Of a DNA stretch of 64,000 nucleotides, positions 1 to 64,000 are shown in pieces. The stretch spans positions 186,001-250,000 of the forward strand of contig NZ_JAJAVQ010000005.1 in the NCBI RefSeq assembly GCF_020531985.1, written 5' to 3'. The notes below the pieces were generated by a model. The model made no database searches, was not told the DNA's origin, and was given only the letters and a program-made list of their open reading frames with translations. How positions within the stretch are numbered: the first letter of the stretch is position 1; each line of letters begins with the position of its first letter. Source of the stretch: Rheinheimera aquimaris (GTDB lineage: Bacteria > Pseudomonadota > Gammaproteobacteria > Enterobacterales > Alteromonadaceae). Made by a program: the position numbers and the translations under genes.

Positions 1-382
1 TATTTAGCCAGTTATCGCGCCACGGTTGTTGCTGATCAGCACTGATAAAGTTTAGTAAGTCCATCAAAGCGGCTGTCGCTGTGGCTTCATCGCCATGCAT
101 TTGCGACCACGCCAGCACTTTTACCGGGCCGGTGCCGATATCAATCTGCCAGATCGGTGTGCCCAGTGCCGACTGCCCGAGCTGCTTAAAGCGGAATAGC
201 GGGTTATGCTGATGCAATTGCAGCAGCGGCGCTATGTCGCTATGGGTGAGTTGCGGTTTATCCAACCCCGTTTGTTTTATCTGTTGATAATAGTCTGCCG
301 ACAAACTGCCTGCTGTCATTGCCTGTACCGCCGTGGTTAAACTGAATAATCCGGCCAGAAGCCATCGTAACGCATGCTGCAT
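1..382 (-). CDS. M14 family zinc carboxypeptidase, N-terminal part (runs off the left edge)
   Basis: Reading the minus strand from the ATG at 380-382 gives 127 residues with no stop before the edge. The protein begins with a signal peptide (hydrophobic stretch about residues 4-20, Ala-Gln-Ala before Met22), so it is exported. Residues 96-99 are His-Gly-Asp-Glu within QMHGDEATATAAL, the HxxE zinc-binding motif of M14 carboxypeptidases; the third zinc ligand and catalytic Glu would lie outside the window. The visible part resembles the standalone M14 peptidases of marine gammaproteobacteria. It is divergent from nhaC across a 226-bp spacer that must hold both promoters. Family assignment rests on one motif plus the surrounding residues. 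Confidence 0.75.
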   Translation of the reverse strand, partial: MQHALRWLLAGLFSLTTAVQAMTAGSLSADYYQQIKQTGLDKPQLTHSDIAPLLQLHQHNPLFRFKQLGQSALGTPIWQIDIGTGPVKVLAWSQMHGDEATATAALMDLLNFISADQQQPWRDNWLN

Positions 383-608
383 AATGCCCCCCTGCTTAAC
401 TGCTTTAGCCTGGTAGCATCGCGCAATTCTGTTAACAATTGCAAGTAACGCGACTGTCAGCAAACTGCTGCACAGCGCCATCTATCGCAATCGGCTGCAA
501 TGCCCGCTTCATCGCAAAAGCCTGCGCAGTGCTTGCGACAGTAAAGCACAACCGGTATAAATTATTCAGCATTTACGCGAAACAGAATAATAATAGCAGG
601 AGGCCATT

Positions 609-2000
609 TTGGCTGATTGGTTAACCCTCATTCCGGCGCTGGTCGCCATTGTTGTAGTATTGTGGCGCAAAGAAGTGATCCTGGCGTTGCTGTTGTCGTT
701 GTGCAGCGCCGAACTGCTGATTTTTTTGCAGGCCGGCCAGGGCGCCGGGGCTGGCTTGCTGCTGGACGGCGGTATTCAAACGCTGGAACGTATTGTTGCG
801 GTAACCAAAGATGGCGACAATGCCCGCATTCTGATGTTCTCGTTACTGGTAGGCGGCTTGCTGGCCTATATGCGCGACTCGGGTGGTGTATCGGCTACGG
901 TGAAATTGCTGGTCGATAAAGGCATTGCCAAATCAGGCCGTCAGGCTGGTTTACTGACGTTTTTTATCAGCTCTGTAACCTTTATCGAGTCTAACCTCAG
1001 TTCGCTGACAGCCGGTATCAGCTCACGGGGTTTATTCGACAAGTTCAAAATGAGCCGGGCACGGCTGGCATATATTATCGACAGCACCAGCGCCCCTATC
1101 TGCATCATTATTCTGCTAAACGGCTGGGGCGCCTATATTCTCGGCCTGCTCAGCACTTATTCCCTTGGGGAAAGCCCGGTATCAGTACTGATCGGCACTA
1201 TTCCGCTTAACTTTTATGCGTTGTTTACCCTAACCGTGGTGCTGTACACCATTATCAGCGGCAAAGTATATGGCCCGATGCGCAAAGCCGAGCAAGAGTT
1301 ACACACACTGGCGGCGCACACGGAAATAGACGTACCGCCGAGTAAAGCCAGCTTTATGCTGGTGCCGCTGTTTACCTTAGTGGCATCCATGATCGGCTTT
1401 ATGCTGATGACCGGCAATGGCCGACTGGTGGGTGGCTCGGGTTCACAATCAGTGCTCTATGCCACGACGCTGGCCTGTTTAGTCGCCTACTCTATGATGT
1501 TGTTCAGTAAGCGCTTTAAGCATCAGCAGCTGGTTGATATTGGCTTTAAAGGCATGAGCGAATTACTGCCGCTGGTCACCATAGTACTGTTATCACTGGC
1601 GCTCGGCAGCAGCCTTAAACTGCTGGGCACCGGTACTTTTATTGCGTCCATCGTTAACGACAGCTTGCCGCTGGTACTGATACCGGCGCTGTTGTTTTTA
1701 GCCGGTGCATTGATCTCGTTTACCACCGGTACCAGTTGGGGCACTTTTGCCATACTGATCCCGATTGGTATGCCTATGGTCGAACTGCTGGGACTGCCGC
1801 CGTCACTGGTGCTGGCAGCCATTTTAAGTGGCGGTGTGTTTGGCGATCACTGCTCGCCGATTTCCGACAGTACCGCGGTCAGCTCAGTTGCATCCGGCTG
1901 TGATTTACTCGAACACGTAAAAACCCAGCTACCTTATGCATTATTTTGTGGTGTACTGGCATTGCTGGCCTTTTTAACTGCCGGGGTATTAATGATATGA
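609..2000 (+). CDS. nhaC: NhaC-type Na+/H+ antiporter
   Basis: A 463-residue, highly hydrophobic inner-membrane protein with about a dozen membrane segments. It shows the features of the NhaC family: the SSVTFIESNLSSLTAG segment in the first half and the repeated motifs TTGTSWGTFAILIPIGMP and GVFGDHCSPISDSTAVSS in the second half. These transporters exchange Na+ for H+; some family members carry other substrates, so the ion is not certain. The start is TTG at 609, chosen because AGGAGG at 598-603 lies five bases upstream and no ATG fits as well. The stop overlaps the start of the dipeptidase gene (ATGA at 1997-2000), so the two are translationally coupled. Confidence 0.85.
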   Translation: MADWLTLIPALVAIVVVLWRKEVILALLLSLCSAELLIFLQAGQGAGAGLLLDGGIQTLERIVAVTKDGDNARILMFSLLVGGLLAYMRDSGGVSATVKLLVDKGIAKSGRQAGLLTFFISSVTFIESNLSSLTAGISSRGLFDKFKMSRARLAYIIDSTSAPICIIILLNGWGAYILGLLSTYSLGESPVSVLIGTIPLNFYALFTLTVVLYTIISGKVYGPMRKAEQELHTLAAHTEIDVPPSKASFMLVPLFTLVASMIGFMLMTGNGRLVGGSGSQSVLYATTLACLVAYSMMLFSKRFKHQQLVDIGFKGMSELLPLVTIVLLSLALGSSLKLLGTGTFIASIVNDSLPLVLIPALLFLAGALISFTTGTSWGTFAILIPIGMPMVELLGLPPSLVLAAILSGGVFGDHCSPISDSTAVSSVASGCDLLEHVKTQLPYALFCGVLALLAFLTAGVLMI

Positions 2001-2674
2001 AAAGCCTGATACTAAGCAGCATGTTGCTGGCAGCATCAGTGGCGGCAACTGAACCACCGGTACCGGACGATTTTACCGATATCAGCACATTAAGCGCCGA
2101 TATTCAGGTGCATATGGCGTATCTGGGTACTAATAACTTTGTTGGCAGCCGTGTTGATGGCTATCAGGCCAATAAATGCTTCCTGCAGCGTGATGCTGCC
2201 CAAGCACTGGTCAAAGTGCAGCAGGCTGCGGCGGCGCAGGGGCTTACGCTTTGGGTGTATGACTGCTACCGGCCACAGCGGGCGGTAAACCATTTTATGC
2301 GCTGGGCCAGCGATTTAAGCGATACCAGCACCAAAGCGCAGTACTACCCCAATCTGCCTAAAGACAAGCTGGTCGGCGAGTATATCGCGGAAAAATCCGG
2401 CCACAGCCGTGGCAGCACGGTGGATTTAACACTGGCACAAAAAGACGCGGCCGGTAACTGGCAGCCACTGGATATGGGCTCAAAGTTTGATATGTTTGAC
2501 CCGGTATCCAATGTTGGCGCCGAGGGTATTACCAAGCAACAGCAGGCAAACCGGCAACGGCTGGAAAGCCTGATGCTGGGCGCTGGCTTTAAGGTATACA
2601 ACATGGAATGGTGGCACTTTACCCATCAGCCACCGGCCTACACCGACCGCTACTTTGACTTTATTGTAAAGTAG
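1997..2674 (+). CDS. Exported D-Ala-D-Ala dipeptidase (VanX/DdpX family, M15D)
   Basis: The protein is 225 residues when started at the ATG that overlaps the nhaC stop; an upstream in-frame extension to 1946 lies inside nhaC and lacks the signal peptide at its start. Residues 1-17 are a signal peptide, so it acts in the periplasm. M15D metal and catalytic motifs are visible: YDCYRPQRAV (the arginine of the family), SGHSRGSTVDLTL with the His and Asp ligands, and NMEWWHF with the catalytic Glu and third His ligand. The family hydrolyses D-Ala-D-Ala and related dipeptides from peptidoglycan turnover. Without van genes nearby, a cell-wall recycling role is more likely than vancomycin resistance. 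Coupling to a cation antiporter is unusual. Confidence 0.85.
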   Translation: MKSLILSSMLLAASVAATEPPVPDDFTDISTLSADIQVHMAYLGTNNFVGSRVDGYQANKCFLQRDAAQALVKVQQAAAAQGLTLWVYDCYRPQRAVNHFMRWASDLSDTSTKAQYYPNLPKDKLVGEYIAEKSGHSRGSTVDLTLAQKDAAGNWQPLDMGSKFDMFDPVSNVGAEGITKQQQANRQRLESLMLGAGFKVYNMEWWHFTHQPPAYTDRYFDFIVK

Positions 2675-2678
2675 CCAG

Positions 2679-3098
2679 CTACAGCGCCGCACGCTGGCGC
2701 TGAAACATCTGCATCGCCAGTTCATCCTGCTGCTTTTGTTCACGCCGCTGCAGCTGTATCAGCTGCTGTTGCTGGCGGTTATCCAGAATTTGCTGTAGCG
2801 CCAGATTATAGGCGGCCTGTTTGCTGCAGGCTTGCTGCTGGCGGCTGGCCTCCTGCTCGGCCTGGGCACTGCGTTGCTGTTGCTGCTGCGCCATATCCTG
2901 CAAAATATGTTTTAAACCAGACAGGTTTTGTAAGCTCAGGCTGCAGCGCATCTGCTGATTACTTTCCATCGCATCGATATGCTGTGCCAGTAACTGCGCA
3001 CGCTGCTGTTCAAAATCTGCCTTCTGCTGCAGCTGGCCGTGGCGGCTGCGCATAATGTCGAAGTTATCCTGTTGCGTCTGCAAATATTTTTTCAGCAT
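2679..3098 (-). CDS. fliJ: Lateral flagellar export chaperone FliJ
   Basis: A 139-residue, very Gln-rich, coiled-coil protein with almost no hydrophobic core, directly after fliI as the last gene of the motY-lafK-fliEFGHIJ operon. FliJ is the stalk-like component of the flagellar export ATPase: it sits in the FliI hexamer, contacts FlhA and recycles chaperones. Identification depends mainly on position, size and predicted all-helical coiled coil, because FliJ sequences are poorly conserved. Its stop lies five bases from the stop of the convergent dipeptidase gene, with no obvious terminator between them. Confidence 0.8.
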   Translation of the reverse strand: MLKKYLQTQQDNFDIMRSRHGQLQQKADFEQQRAQLLAQHIDAMESNQQMRCSLSLQNLSGLKHILQDMAQQQQQRSAQAEQEASRQQQACSKQAAYNLALQQILDNRQQQQLIQLQRREQKQQDELAMQMFQRQRAAL

Positions 3099-3099
3099 G

Positions 3100-4416
3100 C
3101 TACACCGCCAGCTTCGTCAGTTGTTGTTCAGTCTCGGCAAAATCGACCTGCTCGTTCAGGCCCTGACACAAAAATGCTTCTATTTTCGGGTAGATTGCCA
3201 CAGCATTATCCAGCTCAGTGTCTTTACCCGGCTGATAAGCGCCCAGCGGGATCAGCTCCTGTATTTGCTGATAGCGGCTGTACAGCCGTTTTAAGCTGTA
3301 ACAACTTTTCAGCTGGGTCGCTGACACGATATTCGGCATAACGCGGCTTATCGACGCACCGATATCAATGGCCGGATAATGACCGCGCTCTGCCAGTTGC
3401 CGGCTTAATACAATATGGCCATCCAGAATGGCGCGGGCGGCATCGGCTATCGGGTCCTGCTGATCATCACCTTCTGCCAGCACGGTATAAATGGCGGTCA
3501 TACTACCACTGCTGTCACTGCTGTTACCGGCGCGCTCTACCAGTTGCGTCAGCTTACTGAATACCGAAGGCGGGTAACCGCGCGTGGCCGGTGGCTCGCC
3601 TACCGATAAGGCTATTTCGCGCTGCGCCTGGGCATAACGGGTAAGAGAGTCAACCAGCAGCAATACGTGCAGGCCCTGATCGCGGAACCAGGCCGCCAGC
3701 CGGTGCGCCAGCTCTGCGGTACGCATCCGTAGCAGTGGCGACTGATCGGCCGGTGCCGCTACTACTATGGCTTTTTTCATGCCATCCGGCCCCAGGCTAT
3801 GCTCGATAAAATCTTTTACTTCCCAGCCACGCTCGCCCACCAGGCCTACGATCACCACATCAGCACTGGTAAAACGGGTCATCATGCCAAGCAGTTTACT
3901 TTTACCGACGCCGGAGCCGGCAAACAGGCCCAGACGCTGGCCCTGTCCCACAGTAAACAGCCCGTTGATCGCTTTAATGCCCACATCCAAAGGCGTAGTG
4001 ACACCTTTTTTCTGCATCGGGTTAACGGCCATATTCTGGCTGCTGATTTGCTCACCGCGTTGCAGCGGCGGGCCATCATCAAGCGGTTGCAATAAGCCGT
4101 CTACCACGCGGCCAAGCAGGGCATGGCTAACCGTTAGCGCCTGTTTGGCCTGTGGCCGCACCCGGGCACCGGTGCTCAGTTCGCTGGCATCGGTCAGCGG
4201 CATCAAAAATGCCTGCTCACGGTCAAAGCCGACTACTTCGGCTTCTATCCAGTGTCCGGCTTGCCCCTCTACCTGATAACGCTGCCCCAGTGTGTACTGG
4301 CCGCCCGCTACCGTCAGTAGCATACCGTTTACCCGCACCAGGGTGCCGAAGCTCTGATATAAAGGCCCGGCCTGTAGCTCGTTGGTGGCCTGCTGTAGCC
4401 GGTTAAGTAGCGTCAT
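3100..4416 (-). CDS. fliI: Lateral flagellar export ATPase FliI
   Basis: A 438-residue F1-beta-like ATPase that energises type III export of rod, hook and filament proteins. The Walker A loop GLFAGSGVGKSKL, the VLLLVDSLTRYAQAQREIAL segment (Walker B and following helix) and GEPPATRGYPPSVFSKL are all characteristic of FliI. The start is placed at the ATG at 4414-4416 (MTLLNRLQQ); the open frame continues upstream but that part reads inside fliH and has no FliI-like sequence. The gene overlaps the end of fliH by 14 bases, as is common in this operon. FliH upstream is its negative regulator, FliJ downstream its stalk. Confidence 0.95.
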   Translation of the reverse strand: MTLLNRLQQATNELQAGPLYQSFGTLVRVNGMLLTVAGGQYTLGQRYQVEGQAGHWIEAEVVGFDREQAFLMPLTDASELSTGARVRPQAKQALTVSHALLGRVVDGLLQPLDDGPPLQRGEQISSQNMAVNPMQKKGVTTPLDVGIKAINGLFTVGQGQRLGLFAGSGVGKSKLLGMMTRFTSADVVIVGLVGERGWEVKDFIEHSLGPDGMKKAIVVAAPADQSPLLRMRTAELAHRLAAWFRDQGLHVLLLVDSLTRYAQAQREIALSVGEPPATRGYPPSVFSKLTQLVERAGNSSDSSGSMTAIYTVLAEGDDQQDPIADAARAILDGHIVLSRQLAERGHYPAIDIGASISRVMPNIVSATQLKSCYSLKRLYSRYQQIQELIPLGAYQPGKDTELDNAVAIYPKIEAFLCQGLNEQVDFAETEQQLTKLAV

Positions 4417-5041
4417 TATGGCTGCCCAGTAGCTGTTGCTGCACCTGCGGCAGCAGGTTTTGCAGACGCTGGCGAAAATCAGCCAGATGCAACTGCGTCG
4501 CGCCAACAAACACCGCGCTGCCTGCGGCCAGCTTAGCGTCTGCCTGCAGTGTCACAGTACCCAGTGCGGTTTGCTGCAGCTGCTGCCACCAGACCAGATC
4601 CTGCGGCGACAGCCGTATCGCACTAATGTGCTCATTGACCTGCAATACCGGCAACAGCGTGTTTATCGCCTGCTGCAAATGCGCCGGCTGTAAGCTCAAC
4701 TCGGCCTCCAGCGTCAGTTCGCTTAGTTTACTGACCAGTTCAAACACCGCCTGTGCCAGTTGTTGCTCCTGCTGCTGGTGATGTTGTTGCAACTGCTGTT
4801 CAAGCTGTTGTAATTGCTGCGCAAACTGCTGGCGCAGCTCCATCACAGCGTTTTGCAGCTGGTTGTCAGCCTCGGCACGGGCAGCCTGCTCGGCTTGCTG
4901 CTTAAGCTGCCGCTCTGCGTCTTCAGCGCCCAGCCGTTTACCTTCTGTCAGGCCGCGTTCAAACGCCTGCTGTAACTGCAGTTCGATAGCGGGCGACGAT
5001 ACATCGCGCTGCACGCCGGGAAAGCGATACAGATCGGCCAT
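4403..5041 (-). CDS. fliH: Lateral flagellar assembly protein FliH
   Basis: A 212-residue protein with an extended Gln/Glu-rich coiled coil in its middle (about residues 40-105) and a conserved C-terminal globular domain, the layout of FliH. FliH binds FliI in the cytoplasm, restrains its ATPase activity and docks it at the C-ring. The coiled coil is rich in QQLEQQLQQ-like heptads. It lies between fliG and fliI, three bases after fliG. Identification rests on position, the N-terminal YRFPG segment and domain layout. Confidence 0.88.
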   Translation of the reverse strand: MADLYRFPGVQRDVSSPAIELQLQQAFERGLTEGKRLGAEDAERQLKQQAEQAARAEADNQLQNAVMELRQQFAQQLQQLEQQLQQHHQQQEQQLAQAVFELVSKLSELTLEAELSLQPAHLQQAINTLLPVLQVNEHISAIRLSPQDLVWWQQLQQTALGTVTLQADAKLAAGSAVFVGATQLHLADFRQRLQNLLPQVQQQLLGSHNDAT

Positions 5042-5044
5042 AAC

Positions 5045-6064
5045 TTACCCCAGTGTCGCTTCTTCGTATAAGCGGTAATCGACTTCGTTTTTCGCCATCA
5101 TCTGGCGGATCATCCGCATAATTTCGGCCCGCGCCGCTTCTACCTTACTAACCGCCTGTGCTTTGGTGTTTTCAATTTGCTGACGGTACACCTGCGCCAG
5201 CCGCTTGGGCAGTGCCGACATAATGCTGTCCAGCATGGCCGGTTCGCAGCCTTTTAATGCGACGACCCACAGCTCGTCCGGAATTTCGTTCAGCAAGTAA
5301 GCCAGGACATCTTCGCTTTGCCGGGCCAGTGAGGCGAAATCATACATTTTGTCCTGCACGGCTTCTGCGGTTTGGGCATTGTGCTGTTTCAGCAGTTCCA
5401 TTACCTCGGCCTTATTACCGTTGTAACGGTTCATGATTTCGGCCACTTTCTCCACGCCGTTTACCCGCGCGCCGACCTGTTCGCCGACAAACTCGATACA
5501 GGCTTCCAGCGTATGGCGTAAATCATCCATCACATGTTCGCTGACTTCGCGCAGGCTGGCAATGCGAAACAGAATATCGTCGTGCTTTTGTTTCGGGAAC
5601 AAGGCAATAACCGCCGATGCCTGCTCCGGCGGTAAAAACGCCAGCATCAGCGCCTGCATTTGCATATGCTCCTGTTCTAAAAAGCGGGCCAGCAACTCTG
5701 CGGGCACCCACTCCAGCCGGCGCAAGTCATCTGCCAGTGCGCCGCCGTAGATATCGTCCAGCATGCCACGCGCCAGTTTGCGGCCGACCGCTTTATCCAG
5801 CGCCCGCTCCAGATATAAGCGAGAGGCACCGCTAACGCCGCTCTCATTACGGTAGCAGTCGAAAAAATCAGTCAGGATCAGCGCAACATCATCCTGCGTA
5901 ACGTTGGTAATTTTTGCCATCCGCTCGGACAAAGCTTTCACTTCATGCCGGCTCAGTTTTTTGATGATGCCGGCCGCATTTTCTTCCCCCATGCTCAGCA
6001 ATAAAATGGCTGCCCGATCTAAATCGGTAATAGTGCGGCTATGTTCAGGCTTTAGTTGATTCAA
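5045..6064 (-). CDS. fliG: Lateral flagellar motor switch protein FliG
   Basis: 339 residues, the usual FliG length. The N-terminal LDRAAILLLSMGEENAAGIIKKLS segment binds FliF; the middle has LAFLPPEQASAVIALFPK; the C-terminal domain ends in VAARAEIMRMIRQMMAKNEV-type helices carrying charged residues that contact the stator. FliG forms the upper C-ring and converts ion flow through MotA/MotB into torque. The gene overlaps fliF by 20 bases, which suggests coupled translation of the two partner proteins. Confidence 0.95.
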   Translation of the reverse strand: MNQLKPEHSRTITDLDRAAILLLSMGEENAAGIIKKLSRHEVKALSERMAKITNVTQDDVALILTDFFDCYRNESGVSGASRLYLERALDKAVGRKLARGMLDDIYGGALADDLRRLEWVPAELLARFLEQEHMQMQALMLAFLPPEQASAVIALFPKQKHDDILFRIASLREVSEHVMDDLRHTLEACIEFVGEQVGARVNGVEKVAEIMNRYNGNKAEVMELLKQHNAQTAEAVQDKMYDFASLARQSEDVLAYLLNEIPDELWVVALKGCEPAMLDSIMSALPKRLAQVYRQQIENTKAQAVSKVEAARAEIMRMIRQMMAKNEVDYRLYEEATLG

Positions 6065-7766
6065 TGCTGACTCCTCGCTCTACCCAATATTTAATCACCG
6101 CGGTTACCCGGTCAGACTCTTTGCTGGCCAGGAGTTGCATATGTGAAATCTGCTCAGCAAACTCTGACCCGACCTGCGGCAGGTTAATCGCGTTAAAGCC
6201 TGGTTGCGGCATGTCGTCGGCCGCAGCCGCCGCCTCTTCCACTGTTCTGGCATCAGCCTTGGCACTGAGTAAAGAAGGGCTGTCATCCGCACTGCCGGTA
6301 AAGGCATTGCCGGTGTCAGGTTCACGCTGCTTTTTACCGCTAATCAGGTGATTAACCAGCGGCCGCACACCAAATAAAATCAGCGCCAGCGCAATTAAGC
6401 TGCCAAACACATAACGGGCATATTCTTTTACTTCCGGCAGTTGCCACCACGGCAAGCCACTTTGTACGCCCGCCCTTTCTGCCGGGGCAACAAAACCAAA
6501 GCTGGTGATATTAAACTGGTCACCACGCTCGGCCTGAAAACCGGTAGCGGTTTTGACCATTTCACCCAGCTGTTGCAACTGTGCCTGGCTCCAGCCGGTA
6601 TCGCCCGCTGCTGCCTCGTTCACCAACACCGATACGCTCATCGACTTTAACCGGCCAACTTCAAATTTGGTGTGTGTCACGGCGCGGCCATTATCAAACT
6701 GACGGCTGCTTTCATTGCGCTCGGACGTACGCTGGTTGTCATCCGCCCCTTGTTGATCTGCCGGTAATGGTGGCTGGTTAGCCAGCGAGCCCGGGATGCC
6801 CATCGCCAGCTGGTCCTGCATAGTGTCTGTTTTGACGGATTCAGAACGTACTACCGAAGCCGGATCTATCGCTTCACGGGTTTCTTCTACCACACTGAAG
6901 TCAACATCAGATGACACCTGAATCCGGTAGTTACCTTCGCCAAGAATTGGCAGCAGCATAATGGCGGCACGCTGCTCAATGTTGCGCTCAAGCTTTTGAA
7001 TAAAGGCGAGTTTCTTATCTGTTTCTTTGCCGATTGGCGCTTCATCGTACAAATCGCCGGTCAGCAGCTTACCGCTTTGGTCGACCACTGATACTTTACG
7101 CGGGTCCAGCCCCGGTACACTGCCGGCAATAAGGCTGACAATGGCTTCAACCTGGGTGGCTTTAAGCTCATAACCCGGGGTCAGATCAACCATCACCGAC
7201 GCTGCTGATTTCTCTTCCTGCCGGCCAATAAATACGCTGCGCTTTGGCACGGCCAGATGCACACGGCTGTTACGCACACCGTCCATGGTAATAATGGTGC
7301 GGGCCAGTTCCCCTTCCAATGCATGCTGATACTGCATCGACTCCATAAACTGGCTGGTACCCATGGTTACCTTGTCACCTATTGTCGACAAGCCTTCCGG
7401 CATTGCTGCCTTTATACCACGGGCCGCTAAGGTAATACGGGCGTCGGCCAGACGGTCTTGCGGTACCATGATATTGCCGGTGTCGGTATCGATACGGAAC
7501 GCGACCTGCTCTTTATCAAGGATCTCCAGAATACCGGCTTTATCATAGTGTTCCTGGTTACCATACAGCGGCACATAGTTTTTCGCCGAGGTCCATAAAA
7601 TCAGCACTATGGTTGCTGCCACCAGTGTTGCCAACAAGGCAATAGACGCCATACTGCGATCACCGCCGGGCAACCAGCTGAACCGGCTGGACAGATTAAT
7701 CACTTTCTCGCGAAAGTTACCTTCAATCGCTGCCGCAGGCATTTTCTTTACCACTTCGCCTTTCAT
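6045..7766 (-). CDS. fliF: Lateral flagellar MS-ring protein FliF
   Basis: 573 residues with a membrane segment near residues 40-60 (SIALLATLVAATIVLILW) and a second near 450-470 (VFGSLIALALILFGVRPLV). The periplasmic domain between them has ring-building motifs such as GNYRIQVSSDVDFS and RVHLAVPKRSVF. The C-terminal cytoplasmic tail after the second membrane segment binds FliG. FliF forms the MS-ring that anchors the basal body and houses the export gate. It is ten bases downstream of fliE, the rod adaptor that joins MS-ring and rod. Confidence 0.95.
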   Translation of the reverse strand: MKGEVVKKMPAAAIEGNFREKVINLSSRFSWLPGGDRSMASIALLATLVAATIVLILWTSAKNYVPLYGNQEHYDKAGILEILDKEQVAFRIDTDTGNIMVPQDRLADARITLAARGIKAAMPEGLSTIGDKVTMGTSQFMESMQYQHALEGELARTIITMDGVRNSRVHLAVPKRSVFIGRQEEKSAASVMVDLTPGYELKATQVEAIVSLIAGSVPGLDPRKVSVVDQSGKLLTGDLYDEAPIGKETDKKLAFIQKLERNIEQRAAIMLLPILGEGNYRIQVSSDVDFSVVEETREAIDPASVVRSESVKTDTMQDQLAMGIPGSLANQPPLPADQQGADDNQRTSERNESSRQFDNGRAVTHTKFEVGRLKSMSVSVLVNEAAAGDTGWSQAQLQQLGEMVKTATGFQAERGDQFNITSFGFVAPAERAGVQSGLPWWQLPEVKEYARYVFGSLIALALILFGVRPLVNHLISGKKQREPDTGNAFTGSADDSPSLLSAKADARTVEEAAAAADDMPQPGFNAINLPQVGSEFAEQISHMQLLASKESDRVTAVIKYWVERGVSIESTKA

Positions 7767-7776
7767 TGCCTTGTCC

Positions 7777-8097
7777 TTACAGTGACATCCGCATTACATC
7801 GTCAATACCGCTCATTACCTTGTTACGCACCTGCAGCAGCATCGAAAAACTCAAACCCGCTTTCTGGCTGGCCACCATGGCGCCAATCACATCGTCACTG
7901 CGGCCGGTATCAACTGCCGTCATCATGTCCGCGGCAATGTTCTGCTGCTGGTTGATGTTGCGGATCACGGCAGAAAAGTCTTCGCTGATACCGACACTAT
8001 TGCTGGCGGGCGCGATGCGCTCACTGCTGGCAGTTTGTTGTAGCCTGGTCATCATTTCCAGCATCTGGCTCTGGCTGTCTATTGGTGAAATCATCAT
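7777..8097 (-). CDS. fliE: Lateral flagellar hook-basal body protein FliE
   Basis: 106 residues, the normal FliE size, ending in GLSFSMLLQVRNKVMSGIDDVMRMSL, which matches the conserved C-terminus of the family (LLQVRNKLVxAYQEIMRM). FliE is the first protein exported and connects the MS-ring to the FlgB rod. Placement directly before fliF is typical. Its separation from lafK by seven bases puts both in one transcript. Confidence 0.93.
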   Translation of the reverse strand: MMISPIDSQSQMLEMMTRLQQTASSERIAPASNSVGISEDFSAVIRNINQQQNIAADMMTAVDTGRSDDVIGAMVASQKAGLSFSMLLQVRNKVMSGIDDVMRMSL

Positions 8098-8104
8098 AAA
8101 ATCC

Positions 8105-9418
8105 TTAAGAAGCTAATGCGTCAATGTCGACACCATGCTCACGCATGGCCGCCAGTTTGTAACGTAGTGCACGGGTACTGACACCCAGAGCTTCTGCAGT
8201 ACGGGTGCGGTGGCCGTTAAATTTCTGCAGCAAATCCAGAATGTAATCAAATTCAGCATTCTGTTTGCTTTGCTTGAGCAGGCTGGCACAAATGGCCGCT
8301 GCCTGCGGATGACAACGGGGTAAATTCAGATCCGCCACCTGCAGCTCGATACCCCGGGCCATCACCAGCGCCCGCTGCATCACGTTTTCCAGCTCGCGCA
8401 CATTGCCTGGCCAGTTGTACTGCAGCATTACGTCGGCAGCGTCCCGGCTTAAGCGGTACTTACCGTTGCCGTATTTGGTAATAAAGAATTCTGCCAGTGG
8501 CAAAATATCATCCCGTCTCTCGCGCAGCGCCGGCCAGCTCAGTGGTAACACGTCCAGGCGGTAAAATAAATCCTCGCGGAACAAGCCTTGCTCGACCTGA
8601 CTGCGCAGGTTCTTATTGCTGGCGGCAATGACACGGATATCCAGCTTAATGCGGCTATTGCTGCCCAGACGCTCTACCTCACGCTCCTGCAACACACGCA
8701 GCAACTTCGCTTGCAAGGGCAGCGGTAACTCAGAAATCTCATCCAGTAAGATGCTGCCGCCATTGGCGGCTTCGAATTTACCGATTTGCTGATTCACTGC
8801 GCCGGTAAAGGCGCCTTTGTTGTGACCAAACAGCATCGCCTCCAGCATATGCTCGGGAATAGCGGCGCAATTTACCGCTACGAAAGGCTGGTCAGCACGG
8901 TCTGATGCCTGATGAATAAAACGCGCCAGCCGCTCTTTACCGGTACCTGATTCACCCAGGATCAGCACGCTGGCTTCAGTTTGCGCAGCGCGGTTGGCCA
9001 ATTGCAAAATCTGCCGGCTGGCGTGTGACACCGCCACCAGATCTTTTAACCCCGCGCTCATGGCGGTAGCGTTACGTACTGAGGTTTTTACCTGAGAGGC
9101 GAAAAAAGGTTTAAGTAAATAATCAATTGCGCCGCTTTGTAAGGTTTCAGAGGCCAGCGCACTTTGGTTTGAATCAACCATGCTGATAATCTGTGCAGCC
9201 GGCAGCTTACGGTGTACCAGAGCGACCAGGTCTGGTAACGCCATTTGCACCATGGCACTGTCAATAAAGACCAGTGCTGGCTTGTAATCCTGACACAGGC
9301 TGACAACCTGCGTCACATCAGCAGCATGCAGCAACTGGTATCCTTCAGCGCAGATGCACTGATGCACCTCATTACAGGGTGCTTGCTGCTCTATCCATAA
9401 CACATAAGGTGATTTCAT
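8105..9418 (-). CDS. lafK: Sigma-54-dependent lateral flagellar master regulator (LafK/FlrC-like)
   Basis: 437 residues with three domains. Residues 1-115 form a receiver-like domain with Asp53 and the LLKPF lysine (Lys103), but the usual acidic pair is reduced to Glu10-Gln11, so phosphorylation is doubtful. Residues about 130-355 are an AAA+ domain: Walker A GESGTGKE at 155-162, GAFTGA at 202-207 (contacts sigma-54) and LLDE Walker B near 224. The last 45 residues carry a Fis-type helix-turn-helix (TRTAEALGVSTRALRYKL). The order motY-lafK-fliE is that of the lateral cluster of Vibrio parahaemolyticus, where LafK activates the early lateral genes. Candidate binding sites are annotated at 22163 and 36601. 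Confidence 0.92.
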   Translation of the reverse strand: MKSPYVLWIEQQAPCNEVHQCICAEGYQLLHAADVTQVVSLCQDYKPALVFIDSAMVQMALPDLVALVHRKLPAAQIISMVDSNQSALASETLQSGAIDYLLKPFFASQVKTSVRNATAMSAGLKDLVAVSHASRQILQLANRAAQTEASVLILGESGTGKERLARFIHQASDRADQPFVAVNCAAIPEHMLEAMLFGHNKGAFTGAVNQQIGKFEAANGGSILLDEISELPLPLQAKLLRVLQEREVERLGSNSRIKLDIRVIAASNKNLRSQVEQGLFREDLFYRLDVLPLSWPALRERRDDILPLAEFFITKYGNGKYRLSRDAADVMLQYNWPGNVRELENVMQRALVMARGIELQVADLNLPRCHPQAAAICASLLKQSKQNAEFDYILDLLQKFNGHRTRTAEALGVSTRALRYKLAAMREHGVDIDALAS

Positions 9419-9435
9419 CGGGCGTCAGATCCTGC

Positions 9436-10290
9436 TCAGGAAGTGGTTCGGATTAACCGGATAGACACCCGGCGGTTAGATTGTTCAGCTTTGCCCTGCG
9501 CCGGTAACAGCGGATAGCGGTTACCGTGGGCTCTGATTTCCAGCATGCTGGCTTTTACCCCCAGCTCTATCAGCCTGGATGCCACCTCATCGGCGCGCTC
9601 CTGCGACAACACACGGTTTGCTAAAGGTGTTCCCACGTCATCGGTATGGCCGTCGATCAGGATTTTTTTGATGCTGTTATCCAGCTGCAGATAGCGCGCC
9701 AGCTTCTGTAAGCCGGGTAATTGCTGGCGGTCAACCTGACGTTTACCGGAGGCAAAATAGATTTCGGTGTCGCGGGCCTGCTGCCAGGACAGTGGTGACA
9801 TTTGCGCAACGCAGCCCTGAAATTTGTCTACAGCATCGGCGGCGCGCACACTGGTCAGCACTAACTGCTGCTGCGCATCACCCAAATCAAACTGTAACCA
9901 GGCGCCTTGCTGCAGCTGATGCAACAACGGTAAAGCCGCTTGCAGAAAACTGACTTCACTGTCCTGATATAACTCGGCAACGTACTGCTGTGCCGCTACA
10001 GGTTGTGAGCTTTGCCAGTCGGCCGGACGGGCCATTACGCTGACCTGCTGCAATGCTGAATGAGGCTGTGCCAGCGCCAGGTTAAGCCGCAGCGGCTGAC
10101 CAGGCTCCAACGCGAAACTAACCTGCCCCAAACCTCTGACCTGCTGCTGTAACTGGCAATAAAAAGGATCGCTGTTAAGCTGCCATTTGGCCTGCTCTGC
10201 CGGTTGCGTCAGCAGTGCTGCCGTCACCAGTGCCCCTGGCAGGCTGGCGCTTAACCACAAACTGAAAGACAATACAGACACCCTATACAC
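9436..10290 (-). CDS. motY: Lateral flagellar T-ring-type motor protein MotY
   Basis: 284 residues with an N-terminal signal segment, an N-terminal beta domain (about residues 30-170) and a C-terminal OmpA/MotB-type peptidoglycan-binding domain (IDGHTDDVG, NRVLSQERADEV, NRRVSIRLI). This two-domain layout is that of MotY, which surrounds the rod and places stators. It heads the lafK operon as in Vibrio lateral clusters. The start is uncertain: GTG at 10290 gives the listed protein, but a second GTG at 10281 preceded by a TATAGG sequence is possible. A cyclic di-GMP riboswitch lies about 135 bases upstream. Confidence 0.85.
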   Translation of the reverse strand: MYRVSVLSFSLWLSASLPGALVTAALLTQPAEQAKWQLNSDPFYCQLQQQVRGLGQVSFALEPGQPLRLNLALAQPHSALQQVSVMARPADWQSSQPVAAQQYVAELYQDSEVSFLQAALPLLHQLQQGAWLQFDLGDAQQQLVLTSVRAADAVDKFQGCVAQMSPLSWQQARDTEIYFASGKRQVDRQQLPGLQKLARYLQLDNSIKKILIDGHTDDVGTPLANRVLSQERADEVASRLIELGVKASMLEIRAHGNRYPLLPAQGKAEQSNRRVSIRLIRTTS

Positions 10291-10424
10291 CTTTTATTTT
10301 GTCATTACCCTCACGCCGGGCAAACAGCCTGGCGCAGCAAAATAAAAAGCAAACGGCATAGAACAGCACAGGACACTGACGGTTTAGCCATAGTGAAACG
10401 GCTAACGCCAGTGAATGGCGCTAA

Positions 10425-10512
10425 GCTAATGCGACCCCGCTGTCGTAGCGTTTTTACACGCCGTAGACCGGAAGCTTTGCGTCCTGCCCTTTCGGTGCAG
10501 TTTGCCTTTTAA
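10425..10512 (-). promoter_or_regulatory. Cyclic di-GMP-I (GEMM) riboswitch upstream of motY-lafK-fliEFGHIJ
   Basis: Read on the minus strand, this segment has the hallmarks of GEMM-I in order: GGCAAAC, a stem CTGCACC/GGGCAG closed by a GAAA tetraloop, the conserved GGACGCAAAGC, then CTTCCGGTCTAC, a GCGT/ACGC hairpin and CTACGACAGCGGGGTCGC. The last part matches the AGCGGGG segment of Vibrio cholerae aptamers almost base for base. It points at motY, with the next coding sequence 135 bases downstream. The expression platform is not obvious: two alternative hairpins follow (TAGCGCCA/TGGCGTTA at about 10402-10425, and GTTAGCC/GGCTAAAC at about 10382-10407) that share bases and cannot both form. 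Confidence 0.9.
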
Positions 10513-10570
10513 TTGTCTTAACAAGCTCACAAATCCGACCAGATTTATGAACTGAAACTGAATAACGCAA

Positions 10571-10599
10571 ACGATATCGAAATTACGGTAGCTTAGCAA
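10571..10599 (-). promoter_or_regulatory. Possible sigma-70 promoter for the riboswitch-motY-lafK transcript
   Basis: On the minus strand TTGCTA and TATCGT are separated by 17 bases, four of six matches in each box. Initiation here would give a leader of about 50 bases before the aptamer. No sigma-54 consensus is visible between the riboswitch and flhA, which fits lafK being at the top of the hierarchy. This is a weak match and only a candidate. Confidence 0.25.
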
Positions 10600-10817
10600 G
10601 AGTATTTTTTAACAATATCTAATATGATGTTTAAGATCATACATTTGCACCTGCATATTTTTTCGCCAGCCGCTAACATAATTCCAACACTGCTCTGACC
10701 TGCTGCGTTTATAAACTGACTAAACAGTAAGAAAAACTGCAAAACTATCTAAACGGACACAGCAAGCCAGCTTGCATTATCTGTGCATATTATGGCGCTA
10801 TGATGACAGCCGGTGTT
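10600..10817. other. Non-coding stretch between flhA end and the riboswitch promoter
   Basis: AT-rich DNA with no open frame of note. The only structure seen is a GCAAGC-CA-GCTTGC palindrome at 10762-10775, which as RNA could form only a short 5-bp hairpin without a T-tract, so flhA has no clear terminator. It may be a protein-binding site upstream of the lafK operon. Confidence 0.4.
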
Positions 10818-12890
10818 TTAGCCCAGCGCGCCGATAACATTTACCCGCAGATTTTCCGGAATTTCGTTATACGACAACACGGCCAGTGAGTTCTGGGTAA
10901 AAGTGCGGGCGTAACGTGCCAGCAATGGCCTCAACTGTGGGATCACCACCAGCGCCGGTGTATGCCCCTGCTGCTGCATCTGGCTGCAAATCAGTGGCAT
11001 ATTGCGCTGGAATTGGCTCAGCAGGTTGGGTGCCACCGGGAAGCTATCCAGTGTCACTTTTCCGGTCTGCATCGCCTGATTCAGCGCGCTTTGCAGCGTT
11101 TGCTCCAGCTTTTCATCCAGCGTAAAGGCCGCCAGTTCATCTTTGTCGCCACTGATTTGCCGTACCAGCGCCCGCTGCAAGGCACAGCGTACGTCCGAGG
11201 TTAACAACAGCGGATCCTTGGTCACTTCGCTGCTATCGAGCAGTGTGCTGGCAATGGTTAAAATGTCGCCAAGGCTAACCTGCTCACGCAGTAGCAAGCG
11301 ATACACTTTCAGCTGCACCGTGGCGCTAAGCGCTTTATCCAGCGCTTCGGCCAGCACCGGCGCCACATTCGCCAGCCGTTTATTCAGCTGTTTTACATCT
11401 TCATAGACAAACAGCTCAGACAAATGCTCTTTAATCAGTTTACCGGCATGGGTCGCAATCACTGTGGCGAGATCAACAACCGAATAGCCCAGGTTCAGTG
11501 CTTTGGCACGACTATTGGTATCTATCCACACCGCTTCCAGGCCATAAGCCGGGTCGCGGGTAATTTCACCGTCCAGCTGGCCGTAAATTTCACCGGTATT
11601 CAGCGCCAGCAATTGTTGTGGATTAAGCCGCCCCGACGCTACCGGCACGCCGGCAAGTTTGATGCGGTATTCCTGCGGGTTCAGCTGCAGATTATCGCGC
11701 ACCCTTACCTCTGGCAGTAAAAAGCCGCTTTGCTCTGACAGGGTTTTACGAATACCGCGTAGCGTTTGCACCAGTTCTTCGCCTTTTTCTTTGTCTGCCA
11801 GGTAAACCAGCCTGAACCCCAATTCAATCGACAGCCGATCCACATGTGGAATATCATCCCAGCCCAGTGTTTTTGGCGTTTTCGCGATCGTTTCAGTCAG
11901 CCGCTCGGCCTGAATAAGTTCGCCTTTATCCACTCGTTGTTGTAAGCGCCAGGCGACATAAATCAGTGGCAGGCCAAAACCAATAAAGGCCATGGCCGGC
12001 ATGCCAGGCACGGCACCGAGGATCAGCATGATGCCGCCGGTAGTCAGCAACACCCGTGGTGAGGCCAGCAGCTGCTTACCAACCTCATCAGACATTTCGC
12101 CTTCATCGTTCATCCGGGTAACGATAATGGCCGCCGCAACCGCCAGCAGTAATGACGGGATTTGCGCGACTAAGCCATCACCTATCGTCAGCAGAGCAAA
12201 GCGCTGAAAGGCTTCCGCCATGCTCAGGCCATGCTGGAATACCCCGATGCTGATACCACCCAGCAGGTTAATCACCAGAATGATCAGGCCAGCAATGGCA
12301 TCACCACGCACAAACTTGGACGCACCGTCCATGGAGCCGTAAAAATCGGCCTCTCTTGCTACTTCTGACCGGCGATCTTTTGCCTGCTCCGGCCCGATTA
12401 AACCGGCGTTTAAGTCGGCATCTATTGCCATTTGTTTGCCGGGCAAGGCGTCAAGCGTAAAGCGGGCTGCTACTTCTGAAATCCGTTCACCACCTTTAGT
12501 GATAACCACAAAGTTAATCACCATCAGAATAACAAACACCACCATACCGACGACGTAATTGCCGCCGATCACCACTTCACCGAAGGCCTGTATTACACGG
12601 CCGGCAACGTCAGAGCCCTCATGGCCGTGTAGTAACACCACCCGGGTTGAAGCAATATTCAGTGTCAGCCGCATCAGTGTGGCCACCAGCAGTACGGTCG
12701 GGAATACCGAGAAATCGAGCGGTTTCTTACTAGATACCGCGACCAGCAGCACGATAACCGACAGCACGATATTAAAGGTGAACAGGGCATCCAGCATCCA
12801 GGCTGGCAGCGGTAACACTACCATGGCCAGAATGGCCAGCAGCAATACCGGAATAGCGGTGTAAGGTTGGGTCAGTATGCGCCAGTTCAC
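10818..12890 (-). CDS. flhA: Lateral flagellar export gate protein FlhA
   Basis: 690 residues: eight membrane segments in the first half and a large cytoplasmic domain in the second. The loop GGERISEVAARFTLDALPGKQMAIDADLNAGLI contains the conserved FHIPEP-type region. FlhA forms the nonameric export-gate ring and docks chaperone-substrate complexes. It is the last gene of the fliT-to-flhA operon, three bases after flhB. Confidence 0.96.
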   Translation of the reverse strand: MNWRILTQPYTAIPVLLLAILAMVVLPLPAWMLDALFTFNIVLSVIVLLVAVSSKKPLDFSVFPTVLLVATLMRLTLNIASTRVVLLHGHEGSDVAGRVIQAFGEVVIGGNYVVGMVVFVILMVINFVVITKGGERISEVAARFTLDALPGKQMAIDADLNAGLIGPEQAKDRRSEVAREADFYGSMDGASKFVRGDAIAGLIILVINLLGGISIGVFQHGLSMAEAFQRFALLTIGDGLVAQIPSLLLAVAAAIIVTRMNDEGEMSDEVGKQLLASPRVLLTTGGIMLILGAVPGMPAMAFIGFGLPLIYVAWRLQQRVDKGELIQAERLTETIAKTPKTLGWDDIPHVDRLSIELGFRLVYLADKEKGEELVQTLRGIRKTLSEQSGFLLPEVRVRDNLQLNPQEYRIKLAGVPVASGRLNPQQLLALNTGEIYGQLDGEITRDPAYGLEAVWIDTNSRAKALNLGYSVVDLATVIATHAGKLIKEHLSELFVYEDVKQLNKRLANVAPVLAEALDKALSATVQLKVYRLLLREQVSLGDILTIASTLLDSSEVTKDPLLLTSDVRCALQRALVRQISGDKDELAAFTLDEKLEQTLQSALNQAMQTGKVTLDSFPVAPNLLSQFQRNMPLICSQMQQQGHTPALVVIPQLRPLLARYARTFTQNSLAVLSYNEIPENLRVNVIGALG

Positions 12891-12893
12891 TGT

Positions 12894-14045
12894 TTAACTA
12901 CCTCGGACTTTAGCTTTATCTAACAAAGATTTCGGGATCTCAAGCGCCGGCAAAGGCGCCGGTTGCTGGCCGCGGCCATGCTTGTAGGCTTTTAGCTGCA
13001 TAACATAGGTCAGCACATAGGCCACCGCAGTGTATAAGCCTTTTGGTACTTCCTGATCGACTCGGGTCGAGTAATAAATTGCCCTGGCCAGCACAGGCAC
13101 TTCCAGCACTTCTATCTGATGGCGCTGCGCCACGCCCTTAATACGCAGCGCTATTTCGTCAATACCTTTGGCCACCACATAGGGCGCGCGGGCATCTTTT
13201 TCGCTGTAGCGAATCGCGACCGCATAATGCGTTGGGTTCATCACGATCACGTCGGCTTTTGGCACCCGCTCTTCAATACGGCGGTTTGCCATCTGAAACT
13301 GGATTTGGCGGATCCGGCTTTTTATCTCTGGGCTGCCATCAGCGGATTTACGTTCTTCTTTCACTTCCTGTTTGGTCATTTTCAGTTCTTTGGCAATTTT
13401 GTGCGCCTGATAAGGCACATCAATGGCCGCAATCAATAACAAGGCGCAGGCGGTGAGCATAAGGCACAATGCCAACAGCCCCATGCCTTCCTGTAAGGCA
13501 ACATTCAGGTCCAGCCGCTGCAACATCAGCAAACGCTGCCACAGCTGGCTTAAGAACAAGTAAAGACAGCCGGCCAGTAGCGTAATTTTCAGGATGGATT
13601 TACCCAGCTCTACCAGTGCATTCAGACTGAACATCCGCGCCAGGCCTTTTAACGGATTAAGCTGCTGAAACCTTGGGCTGAATAATTTGGCTGAGTAGAT
13701 AAAACCGCCCGGTAACACGCCGGTAATCACCATAGCGATAAACAGTAAAAACAGAAAAGGCAACAGCGTACCGAGCATATCGCCGAACGCCTGCCCTACA
13801 GCAACCGGCATCAGCTTCTCGTCTGCCAGCATGGCTTTATTCAGTTGCAGGCTGCGCTGCATCAACTGCATAAATAACGTCAGAAACAACTGGGCAAACC
13901 ACAACAAACCGGCAATGCCTAAAATCAGCAGTACAGCGGTATTCAGCTCTTTTGAGCGGGCGATCTGGCCTTCTTTGTGGCCTTTTTCTAATCGTTTCGC
14001 CGTGGGTTGTTCGGTTTTTTCCTGTGAACTGCTTTGCTCTGCCAT
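12894..14045 (-). CDS. flhB: Lateral flagellar export switch protein FlhB
   Basis: 383 residues with four membrane segments and a cytoplasmic domain containing the autocleavage site NPTH (in VIVMNPTHYAVAIRY). Self-cleavage between Asn and Pro lets FlhB change export specificity from rod/hook to filament proteins together with FliK, encoded upstream in the same operon. The N-terminus SSSQEKTEQPTAKRLEKG is typical of the family. Confidence 0.96.
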   Translation of the reverse strand: MAEQSSSQEKTEQPTAKRLEKGHKEGQIARSKELNTAVLLILGIAGLLWFAQLFLTLFMQLMQRSLQLNKAMLADEKLMPVAVGQAFGDMLGTLLPFLFLLFIAMVITGVLPGGFIYSAKLFSPRFQQLNPLKGLARMFSLNALVELGKSILKITLLAGCLYLFLSQLWQRLLMLQRLDLNVALQEGMGLLALCLMLTACALLLIAAIDVPYQAHKIAKELKMTKQEVKEERKSADGSPEIKSRIRQIQFQMANRRIEERVPKADVIVMNPTHYAVAIRYSEKDARAPYVVAKGIDEIALRIKGVAQRHQIEVLEVPVLARAIYYSTRVDQEVPKGLYTAVAYVLTYVMQLKAYKHGRGQQPAPLPALEIPKSLLDKAKVRGS

Positions 14046-14048
14046 CGC

Positions 14049-14828
14049 TTATCTCATCAACAGGTAAAGGTTATTCAGCATGTCGTTTATCATGCCGGAG
14101 AAACGCTGGCCGGTTTGCACGACAGTCAGGTAGACACAAACAAAGCCGAGCACCATATTCATCGGAAAGCCCAATACGAAAATGTTCAGCGAGGGTGCCG
14201 AGCGGGTGGCGATGCCAAATGTCAGGTTAACCAGTAACATGGAAATAATACCCGGCAGGGCAACCAGCAAGGCAGCACCAAACATCCAGCCAAACATTTG
14301 CAACAGCACTGTGATGTTTAACTGATACAGGCCACTGCCTACCGGCCACAGCGTAAAGCTGTCGACCAGCGCTGCCATTACCAGCAAATGGCCGCCCAGC
14401 GCAAAAAACAACAAAGCGCCCATGATCCAGAATAAATGGCCAAGCAGCGGTGCAGAGTCACCGGTGGCCGGGTCCATCATCGTCGCCATCGACAAGCCCA
14501 TTTGCATCGATAGCATCATGCCCGCCATCATCAGCACTTCGAACAGCATACGTACAGCCAGCCCCATCATGATGCCAAAGCCAATCTGCTCAAACGTCAT
14601 TACCGCTGCATCCAGCGAAAACGGATCGACTGCTGGCATAGCAGGCAGGATCGGGCTGAGTAAAAAGCTAATAAATACCGCCAGCAATATTCTGGCACGC
14701 GGCGTCACACCAGGGTTATCAAACGCCGGCATCGCCCACAGCAGTGCTGACAGGCGCACAAACGGCCACCAGACAGCGCCTATCCAGCTCATCAGTTCAG
14801 CACTGCTGAGTGAAATCAGCGAATTCAC
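14049..14828 (-). CDS. fliR: Lateral flagellar export gate protein FliR
   Basis: 259 residues, very hydrophobic, with about six membrane segments. The motifs WWPFVRLSALLWAMPAFDNPGVTPRARI and GLSMATMMDPATGDSAPLLG agree with FliR. It forms the core export channel with FliP and FliQ. Its start overlaps the fliQ stop by four bases. Confidence 0.95.
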   Translation of the reverse strand: MNSLISLSSAELMSWIGAVWWPFVRLSALLWAMPAFDNPGVTPRARILLAVFISFLLSPILPAMPAVDPFSLDAAVMTFEQIGFGIMMGLAVRMLFEVLMMAGMMLSMQMGLSMATMMDPATGDSAPLLGHLFWIMGALLFFALGGHLLVMAALVDSFTLWPVGSGLYQLNITVLLQMFGWMFGAALLVALPGIISMLLVNLTFGIATRSAPSLNIFVLGFPMNMVLGFVCVYLTVVQTGQRFSGMINDMLNNLYLLMR

Positions 14829-15094
14829 CCAAACACTCCGGGAATGATCAGCATCAGGTTACGAAACCAGTCGATCAGTGTTTGCAGTATCCAGTTACCG
14901 GCAAACACCAGCATCAGCAGGGTCAGAACCATGCGCGGTAAAAATGTCAGCGTCTGTTCCTGAATCGACGTCGCAGCCTGAAACACTGCGATAATCAGCC
15001 CCAGGATCAAACTGGGTACCACCATCACCAGCAGAATTTTGATAATGGTATAAATAGCCTGGGCAACCAGTTCTGTGCTTTGATCCGGGCTCAT
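14825..15094 (-). CDS. fliQ: Lateral flagellar export gate protein FliQ
   Basis: 89 residues with two membrane segments (about 15-40 and 50-75), the exact size and layout of FliQ. The N-terminal SPDQSTELVAQAIYTI and the segment GLIIAVFQAATSIQEQTLTFLPR are highly conserved in the family. Four-base overlaps with both fliP and fliR suggest tight translational coupling of the gate proteins. Confidence 0.96.
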   Translation of the reverse strand: MSPDQSTELVAQAIYTIIKILLVMVVPSLILGLIIAVFQAATSIQEQTLTFLPRMVLTLLMLVFAGNWILQTLIDWFRNLMLIIPGVFG

Positions 15095-15852
15095 GGCGAG
15101 GCTCCAAACGTTGCGGCCAGAGTACCGGCGACCATAGACCAGCCATCGGCCAGCACAAAAATCATCAGTTTAAACGGCAAACTGATGATCAGCGGCGATA
15201 GCATCATCATACCCATCGACATCAGCACGCTGGCGACAACCATATCGATAATCAAAAAGGGTAAAAACAACATAAAGCCAATCTGAAACGCTGTCGTCAG
15301 TTCACTGAGCACAAACGCCGGAATAAGCACATCCAGCGGCACATCTGCAGCAGCCATCGTGGTGGGTTCTTTGGCAATCAGTAATACCTGATGCAGCTCA
15401 TTTTCGCGGGTTTGCGCCAGCATAAACTGCCGCAGCGGCTGCTCAGCCCGCACTAACGCCTGCTCCAGTGTCATTTCTTCAGCCTGATAAGGCTTAAACG
15501 CATTCTGATAAATGTCCTGCCACACCGGGCGCATAATCAGCAATGTCAGCATCAGCGCTATACCAATCAGCACGCGGTTTGGCGGGCTTTGCTGCAAACC
15601 CAGCGCCTGTCGCAGTATCGCCAGTACGATGACGATACGGGTAAAAGACGTCAGCACCATCAGCATGCCCGGGATCAGGCTAAGCGCAGTCATCAGCAGC
15701 AGAATTTGCAGCTTAACGCTGTAATCCTGACCGCCGTCAGCGTCGCGCACCGACAACACTGTCATATCCTGTGCCTGCACCAGAGCTGGCAGCAGCATCA
15801 GCAGCAAAGGCAGTACGGCCAGCATCAGCTGCCGCAGTATGGGCTTATGCAT
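15091..15852 (-). CDS. fliP: Lateral flagellar export gate protein FliP
   Basis: 253 residues from the ATG at 15850-15852, which gives a normal FliP signal peptide (ILRQLMLAVLPLLLMLLPA) and has GGAG just upstream; the frame stays open to 15882 but that start would overlap fliN by 38 bases. Conserved FliP features include LTSFTRIVIVLAILRQALGLQQSPPN and the PFLIIDMVVASVLMSMGMMML segment. No fliO lies between fliN and fliP, as in other lateral systems. Confidence 0.95.
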   Translation of the reverse strand: MHKPILRQLMLAVLPLLLMLLPALVQAQDMTVLSVRDADGGQDYSVKLQILLLMTALSLIPGMLMVLTSFTRIVIVLAILRQALGLQQSPPNRVLIGIALMLTLLIMRPVWQDIYQNAFKPYQAEEMTLEQALVRAEQPLRQFMLAQTRENELHQVLLIAKEPTTMAAADVPLDVLIPAFVLSELTTAFQIGFMLFLPFLIIDMVVASVLMSMGMMMLSPLIISLPFKLMIFVLADGWSMVAGTLAATFGASP

Positions 15853-16204
15853 GATGCTCCGCAGCCATGTTACGGTTGACAAACTTCAAGCCATACTTGC
15901 CATCTACCATCACCACTTCAGCCTTGGCAAACAAAACTCCATTTACTTTAACGTCCAGCGCTTCGCCAACGGCTTTGTCCAGCGGCAACACGTCGCCAAC
16001 ACTGGCACGGCTCAGTTCGCCCAGCGTCACCTCAGCACTGGCAACCTCAAGGGTTACCGTCAGCGGTACATCGCGAAACATCGACAAGCCATCCGTTTTT
16101 ACTGCGTTGTCAGTACCCTGCTCAAAGATGTCGTCCATATCCATCATGTCTAATCCGGCTAATGCCGCATCCAGGCCATTACCATTGTTCGGGTTTTCGC
16201 TCAT
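15845..16204 (-). CDS. fliN: Lateral flagellar C-ring protein FliN
   Basis: 119 residues. The C-terminal 75 residues form a surface-presentation-of-antigens (SpoA) domain with VPLTVTLEVASAEVTLGELSRASVGDVLPLDK and DVKVNGVLFAKAEVV, diagnostic of FliN. The N-terminal 40 residues are variable and acidic. FliN forms the base of the C-ring with FliM and binds FliH. The gene overlaps fliM by four bases. Confidence 0.94.
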   Translation of the reverse strand: MSENPNNGNGLDAALAGLDMMDMDDIFEQGTDNAVKTDGLSMFRDVPLTVTLEVASAEVTLGELSRASVGDVLPLDKAVGEALDVKVNGVLFAKAEVVMVDGKYGLKFVNRNMAAEHHA

Positions 16205-17085
16205 GCTAGTGTCTCTTTGGTTGCTATATCGGTGATCTGAAATACCAGGCCGTTCGCATCTTCTGCTACCTTGCCTGAAAATAGGGTGCGGTTATTCAGC
16301 ATAAAACTCATGTCGCTGTGCAGCTCTATCGGTAAGATCTCGCCTTTCAGGCCCTGCTGCAGTTGCTGTAAGCTAACTTTCTTTCGTGCCATTTCTACCC
16401 TGCACTGCACCGGCACCTGTGGCCACGGCGACATATCAACAGCGCTGACGCTGACCGGGCTTTCTTCTGAAGCGGCACTGAAAAACGCCAGCGGTAGCCA
16501 GACAAACCAGCTGATGGCCTCAGCATCCAGCAACAGACGAACCTTCAGCGGCAGATACTGAAAGCGGGCGGGTTCCAGTTGCTGCTTGACCGCAGTAGCT
16601 GGCAGCGCCGATTGCTCTTTAAATAAAAAGTGCTGTATTGCCTGCAACTGCCGCTGCGCGATACGGCTGCAGATGCGCAGCTCAGAGGCACTAAGCTCAG
16701 GTTTCTCCTCCAGCGCCACCACTTTGCTGAGCTGGCCGCCAAGCGACAGGTCGGCCAGATGGTGCACACCGGTATAATCCAGCGCCATGTAACAGTAACT
16801 GTCGGTTGGTACCAGCACCGGACATTGCAGTAACAGACGGCCAGGCTCTGCCAGCCAGCTATCCAGGCCTGTGCCCTGACATAAACTCAGCTCTATACTG
16901 AATTCCACATCAGTCAACAGCCGGCTCAGTTCAGTCTCTACGGCCTGAGCCAGTTCAGGCAAATGCTGTTTAGCGGCCATGCTGGCCTGGCTAAAACGGC
17001 GCTGATCCAGCGTCAGCGCGAACGGCTGATAACGGCCAGCGGCATCGGCGGCGATAATAACGCCGGTTTTTTTGTGCTTATTCAT
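16201..17085 (-). CDS. fliM: Divergent lateral flagellar switch protein FliM
   Basis: 294 residues, shorter than the roughly 330 of enteric FliM. The C-terminal 80 residues are a SpoA domain like FliN (VPVQCRVEMARKKVSLQQLQQ, GEILPIEL). The central region (about 40-190) is only weakly FliM-like: the conserved GGxG loop that meets FliG reads SLGGQLSK. The N-terminus MNKHKKTGVIIAADAAG lacks the LSQxEIDALL peptide that binds CheY-P, so this motor is probably not directly reversed by chemotaxis signalling. Assignment rests on the SpoA domain and position just before fliN. Confidence 0.82.
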   Translation of the reverse strand: MNKHKKTGVIIAADAAGRYQPFALTLDQRRFSQASMAAKQHLPELAQAVETELSRLLTDVEFSIELSLCQGTGLDSWLAEPGRLLLQCPVLVPTDSYCYMALDYTGVHHLADLSLGGQLSKVVALEEKPELSASELRICSRIAQRQLQAIQHFLFKEQSALPATAVKQQLEPARFQYLPLKVRLLLDAEAISWFVWLPLAFFSAASEESPVSVSAVDMSPWPQVPVQCRVEMARKKVSLQQLQQGLKGEILPIELHSDMSFMLNNRTLFSGKVAEDANGLVFQITDIATKETLA

Positions 17086-17497
17086 CTGCTGTTACTTCTT
17101 GGTTTGCCCCGGCATCACGCGATACACGGTACGCTTTTTTGCTTAAACGCCGCAGTAAACGCAGCCGCTGTTCACGTTTGGTATCCAGCCAGCTGATGCC
17201 CAAAAACTCGAGCTTGTCGCTGACGGCACGGCGGTAAATCACTTCGGCTTTAATGCGGGTTTCACTGTCATACTCCACCACCAGCATATCCGGTACAGCT
17301 TTGCTAAGCGGCGCCAGCAAACCCGCACCACCGAGGCTGATATCTTTCACCACCGCCTGGCACAACTGCGAGCCAAACAGGCCCGGTTGCTTCAGTTTGA
17401 CGGCAATACCTTTGGTCTGAGTTTCGTGCGGCTGATTGGCGGTGCTGAAGTACCAGCGCAGATAACGTCTTGCAATATCGGGCTTAGTTGCTGGCAT
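17078..17497 (-). CDS. PilZ-domain protein in the lateral motor operon (possible c-di-GMP flagellar brake)
   Basis: 139 residues. Both PilZ signature elements are present: RxxxR at Arg10-Arg14 (RRYLR) and DxSxxG at Asp52-Gly57 (DISLGG), so it should bind cyclic di-GMP. A Lys/Arg-rich helix follows the domain. It is fused into the operon with 14-base overlap to motB upstream and 8-base overlap to fliM downstream, between stator and switch genes. By analogy with YcgR, it may act on the motor itself. YcgR has an additional N-terminal domain that is absent here, so the mode of action could differ. Confidence 0.8.
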   Translation of the reverse strand: MPATKPDIARRYLRWYFSTANQPHETQTKGIAVKLKQPGLFGSQLCQAVVKDISLGGAGLLAPLSKAVPDMLVVEYDSETRIKAEVIYRRAVSDKLEFLGISWLDTKREQRLRLLRRLSKKAYRVSRDAGANQEVTADE

Positions 17498-18488
17498 CGG
17501 TAACCTTCACTCCGCTTCGGCCAACCGGCTGGTTATAACTTGCCGCGGCGGCTGCCTGTTGCACAGCATTGTCTTTGCTGCCAGGAGAAAATAGCTGGTC
17601 GAGCTCAGCTTCGGCTGCCGAGGTCAGGATCAACAGCTCAATACGGCGGTTTTCGCTGCTGCCTTTATCTTCTTCATTCAAAGGCCGGTTTGCTGAAAAC
17701 GCCGCGACCTGCGCGACCCGCTCGACCGGCATGCCACCGGCGGCCAGCACCTGACGCGCCTGCAGTGCTCTGTCACCCGATAACTCCCAGTTACTGTACT
17801 GGCTGCCACTGAAAGCCGTGTTGTCGGTGTGGCCCGAGATAATCAGTTTGTTCTGCACCTTTTTAAATACCTGCCCCAGGCTTAACAGCAAGTCTTCAAA
17901 AAATGGCGTCATACGGATTTGCCCGCGAACAAACATCTGTTGCTGTTTACTGTCACGGATAATAACTCGCAGCCCGGACGGCACTATATCGACCTGAATG
18001 TGTTCCTGTGCCAGCTGCTGCGCGGCCAGTTGTTCAAACGCCTGTAACAGCAGGCTGAGCTGGGCCGGGGTATCAAACTGGCCGTCGATCAGCGAGTTAA
18101 GCTTGTCGCCCATGCCCGCCAGCGGTTTTTCGTCACCGGATGGCACCTGCAGGTATTCCGACATCCCCGGCAGCGGGTTGTCCGGTGGCAAGGCATTAGC
18201 AGAGTTTTTATCTACAATTGACGGTGTACCGCCCAAATCGACCGGAAACGGGCTGTTACCGGGTTTAAACGGGTCCGGGCTACCATCAAAAATAGAATGT
18301 GTGCGCATATAGTTAGCAATTTCAGCACGCTCTTTGACGTTAGATACTTCTAAAATCCACAGCACCATAAAAAATGCCATCATCGCCAGCGTAAAGTCGG
18401 CAAAGGCGACTTTCCAGGCGCCACCGGCCTTGGCTTTGGCAGCGCTGTGGCGCGCGCTGCGTTTAATGATTACGAGCGAGCTGTTCAT
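17484..18488 (-). CDS. motB: Lateral flagellar stator protein MotB (LafU)
   Basis: 334 residues with one membrane segment near residues 28-47. The plug-proximal motif AFADFTLAMMAFFMVLWIL contains the essential Asp that carries protons. The C-terminal OmpA-type domain (IISGHTDNTAF, LSGDRALQARQVLAAGG, NRRIELLIL) anchors the stator to peptidoglycan. With MotA directly upstream and LafS before it, this matches the lafS-lafT-lafU order of lateral systems, which are proton driven. Confidence 0.94.
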   Translation of the reverse strand: MNSSLVIIKRSARHSAAKAKAGGAWKVAFADFTLAMMAFFMVLWILEVSNVKERAEIANYMRTHSIFDGSPDPFKPGNSPFPVDLGGTPSIVDKNSANALPPDNPLPGMSEYLQVPSGDEKPLAGMGDKLNSLIDGQFDTPAQLSLLLQAFEQLAAQQLAQEHIQVDIVPSGLRVIIRDSKQQQMFVRGQIRMTPFFEDLLLSLGQVFKKVQNKLIISGHTDNTAFSGSQYSNWELSGDRALQARQVLAAGGMPVERVAQVAAFSANRPLNEEDKGSSENRRIELLILTSAAEAELDQLFSPGSKDNAVQQAAAAASYNQPVGRSGVKVTDASN

Positions 18489-19345
18489 CAGGCGGCCTTA
18501 TCGTTGATCCACTGCTCCATCGTGGTAAACGATGGTTTCTGCTCTTCATTGATCATGCGCCGGCCGGAATCGGTCGCCACAATCGCGACATGGCCTTTGG
18601 CATGCGCCACCAAAATAGCCCGCACACAATCGAGCAGCGCCAGTTGCTTTTTCACATATTGCTCCATCGCAGAGCTCAGCGGCGCCATCAGGCAATAACA
18701 GCCAAAAATACCGATAAAAGTCCCTACCAGTGCCGCTGCAACGTGGTAACCGATATTGCTCAGCGGGCCATCCAGATGCTGCATGGTAATGATAATGCCG
18801 CCAACAGCGGCCAGAATACCGAAGCCAGGCATGGCTTCTGCCACCGAGTACATCGCTGAGGATGGCTTTAGTTTTTGCTGCTCTATGGTATAAATTTCCT
18901 GCTCCAGCAGCGTATCGAAATCGTGGGCACTGAGTTTGCCCATACTCATCAGGCGCAGGTTATCGCAAACAAATACCACCAGTGCCTCGTTTTCCAGCAC
19001 CAGCGGATAAGCCAGAAATACCGAGCTGGTTTGCGGGTTTTCCACATGCTCATCCAGTTCACGCAGGCCTTTGGTTTTTGCCAGATCCAACAACGTGTAC
19101 ATCAACAGCAACAATTCGCGGTACAAAGCGCCGCTGTCTTTGTGCTTACCAAACTGTGACTTCACCTGAAACCACATTTCTTTCAGCACGTAATTGGAGT
19201 TACCAACAATCAGCGCGCCAAAGCCGGCGCCGAAGATGATCAGAAATTCTGCCGGCTGCCATAAAGTGGCCACGTTGCCGCCGGCAAACATAAAGCCGCC
19301 AACCACAGTACCCAGAACGATGATAAAACCTACTATTTTCTGCAT
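18488..19345 (-). CDS. motA: Lateral flagellar stator protein MotA (LafT)
   Basis: 285 residues with four membrane segments (about 1-22, 28-48, 165-190 and 198-220) and a large cytoplasmic loop that meets FliG. The N-terminus MQKIVGFIIVLGTVVGGFMFAGG and the MPGFGILAAVGGIIITMQH segment are characteristic of MotA. Its stop overlaps the motB start by one base, as expected for a fixed-ratio stator complex. Confidence 0.94.
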   Translation of the reverse strand: MQKIVGFIIVLGTVVGGFMFAGGNVATLWQPAEFLIIFGAGFGALIVGNSNYVLKEMWFQVKSQFGKHKDSGALYRELLLLMYTLLDLAKTKGLRELDEHVENPQTSSVFLAYPLVLENEALVVFVCDNLRLMSMGKLSAHDFDTLLEQEIYTIEQQKLKPSSAMYSVAEAMPGFGILAAVGGIIITMQHLDGPLSNIGYHVAAALVGTFIGIFGCYCLMAPLSSAMEQYVKKQLALLDCVRAILVAHAKGHVAIVATDSGRRMINEEQKPSFTTMEQWINDKAA

Positions 19346-19364
19346 TGCTTTGCTTCCTGTACCT

Positions 19365-20084
19365 TTACCACTGCGCCAGCTTTTTGCTGAGCATCTCCAC
19401 TGATTGTTTATGCAGCTGACATACCCGCGATTCTGTTAACTGCAGCACCAGTGCAATTTCCTTCATATTCAGCTCATGGGCGTAATACAGCTGCAGCAAT
19501 AACTTGTTGCGCTCCGGTAATGACGACATGGCTTTTTTCAGCGATAACTTAAGCTCCAGCTGGTTTAAATTGGTGCTGCCAAGCTGGGCATCAGCCTGTT
19601 GCTCCAGCAATAAGTCCAGGCTTTCCATCGCTTCAGCCTGACCAACGTACTGCAACTCCAGCAAGGTGGCGCCATCTATACCCATGGCTTCGCACAACTC
19701 ATCATCGGTTGGTATGCGCCCGAGCTGACGCGTCAGCTCGCGGCTTTTATCTCGTAGCTGGTGTGATTGCTGGCGCAACTGCCGTGGCCGCCAGTCGATG
19801 CGGCGAAACTCATCCAGCATGGCACCGCGTACCCGTTTAAACGCATAAGATTCAAATTGCTCATCCACATCGCGGCCATAGCGGCGTAAGGCGCTTAGCA
19901 GCCCCATCAGACCTATCTGCTGTAAATCGTCTTTATCAACCATGCTGCCAACCAGGCTGCGTAAATGGCCGGCGGCACGTTTAACGATGTAGCTGTAACG
20001 GTTTAACAACACGCTTTCCTGTGCCGGGCTGAAACTGAAGTTGCCCGTTTGCTCCGGCTCAGGCCATTGAGTGGTTGCCAGCAT
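19365..20084 (-). CDS. fliA: Lateral flagellar sigma-28 factor (LafS, FliA family)
   Basis: 239 residues with the regions of sigma-28: region 2 (NRYSYIVKRAAGHLRSLVG, DLQQIGLMGLLSALRRY, YAFKRVRGAMLDEFR) and region 4 with a helix-turn-helix (LNMKEIALVLQLTESRVCQLHKQ). It should direct transcription of late lateral genes, and FlgM encoded at 37396 is its likely anti-sigma factor. Two matching promoters are seen at 25025 and 37336. It lies in the sigma-54 operon, so the cascade runs LafK, then LafS, then filament genes. Confidence 0.94.
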   Translation of the reverse strand: MLATTQWPEPEQTGNFSFSPAQESVLLNRYSYIVKRAAGHLRSLVGSMVDKDDLQQIGLMGLLSALRRYGRDVDEQFESYAFKRVRGAMLDEFRRIDWRPRQLRQQSHQLRDKSRELTRQLGRIPTDDELCEAMGIDGATLLELQYVGQAEAMESLDLLLEQQADAQLGSTNLNQLELKLSLKKAMSSLPERNKLLLQLYYAHELNMKEIALVLQLTESRVCQLHKQSVEMLSKKLAQW

Positions 20085-20093
20085 AAATTGGCC

Positions 20094-20522
20094 TTACTGA
20101 ATAAACACGTTGGTTACCAGCACCTGTTCAATCTGGTAACTAAACGCATTCTGGTTCAGGGTTTGGTTAAATTTATCCAGCAGCTGTGTCTGAATTGCCG
20201 GAATGTCTTTAAAGCCGGTTTTCACATCGGCGTGGCTGATATTGCTAAAGTGCTCTACCAGTGCATTGCGCAGCAGCGGTGACGCATCCGGCAGTGCTGC
20301 CATCACATCAGCACTGTGGCTGGTAAGTGTCAGCTCCAGTACCAGATACCGTGAATGCTGCGCCGAATCGACACTGATCACAAAGCGTTCCAGCGGATAA
20401 AACAGCGGTTTATTCTGCACTACGCTGCTTTTACTTTGCTGTGCATCCAGCCAGAAGTAAGCGGCACCGCCGCCGGCAGCCAGCAGCAACACGGCTGCAA
20501 TCACTAACACTAATGCTTTCAT
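20094..20522 (-). CDS. fliL: Lateral flagellar basal-body protein FliL (LafF)
   Basis: 142 residues with one N-terminal membrane anchor (residues 3-25) followed by a periplasmic domain. The segments FYPLERFVISVDSAQHSRYLVLELTL and the C-terminal FSYQIEQVLVTNVFIQ agree with FliL. FliL rings surround stators and help them engage, which matters most for swarming on surfaces. It is nine bases upstream of lafS. Confidence 0.88.
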   Translation of the reverse strand: MKALVLVIAAVLLLAAGGGAAYFWLDAQQSKSSVVQNKPLFYPLERFVISVDSAQHSRYLVLELTLTSHSADVMAALPDASPLLRNALVEHFSNISHADVKTGFKDIPAIQTQLLDKFNQTLNQNAFSYQIEQVLVTNVFIQ

Positions 20523-20536
20523 CTGTTACTGCTCTC

Positions 20537-21736
20537 CTATACCAGCCGGTTCAGCCAGTTTGTCGCGTTTTCGCCAGGCGCTGCTGCAGACTCTGCCGCA
20601 TCATCTGGTACCTCATTAAAATGTGCTGCAACAATCTGTTGCTGCGCGCTGTTATGCTGACCAGATTGCTGCTGTGATTGCTGGCGCACGTCGATATTCA
20701 GCATTTGCTCATTACCCAGCCGTTGTGCCAGTTGCTGGCGCAGCTGGTCCAGGTTTTGCTGCATCGCTTCACGTAACTGTGTATTGGCGGCATACAGCTG
20801 CACACTGGTACGCTCACCATCCAGACTGACGCTGAGCTCAATGACGCCAAGCTGAGGCGGGTCAAGCCGGATTTGCGCACGCTGAATTTGTTGGCCCAGC
20901 TGCAAGTTAATTTTGTCAGCCAGCAGATGCACCAGCTTCTGGCTCCACTGACTGTTATGCGCACTGCTGCTCTGGCCTGGTAGTTCAGCTTTCCAGCTAA
21001 ACATTGTGTCACTGCTGTTTGTAACGCCATTGGTGGTGACAGCGCCGACCGGTGTGGTATCGCTGGCCTGGCGTGAAGACAGCGCCTGGCGAATAAATTG
21101 CTGCAATGTGGCAGCAGCGTTTACGCTCTGTTGCGCTGGCTGTTGCGGCAGCTCAATGCTGTCGCCATCTGCTAAAGGTAATACCGGCAGAACGGTGGCC
21201 GAAGTGGCGGGCACAGGCTCCAGGCGCGACGCAGTGTTAATGGCTACCGAAGGCGATAGTACTGAACCAGGCGTTGGCGCAGTATTAGCTGCAGCAACTG
21301 TTGGCAGTAAGATACTGGCGGCTGTTGCAAGCTGAACAATACTGCCAGTTTGCGTCGCCTTGTTCTCCAGCGTATCGGCATGCTCTGCCGCGGTAGCAGT
21401 AGGGGTATATTGCTGGCTAATCAGCGACCATGATGCCAGCGTAACCGCAGGCTCTGTCAGCGGTGACGGCAGGTTGTTGTCTGCCGGCAGCGGCATGACC
21501 AGTTGCGGCAGCTCGGCTAACGCGCTGCTATCGGTTGCCGGCTCTGGCGGCACAGTGTCGTCGTCAGATATATCTGCCTCGCCCGGCTGCAGATTTTCCG
21601 CGCTTTGTTGCGCCAGCTGTGCCAGCAGCTGCTGATAAGGTAGTGCTGTTACACCGTCATCAGCCAGATTAGTGCCGACGACGGTTTCCGCCGTATCGGC
21701 GGTCTGATTTGCCAGCTGACGCAGTACAGGTATCAT
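20537..21736 (-). CDS. fliK: Lateral flagellar hook-length control protein FliK (LafE)
   Basis: 399 residues, mostly low-complexity Ala/Gln/Thr-rich sequence as expected for the exported ruler portion. The last 150 residues hold the conserved FliK C-terminal domain: LQLGQQIQRAQIRLDPPQLGVIELSVSLDGERTSVQLYA, which switches FlhB specificity when the hook is complete. It overlaps fliT by four bases. Confidence 0.9.
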   Translation of the reverse strand: MIPVLRQLANQTADTAETVVGTNLADDGVTALPYQQLLAQLAQQSAENLQPGEADISDDDTVPPEPATDSSALAELPQLVMPLPADNNLPSPLTEPAVTLASWSLISQQYTPTATAAEHADTLENKATQTGSIVQLATAASILLPTVAAANTAPTPGSVLSPSVAINTASRLEPVPATSATVLPVLPLADGDSIELPQQPAQQSVNAAATLQQFIRQALSSRQASDTTPVGAVTTNGVTNSSDTMFSWKAELPGQSSSAHNSQWSQKLVHLLADKINLQLGQQIQRAQIRLDPPQLGVIELSVSLDGERTSVQLYAANTQLREAMQQNLDQLRQQLAQRLGNEQMLNIDVRQQSQQQSGQHNSAQQQIVAAHFNEVPDDAAESAAAPGENATNWLNRLV

Positions 21737-22059
21737 GGTGTCTTCCCTTCTGTTGTTTGCTGGTAGGCCACCACGCCTGGTCGGTTTTTATTAAACTGTG
21801 CCATCTGCAGCTCGGTACGCTGCAGTTCGTGCTTTGCCAGTTGCAACACATGCTGATAATTCTGCTGCAGCGCACTCAGCTGAGCACTGAATTGGGCTTT
21901 AGCACCGGCCTGCGTTATACGCTGTACCAGCGCCAGCAGCTGACGATCCATCGCCCGCAGACGTTGCCAGTCATGTGCACGCGCAGCCAGCAACAACTCA
22001 TGCTGTAACTGCGTAAGCGCTCTGGCGATATCAGTACTGTTTAAATGGCTCAGCGACAC
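21733..22059 (-). CDS. FliT-like flagellar chaperone (LafD position)
   Basis: 108 residues, all-helical, Gln/Leu-rich, with no recognisable catalytic motif. Its place at the head of the operon before fliK corresponds to LafD, the FliT-like chaperone of lateral systems; sequence alone would not identify it. Translation probably starts at GTG 22059, because CCGAGG lies six bases upstream; the TTG at 22065 would abut that ribosome-binding site. A sigma-54 promoter lies about 40 bases further upstream. Confidence 0.6.
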   Translation of the reverse strand: MSLSHLNSTDIARALTQLQHELLLAARAHDWQRLRAMDRQLLALVQRITQAGAKAQFSAQLSALQQNYQHVLQLAKHELQRTELQMAQFNKNRPGVVAYQQTTEGKTP

Positions 22060-22096
22060 ACACAACCTCGGGAAAACGGCTTATCCGAACTGAGAT

Positions 22097-22112
22097 AGCA
22101 ACTGTCAGGCCA
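22097..22112 (-). promoter_or_regulatory. Sigma-54 promoter for fliT-fliK-fliL-lafSTU-pilZ-fliMNPQR-flhBA
   Basis: On the minus strand the sequence is TGGCCTGACAGTTGCT, matching the -24/-12 consensus TGGCACG-N4-TTGCW with the invariant GG and GC ten bases apart. Predicted initiation is near 22086, giving a leader of about 27 bases to the GTG of the first gene. Confidence 0.75.
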
Positions 22113-22162
22113 TATTTTATCTTACTGATTTACATAGAAATAAAAGCAAGAAAGCCATCAAA

Positions 22163-22194
22163 GCGGAAGCGTTACTTCCGCCTGACGGAAGTAA
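22163..22194. promoter_or_regulatory. Candidate LafK enhancer: GCGGAAG-N5-CTTCCGC palindrome plus extra half-site
   Basis: A perfect 7-5-7 inverted repeat at 22163-22181, followed four bases later by CGGAAG at 22186-22191. Its centre is about 86 bases upstream of the predicted sigma-54 start. The same palindrome with a third half-site occurs at 36601 upstream of the flgB sigma-54 promoter. Binding by LafK is inference. Confidence 0.6.
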
Positions 22195-22250
22195 GGACAC
22201 AACGGCATTGCCGCAACCCGGGGTAAAATAACAACAGCTGGTGCAGAGTG

Positions 22251-22276
22251 AAAAAAACCGCTGCCAGAGCAGCGGT
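22251..22276 (-). terminator. Rho-independent terminator after fliS
   Basis: On the minus strand ACCGCTGC-tctg-GCAGCGGT forms a perfect 8-bp stem with a four-base loop, followed by seven Ts. It ends the fliC/fliD-fliS unit about 50 bases after the fliS stop. A second inverted repeat (GTTACAT/ATGTAAC at about 22282-22304) lies just before it. Confidence 0.9.
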
Positions 22277-22329
22277 GAAAGGTTACATCAGGTACACATG
22301 TAACAGTGGAAGAAAAGGTACTGCTAAAC

Positions 22330-22722
22330 TCAAGCGGCGTTTTGCGCCAGCCCCTGCCAGCCTTCCTGCAGATTGGTCATAATAACGCGCACTGTATCAA
22401 GCTGGCTTAAATCGTTTTTCAGGCTGGCCGCTAACACCGCCTGGCCGCAGTGCTGGTAAAGCCGCTGCATATTGGCAGCCACTTCGCCGCCGTTTTGCTG
22501 ATCCAGCGAGGCTTCCAGCCCACCGAGGATCTTTAGCATCCGCTCAGTGCCGGCCGCCTTTTTATCAAAGCGTTTGGCCTGAATATGGCCCTCTACGCGG
22601 GCCAGCTCATCGAGAAAACCATCGAATAACATCAGCACCAGCTTATGAATATCGGCTCCGGCGGCTTTACCTTCAACCGAGGTGTTCTGGTAGGCCTGAT
22701 AGCCATTGGCAAAATCTAACAT
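22330..22722 (-). CDS. fliS: Lateral flagellin chaperone FliS (LafC)
   Basis: 130 residues, all-helical. The N-terminus NGYQAYQNTSVEGKAAGADIHKLVLMLFDGFLDELARVEGHI is the classic FliS signature. FliS binds the C-terminus of unpolymerised flagellin in the cytoplasm and delivers it to FlhA. It follows fliD by 16 bases and ends at a strong terminator. Confidence 0.94.
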   Translation of the reverse strand: MLDFANGYQAYQNTSVEGKAAGADIHKLVLMLFDGFLDELARVEGHIQAKRFDKKAAGTERMLKILGGLEASLDQQNGGEVAANMQRLYQHCGQAVLAASLKNDLSQLDTVRVIMTNLQEGWQGLAQNAA

Positions 22723-22738
22723 AGGTGTGTCCTGCTAA

Positions 22739-24034
22739 TTAAAATTGTCCCATCGAGCTTTCCAGCTGCGCTATCGTTACTTGCATCTGCGTAAACTGAC
22801 TCAGGTAACGCTTATAGGTTAACTCCATGGAATAATCGTGCCGCTTTTGCTTTTCGGTGATTAAATCCAGGCTGGCCTGAATGGTTTTTTGTTTGTCACC
22901 GAGCAAACCAAAGCTTTTACTGTACGGCTCTATTGTGGTTTCAAGTTTCGCCAGCATGCCATTGTCGCCACTTAACATGGTTTCAAGCTTGGCCGGATCT
23001 TTCTGCAGCGCAGCGTCAAACCGTTCGGTATCAATATTCAGTTTACCGTTACGGTCGAACTCAATGCCGACACTGTACAGGGTGCTGCCTTCAAAGGTGC
23101 CCTGAAAAATGGCACGAAACTGGTTTTGTACACTGCGCGCCATGCTGTCGTTTTTCAGGTTAGTGTCTTTGCTGATGCTGCCGACAATGTTGTTATAACC
23201 ATCAATAAAACTTTGCAGGTTTTTCTTTATCGCCTCATCATCCTGGCCTACTTTGACCGATACCGGGCTGTCACCTGCAGTTTGCGCTTTTAATAAGTCC
23301 AGCGTCACACCTTCAATCACATCGGTCAGCGTATTACTGCTGCTGGTCACACTGATAGCGGTGTCGCTACCCAGCCGTACTATGGCGTCTTGCGCGGCTT
23401 TTAACTCTTTTTGCCCGGCCAGTGCTGCCGTGATATCGGCACCTGCTGGGTCGGCTCCGGGCGTGAAGCTCAGGTTCAACTGATTGGCGGCGCCGCTTTC
23501 ATCGCTGGAAATGACCAGAAAGGTCTCTGTACCGCTACGTACCAGTGTGGCGCTAACGCCGTCGTTGTCGGCATGGTTGTTAATTGCAGCGGCAAGATCG
23601 CTGAGTTTGGCATTCGCCGGCAAACCGGCTAAATCGACAGAAAAGCTGCTGCCAGCCAGGTCAATACTCAATTCACCATCTGTCGCCAGTGTTGCTGTCG
23701 GGTCAAATGACAGCGCCAGCTGATGGTTTTGCGCCAGCTGTTCAACAAAAATTTCGTAGTTACCGGCCACGGCATTGCCGCCGGCTTTAATACTCAGCGT
23801 CGATTCGCTGCTACTGGTCGCGGTATTGGCCAGTATGCTTTTATCGGCGCTGCGAAAATCTTTAATCTGGGTAAGGAAACCGCTTAATGACGTTTGCAGT
23901 TTTTTAATTGCATCTAACTGGGCGGTAAATTGTTTGGATCTACCTGCCAATAGCTGATCTTTGCTGGCGCGCTCAATTTGGGTGTACTGACTGGCCAGAT
24001 ATTGCGGATCTATGCTTAAAAATGACGATGCCAT
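22739..24034 (-). CDS. fliD: Lateral flagellar filament cap protein FliD (LafB)
   Basis: 431 residues. Helical N- and C-terminal regions (IDPQYLASQYTQIERASKDQLLAGR; LDLITEKQKRHDYSMELTYKRYLSQFTQMQVTIAQLESSMGQF) flank beta-rich central domains, including the flagellin-hook-like AAINNHADNDGVSATLVRSG segment. FliD caps the filament tip and promotes folding of flagellin subunits. It lies downstream of fliC and just before fliS, the usual order. Confidence 0.95.
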   Translation of the reverse strand: MASSFLSIDPQYLASQYTQIERASKDQLLAGRSKQFTAQLDAIKKLQTSLSGFLTQIKDFRSADKSILANTATSSSESTLSIKAGGNAVAGNYEIFVEQLAQNHQLALSFDPTATLATDGELSIDLAGSSFSVDLAGLPANAKLSDLAAAINNHADNDGVSATLVRSGTETFLVISSDESGAANQLNLSFTPGADPAGADITAALAGQKELKAAQDAIVRLGSDTAISVTSSSNTLTDVIEGVTLDLLKAQTAGDSPVSVKVGQDDEAIKKNLQSFIDGYNNIVGSISKDTNLKNDSMARSVQNQFRAIFQGTFEGSTLYSVGIEFDRNGKLNIDTERFDAALQKDPAKLETMLSGDNGMLAKLETTIEPYSKSFGLLGDKQKTIQASLDLITEKQKRHDYSMELTYKRYLSQFTQMQVTIAQLESSMGQF

Positions 24035-24087
24035 AACCTATACCCTGATAGAAACTAAGAAGAAACACCCTGCCAGCGCAACGCTGA

Positions 24088-24114
24088 CAGAGTGTCAGAC
24101 AGAGCAACACTCTG
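24088..24114 (-). terminator. Weak hairpin between fliC and fliD (possible attenuator)
   Basis: CAGAGTGT and ACACTCTG form an 8-bp stem with an 11-base loop just after the flagellin stop. No T-tract follows, so it may only reduce read-through into fliD or protect the abundant flagellin mRNA from decay. Confidence 0.4.
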
Positions 24115-24123
24115 CCGTTTAAC

Positions 24124-24990
24124 TTAACGCAGTAAAGAACCAATCATCTGAGTGGTGCTGTTAGATGCGCTCAGTACAGAAATACCAGAGTTCATCAGTA
24201 ACTGCTGTTTAGTCATGTTTGACGTTTCTCTGGCGAAATCAGCATCCATCAGCTGGCCAGCGGCCGCTTCGGTGTTTTCTTTCATGTTGGTTACGTTATT
24301 GATGGTGTGATCCAGGCGGTTCATGCTGGCACCCAGTGACGCACGGGCCGCACCAATCGCATTGATCACGCTGTCAACCTGGCCCATAACAGTTTTGGCA
24401 TCTGCCTGGTCATCTGCAGGCACACCGCTGTCAAAACCAGCTGCGAACTCTGTCGCAGTCATAGCAGTATCCAGGTCACCCAGCTCGGTAGAGATATCTA
24501 CGCTCAGCACTTCAGCCGCAGAAGAACCAATCTGAAAATCTACAGACGCGTTCAGTTTACCGTCTGTACCGTCAAGTAACTTAGTGCCTGAACCGTATGA
24601 AGTGTTGCTGATGATGTTAGTCATTTCATCACGCAGTGCTGTGAACTCTGAGTTCATTGCAGTATATTCTGAAGAGTTGTTGGTACCGTTAGCTGCCTGC
24701 GTTGCCAGCTCTTTCATACGGTATGCAATGTTGGTCATCTCTTCAAACGCGCCTTCTGCTGTTTGCAGCATAGACATAGCGTTATTAGCATTATAAATTG
24801 CGGCATCCTGACCACGTACCTGCGCATTTAAGCGGTTAGCAATTTGCAAACCGGCAGCGTCATCTTTAGCAGAGTTAATACGTAAACCTGAACCTAAACG
24901 CTCCAGCGCTACTGACAAATGGTTGTTAGTACGACCCAGCTGGTTCTGGATAGATTTTGACGCCATATTTGATTGAATTGATAAAGCCAT
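24124..24990 (-). CDS. fliC: Lateral flagellin (LafA, FliC family)
   Basis: 288 residues, short for a flagellin, with the conserved D0/D1 ends and a small central domain. The N-terminus has ALSIQSNMASKSIQNQLGRTN and LERLGSGLRINSAKDDAAGLQIANRL; the C-terminus ends in MTKQQLLMNSGISVLSASNSTTQMIGSLLR. A strong AGGAGA ribosome-binding site lies before the ATG, as expected for a highly made protein. A sigma-28 promoter precedes it. Ser/Thr-rich surface stretches could be glycosylated by the adjacent Maf protein. Confidence 0.96.
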   Translation of the reverse strand: MALSIQSNMASKSIQNQLGRTNNHLSVALERLGSGLRINSAKDDAAGLQIANRLNAQVRGQDAAIYNANNAMSMLQTAEGAFEEMTNIAYRMKELATQAANGTNNSSEYTAMNSEFTALRDEMTNIISNTSYGSGTKLLDGTDGKLNASVDFQIGSSAAEVLSVDISTELGDLDTAMTATEFAAGFDSGVPADDQADAKTVMGQVDSVINAIGAARASLGASMNRLDHTINNVTNMKENTEAAAGQLMDADFARETSNMTKQQLLMNSGISVLSASNSTTQMIGSLLR

Positions 24991-25024
24991 CGTGGAATCT
25001 CCTGTGATTGATGCTCACAGATAT

Positions 25025-25051
25025 AAAGCGGCGCTGCAGTTTCAAAACTAA
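25025..25051 (-). promoter_or_regulatory. Sigma-28 (LafS) promoter of the lateral flagellin gene
   Basis: On the minus strand TTAGTTTT, 11 bases, GCCGCTTT. This resembles the enteric sigma-28 consensus TAAAGTTT-N11-GCCGATAA and agrees closely with the site before flgM (TAAGTTTT-N11-GCCGCTTA). It lies 34 bases upstream of the fliC start codon. Confidence 0.72.
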
Positions 25052-25091
25052 AAAAAATTTTCGGAAATTTACGTCAACTGAATAAAAAGCG

Positions 25092-25367
25092 TTAACTGCA
25101 CAGGTGCAGCAAGTCTTGCAGCTCGTATTCCAGATAATCCGCCAGCCCAAGCCAGTCACGTTGTGCCTGACAATTCAGCACCGCCTGCAGAATATTTTGC
25201 AGTTCAGTGGCATAGTGGGCGGGCTGTGATGAAAATGCCTGTACCAGCTGCGCTACCATAGCCGCGAGTTCAACAGCTGCCTGGGTATGGCTGCCACAAC
25301 GAAACTGCAGTGCAAGTTCAGTGGCCTGGCATTGATACTCAGCCAGCGTAGTTATTTCTGTGCTCAT
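25092..25367 (-). CDS. Small helical protein of unknown function next to the flagellin glycosylation gene
   Basis: 91 residues, predicted almost entirely helical, acidic, with three Cys in the body (residues 13, 24 and 70) and one near the end. Its start overlaps the stop of the maf gene by four bases, so both are translated together, and it lies directly upstream of the flagellin promoter. I do not recognise a family. Size, helicity and position between maf and flagellin would suit a flagellin- or Maf-specific chaperone, but that is inference from context. Confidence 0.7.
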   Translation of the reverse strand: MSTEITTLAEYQCQATELALQFRCGSHTQAAVELAAMVAQLVQAFSSQPAHYATELQNILQAVLNCQAQRDWLGLADYLEYELQDLLHLCS

Positions 25368-26698
25368 TTTTCAGCTTGCTCCACAACGTTACCGGGCCCA
25401 GCCTCATCAAATGGCTTAGTGCCTGCGATCACCGCCCCGGCCTTAGATGCATTAAAAAACTGCACTGACGCATGTGCACGGATAAAGCGCTCCAGGCCCA
25501 AGCGGTATGTTAGTAAATTACGTAGCGTCGGTACTTTTTCACCCTGCACGTTTTCTACCCAGTCTGTGGCGCTGGCATAGCCCGGCCCCAGCATTTTGTC
25601 TTGCCAGCCGGCATGGGTTTTGTTAGCGCTGAAAGCAAAATCAGCACCGAACAGCACCAATTGCGTCGCGCCCATTTTAACTGCCAAATCCACTGCGGGG
25701 TGCAGCACGCTGCCATGGATGAATAACGAAGCCGCACCCAGCTCCGCGCGGACGCTGTCAAACAGCTTACTCTGGCTCATCGCCACATAACGCGGGCCAG
25801 TGCAGTCTGTCAGCAACTGCGAGTGCGTTAACGGAAAATACACCAGAGCCGTCGTTGGCGGCAGCTTGGCACAAGGCAGATGCCAGGGGCCGATTTTATG
25901 GTCCATCGTAATAACGATATCTGGTACAACATTATGTTCCAACAGCGCTTTTACCGCAGTATCGACCGCAATTAACAGTGGTGCATTGCGTTGTTGCTGA
26001 CGCTGGTAAAGATAGTGGCACTGCTGCTCCAGTGACGGGCCTGACGCTATGACAAATACCTGTTGCTGTGGCTGAACAGAGTTAAACAACTGCTGCACCG
26101 CTTTGTCGTTTTGCCAGTAGTGTTTATTCTCTGCCAGCCGGTGCATATAAGGCTCTGCCGCGCGCATTACCTGGGCGGCGACATATTCCGCATCGCGCTC
26201 TGCACTCAGTTGATTTGCGATTTCACGCTGAGTATCACTGACCAGTACCAGCTCTGACGGCGAAACCACGAAAGGTAATTCAATATCCTGCTGTGCAGCG
26301 GCCAACAGCAGCTCTACTCTGTCATCGTTAAGCCAGTGACGTTGGTCAAGCAGTTGCAGCACCAGCGCAAACACATATTCGTTCATAATGCAGACGTTAA
26401 GCTGCTGCAACTGAGCTGATGCCAAAAGCAATTGTTGTACATCGCCAAGGCCAGTGCCGTACAGGGTAATTTTGCGGCTATCAGCAGGAAGTTTGGCGGT
26501 AAGTTCGCGGGCTTCTTTTTGCCGGTCGTGCCGGCTTGTAAGCTGAACACCGTTAATCAGCAAGGTGCTGTCGCGCCCTTGTGCCAGTTGCACCTGCGGC
26601 CGGTGTTGCTCGTCAGCCGCCTGCAGTATTACCGATGTTAGCGCCGGCCAGCGCCGGCTGATGACAGTGAGGTTATCGGAAAAACACGAATCAGACAC
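25364..26698 (-). CDS. Motility accessory factor (Maf/DUF115), probable flagellin glycosyltransferase
   Basis: 444 residues with the DUF115 (MptE-like) core in the middle: VFVIASGPSLEQQ, LLIAVDTAVKALLEHNVVPDIVITMDHK and LVLFGADFAFSANKTHAGWQDK. Maf proteins transfer nonulosonic acid sugars such as pseudaminic or legionaminic acid to flagellin before export. A related maf gene lies between lfgL and lafA in the Aeromonas hydrophila lateral cluster, the same arrangement as here. No sugar biosynthesis genes are in the window, so the donor must be made elsewhere. Confidence 0.85.
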   Translation of the reverse strand: MSDSCFSDNLTVISRRWPALTSVILQAADEQHRPQVQLAQGRDSTLLINGVQLTSRHDRQKEARELTAKLPADSRKITLYGTGLGDVQQLLLASAQLQQLNVCIMNEYVFALVLQLLDQRHWLNDDRVELLLAAAQQDIELPFVVSPSELVLVSDTQREIANQLSAERDAEYVAAQVMRAAEPYMHRLAENKHYWQNDKAVQQLFNSVQPQQQVFVIASGPSLEQQCHYLYQRQQQRNAPLLIAVDTAVKALLEHNVVPDIVITMDHKIGPWHLPCAKLPPTTALVYFPLTHSQLLTDCTGPRYVAMSQSKLFDSVRAELGAASLFIHGSVLHPAVDLAVKMGATQLVLFGADFAFSANKTHAGWQDKMLGPGYASATDWVENVQGEKVPTLRNLLTYRLGLERFIRAHASVQFFNASKAGAVIAGTKPFDEAGPGNVVEQAEK

Positions 26699-26704
26699 GC
26701 AGAC

Positions 26705-27730
26705 TTATCCCAAACCAAATTCAACCAGACTACGGGTGATATTGGCCTGTGACATCACTACCGATACCGCGCTTTTACTGCCACTTTGCATGTTAAGCCG
26801 CAGTTGCTGGCTTAACGCATTTAGCTCTGTTGCATCGCTTTGTTGCTGCGATATCGCCGCTAACTGAGCCTGCAACGCGGCACGCTGCGCCTGCACTTTG
26901 CCCAGTGCATCTTTTAACTGCTGCTGTACTAACTGGATCTGTTGCTGATACGCCTGCACGTTGTCCGCTTTGCCAGCCGCTTTGCTCAGTTGTGTCAGCG
27001 CACTGTCGGCAGGTTGCAATGCCACACTAACCGGGTTGCCGGCCGCCACCCGCACACCCTGGCCGGTTAACAGCCAGGGCTCCTGCAACTTACGGGCATT
27101 ACGGGCTTCGGTTGAGAAATATAGCTGCTGCTGATTATCAGCGCTGACACTGATTTGCTGCGGTGCAAAGGCTTGCTGCACACTTTGCAGGTTTTCACTG
27201 ACACTTTGCCCGGCAGGCAGGCTGATACTGACCGCGCCGCCACTGCGGCCAAGCAGAATATTTACCTGCTCGCTCTGGCGTCGTTCAGACAACAGATCAA
27301 TGTTGTTCGTTAAGCTGGCGCTTACCGGCGCCGGGGCTGTGCCTGCCGGCATCAGCTGCGCGTTCAGGCCAGAATCACTGCGCGCCAGTTTTTGCTCCAG
27401 CTGCTGCAATTTTTGCTGCGCCTGTTGTTGCTGATCGGCGGATAATCTGGCGGCGGCAGGCGAATTCAGTTGCCGGCGCAGGTTTTCCAGTTCCTGATAG
27501 GCCAGCCGGATGCTACGCTCAGTTTGATCAGTCTGGCTCAGCTGTTTAGACACATCAGCTGCCAGCGCCCATTTACTTAATACCTGAATTTGCCGCGACT
27601 GGCGTGACTGTGGGACTTTTTGCCCGGCATCGTCCTGCTGCACAGCTTTTACCACAGCAGCTTTGTCCGTTGCACTAAGTGGGGTCAGCGCACTGTTATT
27701 TACCTTCTCTACCGCATTTGACAGCTGCAT
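26705..27730 (-). CDS. Uncharacterised coiled-coil protein of the lateral flagellar cluster
   Basis: 341 residues between flgL and maf. Residues about 75-125 and 255-320 are Gln-rich coiled coils; between them lies a beta-type segment (VNILLGRSGGAVSISLPAG, then VQQAFAPQQISVSADNQQQLYFSTEARNARK) that resembles the flagellin-hook (IN) motif of FlgL, FliD and flagellins. There is no signal peptide. The C-terminus ends in SVVMSQANITRSLVEFGLG, a helix with the flavour of export-substrate ends. I do not know a named family. A hook-filament junction or exported structural protein is a reasonable guess. Confidence 0.75.
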   Translation of the reverse strand: MQLSNAVEKVNNSALTPLSATDKAAVVKAVQQDDAGQKVPQSRQSRQIQVLSKWALAADVSKQLSQTDQTERSIRLAYQELENLRRQLNSPAAARLSADQQQQAQQKLQQLEQKLARSDSGLNAQLMPAGTAPAPVSASLTNNIDLLSERRQSEQVNILLGRSGGAVSISLPAGQSVSENLQSVQQAFAPQQISVSADNQQQLYFSTEARNARKLQEPWLLTGQGVRVAAGNPVSVALQPADSALTQLSKAAGKADNVQAYQQQIQLVQQQLKDALGKVQAQRAALQAQLAAISQQQSDATELNALSQQLRLNMQSGSKSAVSVVMSQANITRSLVEFGLG

Positions 27731-27769
27731 TATCGTCCCCTTACCGGCAAATACGCTCAGATATCAGCA

Positions 27770-28666
27770 TCAGACATAGGAAAACAAAGTCAGCTGTGAC
27801 ACGCTGGAATACACCTTCAGTGATGATTCATACGATGCCATTGCCTGATTCATCTGCACATAGGCTTCCGGGTAGTCCACTTCTTTAATATCGTCACGCA
27901 GATTTTCGGTAAACAGCGCTATGTCGTCATTGCCCAGTGCCATTTCGTCCAGCGACGCTAACGTGCCACCAATACGGGTAATCTCACCGCTGACGCTGGC
28001 AAAAAAGTTACTGATATGGCCCAACAGATCACGTGATTCATTCCCTACTCCGGCAGCAGGTGCTGTCGCTATCAGATCCAGGTAGGTTTGCATTTCATTT
28101 AAAAAAGTGACGCCGGGGTCAAGTTTATCGCCGGTGATATTGGCTGGCACGCTGGAATTATCTGACACGGCAACATCGCGCACCCTGTCATCGCCTAAGT
28201 ATTGATAAACTCCTGCACCGTCGCGCTCAAAGGGTTTAACATCGGTTAAGCTGCCGGAGAAGTAATAGTTGTCGTTGCCATCTTTGGCATTGAGCAAATC
28301 GACAATGGCCGGAAACAGTACTGACAGTTCCTGGCTGTATGCTTCGAGCTCTGCCTGCCCGGCAGAGCCGTCTGCTGCCGTGGTGACAATTTCCTGAATA
28401 GAGTACAGCGTATTAATGATACTGCTAAGCTGGGTTTCCTGCTGCCCCAGATTAAAATGCACCGCATTCATATTGCTTTTGTACTGGTCCAGCTTGGTCA
28501 GCTCACTGTTCAGCGTCAGCAACATTACCGAGCCAAGCGGGTCGTCTGAGGGTTTCTGAATGCGCTGATTGGTCGCCAGTTGGGTAGACAGCTTGCTGTA
28601 TTCAGCCGTTGACTGCTGAATATTGCGGATCGTTGTCAGATGATATTGATTGCTGCTTACACGCAT
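27770..28666 (-). CDS. flgL: Lateral hook-filament junction protein FlgL
   Basis: 298 residues with flagellin-like ends: MRVSSNQYHLTTIRNIQQSTAEYSKLSTQLATNQRIQKPSDDPLGSVMLL at the N-terminus and a helical C-terminus (YPEAYVQMNQAMASYESSLKVYSSVSQLTLFSYV). FlgL joins FlgK to the filament. It follows flgK by ten bases in the flgB operon. Confidence 0.94.
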   Translation of the reverse strand: MRVSSNQYHLTTIRNIQQSTAEYSKLSTQLATNQRIQKPSDDPLGSVMLLTLNSELTKLDQYKSNMNAVHFNLGQQETQLSSIINTLYSIQEIVTTAADGSAGQAELEAYSQELSVLFPAIVDLLNAKDGNDNYYFSGSLTDVKPFERDGAGVYQYLGDDRVRDVAVSDNSSVPANITGDKLDPGVTFLNEMQTYLDLIATAPAAGVGNESRDLLGHISNFFASVSGEITRIGGTLASLDEMALGNDDIALFTENLRDDIKEVDYPEAYVQMNQAMASYESSLKVYSSVSQLTLFSYV

Positions 28667-28676
28667 TTCAGCGACC

Positions 28677-30011
28677 TCAGAAAATATTAATCAGGGTTTT
28701 AAACAGTTGATCGGCTGTGCTGATCACTCTGGCGTTGGCATCATATAACTGCTGGTAAAACATCAGGTTGGCGGCCTCTTCATCCAGATTAACGCCGCTG
28801 ACGCTGTCGCGCGCCGCCAGCGCGTTGTCTTTTAACAACTGCGCCGTTTTCACGCTGCTTTGCACCTGTTTACTCTGAATCGCCAGATCGCCGATCAGGG
28901 TGTCATAACCGGTCATAGAGCCATTTAGTGCTGACACCAGATTGGCGATATTGCCGTTGTCGCCACGGCCACCCGAGGGGATCCAGTTACCAAAACCATC
29001 ATCCACCCGGCCGGTAAAGGCCAGATCATCAGGTTCCAGCGCAGCGTTAACACCAAAGGTGCCCAATACATCGGCCGGGTTGTAAACAAACAGTGGCTCA
29101 CCGGGTAAGCCATTTAAATCAAAGCCTTCCGACAATGCCGTGTTGACCGAGTCAGCAACGCTGCTAACGATAGTTTCCAGCTGTAATTTACTCGGCTGCA
29201 ATACAGTGGCATCGACATTCAGCAAACCGCCGATGCGCCCGCCAACAAATTCGTTCAGCGCGAAATTCTGGCTGTTAAAACTGACATCAACACTGGTGCC
29301 GGTCACGCTGACAGCAGCGGCTTTGCTGCCCACCACTAAGGGTGCACCATTTTTACTGCTGATATTCAGATTACCGTCACCGACATCGGTAATGTCTACG
29401 CCAAGATAGCCGGATAACTCGGTCACCAGATTCTCACGCGCATCAGACAGTTCGGCCACCGGCTGACCAAGCGCCATCGCTTTGCTGATTTTGTTATTCA
29501 TTTCAGCAATTTGCTGTAGCAAAGAACTGCTGTTATCTGCCAGATCGCTTAGCTCTTTGCCCAGCTTGGCCTGCTGGTCAGATAAGGCACCGTTGATCTG
29601 CGCAATATCCTGTACCAGCGACTGCGCCGACGATAATGCCTGCTGGCGGTAAGCGGCAGAATCCGGTGCAGACATAGCGGCATTGAATGACGCGCGGATA
29701 CCGGCGACCGCATCATTCAGATTCAGTGATTCGGTACCCAGAATTTGCTCCAGATAACCAATATAGTTCTGAAAACCTTCGTAATAACCGGTGTCTGCGC
29801 TGGTACGCCAGATATCATCGTTCAAAAAGCTGTTAACAATACGGTCGATTTTAGTTACTTTAACGCCGTTCAGGCCACCGGCCGCAGTTTCCAGATACAC
29901 CGTCTGCCGGCTGTAGCCTTTTACCGCCGCATTAGCGACGTTCTGGCTGACGGCACCCAGTGCGCTGTTAGCCGCATTAAGGCCTGATACGCCGTTTAAA
30001 AGCATGCTCAT
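28677..30011 (-). CDS. flgK: Lateral hook-filament junction protein FlgK
   Basis: 444 residues. The N-terminus MSMLLNGVSGLNAANSALGAVSQNVANAAVKGYSRQ and C-terminus NLMFYQQLYDANARVISTADQLFKTLINIF are the conserved helical ends of FlgK (HAP1). The middle is beta-rich. It overlaps the end of flgJ by four bases. FlgN, encoded at 37686, is its expected chaperone. Confidence 0.95.
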   Translation of the reverse strand: MSMLLNGVSGLNAANSALGAVSQNVANAAVKGYSRQTVYLETAAGGLNGVKVTKIDRIVNSFLNDDIWRTSADTGYYEGFQNYIGYLEQILGTESLNLNDAVAGIRASFNAAMSAPDSAAYRQQALSSAQSLVQDIAQINGALSDQQAKLGKELSDLADNSSSLLQQIAEMNNKISKAMALGQPVAELSDARENLVTELSGYLGVDITDVGDGNLNISSKNGAPLVVGSKAAAVSVTGTSVDVSFNSQNFALNEFVGGRIGGLLNVDATVLQPSKLQLETIVSSVADSVNTALSEGFDLNGLPGEPLFVYNPADVLGTFGVNAALEPDDLAFTGRVDDGFGNWIPSGGRGDNGNIANLVSALNGSMTGYDTLIGDLAIQSKQVQSSVKTAQLLKDNALAARDSVSGVNLDEEAANLMFYQQLYDANARVISTADQLFKTLINIF

Positions 30012-30478
30012 AAACCGGAATTCCCACTAGGATCTGCCTGCCATAATGGCTGGCTGAACGCATTATTGCTGTATTGTGGCGTCACCAGAGTCAACGCCCC
30101 CTTATCAGGCATAGCGACAGCATCGACAAGTTGCTTAAATTTATTTTCGCTTTGCGAAAGGCCTGCGCCAAGCTGCTTTACTATGGCTTCTGACAAGCCA
30201 AGCTGCTGGTTCGACGCCAGCGACTGCGCCAGCTGCGCGTCGTGCATATCACGGAAGGTCTGCGCTTCATTGCTGGCAAACATGCCATGTTCACCGGCAA
30301 TGGCATCTGTACCGGCATGCATATTTTTTAACACCAACTGCAAAAAGATGGCTTCAAACTGTTCAGCCGCCTGGTTTAACCGGCTGGCGGCGTCCTGACT
30401 GGCGTCAATACCAGCGACTGCACGGGGGTCTATCGCCAGACCAGATAGAGAAGATGCAGATAAAGGGGTTATATTCAT
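30008..30478 (-). CDS. flgJ: Lateral flagellar rod-capping protein FlgJ (without muramidase domain)
   Basis: 156 residues, only the N-terminal rod-cap domain of FlgJ: EAFEAIFLQLVLKNMHAG with QFEAIFLQ-type motif and FRDMHDAQLAQSLASNQQLGLSEAIVKQL. Enteric FlgJ is about 310 residues and carries a C-terminal glucosaminidase that opens peptidoglycan for the rod; that domain is missing, so another wall hydrolase is needed. It starts directly after the flgI stop. Confidence 0.9.
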   Translation of the reverse strand: MNITPLSASSLSGLAIDPRAVAGIDASQDAASRLNQAAEQFEAIFLQLVLKNMHAGTDAIAGEHGMFASNEAQTFRDMHDAQLAQSLASNQQLGLSEAIVKQLGAGLSQSENKFKQLVDAVAMPDKGALTLVTPQYSNNAFSQPLWQADPSGNSGL

Positions 30479-31573
30479 TTAAATCACCAGCAGTTCAGCA
30501 TCCAGTGCGCCGGCGTTATCCAGCGCAATCAGAATAGACATCAGTTCCGCCGGCGTTGCCCCCAGCGCGTTTATGGCTTTAACAATTTCTTCCAGCGAGC
30601 TGCCTTCAGGCCACAGCATCATATTGGCAGCACGTTCTTCCACGTTAACAGCACTGTTCTGCACCGGCGTGGTGGTACCATTGCTAAACGGGCCAGGCTG
30701 GCTGACGCCCTGCTGTTCGCTGATGGTGATCGTTAAACTGCCGTGACTGACGGCAGCACGTTTTACCCGTACTACATCGTTCATTACCACGGTGCCGGTG
30801 CGGCTGTTAAACACGACTCTTGGCCGCTGCCGCCCCTCCTGCACATCGATATCCTGCAACATCGACATAAAGGTAATGCGGCTGTTGGCATCGGCCGGTG
30901 CACTGACTTTCAGCTTGCCTTTATGCTCTGCACGCGCCACATCCGGGCCAAACACCTCGTTAATGGCGGTGACAAGATTGCGCGCGGTCTGATAATCCGG
31001 CTGGCGTAAATTCAGCGTAATTTCACTGTCCGGTTGATACAGCTGAGCGACAGAACGCTCGACAATGGCGCCCGACGGAATAATACCGGCTGTCGGCACG
31101 TTTACCGTGACCGATGAACCGCTCTGACCGGTTGCATTTAAACCGCCGACCACCAGGTTACCCTGCGCCAATGCATACACTTTACCGTCTACCCCGCGCA
31201 GCGGTGTCAGCATCAGGCTGCCACCGTGCAGGCTTTTGGCATCACCCAGTGACATAATGGTCACATCCAGTGTTTGACCCGGGCTGGCGTTGGCCGGCAA
31301 CGTAGCCGTTACAGCAACCGCGGCGACGTTTTTTGATTTAGGTAAACTGCTTTCATCCAGCTGCACACCAAACTGTTTCAGCATATTGTTCAGTGACTGG
31401 GCGGCAAATTTAATCTGCGTTTTATCGCCGGAGCCGGGCAAGCCCACCACCAGACCATAACCAACCAGCTGGTTATCGCGTACGCCCTGAATATCCACCA
31501 GATCCAGCAGCGGCCTGGCTGCAACGGGCAGAACAAGTAAGCTTGATAACAAACCGGCAATAAGCGCTTTCAT
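30479..31573 (-). CDS. flgI: Lateral flagellar P-ring protein FlgI
   Basis: 364 residues with a signal peptide (residues 1-19, cleaved after AAA-type site VAA). The conserved segments RPLLDLVDIQGVRDNQLVGYGLVVGLPGSGDKT and GNLVVGGLNATGQSGSSVTVN identify FlgI. It polymerises in the peptidoglycan layer as a bushing around the rod and needs the FlgA chaperone encoded at 36562. Confidence 0.96.
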   Translation of the reverse strand: MKALIAGLLSSLLVLPVAARPLLDLVDIQGVRDNQLVGYGLVVGLPGSGDKTQIKFAAQSLNNMLKQFGVQLDESSLPKSKNVAAVAVTATLPANASPGQTLDVTIMSLGDAKSLHGGSLMLTPLRGVDGKVYALAQGNLVVGGLNATGQSGSSVTVNVPTAGIIPSGAIVERSVAQLYQPDSEITLNLRQPDYQTARNLVTAINEVFGPDVARAEHKGKLKVSAPADANSRITFMSMLQDIDVQEGRQRPRVVFNSRTGTVVMNDVVRVKRAAVSHGSLTITISEQQGVSQPGPFSNGTTTPVQNSAVNVEERAANMMLWPEGSSLEEIVKAINALGATPAELMSILIALDNAGALDAELLVI

Positions 31574-31583
31574 AACACCTCGG

Positions 31584-32246
31584 TTAAAACGGGTTCAGTA
31601 AATTAAATAAGCGGGTAAACCAGCCAGCCTGGCTGGCGCGGGCCATTTCGCCTTTACCGGAATAACTGATACGGGCATCGGCAATACGCTGTGACGACAC
31701 ACGGTTGGTGACATCAATATCTTCCGGCCGCACCAGGCCCTGCAGCCGGATATACTCATCGCCCTGGTTTAGCTTGATCCATTTTTCACCGCGGATAGCC
31801 AGTGCGCCGTTTGGCAGTACATCGGTAACACGCACAGTAATGGAGCCTCGCAGGAAATTCTGCTGACTGGCGGTGCTTTCACCGTCAAAGCGTGAACGCG
31901 AATTCAGCTCCATCGCCAGCTCAGACGTATTCAGGTTACCCACCAGCGGCACACCGACATTGATACCGGTATTTTTATCAACACTGGCATCGGCGCTTTT
32001 ACTCGACTGGGTGCGCTCGTTCAGCTCGACCGTCAGAATGTCACCGACGCGATAGGCGCGTTTGTCTTCGTACAGCGTAAACATATAACGGTCGCTGTAC
32101 AGGCTACCCTCTGTTAGGCCAGGCTCGGCCTCGTTACTGCTGCGCGCTGCCACCACTTGCTCCCAGTCAGCCTGATGCACAGGTTCAGACGGGCTGGCAC
32201 AACCTGCCAGCAGGCTTAGTAACAACAGCACAGATAAGTTTTTCAT
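31584..32246 (-). CDS. flgH: Lateral flagellar L-ring lipoprotein FlgH
   Basis: 220 residues with a lipobox LLAGC (Cys16) after a short signal sequence, so it is lipidated and reaches the outer membrane. Typical FlgH segments include RVGDILTVELNERTQSSKSADASVDKNTG and ALAIRGEKWIKLNQGDEYIRLQGLVRPEDI. It forms the outer-membrane ring of the basal body. It lies ten bases upstream of flgI. Confidence 0.96.
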   Translation of the reverse strand: MKNLSVLLLLSLLAGCASPSEPVHQADWEQVVAARSSNEAEPGLTEGSLYSDRYMFTLYEDKRAYRVGDILTVELNERTQSSKSADASVDKNTGINVGVPLVGNLNTSELAMELNSRSRFDGESTASQQNFLRGSITVRVTDVLPNGALAIRGEKWIKLNQGDEYIRLQGLVRPEDIDVTNRVSSQRIADARISYSGKGEMARASQAGWFTRLFNLLNPF

Positions 32247-32249
32247 CAG

Positions 32250-33035
32250 TTACAGGCTCTGGTTAATAAAGCGCAGCATTTCATCAGCTGCCGACACCAC
32301 TTTGGCGTTCATTTCATAAGCACGCTGCACCGCAATCATGCTAACCATTTCGTCGACCACGCTAACGTTAGAACCTTCAATCACGCCCTGTTGCAGCGCA
32401 CCAAATGCCTCTTCACCCGGTACGCCTTCAATCGGCTCGCCAGAAGCCGCCGTGGCGCGGAACAGGTTACCGCCCAGCGCTTCAAGGCCAGCCGGGTTAA
32501 CAAAGTTCACTGTTAAAATCTGGCCCAGTTCTACCGGCTCAATTTCATTCGCCAGCACAGCAGTGACAGTGCCGTCACTGCCGATGGTGACTTTGGTGGC
32601 GTTTTCCGGGATGGCGATATTTTGCAGCAGTGGCAAACCATTGGCGTTTACCATCAGTGATTCAGCATTGGGCTGAAACTGGCCACTGCGGCTATACAGA
32701 ATTTCACCGTCCGGGCTTTCCATCTGAAAAAAGCCCTGGCCGGTAATGGCGACATCCAGCGGGTTGTTACTGGTTTCGTAGTTGCCTTCAGTAAAGATTT
32801 TCTGTGTACCATTTATCCGCACACCGGTACCGACCTGAATACCAGATGGCACCTGATTCAGCTCATCAGCCTGACCGCCTGGCTGGCGCTGGATCTGGTA
32901 AAACAAATCTTCAAACACCACGCGGTCTTTTTTAAAGCCGGCGGTGCTGACGTTCGCCAGGTTGTTTGAAATAGTGGTCATGCGCATGTCCTGCGCCGCT
33001 AAACCGGTTTTACTTACCCATAAAGCTGAATTCAT
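32250..33035 (-). CDS. flgG: Lateral flagellar distal rod protein FlgG
   Basis: 261 residues, standard FlgG length. It starts MNSALWVSKTGLAAQDMRMTTISNNLANVSTAGFKKDR, containing the ANVxTxGFK rod signature, and ends in VSVVDEMVSMIAVQRAYEMNAKVVSAADEMLRFINQ. FlgG forms the distal rod that passes through the P- and L-rings. Confidence 0.97.
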   Translation of the reverse strand: MNSALWVSKTGLAAQDMRMTTISNNLANVSTAGFKKDRVVFEDLFYQIQRQPGGQADELNQVPSGIQVGTGVRINGTQKIFTEGNYETSNNPLDVAITGQGFFQMESPDGEILYSRSGQFQPNAESLMVNANGLPLLQNIAIPENATKVTIGSDGTVTAVLANEIEPVELGQILTVNFVNPAGLEALGGNLFRATAASGEPIEGVPGEEAFGALQQGVIEGSNVSVVDEMVSMIAVQRAYEMNAKVVSAADEMLRFINQSL

Positions 33036-33048
33036 TGCGCTGCTCCTA

Positions 33049-33783
33049 TTAGCTGTTGCCGCTAATTAATTTGTTACCCGACACGGCAAGCTCATCGGCG
33101 GTTTTCATCATGCGGATATTCATTTCGAACTGGCGGCTGATGTTCATGGTGCTGACCATTTCTTCCACCGCGTTAACGTTAGAACCTTCCAGTGCGCCGG
33201 TACGCAGCGTAATTGCCAGATCGGCTGCCAGTTCATCTTGCTGCTGTGGCCGCAATAAACCGTCCAGCCCTTTCACCAGCGTGTTATCACCGGCACTGAC
33301 CAGTTTCAGCCGCCCTTCCTGTTCAATGACGCCGCCGCCCACCGGCAGCAGGTTAATGGTGCCGTCGGCGCCAATGTCGATGGCACCAAATTCCGGCAGC
33401 ACGATATCGCCCTGCTCGCCCTGCACGGTGTAACCGTTTAATGTCAGGCGGCCATCGGCTTCAACCTGCAGATTACCAGCCCGGGTGTAGGCTTCATTGC
33501 CGTCGGCGTCGGTTACAGCCAAAAAGCCGCCATCGCTTAATACTACGTCCAGATCACGGCCAGTCTGTTGTACCGGGCCATTGCTCAGGCTGGTGAATAC
33601 CGGCAGTAGCTGTGCCTGATAACGGCTGCGAAAGCCATCGCCAGCCACCATCATTGCCTGCGCCTGTTCAATATCGGCTTTAAAGCCAGGCGTATTGACG
33701 TTGGCCAGATTGTTAGCACTGACACGCAGTGCCGTCTGGTTTAGCTCAGCGCCCGAAACGGCGGTATAAATTAAGCGTTCCAT
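33049..33783 (-). CDS. flgF: Lateral flagellar proximal rod protein FlgF
   Basis: 244 residues. The N-terminus ERLIYTAVSGAELNQTALRVSANNLANVNTPGFKADIEQAQAM and the C-terminus NVNAVEEMVSTMNISRQFEMNIRMMKTADEL are characteristic of FlgF. It is a proximal rod component between FlgC and FlgG, and is followed by flgG after 13 bases. Confidence 0.95.
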   Translation of the reverse strand: MERLIYTAVSGAELNQTALRVSANNLANVNTPGFKADIEQAQAMMVAGDGFRSRYQAQLLPVFTSLSNGPVQQTGRDLDVVLSDGGFLAVTDADGNEAYTRAGNLQVEADGRLTLNGYTVQGEQGDIVLPEFGAIDIGADGTINLLPVGGGVIEQEGRLKLVSAGDNTLVKGLDGLLRPQQQDELAADLAITLRTGALEGSNVNAVEEMVSTMNISRQFEMNIRMMKTADELAVSGNKLISGNS

Positions 33784-33794
33784 AATGCAGTCCC

Positions 33795-34991
33795 TTAGGT
33801 GGCACTAAACAGAATTTGCATCATTTCATCAGCGCTGCTGATGGTTTTGGCGTTGGCCTGATAGTTTTGCTGGAACGCCATCAAATCAACCAGCTGCTCG
33901 CTGATATCAACGTTAGAGCCGACATAGGCACCGGACAGCAGTGCGCCGAAGCTGCCGGCATCCGGTGTGCCGTACAGCGCAGCACCCGATTCATTGGTGG
34001 CGTACCATACGGTTTTATTACCGGTTTCCAGGCCATTTACATTGGCAAAGTTAGCCAGCACCACCTGGCCCTGCAGCTTGGTTTCGCCATTGGTAAAGGT
34101 GGCAAACACTTCACCGGTTTCAGCAATAGCAACACCGGCAAACTCACCGGCGGTGAAACCGTCAGCGTCGTTTTCATAAATATTAAAGCCACTGCCAAAC
34201 TGCGTGCTGTTGGTCAGGTTAACGCCAAAGTTCATCACGGCGGCGCCGGTGGTCGGGGTGTAGCTTAGCGCCACCGTTGACGGTGTGGCCGGGGTTAACA
34301 GCTGTCCACTGGGGTCAAATGTCAGCGTCGACGGCGTCGCTAAATCAGCACCGTCAACAAAGTAGCGGGTTTCCCAGGTATTGGGCCCGGTATGAATAAA
34401 ATACTGTGTTAGCGTATGGCTGTTACCCAGCGAGTCAAAAATCTCACTCGACTGTGAATAGTTGTAGCTGCTGCCCACGGCCGGGTCGAAACCAGCGGCC
34501 GGCAACACATCACTGGCCGAGCTTAAGTTCAGCGAAAAAGCCACCTCCGTTGATGCCTCTGCCGGTATATTGGCCGCTTCAATTTTCAGGTCGGTTAACA
34601 CACCAGGCACCAGGTTACCCTGCGCATCAATGCCGTAACCCTGCAGGCGGTTGCCGCTGCTGTTAATAATGTTCTGATCTTTGTCCAGATCAAAGCGGCC
34701 AGCCTGGGTGTAGGCCATACGGCCATTTTCTGACACGACAAAAAAGCCTTTGCCGGTAATGGCTAAATCCAGCGCCGAACCGGTGCTGACAACACCGCCT
34801 TCGCGGCTGAAATTTTCTTTGATGTCACTGACATCTACGCCACCACGCTGACCACCGTTATAGACAGCGGCAAACTCAGCGCTGCCACTTTTAAAACCAG
34901 CGGTACCAGAGTTAGCAATATTGTGACTGGTTACTTCCAGTGCTTTCTGTGTCGTTTTCAGGCCGCTTAAGCCGATATTGAACATAGACAT
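33795..34991 (-). CDS. flgE: Lateral flagellar hook protein FlgE
   Basis: 398 residues from the ATG at 34989-34991 (MSMFNIGLSGLKTTQKALEVTSHNIANSGTAGFKSGSAEFAA). That start has AAGGA eight bases upstream; the frame is open for eight more codons inside flgD. The ends fit the rod/hook family and the middle is the beta-rich D1/D2 hook region. FlgE polymerises into the flexible hook, capped by FlgD during growth. Confidence 0.95.
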   Translation of the reverse strand: MSMFNIGLSGLKTTQKALEVTSHNIANSGTAGFKSGSAEFAAVYNGGQRGGVDVSDIKENFSREGGVVSTGSALDLAITGKGFFVVSENGRMAYTQAGRFDLDKDQNIINSSGNRLQGYGIDAQGNLVPGVLTDLKIEAANIPAEASTEVAFSLNLSSASDVLPAAGFDPAVGSSYNYSQSSEIFDSLGNSHTLTQYFIHTGPNTWETRYFVDGADLATPSTLTFDPSGQLLTPATPSTVALSYTPTTGAAVMNFGVNLTNSTQFGSGFNIYENDADGFTAGEFAGVAIAETGEVFATFTNGETKLQGQVVLANFANVNGLETGNKTVWYATNESGAALYGTPDAGSFGALLSGAYVGSNVDISEQLVDLMAFQQNYQANAKTISSADEMMQILFSAT

Positions 34992-35001
34992 AGTAAAATC
35001 C

Positions 35002-35670
35002 TTAGCTGTTTCCACCCAGCGCCAGCTGGTTGGTATCCAGCAGCGAATGATTACCTAAACCATTGATCTGTAAAATAATGTCGTCTTTATTGCTACCCAG
35101 CGACACCCGTTCCACTTCACCGCTAAGCAGGGTGGTCAGTGGCTGCGGCTTACCAGCGATAATGGCATCAGCCTGTACGTAGTAACCGCCGGCAACCTGC
35201 TCATCAAACGCAAAGCGCAGCGTACCCACGCCGCTGTAGCCCAGGCTTTGTTGCTGCATCAGCTTGCCTTCGGCGTTATACAGCCGTAGCTCAACAGCAT
35301 CGGCGTCGACACCCAGGTTAATAGCGCCTTTAATCTCGCCGCGCTGCTCCAGCACTATGCTGTCGGCGGCAACATCCACCTGCTGGCCGATTAGCCCGGT
35401 GGCCTGCAACGCTTGCTGGCTGGCCTGCAGTTCCAGATTTTTGCCCGAATCGATTTTCAGGCTTTGCAGGCTTTCGACATTGGCAAACTCCGCCAGCTGG
35501 CTGACATACTGAGTGCCATCCATCGGATCCAGCGGGTTCTGATGGCTGATCTGCGCCACCAGCAACTCAAGAAACATGGTTGATAAGCCTTCAGCATTAT
35601 TGCCATTACCGGCGATAGTGTTGTTGGAGGCGCTGTTATTGCTGGCACCTAAGCCACTGATTGCACTCAC
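35002..35670 (-). CDS. flgD: Lateral flagellar hook cap protein FlgD
   Basis: 222 residues. The N-terminal export and capping region has LSTMFLELLVAQISHQNPLDPMDGTQYVSQLAEFANVESLQSL, which is the FlgD signature. The C-terminal half holds an Ig-like/tudor-like domain (IKGAINLGVDADAVELRLYNAEGK). It scaffolds FlgE assembly and is then shed. Confidence 0.95.
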   Translation of the reverse strand: MSAISGLGASNNSASNNTIAGNGNNAEGLSTMFLELLVAQISHQNPLDPMDGTQYVSQLAEFANVESLQSLKIDSGKNLELQASQQALQATGLIGQQVDVAADSIVLEQRGEIKGAINLGVDADAVELRLYNAEGKLMQQQSLGYSGVGTLRFAFDEQVAGGYYVQADAIIAGKPQPLTTLLSGEVERVSLGSNKDDIILQINGLGNHSLLDTNQLALGGNS

Positions 35671-35682
35671 GCTGCTACTCCT

Positions 35683-36102
35683 TTACTGCTGGCCAAGACG
35701 CAGCACACTTTGCTGCATACTGGACACCCGGCCCATCACTTCAACAGACGTTTGATAGCTGCGCGATGCAGACATCATGTCAGCCATTTCTTCCAGCACG
35801 TTGACGTTAGAATAAAATACGTAGCCGTCAGCATTGGCCAGTGGGTTGTTAGGCTCGTAGCGCTGCTCTACCGGCCGGCTGGAGCTGGTGATGCCCATCA
35901 TCTGCACTTCAGCCGCCAGGCTTTGCTGCTCCGTCGTTTGTTTGTACAACGCAGCAAACACCGGCTTTAACGCCCTATAAGCGCCGGCTTCTGTGCTGGC
36001 CGCGGTATCAGCGTTGGCAAGGTTAGAGGCGATAGTGTCAAGCCGCATCACCTGGGCGCGCATCGCGCTGCCACTGACATCGTAAATGCTGTTAAAAGAC
36101 AT
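35683..36102 (-). CDS. flgC: Lateral flagellar proximal rod protein FlgC
   Basis: 139 residues, the standard length. The N-terminus SFNSIYDVSGSAMRAQVMRLDTIASNLANADTAAS and the C-terminus NVNVLEEMADMMSASRSYQTSVEVM match FlgC. It is two bases downstream of flgB. Confidence 0.96.
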   Translation of the reverse strand: MSFNSIYDVSGSAMRAQVMRLDTIASNLANADTAASTEAGAYRALKPVFAALYKQTTEQQSLAAEVQMMGITSSSRPVEQRYEPNNPLANADGYVFYSNVNVLEEMADMMSASRSYQTSVEVMGRVSSMQQSVLRLGQQ

Positions 36103-36104
36103 CC

Positions 36105-36488
36105 TTATTCCCCTTTAATCGCTTTTTGCAAGCCGCTGATTTTCATATTTAAAAATGTAAGGCTGGTTTGAAAATCCATAGTGTTGGCAGCGAAATTTGC
36201 CTGCTCAACGTTCAGTTCAGCCGTGTTGCCATCAGCCGAAGCCTGATAAGGTGTGCGGTACAGCAACTGATGACCGTCTTCGGCTGCTGTCAGTGGCCGG
36301 TTCTGACCGTGCTCTATGCTGTAAGCCACGTCCTGCATGATTTGCTTATAGTTGATATCCCGTGCCTTAAAACCCGGTGTATCGACATTGGCCAGATTGC
36401 CTGCAATAATTTCGGCTCTGTCCATGCGCAGCTGAAGTGAAAATGGATGGACGCCAAGCGCTTTATCAAACATGTGCAGATTACTCAC
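36105..36488 (-). CDS. flgB: Lateral flagellar proximal rod protein FlgB
   Basis: Up to 127 residues with the rod signature LRMDRAEIIAGNLANVDTPGFKARDINYKQIM and C-terminal ANTMDFQTSLTFLNMKISGLQKAIKGE. FlgB sits at the base of the rod next to FliE. The start is ambiguous: GTG at 36488, or ATG at 36473 with AAGTGAG ten bases upstream; the second gives a better ribosome-binding site. It is the first gene of the flgB-to-25092 operon, behind a sigma-54 promoter. Confidence 0.92.
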   Translation of the reverse strand: MSNLHMFDKALGVHPFSLQLRMDRAEIIAGNLANVDTPGFKARDINYKQIMQDVAYSIEHGQNRPLTAAEDGHQLLYRTPYQASADGNTAELNVEQANFAANTMDFQTSLTFLNMKISGLQKAIKGE

Positions 36489-36522
36489 TTAGAAACAGGT
36501 TGCCATTGCTGTCATTGGGTTT

Positions 36523-36538
36523 TACAAGCTCTGTGCCA
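36523..36538 (-). promoter_or_regulatory. Sigma-54 promoter for the flgBCDEFGHIJKL operon
   Basis: On the minus strand the sequence is TGGCACAGAGCTTGTA, a near-perfect -24/-12 element; the only deviation at a key position is GT in place of GC at -12. Predicted initiation is near 36512, 24-39 bases before the two possible flgB starts. Confidence 0.75.
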
Positions 36539-36561
36539 CATTTTAAAAGTGATATTTATCA

Positions 36562-37332
36562 ATGAATTATTTTGCTTTCTTAGCCATATTACCGCCAAAA
36601 GCGGAAGCAATACTTCCGCAGCGGAAGCGTGGCGCTTTCCTGGCGTTTATGCTGCTGGCTGTGCTGTGCCTGCGTAGTAGCCCGCTGCAGGCAATGCCGG
36701 TTGAAACCGCGTTGCAACAACAGGTTGAGGCAGAACTTGCGCAGTATCTGCAACAGTTAGGGGTAAAAGCGCAGCAACAGGATATTCAGCTCAGCCTGCC
36801 CGGCTCACTGGCTGAACGAGACTGCAGCAAACTTGACATTAGCAGGCCACAGCAAAGCGAGCCGCCGCTGGGCCGGCTCAGTTACAGCCTGGCCTGCACG
36901 GCCCCCAAGCGCTGGCAAAGCCGCGCTGTGGCACAGGTTAAACTGTGGCTGCCGCTGGTGGTGGCAACCCGAACGCTGGAACGCGGCGAAGTACTCAGCG
37001 CCGATATGTTGAGCATACAACCGCAGGAAGTCAGTACCCTGCGCCACGGGCTGGAGTTCTCTGCCGCGCCTTTACTGGGCATGACAGTAAAGCGCCGTAT
37101 CAGCGCCGGTGATGTGGTGAGCCGCCATTTACTGCAAGCGGCCTATCTGGTGCAAAAAGGTGCTCAGGTGACGCTGCATTACCGTGGCGATGGCTTTGCT
37201 GTCAGCACCAGTGCCATTGCCCTGAGCGACGGTGTACTGGGCGAGCGAATCAGCGTGCAGAATATCAGCTCCGGCAAGGTGCTGGATGCTATCGTTACTG
37301 CAGAAAATAACGTCGAATCTGCACAGAAATAA
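36562..37332 (+). CDS. flgA: Flagellar P-ring assembly chaperone FlgA
   Basis: Up to 256 residues. The C-terminal 130 residues are the SAF-type FlgA domain: VVATRTLERGEVLSADMLSIQPQEV, LLGMTVKRRISAGDVVSRHLLQ and DGVLGERISVQNISSGKVLDAIV. FlgA acts in the periplasm to help FlgI form the P-ring. A signal peptide (RKRGAFLAFMLLAVLCL, cleaved near LQA-MP) is present about 20 residues after the first Met, so the start is uncertain: ATG 36562 gives an unusual long leader, ATG 36649 gives a short one without the RKR. Neither has a good ribosome-binding site. The candidate LafK enhancer lies inside the first 25 codons of the longer version. Confidence 0.88.
   Translation: MNYFAFLAILPPKAEAILPQRKRGAFLAFMLLAVLCLRSSPLQAMPVETALQQQVEAELAQYLQQLGVKAQQQDIQLSLPGSLAERDCSKLDISRPQQSEPPLGRLSYSLACTAPKRWQSRAVAQVKLWLPLVVATRTLERGEVLSADMLSIQPQEVSTLRHGLEFSAAPLLGMTVKRRISAGDVVSRHLLQAAYLVQKGAQVTLHYRGDGFAVSTSAIALSDGVLGERISVQNISSGKVLDAIVTAENNVESAQK
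36601..36627. promoter_or_regulatory. Candidate LafK enhancer: second copy of the GCGGAAG palindrome
   Basis: GCGGAAG-CAATA-CTTCCGC at 36601-36619 followed by a third GCGGAAG at 36621-36627. The palindrome centre is about 98 bases upstream of the predicted sigma-54 start of flgB. Arms, 5-base spacer and extra half-site are as in the copy at 22163. Confidence 0.6.
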
Positions 37333-37335
37333 ATT

Positions 37336-37362
37336 TAAGTTTTACCGCCGGCACGCCGCTTA
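37336..37362 (+). promoter_or_regulatory. Sigma-28 (LafS) promoter of flgM-flgN
   Basis: TAAGTTTT, 11 bases, GCCGCTTA, 33 bases upstream of the flgM start codon. It agrees with the flagellin promoter at 13 of 16 or more box positions and with the same spacer. Sigma-28 control of its own anti-sigma gene is the usual feedback. Confidence 0.72.
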
Positions 37363-37395
37363 TTATTAACAGAGCAGAATTGCAGGAACCCCAGT

Positions 37396-37689
37396 ATGAA
37401 AATTGAGCCTAAACACAGCTTGCAGGTGAACCCGGTAAACCGGCTGACACAAGAGCAGCAAAACCCGGGCACGGCGAAAGCAACAGTCAGCCCAGCCGGA
37501 GCCGACACCCCGGCCAGTAATGTCAGTGGTGCCAGCCGCGCGCTGGAGCAGAGCTTTGCCAATATGGCCAGCCACGACGGTGTCGATATGAATAAAGTGC
37601 GTCAGCTGCAACAGGCCATTGCCCGTGGTGAGCTGGTACTGGATGAAGACGCCCTGGTCAACGCTATTGTGGATATGCATAAAAAATGA
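37396..37689 (+). CDS. flgM: Anti-sigma-28 factor FlgM
   Basis: 97 residues, the usual size. The C-terminal half (NKVRQLQQAIARGELVLDEDALVNAIVDMHKK) matches the sigma-binding helices of FlgM; the N-terminal half is disordered and Pro/Ala-rich. FlgM holds LafS inactive until the hook is built and FlgM is exported. A GCAGGAA ribosome-binding site precedes the ATG. Its stop overlaps the flgN start (ATGA). Confidence 0.92.
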   Translation: MKIEPKHSLQVNPVNRLTQEQQNPGTAKATVSPAGADTPASNVSGASRALEQSFANMASHDGVDMNKVRQLQQAIARGELVLDEDALVNAIVDMHKK

Positions 37690-38117
37690 GTGCCGAGCTG
37701 CTGAAGCATTTTATCAGCAGTTTGCAACAGGACGTGCAACGGCTGGATACCCTTAGCCAGTTACTGGATCAGCAATATGAGCTGATGAGCCGGCGCAGCA
37801 GTGAGCCACTGCAACAGCTGAACCAACAAGCGTTAGAACTGATGACAGCGGTGCAACATAACCATAGTGCGCGTGATAGCTTGCTGCAGCAGTTTGGCCT
37901 GCCTAACACCGCTGCCGGTTTACGCCAGTTAGTCAGCCGTTTACCGGCACCGCTGCAGCACGGTACCCGCCAACTGCTGCAGGAGCTGACGTTAAAATCG
38001 CGCTTATGTCAGGCCAAAAATGAGAAAAGCGGTAAATTACTGGCCAGCCAGCGCCAGCTGATGCAGAAACTGACCGGCCTGCAAAGCCGTACCAGCTACC
38101 CTGCTATGCCATTGTAA
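37686..38117 (+). CDS. flgN: Flagellar export chaperone FlgN
   Basis: 143 residues, all-helical, Leu/Gln-rich. It carries the FlgN-type pattern LDQQYELMSRRSSEPLQQLNQQALELMTAVQHN, in which the first helix is followed by an LxxLNxxK-like turn, and a C-terminal amphipathic helix that binds FlgK and FlgL. It overlaps flgM by four bases, the standard flgMN arrangement. Confidence 0.9.
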   Translation: MSAELLKHFISSLQQDVQRLDTLSQLLDQQYELMSRRSSEPLQQLNQQALELMTAVQHNHSARDSLLQQFGLPNTAAGLRQLVSRLPAPLQHGTRQLLQELTLKSRLCQAKNEKSGKLLASQRQLMQKLTGLQSRTSYPAMPL

Positions 38118-38149
38118 CCCTATAACGGGCTTGCCACTGCAGCCTGGCA

Positions 38150-39430
38150 ATGGCATGCTCAGTCAGGTTACCAGCCAATATTCAGCTGCGCACCACCGCA
38201 GTAAGCCAGGCAGTCAACGTTGAGGTTCAGGTGCATCTGTTCGTTTTATTACCCTTACCGCTTATTTTACTGTTGTACTGGCAGTTTCCGGCGCAGCTGA
38301 CGGCTGTCAGTGCGTTATTTCCTGCATTAGTTTACGCGGCCATAGCGCTGACGGCGGCACTGGCCAGCCTGATGCGCCAATGGCACTGGCTGTACAGTTT
38401 GTGCTTGCTTGGCAGCCATTATCTGGTGGTGCAGCAGGCACTGCAACGCCCGTTAAGCGACGAGCGCACTTTAGCGCTGAGTATTTTTTTGCCGCTGTGT
38501 TTTACCATTATCGCCCTGCTGCTACAGTTGCAGCATAAACCGCAATTGCTGACCAAACGTGGCCTGGCGCTGCTGGCGGTGGTGCTACTGGCGCCACTGA
38601 CGATGCTCTGGTTACCGCTGGCTAGCTGGCAGGCCGCCCTGCCATTACCGGCGGCGTTTTTTCAGCCGGTGTCTGAGCGCTTTTTATTAGGTTGGGGCCA
38701 GTTATGGTGGATAGCCGTTGTCGCCAGCTGCTGGCTGGGCCTGCTGAACTTCTACGCGGCCAATAGCCAGCGCTGGGGCCAGTTTGGTGCCTGGCTGGCC
38801 GTAATGGCGTTCTACCTGTTTATCCAAGAGCCCGATATGTCGGGCTGGATGACGCTCGCCGCCTGTTTAATCCTGCTGCTAAGCCTGAGCAGCCAGATGC
38901 TGCAACTGGCCTACATTGATGAGCTGACCCAACTGCCCCAACGCCGTGCGCTACTCAGCCATTTGAGCCGGCTGGGCCGGCGTAGTGCGATTACCATGCT
39001 CGATGTTGATCACTTTAAAAAGTTTAACGACACCTACGGCCATGATGTTGGTGATCAGGTGCTAAAGCTGCTTGGCTCAGTGCTGGCCAGCGAACGCGGC
39101 TTAACCGCCTACCGTTATGGCGGTGAAGAGTTTACGCTGGTGTTCAGCCACAATAAAACCGAGACCTTGGCAGAAAAGCTGGAACAAGTGCGCGCACGGG
39201 TAGCCGATTACCCACTGGTGATCCGCCAGCAGGACAGGCCGAAAGACAGTAAAAGCGGCAAACAGCAACGCGGCAGTAATGCGGGCAGCAAAACCGTGCA
39301 CGTGACGATTAGCCTGGGCTGTGCTATCCGCCGAAGCGGCGAAAGCACCGAACAACTGCTAAAACGCGCCGACGAAGCGCTGTACAGCGCGAAAAAAGCC
39401 GGCCGTAATCAGGTGGCGTTTGCAAAGTAG
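38150..39430 (+). CDS. Membrane-bound GGDEF diguanylate cyclase
   Basis: 426 residues. About seven or eight membrane segments fill residues 30-265; residues 270-426 are a GGDEF domain with DELTQLPQRRALL, MLDVDHFKKFNDTYGHDVGDQVL and the active-site motif GGEEF (in YRYGGEEFTLVF). The RxxD product-inhibition site is absent (ASERGLTAYR at that place). It should make cyclic di-GMP. The listed ATG at 38150 has no good ribosome-binding site; GTG at 38231 follows GAGG at a proper distance and would still include all membrane segments. It follows flgN by 32 bases, so it may be co-transcribed with flgMN. Confidence 0.88.
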   Translation: MACSVRLPANIQLRTTAVSQAVNVEVQVHLFVLLPLPLILLLYWQFPAQLTAVSALFPALVYAAIALTAALASLMRQWHWLYSLCLLGSHYLVVQQALQRPLSDERTLALSIFLPLCFTIIALLLQLQHKPQLLTKRGLALLAVVLLAPLTMLWLPLASWQAALPLPAAFFQPVSERFLLGWGQLWWIAVVASCWLGLLNFYAANSQRWGQFGAWLAVMAFYLFIQEPDMSGWMTLAACLILLLSLSSQMLQLAYIDELTQLPQRRALLSHLSRLGRRSAITMLDVDHFKKFNDTYGHDVGDQVLKLLGSVLASERGLTAYRYGGEEFTLVFSHNKTETLAEKLEQVRARVADYPLVIRQQDRPKDSKSGKQQRGSNAGSKTVHVTISLGCAIRRSGESTEQLLKRADEALYSAKKAGRNQVAFAK

Positions 39431-39544
39431 GGAGTAAAGCGAAAGTTAATCTTCAGATTAATCAGACTTCAAGCTCTGAATCACATGCTAAGCGCCACTA
39501 GCTAAGTAAAAACAGGGCAAGCGGGCTATCATGTTTCAGCCTTC

Positions 39545-39598
39545 AAATACCTGATAAAAACTAGCCCGCTAAACACGGAAAATCAATGTCTCTGACCC
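39545..39598. repeat. 54-bp repeat, copy 1 (downstream of first paralogue)
   Basis: This 54-bp segment matches 40236-40289 at about 46 of 54 positions, including ACTAGCCCGCTAAAC without change. Each copy lies just beyond the 3' end of one of two paralogous genes, so the repeat marks the edge of a tandem duplication of roughly 0.65 kb. Confidence 0.75.
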
Positions 39599-39628
39599 GT
39601 TGATCTGATTTCCATTGATTTCTTTCTT

Positions 39629-40144
39629 TTATTTTTGAATTACAATAATATTGGAACTAACGGAAAAGAAACTAACTTCCTCACCTTCCAACACATAGCC
39701 GTCATAAAGGAAGTAATGACCAATATAATATTTCCCACTCTTTAATTCGTAAGATTTATCCAAATTAAAATTAAAGCACTTTTCTTCTTTTGGTTTAAAT
39801 GAAATTTTAGCCAATCCTTCAGTCTTATTTAAATAGATTTCTTTAAAAAAGTCTGTAACTTCGCCTCTTTTTAGCCAAGAAGAATAAATGTCACTACCAA
39901 CCTTAATGTAGTCTTCCAATAAATAAAAATTCATTCCATTAACTAACATCTGATCCTCATGAAGGAATGAAGAGCTTATTGTCAGATTATTATTCTGAAG
40001 ATTTGCCATGCACAATTTCACATTGCAAGCCTCAGCAGTGCAATTTGAACTTAGGTATGTCGATATTGGAGGCTGTATAAGTGGAACATCTTTTGAAAAA
40101 GTCAAACATGGAACTAAAGTCAATATAGCAATTAAACTTTTCAT
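39629..40144 (-). CDS. Small exported protein of unknown function, paralogue 1
   Basis: 171 residues with a signal peptide (residues 1-18). Three Cys spaced C-x4-C-x4-C (in NCTAEACNVKLC) are shared with the neighbouring paralogue, as are the segments VNGxxxYxLxDYIxxGSDIYS, LKRxEVTxxFKExYL and YYIGxYxLxDxYxxxGxxxSFF. A GGGAGG ribosome-binding site lies six bases before the ATG. The sequence is notably AT-rich compared with the flagellar genes, suggesting acquired DNA. I do not recognise the family; an exported, disulphide-containing beta-rich protein is likely. Confidence 0.75.
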   Translation of the reverse strand: MKSLIAILTLVPCLTFSKDVPLIQPPISTYLSSNCTAEACNVKLCMANLQNNNLTISSSFLHEDQMLVNGMNFYLLEDYIKVGSDIYSSWLKRGEVTDFFKEIYLNKTEGLAKISFKPKEEKCFNFNLDKSYELKSGKYYIGHYFLYDGYVLEGEEVSFFSVSSNIIVIQK

Positions 40145-40191
40145 TAAAGACCTCCCATAACGCTGAGTTCATAAAGGTATGCATTTGTGCG

Positions 40192-40211
40192 AAAGCGCTA
40201 AGGGTCAGGTC
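40192..40211. repeat. 20-bp repeat AAAGCGCTAAGGGTCAGGTC, copy 1
   Basis: Identical to 40868-40887, where it contains the stop codon of a transposase tail. It lies upstream of paralogue 1. AGGGTCAGGTC sequences of this kind are often left by REP-associated transposase loci. Confidence 0.8.
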
Positions 40212-40235
40212 CTGAGTGGCCCTTAAATTGCTTTG

Positions 40236-40289
40236 AAACACCTGAAAATAACTAGCCCGCTAAACGCTGAAAATTAATATCTCTGATCC
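40236..40289. repeat. 54-bp repeat, copy 2 (downstream of second paralogue)
   Basis: Partner of 39545-39598, with about eight differences in 54 positions. It lies between the two paralogous units, 24 bases after the 20-bp repeat of the first unit. Confidence 0.75.
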
Positions 40290-40329
40290 TAATTGATGAT
40301 CTCTGATCGATATCCAGCTAATTACCTTT

Positions 40330-40836
40330 TTATGACGATAACATTAGAGCTAACGGAAAAAAACTATTACCATCATTTCCTATTATATATGAGTCTTTCA
40401 AAATATAGTTCCCGATATAATATCGGTTAGAGTCCAATATATAATATTTTTCTATCTCTAACGTGAAGAATTTTTTCTCTCCAAAACCAAATGACAATTC
40501 TGTCGAGCTTTCTATACGCTTAAGGTAATCCTCTTTAAAAGATTCCGTAACTTTTTCTCTTCTCAAGCGAGGAGAATAAATGTCGCTTCCAATTTCAATA
40601 TAGTCATCGAGAGGGTAAAGATACACACCATTAACAACAAGGTGACCTTCATCTAAAAATGGAGAAGTTATTGTTATATATTCATCTTTATTATTATTAA
40701 TGCATAAAGTCAAATTACATATCTTAGCGCCACAGTCAGATTGCAACTGTATCGAGATTGGTGGAACTGCAATCTTGGCATCATCTGCAAAGAGATTTGT
40801 CTGAATAAAAAACAACGCAAAAATTAATATTCTCAT
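40330..40836 (-). CDS. Small exported protein of unknown function, paralogue 2 (3' end frameshifted)
   Basis: 168 residues, signal peptide at residues 1-17, and the same C-x4-C-x4-C pattern (DCGAKICNLTLC) as paralogue 1. The last residues NSFFPLALMLSS do not match paralogue 1 (VSFFSVSSNIIVIQK). Where paralogue 1 has TTTCTTTT, this gene has a run of seven T, one base shorter; restoring one T gives SFFSVSSNVIVIKR and a stop at 40322-40324. So the coding end has been altered by a one-base loss in a homopolymer. The rest of the gene looks intact and has a GGGGAAG ribosome-binding site. Confidence 0.72.
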   Translation of the reverse strand: MRILIFALFFIQTNLFADDAKIAVPPISIQLQSDCGAKICNLTLCINNNKDEYITITSPFLDEGHLVVNGVYLYPLDDYIEIGSDIYSPRLRREKVTESFKEDYLKRIESSTELSFGFGEKKFFTLEIEKYYILDSNRYYIGNYILKDSYIIGNDGNSFFPLALMLSS

Positions 40837-40867
40837 CTTATCTTCCCCATTGTTGCCTGTTCATATA

Positions 40868-40887
40868 AAAGCGCTAAGGGTCAGGTC
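40868..40887. repeat. 20-bp repeat AAAGCGCTAAGGGTCAGGTC, copy 2
   Basis: Identical to 40192-40211. It overlaps the stop codon of the transposase remnant at 40881-41015, which points to the origin of both copies. Confidence 0.8.
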
Positions 40888-41015
40888 TTCCTTTTTTCCA
40901 CTATCCTGCTAACCCGCGAATAATGTAAATCAAAATAATCCCCCAGCGCTTTTAGCGTATAACCAATAGAGTCATTCAAGCGAAACGCAGTCGACTTTCT
41001 ATCACCGCCCTGGCC
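40881..41015 (-). pseudogene. C-terminal remnant of a REP-associated (Y1) transposase
   Basis: Forty-four open codons on the minus strand ending in TGA at 40881-40883. The translation GYTLKALGDYFDLHYSRVSRIV followed by EKRKT is the typical C-terminal helix-turn-helix of IS200/REP-associated tyrosine transposases. Everything upstream, including the HUH catalytic domain, is missing; a stop is met at 41016. It is a decayed mobile-element end beside the duplicated genes. Confidence 0.7.
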
Positions 41016-41265
41016 TTATTGGTCGTTTCCCTTGGCTATATTCCGGTAGCTAACATTGCAGCAAGACAATCTTCCAGTACAGCCAGAATAAAGACTGGCG
41101 GCCAAGCAGCCTGTTTACTTAAAATTATCCTATTGATAAACTCTCGCCGTTTTGTATTCAAAACAGTTAAAAATACAACGGACTGTCTACCCCCTTACCA
41201 ATGATGGTAGTGGCTTTCTACTCTGACTATCCAAATATAAATCTTTCTACGTGGAATCATTCCTA
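41016..41265. other. Leader region of the GlyGly-CTERM protein gene
   Basis: With the repeats and transposase tail before it, this completes a 429-bp stretch without an intact gene. It is AT-rich toward the gene and must hold its promoter, but I see no convincing -35/-10 pair or operator. No further transposase coding sequence is recognisable. Confidence 0.35.
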
Positions 41266-43965
41266 ATGCGTAACGCTTTTTTAGCAAGTTTATTGCTGAC
41301 GATGTTATCTGTGCATGCGGAGCAAACGCTGAGCCCGCTCTATAACGATAACCATATTCAACAGACACAAGAATATATAACCTCTGCAATAACATTGCAC
41401 AAAGATGGTCAGGTCGATGAGGGTGCTTTGGCTTATGCCAACCACGTCGCCCATGGCGACAAAGTTACAGTCGTCAGCAGTCAACACGGCATAGCGATTT
41501 ATAGCCAGGTTGGTGATTTCTATCAGCTGGTGCGGGAAATTAAAAATAGCGAGCTGGGTCTGCAGCAATACGATTCCGTTGCTAAAATGTACGTCTCTGG
41601 CACAGATAACTGGTTTTTGTACCAGGTGAATGACAAAGTTTTCACTGTTGTGCTGGATCAAGAATTTAATCCGTCTCTTGAAACCCGCAGTGAACTGACA
41701 GTCGGCTACGGTCAGCAGCTGGTAATCAATAACGGAACTGCCGTATCACGTAATGGCAATATTGTTACAACGTTTACAATCAATGAAACCACCGGGGCTA
41801 TGGCAGTACTTAGCTCCATGCAGCTCTCTACTTATCCAGACTACATTGCATTTGCAAACGGCATTTTACTGGCGGCGCAGTCAAGCTGGCAAAACGATAA
41901 AAAAAATCTGATGGTGTATAAGCTTGACAATAACGGCCAGTGGCAGTTTATCACTGACCACAGTATGGCTGTGAACGGTTCTGGTTCTCAATACGTCCGT
42001 TATGTAGCACTTAGCCCCGATGGTCAGAGGGTTATGTATGGTAGCCGGGAGCAAGATTACATTTTGCAATTGGATACTGTAGCCGGGCAACTTACGGAAG
42101 TCGCGAACGGTAATTACCTGAACAGCTATTACTCGCAAGTGCACTTCATCGACAACCAATATGTGCTAGTTCTGGCCAGCAATCAGGTATCTCTGTTTAA
42201 CAGCCAACAGCAAACCCAATTTGCCAGTATGAATCTGGATAGCTTCAGCAGTAGTGTTAAAGATTATGCTTTAAGCCTGGCAAATGGTGCCAAGCTTACT
42301 GTGCTTGGCCAAAGCGGTTTGCTGCAACTCTTTGCAAATTCGCTGACGGTAAATATTACCGTAACGCCGGGCGAGCAAGAGATTTATTTTGATTTTGCTG
42401 ACGCCAGTAATGTAATGATCTTAAATGACAAATATCTATTACACCGCAGCAGCACGCACTACAGGCTATATAAGCTGGAGCAGCAAGGTATGCCGCAGCT
42501 GACACAAATCAGCACACCAGAACAACTACTGGGCGAGCAAAACTACTATTACCCCCGCAAGCTACTGCATATCAGCAATAACCTCTATGCGTTATTCCAG
42601 GGCGATCGTTACTCAGTCATACAACTGGATGAAGCGAATGACAAATTGCTGCAATTTAGCTCAGGCACTTTGTATGACCGTAATGGCAATAGCTTGTATA
42701 CCGCTGATAATAATATCGTCAGCGTTGGCTCAGCTTTGGTAATTGCCAATAATGACACGCTCAATCTGTTGACACTTGGCGCAGATTACCATTTTAGTTT
42801 TGCAGATGCTGCGGTGAATGGTGCCTCAGGTGTGTCTGGTATTGCACAGATTCAAATGCTGGTGGCCGCAGGCGAATTTATTTATGCTGTTGACCAATAC
42901 AATAGTGTAATGAGTAAATTTATCGTCAGTCAAAATCGGCTACAACAACAAGAACAATACCGCAGTTATGACTTTCCTCAGCTGTCAGGCTACTATATCC
43001 GCGATGATTTACTCACGCTGCGCAGTGACAATTATCTACTAAACTACCGGATGGCAGATAATGGCTCATTAACTCTGCTGTCCACCCAGTATCTGTCGGG
43101 TAACATTGCTCGTTGGGCGCCGGTCGGTGAACGATTTGCAGCCGTGCAAGGCTGGCAAGACCTCCGGGTTTTGGAGCAGGACAGTGTTACAGGCTTATGG
43201 TCAGAGCAGCTCGAGCTTAATAATCAACAATTACAACAACAGTTCCAACTGGCCAGCCCGGCATTACTTGCGTTGGGTCGCACTATTGGCGTATATGACG
43301 GGCAGAACAAAAAACTCGTACGTCTGGCCCACAATAGTGCACCTTATGCAACTAGTGCAGCCAAGCTAAAACTTAAACTAAATCAAGGCGTTCCATTTCA
43401 ACTGGAGCTAAGCTCTGTAATAGCAGATGAAGAAGACTCTGCATTATCATTCAACCTTTTGACCGCTACTGCTGATTTCAGTTTAAGCGACAATCAACTG
43501 AAATTTAATGGACAAGGCGTAACTGATTCGGGCTATATCGACATTACAGCTGCAGACCCATCTGATCTGGTAGCTAAGTTCACGTTCGAATATACAATGA
43601 ACCTGGCGCCCGTTGTTAAAGCTCAGGTGCCAACACTCAATGTGGTTCAGGGCGAAGCTATGCATATAGAGCTGGCTCAGTATTTCGCCGATCCGGAAGG
43701 TCAGGCACTGCAATTCAGGCTATCGTCTGCGCTGCTTGGATTAACGGTATCAAATAACGGTTTACTTACCGGCAAACTGAATACAAACGGCGAGCTGCGA
43801 GTAAGTGTCACGGTAAGTGATGCTGCTGGTGCATCAGCTGATCATGTCATTACACTGGCTGTTGCTGCCAAACCAGAGGAGAGCTCAGGCGGTAGCATGC
43901 ATTGGCTGCTGCTGAGTTTACTGGCGTTAATCGCATTAAACCGTAGCAACAAAAGACGTAGTTAA
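41266..43965 (+). CDS. Large surface/periplasmic protein with GlyGly-CTERM sorting signal
   Basis: 899 residues from the ATG at 41266, which has GGAA upstream and begins a clear signal peptide (MRNAFLASLLLTMLSVHA); a GTG at 41251 is less likely. Residues about 30-690 look like a repetitive beta-propeller-like region rich in Tyr/Gln/Asn. Two Ig/cadherin-like domains follow (about 700-785 and 790-870; the second has the YFADPEGQALQFRLSSA and VSVTVSDAAGASADHVITL pattern). The end is GGSMHWLLLSLLALIALN then NKRRS: Gly-Gly, a hydrophobic helix and a basic tail, the GlyGly-CTERM signal processed by rhombosortase in bacteria with type II secretion. Function is unknown; adhesion or binding is plausible. 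Confidence 0.85.
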   Translation: MRNAFLASLLLTMLSVHAEQTLSPLYNDNHIQQTQEYITSAITLHKDGQVDEGALAYANHVAHGDKVTVVSSQHGIAIYSQVGDFYQLVREIKNSELGLQQYDSVAKMYVSGTDNWFLYQVNDKVFTVVLDQEFNPSLETRSELTVGYGQQLVINNGTAVSRNGNIVTTFTINETTGAMAVLSSMQLSTYPDYIAFANGILLAAQSSWQNDKKNLMVYKLDNNGQWQFITDHSMAVNGSGSQYVRYVALSPDGQRVMYGSREQDYILQLDTVAGQLTEVANGNYLNSYYSQVHFIDNQYVLVLASNQVSLFNSQQQTQFASMNLDSFSSSVKDYALSLANGAKLTVLGQSGLLQLFANSLTVNITVTPGEQEIYFDFADASNVMILNDKYLLHRSSTHYRLYKLEQQGMPQLTQISTPEQLLGEQNYYYPRKLLHISNNLYALFQGDRYSVIQLDEANDKLLQFSSGTLYDRNGNSLYTADNNIVSVGSALVIANNDTLNLLTLGADYHFSFADAAVNGASGVSGIAQIQMLVAAGEFIYAVDQYNSVMSKFIVSQNRLQQQEQYRSYDFPQLSGYYIRDDLLTLRSDNYLLNYRMADNGSLTLLSTQYLSGNIARWAPVGERFAAVQGWQDLRVLEQDSVTGLWSEQLELNNQQLQQQFQLASPALLALGRTIGVYDGQNKKLVRLAHNSAPYATSAAKLKLKLNQGVPFQLELSSVIADEEDSALSFNLLTATADFSLSDNQLKFNGQGVTDSGYIDITAADPSDLVAKFTFEYTMNLAPVVKAQVPTLNVVQGEAMHIELAQYFADPEGQALQFRLSSALLGLTVSNNGLLTGKLNTNGELRVSVTVSDAAGASADHVITLAVAAKPEESSGGSMHWLLLSLLALIALNRSNKRRS

Positions 43966-43975
43966 ACCAAAATTC

Positions 43976-44002
43976 CGCGGCTTTAGCAAACCTGAAGCCG
44001 CG
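43976..44002 (+). terminator. Possible terminator after the GlyGly-CTERM gene
   Basis: CGCGGCTT and AAGCCGCG form a perfect 8-bp stem with an 11-base loop, 10 bases after the stop codon. There is no T-tract, so termination strength is uncertain. Confidence 0.45.
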
Positions 44003-44106
44003 AACTTATGCCAGCGCCAGCTTATTTGATTATGGTTAGGCTGAAACTGTCAGCTTATGTTAAAATCGACGCCATATTAAACAGATAACAGGTGTAAATC
44101 AGCAAG

Positions 44107-44724
44107 ATGGCGCGTCGCACCAAAGCCGAAGCCGAAAGTACCAGAGCAGCTATTTTAGATGCCGCTGAAGTATTGTTTTTTCAGCATGGCGTCTCCCGCA
44201 CTACGCTGGAAAAAATTGCGCTGGCCGCCAATGTCACGCGGGGTGCCATTTACTGGCACTTTCAGAATAAAGCCGATCTATTTAACGCTATGCTGGAGCG
44301 GGTGCGGCTGCCATTTCACCACCTGCTGAACGAAGTTGACAACAACCCGTCTGACGACCCTTTTGGCCAAATTCTTGAATTGTTTACCAATGGCTTGCAG
44401 CTGATTGCCAGTAGTGAACAGCACCTGCGTGTACTGACGATAGTATTTCACCGCTGCGAGTATATCGACGAGCTAAACCCGGCTGTTACCAAACAGGATG
44501 AGCTGGATGAGCAAACAGTCGCGGTACTGCAGCGGGCACTGGAACGGGCAGAACAGATGGGATTGCTGCGTGAGGGTATATCGCCGCGGCTGGCCGCTTT
44601 TTCACTGCATATGTATATAGGCGGCATTATCAGTAACTTTTTACTGAAACCACAACAGTGTGATTTGCATAAACACGCTGGCGCTTTGATAGAGGTAATG
44701 CTGCAGGGTTTGAAAAAGGCATAA
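44107..44724 (+). CDS. TetR-family repressor of the AcrR/TtgR group
   Basis: 205 residues. The N-terminal helix-turn-helix is strongly AcrR-like: MARRTKAEAESTRAAILDAAEVLFFQHGVSRTTLEKIALAANVTRGAIYWHFQNKADLF. The C-terminal ligand-binding half is helical. AcrR proteins repress RND efflux genes and release DNA when they bind toxic compounds. The gene is convergent with the pump genes rather than divergent from them, yet the pump promoter carries an AcrR-like palindrome at 49161, so the functional link is credible. Confidence 0.88.
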   Translation: MARRTKAEAESTRAAILDAAEVLFFQHGVSRTTLEKIALAANVTRGAIYWHFQNKADLFNAMLERVRLPFHHLLNEVDNNPSDDPFGQILELFTNGLQLIASSEQHLRVLTIVFHRCEYIDELNPAVTKQDELDEQTVAVLQRALERAEQMGLLREGISPRLAAFSLHMYIGGIISNFLLKPQQCDLHKHAGALIEVMLQGLKKA

Positions 44725-44760
44725 AAAAACCGGCTGCTCGCGTGGGGTTAAGACAGCCGG
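44723..44760 (-). terminator. Terminator of the acrAB-type operon
   Basis: On the minus strand CCGGCTG and CAGCCGG form a 7-bp stem around a 17-base loop, followed directly by seven Ts. A second compact hairpin (GGCAGCA-tcac-TGCTGCC, 44778-44795) lies between it and the stop codon. Confidence 0.7.
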
Positions 44761-44806
44761 CAAAGGTACAACCTTTAGGCAGCATCACTGCTGCCGTTAA
44801 TGCGTG

Positions 44807-47800
44807 TTAAACAGTTTTAATATCCGACGCTTTAGCGCCAACCAACTTCATGATCACCAGATAAAACACCGGTACCAGAAATACCGCCAGCACCGTGGCT
44901 GAAATCATCCCGCCCAGTACACCGGTACCTATTGCATTGCGGCTGGCAGAACCGGCGCCAGAGCTTATCACCAGTGGTAATACACCAAGCGAGAACGCCA
45001 TCGATGTCATAATGATTGGCCGCAGCCTCAGCCTCACCGCTTCCAGTATGGCTGCCGTTAACTCTTTACCCTGCTGCTGCAGCTCGCGGGCGAATTCAAC
45101 TATCAAGATAGCGTTCTTCGCCGCCAGGCCCATCGTCGTTAACAGGCCGACCTGGAAATAGACGTCGTTGCCAAGCCCGCGCATATAAGCGGCTGTCAGC
45201 GCGCCGACAATACCCAGCGGTACCACCAGAATAACGGCAAAAGGTACGCTCCAGCTTTCATACAGCGCGGCCAGACACAGAAACACCACCAGAATCGATA
45301 ATGCATACAACGCTGGTGCCTGCGAGCCGGACAGTTTTTCCTGATACGAGGTTGCCGTCCATTCAAAACCTATACCCGGCGGCAGCTGACTGATCAGTTG
45401 CTCCATCGTAGCCATCGCATCACCCGAGCTGGTGCCCGGCGCCGGTTCACCCTGGATCTCCATCGCCGACACACCGTTGTAACGCTCTAAACGCTGCGGA
45501 CCGTAAATCCAGCGGCTACTGGAGAACGAGGCAAAGCTGACCATATCACCGTCGCTGTTACGCACATGCCAGCGTTTGATGTCTTCCGGCGTCATACGAA
45601 AATCGGCTTCTGCCTGCACGTAAACCTTTTTCACCCGGCCGCGATCAACAAAGTCATTCACATAGGTAGAGCCCCAGCCAATCGCCAATGTCTGGTTGAT
45701 ATCACGCAGTGATACACCCAAGGCCTGAGCTTTTAACTGATCGACATCAATTTGTAGCTGCGGCGCATCTTCCATACCGTTGGGGCGCACACTGACCAGA
45801 TTCGGTTGTTGCGCCGCCATACCCAGCAGCTGGTTACGGGCGTTTAACAGCGCCTCGTGACCCAAACCGCCACGGTCCTGCAAAAATAGTGAGAAACCGG
45901 TCGCCCGGCCAAGCTCGGCGATAGGTGGCAGGTTAAAAGCAAAAATCTGTGCTTCTTTTACCGTGGCAAAAAAGCCCCAGGCGCGGCCAATCACAGCCTG
46001 TACGCTGTCTGCTGCACCACGCTCACTCCAGTCAGCCAAACGCACAAATGCCAGGCCCATATTCTGGCCACGACCGGCGAAACTGAAACCCGACACGGTA
46101 AACACCGACTGTACTGCGTCTTCACTGGCGTAGTGCGCAGCTATTTTATCCATCACCGCTTCAGTACGTTGCTGGCTGGCACCGGTTGGTAGTTGCACCA
46201 TGGTTAAAAACACGCCCTGATCTTCTTCCGGCAGGAAAGACGTAGGCAGGCGCAGGAACATCACCGCCATCACAGCGACTATAGCGCCGTACACCAACAT
46301 TGAGCGTTTCGGCCGCGCCAGCATACCGGCGACACCGCGCTGGTATTTGCGGTTTGACGCATCAAAACCGCGGTTAAACCAGCCAAAAAAGCCGCCTTTG
46401 GTGTGATGATCACCATTAACCGGTTTGAGCATGGTGGCACACAGCGCCGGGGTAAAGATCAGTGCCACCAGCACCGACAGCGCCATGGCTGTCACAATCG
46501 TAATGGAGAACTGCTTGTAAATGGCGCCGGTAGCACCACCGAAGAACGCCATAGGCACAAATACCGCCGACAATACCAGGCCGATACCGACCAGCGCGCC
46601 GGTGATCTGCCCCATCGATTTGCGTGTGGCCTCAACCGGGCCCAGACCCTCTTCGCTCATCACGCGCTCAACGTTTTCCACCACCACTATGGCATCATCT
46701 ACCAGCAAGCCGATGGCCAGTACCATACCGAACATCGTCAGGGTATTAATAGAAAAGCCAAACGCCGACATCACACCAAAGGTACCCAGTAACACCACCG
46801 GCACTGCCAGCGTGGGGATCAACGTGGCGCGGAAGTTCTGTAAAAACAGATACATCACCAGAAACACCAGAATAATGGCTTCAATCAGCGTTTGTACCAC
46901 TGAGCTTATCGATATTTCGACAAAAGGTGTGGTGTCATACGGAATAACAGTACTGAGCCCTTGAGGGAAATATGGCTCTAACTCTGCCAGTTTGGCTTTT
47001 ACCGCGGCGGCGGTATCCAGCGCGTTGGCGCCGGTGGCCAGCTCAATGGCTAAACCGGTGGCCATTTTGCCGTTGTAACGCGCAATTACTGAATAATCCT
47101 CACCGCCCAGTTCAATGCGCGCCACATCAGACAGCTTTACCATAGAACCATCGGCATTCACTCGCAGCAGGATCTGGCCAAACTCTTCGGCTGACGTTAA
47201 ACGGGTTTGCGCCAGTATCGCGGCGTTAAACTGCTGGCCGGGCAATGCCGGTGCCCCGCCTAACTGGCCGGCGGTGACCTGGTTATTCTGTACTTCTATC
47301 GCCGCAGTCACATCTGCCGGCGTCAGCTGATATTCGTTCAGTTTGTTGGCATCCAGCCAAATGCGCATTGCATACTGGCTACCGAATACCTGCACATTAC
47401 CTACACCTGTCGTGCGGCTTAACGGGTCTTTAACGTTCGCCACAACATAGTCGGCAATGTCGTCACGGGCCAGGCTGTTATCTTCTGATAAGAAGCCCAC
47501 CACCATCAGGAAGCCACCGTTAGATTTGGCTACCCGCACTCCGTTTTGCTGCACTTCCTGCGGTAATAACGGCAGTGCCTGTTGCAGCTTGTTTTGCACC
47601 TGTACCTGCGCAATATCGGCATCTGTGCCGGTTTCAAAGGTCAGTGTCAGGCTGACGTTACCGGAGGAGTCAGAGTTGGCTGACATATACATCAGGTTAT
47701 CCAGGCCATTCATGGCCTGTTCTATCACCTGCGTCACCGCATCTTCGGCTGTCTTGGCCGACGCACCACGGTAAGACGCACTGATGCTGATAGCAGGTGG

Positions 47801-47917
47801 TGCCACGCGCGGATACTGCTCAACCGGTAACTGTTTAATCGATAACAGGCCGGCCAGCATAATGACTATTGCAATGACCCAGGCAAAAATAGGCCTGCTG
47901 ATAAAGAAATTTGCCAT
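44807..47917 (-). CDS. RND multidrug efflux transporter, AcrB/MexB type
   Basis: 1036 residues with the 12-segment RND layout and two large periplasmic loops. Proton-relay residues are visible: the Asp-Asp pair in [14 protein letters not shown] (segment 4) and the Lys in [14 protein letters not shown] (segment 10). The N-terminus [42 protein letters not shown] is typical of HAE1 (hydrophobe/amphiphile) pumps. It exports drugs, detergents or bile-like compounds with the MFP partner encoded 16 bases upstream. No outer-membrane channel gene lies nearby, so it probably uses a TolC encoded elsewhere. Confidence 0.95.
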
Positions 47918-47933
47918 CTGTTTCTACTCCTGC

Positions 47934-49094
47934 CTATTGTGAAACAGCAGGGCTGTTTTGGCTGCTATCAGCAGAATTCTGCGCTTGCACTGTTCTGACT
48001 TTGGCACCCGGCTTCACTTTCTGCAGGCCGGCAACGATAACGGTATCACCGGCGCTCAGGCCAGAGGTCACCTGCCAGCTTTGCTCAACAGTGCGGCCGG
48101 TTTCAATTAAACGCGCTTCAACCTCATTATTGCTGTTAACCAGCATCACAGACGCCTGGCCTTTTGGTGTGCGGCTGACTGCAGCCTGTGGCACCAGTAT
48201 TGCCTGATCATCAGTACCATGATGCAGCCTGGCACGGACAAACATACCTGGCAGCAAATTACCGTTTTTGTTCGGGAATACGGCCCGCAGCGTCACCATA
48301 CCGGTGCTGGGGTCAACATTTACTTCAGAGAACTGCAGGCTGCCCTGCTCGCTGTATTTACTGCCGTCATCCAGCAGCAAATCGACCGTCACGTTGTCGC
48401 GCTCATCACCCTGCATTTGCTTTTTTAGCTTCAGCAGTTCACTGCTCGACTGCGTTAAATCGACATAAATCGGGTCAAGCTGGCGTATTGTCGCCATCAC
48501 CTGAGCCTGGTTCGCCGTCAGTAAGGCGCCTTCAGTAACGGCTGAGCGGCCAATCTGGCCAGAAATGGGCGCTTTAATCTGGGTATAGTTCAGGTTAATT
48601 TGTGCGGTTTGCAACGCAGCTTCGCTGCTGGCGATGGCGGCATCCGCCTGCATCAGCGCGGCCTGGGCATCATCATAATCCTGCTGACTTACTGCTTTAT
48701 TGCCCAGCAAGCCTTTGAGCCGATCGGCTTTTAAACGGGCGTTATGCGCCACCGCTTTAGCGCTGGCTAAATTCGCCTTGGCATTGGCTAATGCTGCCTG
48801 ATAAGGGGCGGCGTCTATTTTGTACAGCACCTGGCCGGCCTCTACCTGCTGGCCTTCGGTAAATAAACGTTGCTGTAAAATGCCACTAACCTGCGGACGG
48901 ATCTCAGCCTGACGGAAATCAGTAGTGCGGCCGGGTAATTCAGTAGTCAATGCCAGCGAACTGGTACTCAGCGTCACTACAGCTACTTCAGGCGCCTGAG
49001 GCGCAGCCTGGCCACCTGCCTGCTGGGGCTCACTGCAGGCCACCATTAACAATGCCACTACCGGTGCAGTGAACAGCTTCATTTTTACACGCAT
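47934..49094 (-). CDS. RND efflux membrane-fusion lipoprotein, AcrA/MexA type
   Basis: 386 residues. The signal sequence ends in a lipobox (LLMVAC, Cys20), so it is anchored to the inner membrane from the periplasmic side. The split lipoyl domain, a long alpha-hairpin (about residues 95-165, LASAKAVAHNARLKADRLKGLLGNKAVSQQDYDDAQAAL) and beta-barrel domain (LLDDGSKYSEQGSLQFSEVNVDPSTGMVTLRAVFPN) follow in order. ATG at 49094 is chosen because CACAGGAG lies at the right distance. It is first in the operon, under a palindromic operator. Confidence 0.94.
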   Translation of the reverse strand: MRVKMKLFTAPVVALLMVACSEPQQAGGQAAPQAPEVAVVTLSTSSLALTTELPGRTTDFRQAEIRPQVSGILQQRLFTEGQQVEAGQVLYKIDAAPYQAALANAKANLASAKAVAHNARLKADRLKGLLGNKAVSQQDYDDAQAALMQADAAIASSEAALQTAQINLNYTQIKAPISGQIGRSAVTEGALLTANQAQVMATIRQLDPIYVDLTQSSSELLKLKKQMQGDERDNVTVDLLLDDGSKYSEQGSLQFSEVNVDPSTGMVTLRAVFPNKNGNLLPGMFVRARLHHGTDDQAILVPQAAVSRTPKGQASVMLVNSNNEVEARLIETGRTVEQSWQVTSGLSAGDTVIVAGLQKVKPGAKVRTVQAQNSADSSQNSPAVSQ

Positions 49095-49156
49095 ACAAAC
49101 TCCTGTGAGAGGCTGCCTGAAAATCCCGGGTATAGTTCAGGCAGAATAAGAACGGC

Positions 49157-49185
49157 AATATACATACAAGGTTGTATGTAATCAA
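49157..49185 (-). promoter_or_regulatory. acrAB-type promoter with AcrR-like operator between -35 and -10
   Basis: On the minus strand TTGATT (-35, 49180-49185), 17 bases, TATATT (-10, 49157-49162). The spacer is filled by the palindrome TACATACAA-GG-TTGTATGTA (49161-49180, 9-2-9), closely resembling the E. coli AcrR site whose arms are TACATACA and TGTATGTA. Binding would block RNA polymerase directly. The 49095-49412 gap otherwise holds only the pirin gene leader. Confidence 0.72.
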
Positions 49186-49412
49186 TAATCCAGCTGTACC
49201 AGCGCGACCAACGCCATAAAAAAGCTGTTCAGTAACCAGAGAAACCAGTATAGCCGCTGTCAGAGACCAGGCTGCTACAGTGATCTGACAGGTGAAAAAA
49301 ACCACTGTTTTTATCCGGTTTTATGCGTGCTTTATTTCGCAGTTATTGTCCTATACTGTTGATTTATTTTAATACGCTGCAAAAAATGCAGCGCAACCCG
49401 TGGAGCTTCTAC

Positions 49413-50330
49413 ATGAGCACTGAAACCAAAACAGATGAACTGGACTGTGACATTGATAGCGGCTGCGGCGCCGTTGATATCGTGATTAAACCGCGGGATA
49501 AAGACCTGGGCGGCTTTTCGGTGCGCCGCTCACTGCCAACCAAAGAACGCAAAATGGTCGGGCCGTGGATCTTTTTCGATCATATGGGCCCGGCCAAATT
49601 TGCTGCAGGCTCAGGCATTAATGTGCGGCCACATCCGCATATTAACCTCGCTACTGTTACCTATCTGTTCGAAGGTGAAATTCTGCACCGCGATTCGCTG
49701 GGCAGCTACCAGACCATTACACCGGGCGACATTAACCTGATGGTGGCAGGCAGTGGTATAGTGCACTCCGAACGGGAGCGGCCGGAAGTGACCGCCAGCG
49801 CCCATACTCTGCATGGCCTGCAACTGTGGTTAGCGTTGCCGGAGCAAGATGAAGAAATCGACCCGGCATTTTATCACTATCCCAATCGTACTATTCCGGC
49901 CGTCGATGTTGACGGTGTTGCCGTTCGGGTATTGATGGGCAGCGCTTATGGTCAGACATCACCGGTAAAAACCTATGCGCAAACGCTGTATGTCGAAGCC
50001 TTTATGAAAAAAGGCCAACGTTTAACCCTGCCCGACTGTGCCGAGCGTGCAGTTTACGTTGCCAAAGGCGGGTTGCGGCTAAAAGACACTGTAGTACCCG
50101 AACACGCTATGGTAGTGCTGCATCAGGCCGCAGGCTTAGAAATTGAAGCCACTGCAGATAGCCGTATAGCACTGATAGGCGGCGAGAATATGGGTAAGCG
50201 TTTTATAGAATGGAATTTTATTTCCAGCCGTAAAGAACGTATTGAGCAGGCGAAGCAGGACTGGATTGCCGATCGTTTCGCCAAAGTCGTTGGCGATGAA
50301 GAAGAGTTTATTCCCTATCCGGTCAACTGA
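49413..50330 (+). CDS. Pirin-family cupin protein
   Basis: 305 residues from the ATG at 49413 (MSTETKTDELD), which has GGAG eight bases upstream; the open frame extends 30 codons further but with a sequence that is not pirin-like. The metal-binding cupin motif is intact: RPHPHINLATVTYLFEGEILHRDSLG with GSGIVHSERE after it. Pirins bind Fe; some have quercetinase activity and others modulate enzymes or transcription. The role here cannot be told from context. It is divergent from the efflux operon. Confidence 0.88.
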   Translation: MSTETKTDELDCDIDSGCGAVDIVIKPRDKDLGGFSVRRSLPTKERKMVGPWIFFDHMGPAKFAAGSGINVRPHPHINLATVTYLFEGEILHRDSLGSYQTITPGDINLMVAGSGIVHSERERPEVTASAHTLHGLQLWLALPEQDEEIDPAFYHYPNRTIPAVDVDGVAVRVLMGSAYGQTSPVKTYAQTLYVEAFMKKGQRLTLPDCAERAVYVAKGGLRLKDTVVPEHAMVVLHQAAGLEIEATADSRIALIGGENMGKRFIEWNFISSRKERIEQAKQDWIADRFAKVVGDEEEFIPYPVN

Positions 50331-50382
50331 TTACAGGTTAACACCCGGCACCAGCGCCGGGTGTTAATATTGGCGAGCAGTG

Positions 50383-50802
50383 TTAGCCATTGGTGTTCTC
50401 CAGTGTTTGCGCCACCACCGGCTCAACCACTTCTGCGCTTATCAGCTCGGGCTGATTTTGCGCCTGTTGCACTAACCAACGCTGAACGACAGAAGCAGCC
50501 GGTGACACAGATACAGGCGGCGCATAATTGGGGCGCTGATAATCAGGCTGGCTTAGCAGCTGAATAACATAAGATGACGCGAAAAAGACACTGGCACCAA
50601 AAGCGACAGCCGCCAGCGCACTTTTATAATCATCACTTTGGCGGGCAACGACAAACAACATTAACATGGCACAGCAGGCGGCCATGTACACCGCCAGATA
50701 ATGAAAAAGATCGTTGTCCATAGCGATACCTACAGCATAAACGGTCAGATACACTACAATGGGCATTGCCAGCATAAGTGTGGGTTTCATATAGCTGTAC
50801 AT
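50383..50802 (-). CDS. Small inner-membrane protein of unknown function
   Basis: 139 residues with three predicted membrane segments (about 6-26, 33-52 and 62-84) and a Pro/Val/Gln-rich C-terminal tail of about 50 residues. CAGGAA lies eight bases before the ATG. It begins 22 bases after the entericidin-like gene, so the two are probably co-transcribed. I do not recognise a family. Confidence 0.7.
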   Translation of the reverse strand: MYSYMKPTLMLAMPIVVYLTVYAVGIAMDNDLFHYLAVYMAACCAMLMLFVVARQSDDYKSALAAVAFGASVFFASSYVIQLLSQPDYQRPNYAPPVSVSPAASVVQRWLVQQAQNQPELISAEVVEPVVAQTLENTNG

Positions 50803-50824
50803 GGTGTAAGTTCCTGTTTAAAAG

Positions 50825-50995
50825 TTAATTATCGTCTGCTGCATCCTGAATGGCTTCACCGGCCGATTCGATATCTTTGCCAGCGCCTTCAACAGTGGCG
50901 CAGCCTACAACGCTGATACTCAGCAGCGCAGCCAGCATCAAACCGACGCAGCGCTTAGCATTAAAACGACTATGTTCACTTGTAAAACTGTTCAT
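50825..50995 (-). CDS. Entericidin A/B-family small lipoprotein
   Basis: A 56-residue protein read on the minus strand from ATG 50993-50995 to TAA 50825-50827. After a basic N-terminus and a hydrophobic stretch there is a lipobox SVVGC, then ATVEGAGKDIESAGEAIQDAADDN. The pattern GxGxDIxxAGxAIxDAA right after the lipidated Cys is the entericidin signature. GGGAGG lies nine bases upstream. Entericidins are small cell-envelope lipoproteins linked to stress and bacteriolysis in enterics; widespread homologues have unclear roles. Confidence 0.85.
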   Translation of the reverse strand: MNSFTSEHSRFNAKRCVGLMLAALLSISVVGCATVEGAGKDIESAGEAIQDAADDN

Positions 50996-51198
50996 CAGAC
51001 TGATCCTCCCGATTGATCCTAACGACTTGCAAAGCGTACACTGGCATCTGCAAGGTATTCAGCTGTGGTACAGCAAGAACCAAACCAACAATATGTCGTT
51101 GTTTTTTATAAAGATATCTGTTGCCTAGTGCTGTTTACTTATGTAGTAATTACAACGGATGCGGAAATTAATTCATACCGACAGCAGAAAGGTGATAT

Positions 51199-51597
51199 AT
51201 GAGTATTGAACTGCGTAAAAGTGACAGCGGCACCTACCGCCAGACTATCCGTATTAACCAGCACACCGTATTTGCTGATGTTGGCAAAGAGCTGGGCGGA
51301 GATGACAGCGCACCGGATCCGCACGATTTATATGATGCCGCGCTGGCAGCCTGCAAAGCTATCACCGTGATGATGTACGCCAAACGTAAGCAACTGCCGC
51401 TGGATTATATTGACGTTATTATTGAGCGTGATAACAGCCGCGAAGCTCAGGGTGTCTATGTGCTGAATGTGCAACTGAAATTACAGGGAGCACTCAGCAG
51501 CGAGCAAAAACAGCAGCTGGGTGCCATTGCGGAAAAATGTCCCATCCATAAACTGATGACAGCCGTCAGCACTGAAATTCGTGCCAGCATTAGCTGA
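51199..51597 (+). CDS. OsmC-family protein
   Basis: 132 residues with the two conserved Cys of the family, Cys52 (in AALAACKAITVMMYA) and Cys114 (in EKCPIHKL). OsmC/Ohr proteins reduce hydroperoxides through these Cys with a thiol cofactor; this one is closer to YhfA-like OsmC proteins than to Ohr. An AAAGGTGAT ribosome-binding region precedes the ATG. The LysR gene follows 26 bases later on the same strand. Confidence 0.85.
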   Translation: MSIELRKSDSGTYRQTIRINQHTVFADVGKELGGDDSAPDPHDLYDAALAACKAITVMMYAKRKQLPLDYIDVIIERDNSREAQGVYVLNVQLKLQGALSSEQKQQLGAIAEKCPIHKLMTAVSTEIRASIS

Positions 51598-51623
51598 GCC
51601 GCGGTACAAGGTAAGCAGGCACT

Positions 51624-52526
51624 ATGCTTAGGATCTCGCTGGAACAATGGCGTATGTTTATTATGGTCGCCGAGCACGGCGGCTTTAATCAGGCGGCGCA
51701 GGCCATTTATAAAAGCCAGTCCAGCATTCACAATGCGGTTCAGAAAATAGAACATAGCCTGGGTGTTAAGCTATTCCGGGTTGAAGGCCGTAAAACGCTG
51801 CTGACGGATGCCGGTGAGTTAGTACTGCGCCGTGCCAACTATTTACTGCAGGAAGCGGCCCGGGTGGAACAGGTTGGCCATACGCTGGCTGAAGGTATTG
51901 AAAGCAGGTTGCGGATTGCGGTGGATGAGATATTCCCGCACCCGCTGCTGTATAAGGCGCTGGAAAATACTTCACAGCAGTACCCGCTACTGCGTATTGA
52001 GCTGATGGAATCTATTCTGACCGGCGCGAAAGAACTGCTCGAGAACGCTGAAGCCGATATCGCTGTCTCACCGGTGGTACAAAAAGAGTTGTTTAACGAA
52101 GAGTTGTGCCAGATAGAGTTTGTCGCGGTTGCCTGCCCGCAGCACCCATTATTGCAGCTTGGCAGAGAGCTGAATCTGGAAGATTTAAAATCCTACCGAC
52201 AAATCGTGGTACGCGATTCAGCCCACCATAACCGGCACGACGAAGGCTGGCTTGGTGCCAACCAGCGCTGGACCGTCAGTCATATGCGCACTTCTATCGA
52301 TATGATTAAGCAAGGGCTGGGGTTTGCCTGGTTACCGCTGACATCCATCCTGGAAGATCTGACACAAGGCCGGCTACAACGGCTGCCACTGTGCAGTGGC
52401 GCCAGCCGTAAAGTCAGTTTGTACCTGCTGTTTAGCGATGCCGATAAACTGGGGCCGGCCGCCCGCACTTTTTTAGGTGAGCTGCGTTACCAGAGTATCG
52501 ACCTGCCAACCTCTGCCGATCTGTGA
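51624..52526 (+). CDS. LysR-family transcriptional regulator
   Basis: 300 residues: an N-terminal winged helix (SLEQWRMFIMVAEHGGFNQAAQAIYKSQSSIHNAVQKIEHSLGVKLFRVEGRK) and a two-lobed inducer domain (ESRLRIAVDEIFPHPLLYKAL onward). It lies downstream of osmC and convergent with the cytochrome/amidohydrolase/isochorismatase operon. A dyad typical of LysR targets is found at 55535 in that operon's promoter region, so it could be the operon's regulator, though regulators of this family are usually divergent from their target. Confidence 0.9.
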   Translation: MLRISLEQWRMFIMVAEHGGFNQAAQAIYKSQSSIHNAVQKIEHSLGVKLFRVEGRKTLLTDAGELVLRRANYLLQEAARVEQVGHTLAEGIESRLRIAVDEIFPHPLLYKALENTSQQYPLLRIELMESILTGAKELLENAEADIAVSPVVQKELFNEELCQIEFVAVACPQHPLLQLGRELNLEDLKSYRQIVVRDSAHHNRHDEGWLGANQRWTVSHMRTSIDMIKQGLGFAWLPLTSILEDLTQGRLQRLPLCSGASRKVSLYLLFSDADKLGPAARTFLGELRYQSIDLPTSADL

Positions 52527-52532
52527 GCTGTG

Positions 52533-52865
52533 CTAGGGTTGACTGCCATCACGCCCTGTCTGCGATGAGAAATACAGCGCCAGCGCCGCAATATCACTGT
52601 CTGACAAACTACTGGCATTGGCCTGCATGATAAACGCCATGCCGCCTTTACGGTTGCCATCGCGGTAAGCTGTTAACGCATACCGCAGGTATTCCGCATT
52701 TTGTCCGGCCAGGTTCGGGTTGGTTGTTACCGGTGCAATACCGGTTTCACCATGGCAACCCAAACATTGCTGTGCCAGCTGTTGCCCGCGGCTGTACTCG
52801 GCCTCATCCGCTGCCAGCCATGGGCTTAGCAGCGCCAGCAGTAAAGTGGGAAAAACGAGTTTCAT
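52533..52865 (-). CDS. Small periplasmic class I cytochrome c
   Basis: 110 residues with a signal peptide (residues 1-18) and one haem-binding motif CLGCH at residues 34-38. A Met in KGGMAFIMQ can be the sixth ligand. This is the cytochrome c553/c4-like fold that carries electrons in the periplasm. It is the last gene of an operon with an amidohydrolase and an isochorismatase-type hydrolase, 12 bases after the former, so it may accept electrons in the same oxidative pathway. Confidence 0.88.
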   Translation of the reverse strand: MKLVFPTLLLALLSPWLAADEAEYSRGQQLAQQCLGCHGETGIAPVTTNPNLAGQNAEYLRYALTAYRDGNRKGGMAFIMQANASSLSDSDIAALALYFSSQTGRDGSQP

Positions 52866-52877
52866 CTGAGTTCCTCC

Positions 52878-54626
52878 TTACTGGTTTACCGGTGACCAGG
52901 CAGGTAATGCCGGCTCTGCGGCCTGATACAAGGCCGGGAACGGCGTTTGGCTGGCGTAACGCACTTTGCCATCCACCACGGTCAGCTCAGATCGGGTGTG
53001 CAACAGTTGTTGCTCAGGTACAGTAAGAATATCCTGATTCAGCACGGCAAAATCTGCATACATGCCCGGTTTTATCTGGCCTTTGTACTGCTCTTCACCA
53101 GATAAATACGCACTGCCAGCGGTGAACAGTTGTAGCGCGGTCAAACGATCCAGCCGGTTGTCGTCGCCATACAACTGATAGCCACCAACGGTTTTACCCG
53201 ACACAGCCCAGTAATAGGTGGCCCAGGGGTTAAAACTGGCGACCCGGGTGCCATCAGTGCCCAGCCCTACCGGTATACCCAGCTGCAGCATTTTTTTCAG
53301 TGGTGGCGTGCGTTTTGCCTGCCCGGCACCATAACGCTGGACAAAATCCTCACCGGCAAAGGCCATCCGCCCCTGCACTGCGATGGCACCGCCAAGCTGT
53401 TTAATCCGCAGCAGGTTAGCGTCGGACACCGTTTCGGCATGATCAATAATCCAGCGCACTGTGTTAAGTGGCTGCGTTTTATTAATACGCTCAAACACAT
53501 TCAGCATGCGCGCAATCGACTCATCATACGTAGCGTGGATCCGAAACGGCCAGCCCTGACGCAAATGCAAACGTACCACCTGCTCCAGCTCGGCATCGGC
53601 GGCCTTATCCAGCTCTGGCCGTGCGGCACGGAAGTTTTCATAATCAGACGCTTTCCACGCCAGCAGTTCGCCACCACCTTCTATCACATAGCCGTTATCC
53701 ATATGCAGGTGCAAATTCTGATTGGCCTGATAATGCTGCATCCAGCTTTCGAAGCTCTGCATTTCCTTTCCCGGCGTTTGCGGAAACAGGAAATTCGCTA
53801 CCCGTAGCGGCAGCTCGCCCGTTTCTGCCAGAGTTGTCGACGCCTGATAATCATCAGGAAAAGCATGGCCACCACCACCGGCATCCACCACACTGGTCAG
53901 GCCCAGGCTAAGCAAACGGCGGTAAAACTGCCGGCTTGAATTTAACTGCTCAGCAGCAGACAGCTGCGGCAAAGCTGCAATGGTCTGGTACAAAATCTGC
54001 GGGTTTGGATCAGCAATCAAGCGGCCGGTTAGCTTGCCATCGGCATCTTTTTCATAGTAACTGCCTTTGGGCGCCACGGTTTCAGCAGTTAACCCCAGCA
54101 CCTCAATCGCTTTGCGGTTCAGCACACCGCCGGAGTATAAATGCAGTACAAATACCGGCGTATCCGGTGCCGCTGCGGTTAGCTCGTCGGAGGTCGGCAT
54201 CCGTTTTTCCGCAAACTGATAAGGGCTCCAGCCGCCAACGACCCGTACCCACTGTCCGGCTGGCGCCTTTGCCGCATTGCGCTTTATCAGCGCCAGCGCC
54301 TCCGACAGCGAGGTTAAGCCTTCCCAGCGGGTTTCCAGATTATAAAACCGCCCGCCCCTTACCACATGCAGGTGTGAGTCATTCATGCCCGGGATAACGC
54401 GGCGGCCTTTGGCGTCTATTACCAGAGTGTCGTCAGTTTTTTGCGCCAGCAGCGCGGCGGCGTCATTGGTTAAGTGTTCAAAGCGGCCATTGGTGACTGA
54501 GAATGCGGTGTAGCTTTTGCCATCAAAGGTATCTATTTTCGCGTTGTGCACAATCATGTCAGCTGACAGCACATTGAGTGACAGCATGCCGGCAATGGCC
54601 GTCAGCGTCTTAGCAATATATTTCAT
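52878..54626 (-). CDS. Exported amidohydrolase, YtcJ-like
   Basis: 582 residues with an N-terminal signal peptide (to about Ala22). Amidohydrolase metal ligands are visible as HxH in GMNDSHLHVVRGG, a later His in PFRIHATYDES, another in IDHAETVS and the Asp in PVGLGTDGTRVASFNPW. The long insert and the LxxFTAGSAYLSGEEQYKGQIKPGMYADFAVLNQDIL end are typical of YtcJ-type enzymes. The substrate is not known. The export signal, together with the exported isochorismatase and cytochrome in the same operon, suggests a periplasmic catabolic pathway. Confidence 0.88.
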   Translation of the reverse strand: MKYIAKTLTAIAGMLSLNVLSADMIVHNAKIDTFDGKSYTAFSVTNGRFEHLTNDAAALLAQKTDDTLVIDAKGRRVIPGMNDSHLHVVRGGRFYNLETRWEGLTSLSEALALIKRNAAKAPAGQWVRVVGGWSPYQFAEKRMPTSDELTAAAPDTPVFVLHLYSGGVLNRKAIEVLGLTAETVAPKGSYYEKDADGKLTGRLIADPNPQILYQTIAALPQLSAAEQLNSSRQFYRRLLSLGLTSVVDAGGGGHAFPDDYQASTTLAETGELPLRVANFLFPQTPGKEMQSFESWMQHYQANQNLHLHMDNGYVIEGGGELLAWKASDYENFRAARPELDKAADAELEQVVRLHLRQGWPFRIHATYDESIARMLNVFERINKTQPLNTVRWIIDHAETVSDANLLRIKQLGGAIAVQGRMAFAGEDFVQRYGAGQAKRTPPLKKMLQLGIPVGLGTDGTRVASFNPWATYYWAVSGKTVGGYQLYGDDNRLDRLTALQLFTAGSAYLSGEEQYKGQIKPGMYADFAVLNQDILTVPEQQLLHTRSELTVVDGKVRYASQTPFPALYQAAEPALPAWSPVNQ

Positions 54627-54693
54627 CTTAGTGTCCCTGAAATAAGGGCCACTGCTGTGGCCCTGTGATTAAACGAGAATGACTGTGCTGAAC

Positions 54694-55413
54694 TTACTGG
54701 CCTTCTTTGGCATTAAACATTTCAGTGGCGTAAATCAGGCCCAGGCCATAACCACCGGCGTGTTGTTTCGCAATACCTGTAACGTCAGCATAAGAACCTG
54801 TGCGGGCCCAATCACGTTGCAGCTCTAACATGTACTGTAACCAGGTAATAGGTTGTGCACCGGCCTGCACCATCCGCAGTACCGCCATATCGTGTGCTTC
54901 TTTGCTTACGCCACCTGAGGCATCGGTAACAAAGTATACTTCGTAGCCTTCATCAATCGCCGACAGCACCGGCCCAACGCCACACACCTCTGTCCAAAGT
55001 GCTGCGATAACAATTTTGTTCTTTTTAAACTTCTTTACCACATCCGTTACCCGTTTATCTTCCCAGGTGTTCATCGTCGTGCGGTCAATAGGTGTCTGCT
55101 CCGGGAACACTGCCTGCAGTTCAGGGAACAAAGGTCCACTGAACGACTTTGCGGCGACGGTAGTCAGAATGGTTGGCACCTTAAAGACTTTGGCCGCTTT
55201 TGCCAGGCCAGTGACATTATTGCGAACCTCTTCTACTGTATGCGAGCGGGTAGCAAAGGCCATTTGCGGCTGGTGATCAATCAGGATCAGCGTGTGATTA
55301 TCCGGTGTTAATAACCCCTTGCCCGGTGCGCCGGCGAAAGCAGGCATTGTCGCAGCAGCTAATAAAGAAACAGACGCAACTAAAGTGGTAACAGCTGTAT
55401 TGAATTTGAACAT
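54694..55413 (-). CDS. Exported isochorismatase-family hydrolase (YcaC-like)
   Basis: 239 residues from the ATG at 55411-55413, with GAGGA upstream and a clean signal peptide (residues 1-27, MPAFA-G); the open frame extends 21 codons further without one. The catalytic Asp46 (LILIDHQPQMAF) and nucleophile Cys144 (ALWTEVCGVGPVL) of the cysteine hydrolase fold are both present. YcaC-like enzymes hydrolyse amide-type bonds, but the natural substrate is mostly unknown. It is the first gene of the operon and the most likely to be induced by the regulator. Confidence 0.87.
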   Translation of the reverse strand: MFKFNTAVTTLVASVSLLAAATMPAFAGAPGKGLLTPDNHTLILIDHQPQMAFATRSHTVEEVRNNVTGLAKAAKVFKVPTILTTVAAKSFSGPLFPELQAVFPEQTPIDRTTMNTWEDKRVTDVVKKFKKNKIVIAALWTEVCGVGPVLSAIDEGYEVYFVTDASGGVSKEAHDMAVLRMVQAGAQPITWLQYMLELQRDWARTGSYADVTGIAKQHAGGYGLGLIYATEMFNAKEGQ

Positions 55414-55534
55414 TTTTTTATCCTCAATAATGTTTAATAAAGTGGTTTCGGTTTCTGGATGGGACCGCTTAACCAATCCATGTGAATCATTTTAGTCCTG
55501 ATAAAAAGAATTAAAATTTGAAAATAACGTACAA

Positions 55535-55557
55535 TTCATTCCCCAAAACAGAATGAA
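55535..55557. promoter_or_regulatory. Candidate LysR-type operator in the isochorismatase/oxidoreductase divergent region
   Basis: TTCATTC, nine bases, GAATGAA: a perfect 7-9-7 inverted repeat containing the T-N11-A pattern of LysR boxes. It is 122 bases from the isochorismatase start and 66 bases from the divergent oxidoreductase start. Confidence 0.45.
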
Positions 55558-55622
55558 AAAGGAAATTTCGATTGCTGTGTTAATATTGCCAACGCCCAAA
55601 TGACTACCGTGGTTTTTAGCTT

Positions 55623-56666
55623 ATGCCTGCAACAGATTTTCGCATCGCCCTGATTGGCTATGGTTACGCCGGTAAAACCTTTCATGCACCGTTGATTAAC
55701 GCCACACCGGGTTTAACGCTGGTGGCAGTGGGTTCATCTCAACAGGCCAGCGTACAGGCGGATTTGGGTGACGCAATTGATGTCAGCGCTGATTATCAGG
55801 CGGTTATCCAGCTGGCGGATATTGATCTGGTGGTCATCGCCAGCCCGAACGACAGCCACGCGCCGCTGGCTGAACTGGCACTGCAGGCAGGTAAGCATGT
55901 GGTGGTAGACAAACCTTTTGCCCTGAGCCTTGAACAGGCGCAAAAGCTGACAGCGTTAGCGCAGCAGAAGCAGTTGTTGCTGTCGGTGTTTCATAACCGC
56001 CGCTTTGACGCCGACTTTATCGCGCTACAGCAGTTGTTGGCGTCGAATACTCTGGGCGGTATTGCCCATTTAGAATCCCGTTTTGACCGCTTCCGGCCAG
56101 AAGTACGCCAGCGCTGGCGTGAGCAAGCCGGCCCCGGCGCCGGTTTGTGGTTCGATTTAGGCCCGCACCTTTTAGACCAGGCGCTGGTATTATTCGGTTT
56201 ACCCAAACAGTTGCAGGCTACGCTGAAACAGCTAAGGCCAGGTGCTACAGCCTGTGACTGGTTTAGTGTTTATCTTGATTACGGCCATTTTGGCGTAACC
56301 CTTGGTGCCTCTATGTTAAGCGCCGCGCCCTCGCCGCGTTTTACCTTGCAATGCCAGCAGGGCAACTGGCAGAAGTTTGGCCTGGATGTGCAGGAAGACC
56401 AGCTAAAACAGGGTTTAACGCCGTTAAGTAACGGCTGGGGCCAGGATCCACGGCCAGCCATGCTGTACCACTCTGATAATGCTACTGAAATGCTGTTGGC
56501 GCCCGGTTGCTACCAGCAATACTACAGCGCTATTGCTGCCGCCTTGCGTGGCGAAGGGCCAAACCCGGTGCCGGCTGAGCAAGCCTGTGATGTGATGTAT
56601 CTGCTGCAATTGGCAGAGCAATCCGCTGCCAATGGTGAGGTAATCGCAGTTAGCACCAAATTGTAA
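55623..56666 (+). CDS. Gfo/Idh/MocA-family oxidoreductase
   Basis: 347 residues. The N-terminal Rossmann domain has RIALIGYGYAGKTFHAPLI and IASPNDSHAPLAELALQAGKHVVVDKPFALSLEQA, with the conserved EKP-type lysine as Asp-Lys-Pro. The C-terminal half is the substrate domain (GPHLLDQALVLFG). It resembles YdgJ-type NAD(P)-dependent dehydrogenases of cytoplasmic sugars or inositols. It is divergent from the isochorismatase operon. Confidence 0.9.
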   Translation: MPATDFRIALIGYGYAGKTFHAPLINATPGLTLVAVGSSQQASVQADLGDAIDVSADYQAVIQLADIDLVVIASPNDSHAPLAELALQAGKHVVVDKPFALSLEQAQKLTALAQQKQLLLSVFHNRRFDADFIALQQLLASNTLGGIAHLESRFDRFRPEVRQRWREQAGPGAGLWFDLGPHLLDQALVLFGLPKQLQATLKQLRPGATACDWFSVYLDYGHFGVTLGASMLSAAPSPRFTLQCQQGNWQKFGLDVQEDQLKQGLTPLSNGWGQDPRPAMLYHSDNATEMLLAPGCYQQYYSAIAAALRGEGPNPVPAEQACDVMYLLQLAEQSAANGEVIAVSTKL

Positions 56667-56703
56667 ACAGGTGCTAATTGCGAGTCAGATGCTACGCATG
56701 ACG

Positions 56704-56792
56704 CGGCTTGCCCACATCAACACGCCATAAATCATCCCTGAGGCTCGGTTCCGGCCATCCATGGCCTCCAACGGTTGATTTAGGGCAAGCCG
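56704..56792 (+). repeat. Structured extragenic repeat, copy 1
   Basis: An 89-bp element closed by CGGCTTGCCC/GGGCAAGCCG, with inner ATCAAC/GTTGAT pairing and a central GGCCATCCATGGCC hairpin. It lies between the convergent 3' ends of the oxidoreductase and katG. A homologous copy on the other strand is at 61608, with paired substitutions that keep the stems. Confidence 0.75.
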
Positions 56793-56820
56793 GTCCTGCT
56801 AAGCCAGCTTTACCGCTTTA

Positions 56821-59372
<2,552 letters not shown>

Positions 59373-61559
59373 ATGTCATCACACCCAAGCCATGTTTTCG
59401 CACGTGCCAGCCTGCTGGCCAGCGCTGTAGCGCTGGCGCTGTCTTTACCGGCCATCGCACAGGACAACGCACCTGACACGGACAGCAAGATTGAAGTAAT
59501 TGAAGTTACTGCCACCAAACGTACCCAGGTGATCTATGAAGTGCCGGTGGCCATCAGCGCTTTTTCCGGTGACGCTTTGGCCCAGCAGGGCATCACCGAT
59601 TTAACCGACGTTGGTAAGTTTGTGCCTAACCTGAACGTAACCGGCTTTTCTGCCGGCCATACGTCATCTGCCAACCCTTTTATTCGCGGTATTGGCTTGC
59701 AGGATCACCTGGTCACTACCGATCCCGGTGTCAGTGTCTATGTAGATGGTGTGTATCTTGGCCGTCAGGTTGGCCAAAACTGGAACCTGAATAACATTGC
59801 CCGCATTGAAGTATTACGTGGCCCGCAAGGCACGCTGTATGGCCGTAACTCTATCGGTGGTGCCATCAATATTATTACCAAACAGCCGGATGAAGTTGCG
59901 CTAACCAAAGCAACGCTGGCCGCCGGTACCCGCGGCCGGCTGAAAGGTGATGTATTTATTAACCGCGAACTCAGCGATACGGTAGCCTTTAACCTTAACG
60001 GCGGCTACACCGAGCGTGACGGTTTGGGTAAGTTTATTAACGTACCGGATGCAAAATATGATGTCGGCGAAACCAAAGAAGCCTATGGCCGCTTTTCGCT
60101 GAAATTCAGCCCAACCGATGATTTCAGCCTGGTGCTGACCGCAGATGCAAATGATGGCAAAGGCGGCCTGCGCCCCTACACTACGCTGATTGATGAAGTA
60201 CCCACCGGCGCCTATTACACCGGCGAGCGTTTTGGCGAACCTACACCAGCAGGCCCACTGCGCAACACTGACGTCGCCGCCAATATTTACGACAACGCCA
60301 CCGGCACGCGTGAAGTGACTGAAGTCAGCAATGAAGCCAGCGGTATTTCATTAACGCTCGATGCCGGCCTGACCGACACGCTGTCAACCCGCGCCATTAT
60401 CAGCCGCCGCAGTTCAGAGTACAAAGCAGGCCTTGATGATGACGCCACCATTTACGCGCTGGATCATTACCCCGAGCGCGGTGATGCCGACCAAACCTCA
60501 ATCGAGTGGCAGCTAAGCGGCTATTATGGTGACTTCGATTTCGTCTCTGGCCTGTACTTCTTTGAAGAAGAAGGCGGCAACCGCCAGGGCGAAGACTCCC
60601 GTTTCAATGGCGGCGCTAACCTGTTAGAGCTGGATCAAAAATCCACCAGCCGCGCCGTGTTTGTAAACCTTGGCTACAACGTCAGTGAAGCACTGCGCGT
60701 CGCAGGTGGGTTGCGCTTTAACCGTGACAAGAAAGATGTGGTAGCAAATGTCGGCTCAGGCCCGTTCAGTGCATCAGACAGCTGGAGTCAGCTCAGCTAT
60801 GACTTATCCGCCAATTACACGCTGGCAAACGGCATGAATATTTACGGCAGCGTGCAAAGTGGCTATCAGTCCGGCCAGTTTCCGGCCCGGCCATACTGTT
60901 TATTCGGCAACCCGGAATGTCTGGTCGCGTCTGACAACATCACCGCCGTAAACTATGAAATTGGCTTTAAAGGCCAGCTTAGCAGCAACTTTGCCATGAG
61001 CCTGGCACTGTTTAACACTGAATATGAAGACTTGCCGTACCAGGTCAGCACCACAGCAGAAGGCGGCTTCAGCACCACTAACCTGGTGGTCAGCCAGACA
61101 TCACGCGGTATCGAGTGGGAAAGCACGCTATACCTGACAGATGCCTTTAAACTGCACACTGCCGTGGGCTGGATTGATGTTGACGTCGACGAAACCGAAG
61201 GGGTAAAACCGGTGGCGCCGTTAACGCCGGAGCTGACTGCCGCGGTCGGTGCCAGTTACGAATTTGCGTTGCCTAACGGTGCCAGCCTGACCACAAGGGT
61301 AGATTACTCGTTCCGCGACGACATGTACGGCGAACCAAGCAGCGACGAAGGCCGCATGACACAGCTGGCCAGCCGTGAGCTGGTTAACGCCGACCTGCGC
61401 TACAGCCCGGCAAACGGCAACTGGTCAGTTTCGCTGTACGGCCAGAACATCTTTGATGAACGATACGACAATGCCCGGTTAAATACCGGTGACTATATCC
61501 TGCGTATCCTAAGCAACGATGCCAGCGAGTTTGGTTTACGCTACAACGTTACCTTCTAA
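59373..61559 (+). CDS. TonB-dependent outer-membrane receptor
   Basis: 728 residues: a signal peptide (to about Ala29), a TonB box-like segment (IEVIEVTATKR), a plug domain (about 45-165 with VPVAISAFSGDALAQQGI, FIRGIGL, VYVDGVYLGRQ, IEVLRGPQGTLYGRNSIGGAINIITKQP) and a beta-barrel ending in Phe (LRYNVTF). It takes up a substrate across the outer membrane using TonB energy. The substrate cannot be told; the type is common in marine bacteria for complex organic compounds as well as siderophores. It is divergent from katG. Confidence 0.93.
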   Translation: MSSHPSHVFARASLLASAVALALSLPAIAQDNAPDTDSKIEVIEVTATKRTQVIYEVPVAISAFSGDALAQQGITDLTDVGKFVPNLNVTGFSAGHTSSANPFIRGIGLQDHLVTTDPGVSVYVDGVYLGRQVGQNWNLNNIARIEVLRGPQGTLYGRNSIGGAINIITKQPDEVALTKATLAAGTRGRLKGDVFINRELSDTVAFNLNGGYTERDGLGKFINVPDAKYDVGETKEAYGRFSLKFSPTDDFSLVLTADANDGKGGLRPYTTLIDEVPTGAYYTGERFGEPTPAGPLRNTDVAANIYDNATGTREVTEVSNEASGISLTLDAGLTDTLSTRAIISRRSSEYKAGLDDDATIYALDHYPERGDADQTSIEWQLSGYYGDFDFVSGLYFFEEEGGNRQGEDSRFNGGANLLELDQKSTSRAVFVNLGYNVSEALRVAGGLRFNRDKKDVVANVGSGPFSASDSWSQLSYDLSANYTLANGMNIYGSVQSGYQSGQFPARPYCLFGNPECLVASDNITAVNYEIGFKGQLSSNFAMSLALFNTEYEDLPYQVSTTAEGGFSTTNLVVSQTSRGIEWESTLYLTDAFKLHTAVGWIDVDVDETEGVKPVAPLTPELTAAVGASYEFALPNGASLTTRVDYSFRDDMYGEPSSDEGRMTQLASRELVNADLRYSPANGNWSVSLYGQNIFDERYDNARLNTGDYILRILSNDASEFGLRYNVTF

Positions 61560-61607
61560 GTAAACACAGGCGGCCGCAATGGCTAATACTGATCAGCTAA
61601 GCAGAAT

Positions 61608-61698
61608 CGGTTTGCTCTAAACCAACCGTCTCAGCCCCGGATGGGCTGAGACGAGCCCCCAGGAATTGGGTTTACGGCGTGTTGGTGTGGGCAAACCG
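61608..61698 (-). repeat. Structured extragenic repeat, copy 2
   Basis: A 91-bp homologue of 56704-56792 in the opposite orientation, closed by CGGTTTGCCC/GAGCAAACCG with inner ACCAAC/GTTGGT. The inner hairpin is CGTCTCAGCCC/GGGCTGAGACG. It lies after the TonB receptor stop and may act as its transcription end. Confidence 0.75.
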
Positions 61699-61809
61699 AT
61701 GACAGCTGTAAGCTTAACTGACTGGCATTAGCCGCCCCCTAACATATTGTAAGCTAAACGCTGCATGCCTAAGATAACCAGCCTAACCACACTAAAAAGA
61801 GCCCGCCCG

Positions 61810-62307
61810 ATGAAATACCTGATCCTAGCGCTTGCGCTGCTGATAACCGCCTGCACCAGTCTACTGCCACACCCTGTAGGCGCTACCAATATGGCCAGCG
61901 CCGATGCCGAAGGTATCATCAGCAAAGAGGGGTTACTGGCGCAGTATCCGGCATTTGCTGCCGAATACAGCCGTTATCAGCCAGATGCCGCTGAGGTTCA
62001 ACAAATTCAGAACCTGCAAGGCCTGCAGCTGGTGGTGTTGTTTGGCACCTGGTGTCATGACAGCGAGCGCGAAGTACCGAGGCTGCTAAAGCTGCTGCAA
62101 CAAGCCAATATTGCCACAGACAACCTGCAGTTACAGGCCGTAAACCGGCAAAAGCAGCACCCACAGCAACTGCATAGCTACTACAACCTGAAGTACACGC
62201 CGACAATCATAGTGCTGCAAAATGGCAAAGAGCTTGGCCGCATTATCGAGCGGCCGCAGCAGTCACTGGCAGATGATTTGGCAAAGATAGCGGAAGGCAG
62301 AAAATGA
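61810..62307 (+). CDS. Thioredoxin-like lipoprotein
   Basis: 165 residues from the ATG at 61810 with a lipobox LITAC (Cys16 or so) after a short hydrophobic signal. The fold is thioredoxin-like: VVLFGTWCHDSEREVPRLLKLL (active-site-like WCHDS with one Cys) and a cis-Pro loop YTPTIIVLQNGKELGRI. With a single Cys it is unlikely to be a normal disulphide oxidoreductase. Its stop overlaps the next gene by four bases. Confidence 0.8.
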   Translation: MKYLILALALLITACTSLLPHPVGATNMASADAEGIISKEGLLAQYPAFAAEYSRYQPDAAEVQQIQNLQGLQLVVLFGTWCHDSEREVPRLLKLLQQANIATDNLQLQAVNRQKQHPQQLHSYYNLKYTPTIIVLQNGKELGRIIERPQQSLADDLAKIAEGRK

Positions 62308-62486
62308 GCAGCATGCAACCGCTGGATAAGCAAAAAACAGAAAATTGGCTAACCAGCAAAGAAGCGAAAAAAGTGCTTAAGGTGTCGGACTGCTACCTGA
62401 TGCATATGCGCCTGGCGGGCAAATTGCAGTTTCGCAAAGAAGGGAACCGGTTTTTCTATCTGCTACCCAAGCATGCCGAGAAGTAA
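62304..62486 (+). CDS. Small helix-turn-helix protein (excisionase/MerR-like fold)
   Basis: 60 residues. WLTSKEAKKVLKVSDCYLMHMRLAGKL then FRKEGNRFFYLLPKHAEK has the pattern of HTH_17/excisionase-type winged helices. It overlaps the preceding lipoprotein gene by four bases (ATGA); an internal ATG at 62313 is also possible. It may be a control protein of the adjoining defence-type island, or an unrelated gene. Confidence 0.6.
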   Translation: MSSMQPLDKQKTENWLTSKEAKKVLKVSDCYLMHMRLAGKLQFRKEGNRFFYLLPKHAEK

Positions 62487-62491
62487 CCACC

Positions 62492-63034
62492 GTGCAGTCT
62501 TTTGATGAGATCTACGCACAACTCCTAAACTGGCACCGGGCAAAGCACCAATTTGCCGGTGACAACACACCATCAGCAGCATCTGAGCGTTTTCTGGCAC
62601 AACTCACTAACCAAATACTCCTGCCTGTGGCTGAACATTTTGGCCAATTAACCATAACCTACGGCTTTACCGGTCCAACACTAAGCCGTTATATCCAGCG
62701 CTTATCACCTGCAGGTACAGCGCCAGGGTTAGATCAACATGCCTGCACTGAATTTAATTCTAAAGGTTCCACTATTTGCCACCGACCCGGCGCAGCCTGT
62801 GATTTTATTGTGCAGGGCTATGAACAGCGCATGCACCTGGTAGTGCAGTTTATTTGCCAACAGCTAAGCTTCGATAAACTGTATTTTTATGGCCGCAACC
62901 GGCCTATTCATATCAGCGTGTCTGATGAACCCTTGAGACATCTGCAAATAATGCAGCAAAGCGAATACGGCAGGCGTTACCCCGGCAAAAAGGCGTTTGG
63001 CGATAGTGCTATAGCCTTGGCAAAAGAGCTTTGA
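62492..63034 (+). CDS. Protein with M15-like metal site next to a phosphorothioation-associated gene
   Basis: 180 residues starting with GTG at 62492; no in-frame ATG is near. The central part has His97-x6-Asp104 (CHRPGAACD) and His140 (RPIHISV), which is the metal-ligand pattern of M15/hedgehog-type enzymes (HxxxxxxD then H). LTITYGFTGPTLSRYI and ALDQHACTEFNSKG-like stretches are strongly conserved-looking. There is no signal peptide, unlike cell-wall M15 enzymes, so it acts in the cytoplasm. It ends two bases before the methyltransferase gene. Role unknown. Confidence 0.7.
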   Translation: MQSFDEIYAQLLNWHRAKHQFAGDNTPSAASERFLAQLTNQILLPVAEHFGQLTITYGFTGPTLSRYIQRLSPAGTAPGLDQHACTEFNSKGSTICHRPGAACDFIVQGYEQRMHLVVQFICQQLSFDKLYFYGRNRPIHISVSDEPLRHLQIMQQSEYGRRYPGKKAFGDSAIALAKEL

Positions 63035-63036
63035 CC

Positions 63037-64000
63037 ATGGACGCAGAGCAGTTTAATCAGTTGGTAAAACAGGTAAGTGCCGGTAAAAAACTGCCGGATG
63101 CTATTTACCTACATAGAGATGCCTTTAGTGCTTTGCCGCCACCACTAACCAAATTTATAGGTGTTGTTGCTACTGCATTGAAGGTGCCGGCATCTGACTG
63201 GAATATCGTTAAGCTGTTTAAAACTAACTTTCGTTTGTCACTGCTGTATTACCCTGATTTTTATACGGATGCTTACCCCGCGTTACATCAAAGCGTCACG
63301 GTTGATTTAGCCAGACTACAACACAGAGTTACCCGCTATGACGAGCATGACAACCCGCCGATACTGCACCGTAAAGAACACTTTATTCTGCCAGACCATC
63401 CGGATTACGAGAGCTTTTGTCTGATTACACAAGAGGGTGAAGCGGCAGGCTTGTATGACAACCCTAGAATGATCGGCTTTAAAGCCAGCTGGCAGCGGCT
63501 TATCGCCAAACATGGCTATGAGCTAATGGATGGCCGGCTGTTTCGCAGTTCCGCTTTGCATACTGCAGAGGATGAACAAAATATTGACCGGCATAAAACC
63601 GCATTAGTGCGGCATGAACTCTCCGCACCGATGAAAACCCTGGCAAAGCATGGTTTTCTGCAAGGCGATTATTCACTATTTGATTATGGTTGTGGCCGGG
63701 GCGATGATTTGCGTGAACTTGAAGCCCACGGCTTAGACGTGCTGGGTTGGGATCCAAACTTTCGCCCAGATGCCGACAAAGTCAGCTCTGATATTGTTAA
63801 CATTGGCTTTGTAGTTAACGTTATTGAAGATAAAGACGAGCGCTTAGACGCTCTACTCGGCAGCTGGGAGTTAACCCAAAAGCTACTGGTGGTGTCGGCC
63901 ATGTTGGCCAACGAGAGCTATATTACACAGTTTCAACCCTACAAAGATGGCGTTATTACCTCACGCAATACCTTTCAAAAGTACTACAGCCAAGGCGAGT
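63037..64000 (+). CDS. DNA phosphorothioation-associated putative methyltransferase (runs off the right edge)
   Basis: 321 residues are visible from ATG 63037; no stop before the edge. Residues 216-224 (DYGCGRGDD) are a SAM-binding motif I, followed by GLDVLGWDPNF and VVNVIEDKDER. The N-terminal 200 residues (DAIYLHRDAFSALPPPL, NIVKLFKTNFRLSLLYYPDF, DRHKTALVRHELSAPMK) match the protein family found regularly beside dnd genes and named DNA phosphorothioation-associated putative methyltransferase. Whether it modifies DNA is not established. The dnd genes, if present, would be to the right of the window. Confidence 0.8.
   Translation, partial: MDAEQFNQLVKQVSAGKKLPDAIYLHRDAFSALPPPLTKFIGVVATALKVPASDWNIVKLFKTNFRLSLLYYPDFYTDAYPALHQSVTVDLARLQHRVTRYDEHDNPPILHRKEHFILPDHPDYESFCLITQEGEAAGLYDNPRMIGFKASWQRLIAKHGYELMDGRLFRSSALHTAEDEQNIDRHKTALVRHELSAPMKTLAKHGFLQGDYSLFDYGCGRGDDLRELEAHGLDVLGWDPNFRPDADKVSSDIVNIGFVVNVIEDKDERLDALLGSWELTQKLLVVSAMLANESYITQFQPYKDGVITSRNTFQKYYSQGE

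Follow-up and report, generated by a model that had tools for sequence, protein, structure and literature searches.

A class I cyclic di-GMP aptamer conserved upstream of the lateral flagellar motY-lafK operon: a predicted translational OFF switch

The closest known case to the element described here is Cd1 (Cdi-1-3), a class I cyclic di-GMP (c-di-GMP) riboswitch before the flgB operon of Clostridioides difficile that is an OFF switch acting by termination (PMC6366702). The two class I switches of Vibrio cholerae have opposite signs and do not use termination; both ON and OFF switches occur in class I, and the sign is not transferable between systems (PMC6366702). For lateral flagella, PilZ proteins have been described. 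In Pseudoalteromonas SM9913, most lateral genes depend on a LafK homologue, and the cluster encodes the PilZ protein FilZ (PMC10304486), and MotL of Shewanella putrefaciens is a PilZ protein of the lateral cluster (PMC8203827). The OpaR regulon of V. parahaemolyticus includes strong repression of lafK; the one c-di-GMP riboswitch in the RNA table of that study is of class II and stands elsewhere than lafK (PMC4406679). Among the matches listed in a search of the open-access literature, with subscription journals mostly outside its scope, we found no riboswitch described ahead of lafK or of a lateral flagellar operon, in agreement with what an earlier reading of the letters alone (the sequence-only reading) had supposed.

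We analyzed a 64-kb stretch of Rheinheimera aquimaris DNA (the window), on whose minus strand that reading had placed a GEMM-I aptamer. Searching with cmscan bore this out, as the Rfam c-di-GMP-I model RF01051 gave a significant match at positions 10516-10427 of the minus strand that was full length (model positions 1-87 of 87), its 71.3 bits (E 5.4e-12) exceeding the gathering score of 35. Nothing else in the 64-kb window reaches the gathering cut-off of an Rfam model, and RF01051 has two matches in the whole genome (4.2 Mb), this one included. The element had first been drawn at 10425-10512; the place was right, while the ends were 2 to 4 bases off. The motifs named for it are present in the sequence. 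The residue before CAAAC sets the preference for c-di-GMP over cGAMP, and a G precedes CAAAC in all 38 aptamers described below. The putative ligand is c-di-GMP.

The aptamer lies in the gap flanked by flhA (10818-12890) and motY. The predicted distance of about 135 bases to motY held, with 136 bases to the start of the longest open reading frame (GTG 10290, the start in the ORF list) and 145 to the likely start (GTG 10281), which has AAAAGG upstream. The lafK start, at 9418, is about 1 kb past the aptamer, also as predicted. Upstream of the aptamer, at 10624-10640 on the minus strand, a palindrome-like ATGATCTTAAACATCAT sits within a block conserved among ten Rheinheimera leaders and is possibly a regulator site. 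A simple scan of the leader region found no sigma-70 promoter on the minus strand.

Below the aptamer, all on the minus strand, are motY (9436..10281, lateral type, with its start assigned by the ribosome-binding site), a sigma-54-dependent activator with a receiver-like domain in the place of lafK (8105..9418), and fliE, fliF, fliG, fliH, fliI and fliJ (2679..8097). Pfam matches were above cut-off for MotY_N and OmpA (both in MotY), the sigma-54 activator, FliE, FliF, FliG, FliH and FliI, and below it for FliJ (23.9 versus 28.4 bits). Only 17 bases separate the motY stop from the start of the activator. Since no matching NCBIfam model names the sigma-54 protein LafK, we use this name by gene order; with that proviso and the low FliJ score, the operon motY-lafK-fliEFGHIJ is as the sequence-only reading gave it. 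A D-Ala-D-Ala dipeptidase gene (Peptidase_M15; 1946-2674, plus strand), with a VanX model below cut-off, adjoins the end of the flagellar operon.

The cluster also encodes MotA, MotB, a sigma factor, FliK and flagellin, and a polar-type MotY is encoded elsewhere in the same genome. Thus, the operon belongs to a second, lateral-type flagellar system. A PilZ-domain gene (17078-17497, minus strand) adjoins motB and motA of this cluster; by analogy with FilZ and MotL, its product is a possible second c-di-GMP input.

We compared the locus across the genus. RF01051 has at least one match in each of the 31 Rheinheimera genomes, so presence alone says little and place is the informative feature. A LafK orthologue occurs in ten of the 31 (825 bits or more, with the next best match at 361), and these ten are the same ten genomes that have an aptamer between flhA and motY. 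The other 21 genomes contributed 20 loci, each the best aptamer match of its genome, and none of these has a flagellar gene of the lateral set; the 31st genome (G003) contributed no locus. The locus of Rheinheimera oceanensis GL-53 (L061) carries the same genes as the window, and the aptamer core is near-invariant across the ten Rheinheimera leaders.

The aptamers of the genus that do not precede motY occupy 21 loci (L002 and L012-L031), and the downstream gene was read in 14. At 13 of these 14, including the second aptamer of the window genome, the open reading frame below encodes 123-133 residues with a similar start. It is a small exported protein with DUF3718 in the one tested, that of the window genome; L002 (G000:C13:187600-187697) is an example locus.

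Beyond the genus, the window MotY used as query had matches in 29 of 395 family genomes, in 8 of 52 genera; with a single query sequence run against 395 sampled genomes, divergent copies may have escaped. A class I aptamer lies upstream of motY in each of the 29 lateral loci found in the family, ten from Rheinheimera and 19 from elsewhere. Among the 19, the aptamer matched RF01051 in 18 and RF03167 (c-di-GMP-I-GGC) in one. In the order, where lateral MotY was separated from polar MotY by a score above 165 bits versus at most 150, the aptamer was present in all four loci of family f2 (one RF01051, three RF03167) and all four of family f15; lateral MotY was found in 4 of 11 f2 genomes and 4 of 5 f15 genomes. 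Family f6 had it in one of nine loci (L145, genome G629). It was absent from the single loci of f11 and Ferrimonas balearica, from two polar-type loci of f25 and from all 24 scanned loci of f21 (the f21 scan took 47 matches to 20 loci, 18 newly scanned and two scanned before). Weak aptamers were looked for in 16 of the 34 negative non-polar loci, and no GEMM match turned up at E up to 1. Going by genome form, genus g72 of f21 may be Vibrio, and genomes G352 and G367 may be Pseudoalteromonas. The sequence-only reading had drawn support from Vibrio studies; as the presumed Vibrio family has no aptamer at any of 24 scanned loci, these studies serve as analogy only. The same RNA, which that reading had suggested looking for in relatives, is present at 38 lateral motY loci.

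This placement is conserved in 38 lateral-type loci under 11 genus labels. LafK is beside MotY in 37 of the 38, and the 38th (L148) is at a contig end. We considered whether the aptamer is associated with flhA rather than motY-lafK. flhA is at 29 of the 38 positive loci; because the other nine (L056-L060 and L146-L149) have no flhA match in the fetched flank, we rejected this association.

We mapped the aptamer onto a tree of 74 MotY proteins (38 with and 36 without it). The trait needs one change (support 95/92), in a tree that carries a long-branch warning, as L056 and eight more loci meet the f15 rows and L165 meets L168. A single change was also recovered in 94% of 200 bootstrap trees, while shuffling the labels gave a mean of 25 changes, with none of 500 shuffles as low as observed. 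The 38 loci and the tree together led us to reject chance co-location of aptamer and motY. The sole aptamer-positive f6 locus, L145, groups within the positive MotY clade, a position that suggests the system was transferred as a whole. L165 and L168 have a divergent MotY adjoining fliF and lack a LafK match within the stretch fetched; perhaps they represent another kind of secondary flagellar set.

Just beyond the Rfam match, an outer P1 helix closes the aptamer. On the minus strand, its 5′ strand (TGTTAAG, 10517..10523) pairs with its 3′ strand (CTTAGCG, 10419..10425). We counted pairs in 25 of the 38 loci (f1 minus L056-L060, plus L145); the remaining 13 have helices in other registers and are outside the count. 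At pairs 2-5, 98 of 100 cells hold a standard pair and both strands show changes, and over all six pairs 131 of 150 cells pair, compared to 41 to 73 of 150 when the strands are slid. Thus, the closing P1 is kept by covariation.

Between P1 and motY, three minus-strand stretches of the leader are of interest. The first (10351..10363, TTCTATGCCGTTT; CTATGCAGTTTT in other Rheinheimera) is conserved in the alignment and partly complementary to the 5′ half of the aptamer, with which it pairs in the free-state fold of L003 and more weakly in the window itself. The second, an anti-Shine-Dalgarno strand (10338..10350, GCTTTTTATTTTG), pairs with the third, the motY ribosome-binding region (10290..10301, CAAAATAAAAGG), when the aptamer is set apart. 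Rheinheimera leaders share a conserved stretch around CTATGCAGTTTTCCTTTTATTTT, except that of the window, which differs in several letters. Within the leaders, CCUUUUAUUU complements the motY region AAAUAAAAGG and largely also the aptamer 5′ strand AAUUAAAAGG. In L003, the free-state fold joins the aptamer 5′ half to the downstream complementary stretch through about 20 pairs, and with the aptamer set apart CCUUUUAUUU pairs with the ribosome-binding region. The g45 group follows the same logic in other letters (L043). In short leaders, L050 and L055 among them, the predicted platform seems to be a different one, in which the P1 3′ strand would compete.

We calculated the cost of opening the ribosome-binding site in 37 of the 38 leaders (L060, which has no clear motY start, was left out), using two-dimensional folding that leaves ligand energy and tertiary contacts outside the model. 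In 34 of the 37, opening was costlier when the aptamer was set apart than when the full leader could fold, with medians of 8.6 and 3.7 kcal/mol, respectively (8.6 and 1.7 for the window). The f15 leaders L152, L157 and L159 go against the model, as their bound state is not costlier than the free one, and in L045 and L053 the two states differ by under 0.2 kcal/mol. Even in the free state, the lowest-energy fold of the window leader keeps the ribosome-binding site paired. Freeing the P1 3′ strand alone barely opens the site in Rheinheimera, the window excepted, so the aptamer 5′ half seems to matter more in this genus.

Shuffle controls were run on 13 of the 37 leaders, picked as group examples, with 60 shuffles each. 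In 11 of the 13, at most 3 of 60 linker shuffles reached the observed difference; L046 (9/60) and L145 (14/60) failed this control. Covering of the site in the bound state, taken alone, exceeded the linker shuffles (at most 5/60) in 8 of 13 and was not above them in L046, L054, L056, L145 and L147. When the aptamer itself was shuffled, its letters proved to matter in L003, L009, L042, L056 and L147 (1-3 of 60 shuffles opened the site equally), less in L001 (4/60), L054 and L162 (7/60 each), and little in L010, L046, L050, L055 and L145 (16-37/60). A simple scan for intrinsic terminators, covering the minus strand of 10270-10830 in this leader only, found none, and an intrinsic terminator was rejected as the control element.

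The sequence-only reading gave no mechanism; the folding calculations point to translation. In the model we favor, to which we assign a probability of roughly two in three, the message of motY-lafK-fliEFGHIJ is headed by a class I c-di-GMP riboswitch that would turn translation OFF. While c-di-GMP is low, the aptamer would not be locked, and in Rheinheimera-type leaders the CU-rich strand would tend to pair with the aptamer 5′ strand AAUUAAAAGG, which resembles the motY Shine-Dalgarno region. The ribosome-binding site would then be open and MotY made, along with LafK, either by coupling or because the two share a message. Binding of c-di-GMP would close P1 and the aptamer; the CU-rich strand, now free, would mask the ribosome-binding site of motY, and the cascade driven by LafK would fall. 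The two alternative pairings of the CU-rich strand are predictions of folding; the ligand, the sign of the switch and its effect on lafK are inferred. In favor of the model are the place of the aptamer in 38 loci, the covariation of P1, the folding results, the lack of a terminator in the scan and the OFF sign of Cd1. More tentatively, the element may be an RNA checkpoint of single origin, with no loss among the examined loci, in which the aptamer would imitate a ribosome-binding site: the CU-rich strand would hold either AAUUAAAAGG or motY AAUAAAAGG, and the ligand would hand the strand over.

Several alternatives bear on this model. It is possible, but unlikely, that the same aptamer ends transcription in the leader, through an intrinsic terminator or Rho. 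Untranslated RNA can invite Rho, and a U-rich stretch follows a long possible stem in the leader. Cd1, before C. difficile flgB, works by termination (PMC6366702), but the terminator scan of the minus strand came back empty, the U-rich stretch complements the ribosome-binding site and the base of the stem ahead of it is A/U-rich. Nor do we expect, except as a distinctly improbable outcome, that the aptamer is an ON switch through which c-di-GMP raises lateral flagella. Class I switches of both signs exist (Bc2 of B. thuringiensis is ON and the V. cholerae pair is opposite), but c-di-GMP usually favors the non-motile state (both from PMC6366702) and folding pointed the opposite way in the 34 of 37 leaders. 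We give little credence to the idea that the aptamer mainly sets the stability of the leader RNA or message and not initiation at motY, as this leaves the recurring complement to the motY ribosome-binding site unexplained. A precedent is Vc2 of V. cholerae, which is said to control an upstream small RNA by RNA stability. Lastly, although some C. difficile class I riboswitches are not functional (PMC6366702), a relic aptamer without function is scarcely credible given its constant position at 38 loci under 11 genus labels, the covarying P1, the single tree change and the near-invariant core in ten Rheinheimera leaders.

Control of surface motility by c-di-GMP has mostly been told through transcription factors and PilZ proteins. 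In the model proposed here, the message of the lateral master operon itself would read c-di-GMP. The aptamer class is known; what appears new is the target, its conservation across the clade and the platform predicted for it. The trait sets one branch of lateral flagellar systems apart from others that lack it, which cautions against extending the Vibrio model beyond its own lateral system. A further gain is a class I switch whose predicted translational platform is conserved enough for dissection.

The locus compares with the described systems as follows. As in V. parahaemolyticus, the lafK operon would be a control point of lateral flagella; there, however, repression occurs within the OpaR regulon, and the listed riboswitch is of class II and elsewhere. 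FilZ and MotL are c-di-GMP inputs encoded in lateral clusters, as the PilZ gene beside motAB in the window may be, but they are proteins that act on the motor or chemotaxis and not on the master-operon message. The V. cholerae switches belong to the same aptamer class, are gammaproteobacterial and do not work via termination; their targets, gbpA and tfoY, are not a flagellar operon, and the pair acts oppositely. Cd1 comes closest, with the same aptamer class heading a large flagellar operon with a cascade regulator (SigD for Cd1, a sigma-54 activator here) and an OFF sign (predicted here). In contrast to Cd1, which ends transcription in a peritrichous Gram-positive system, the Rheinheimera leader has no terminator found by our scan, its platform looks translational and its target is a secondary flagellar system of gammaproteobacteria.
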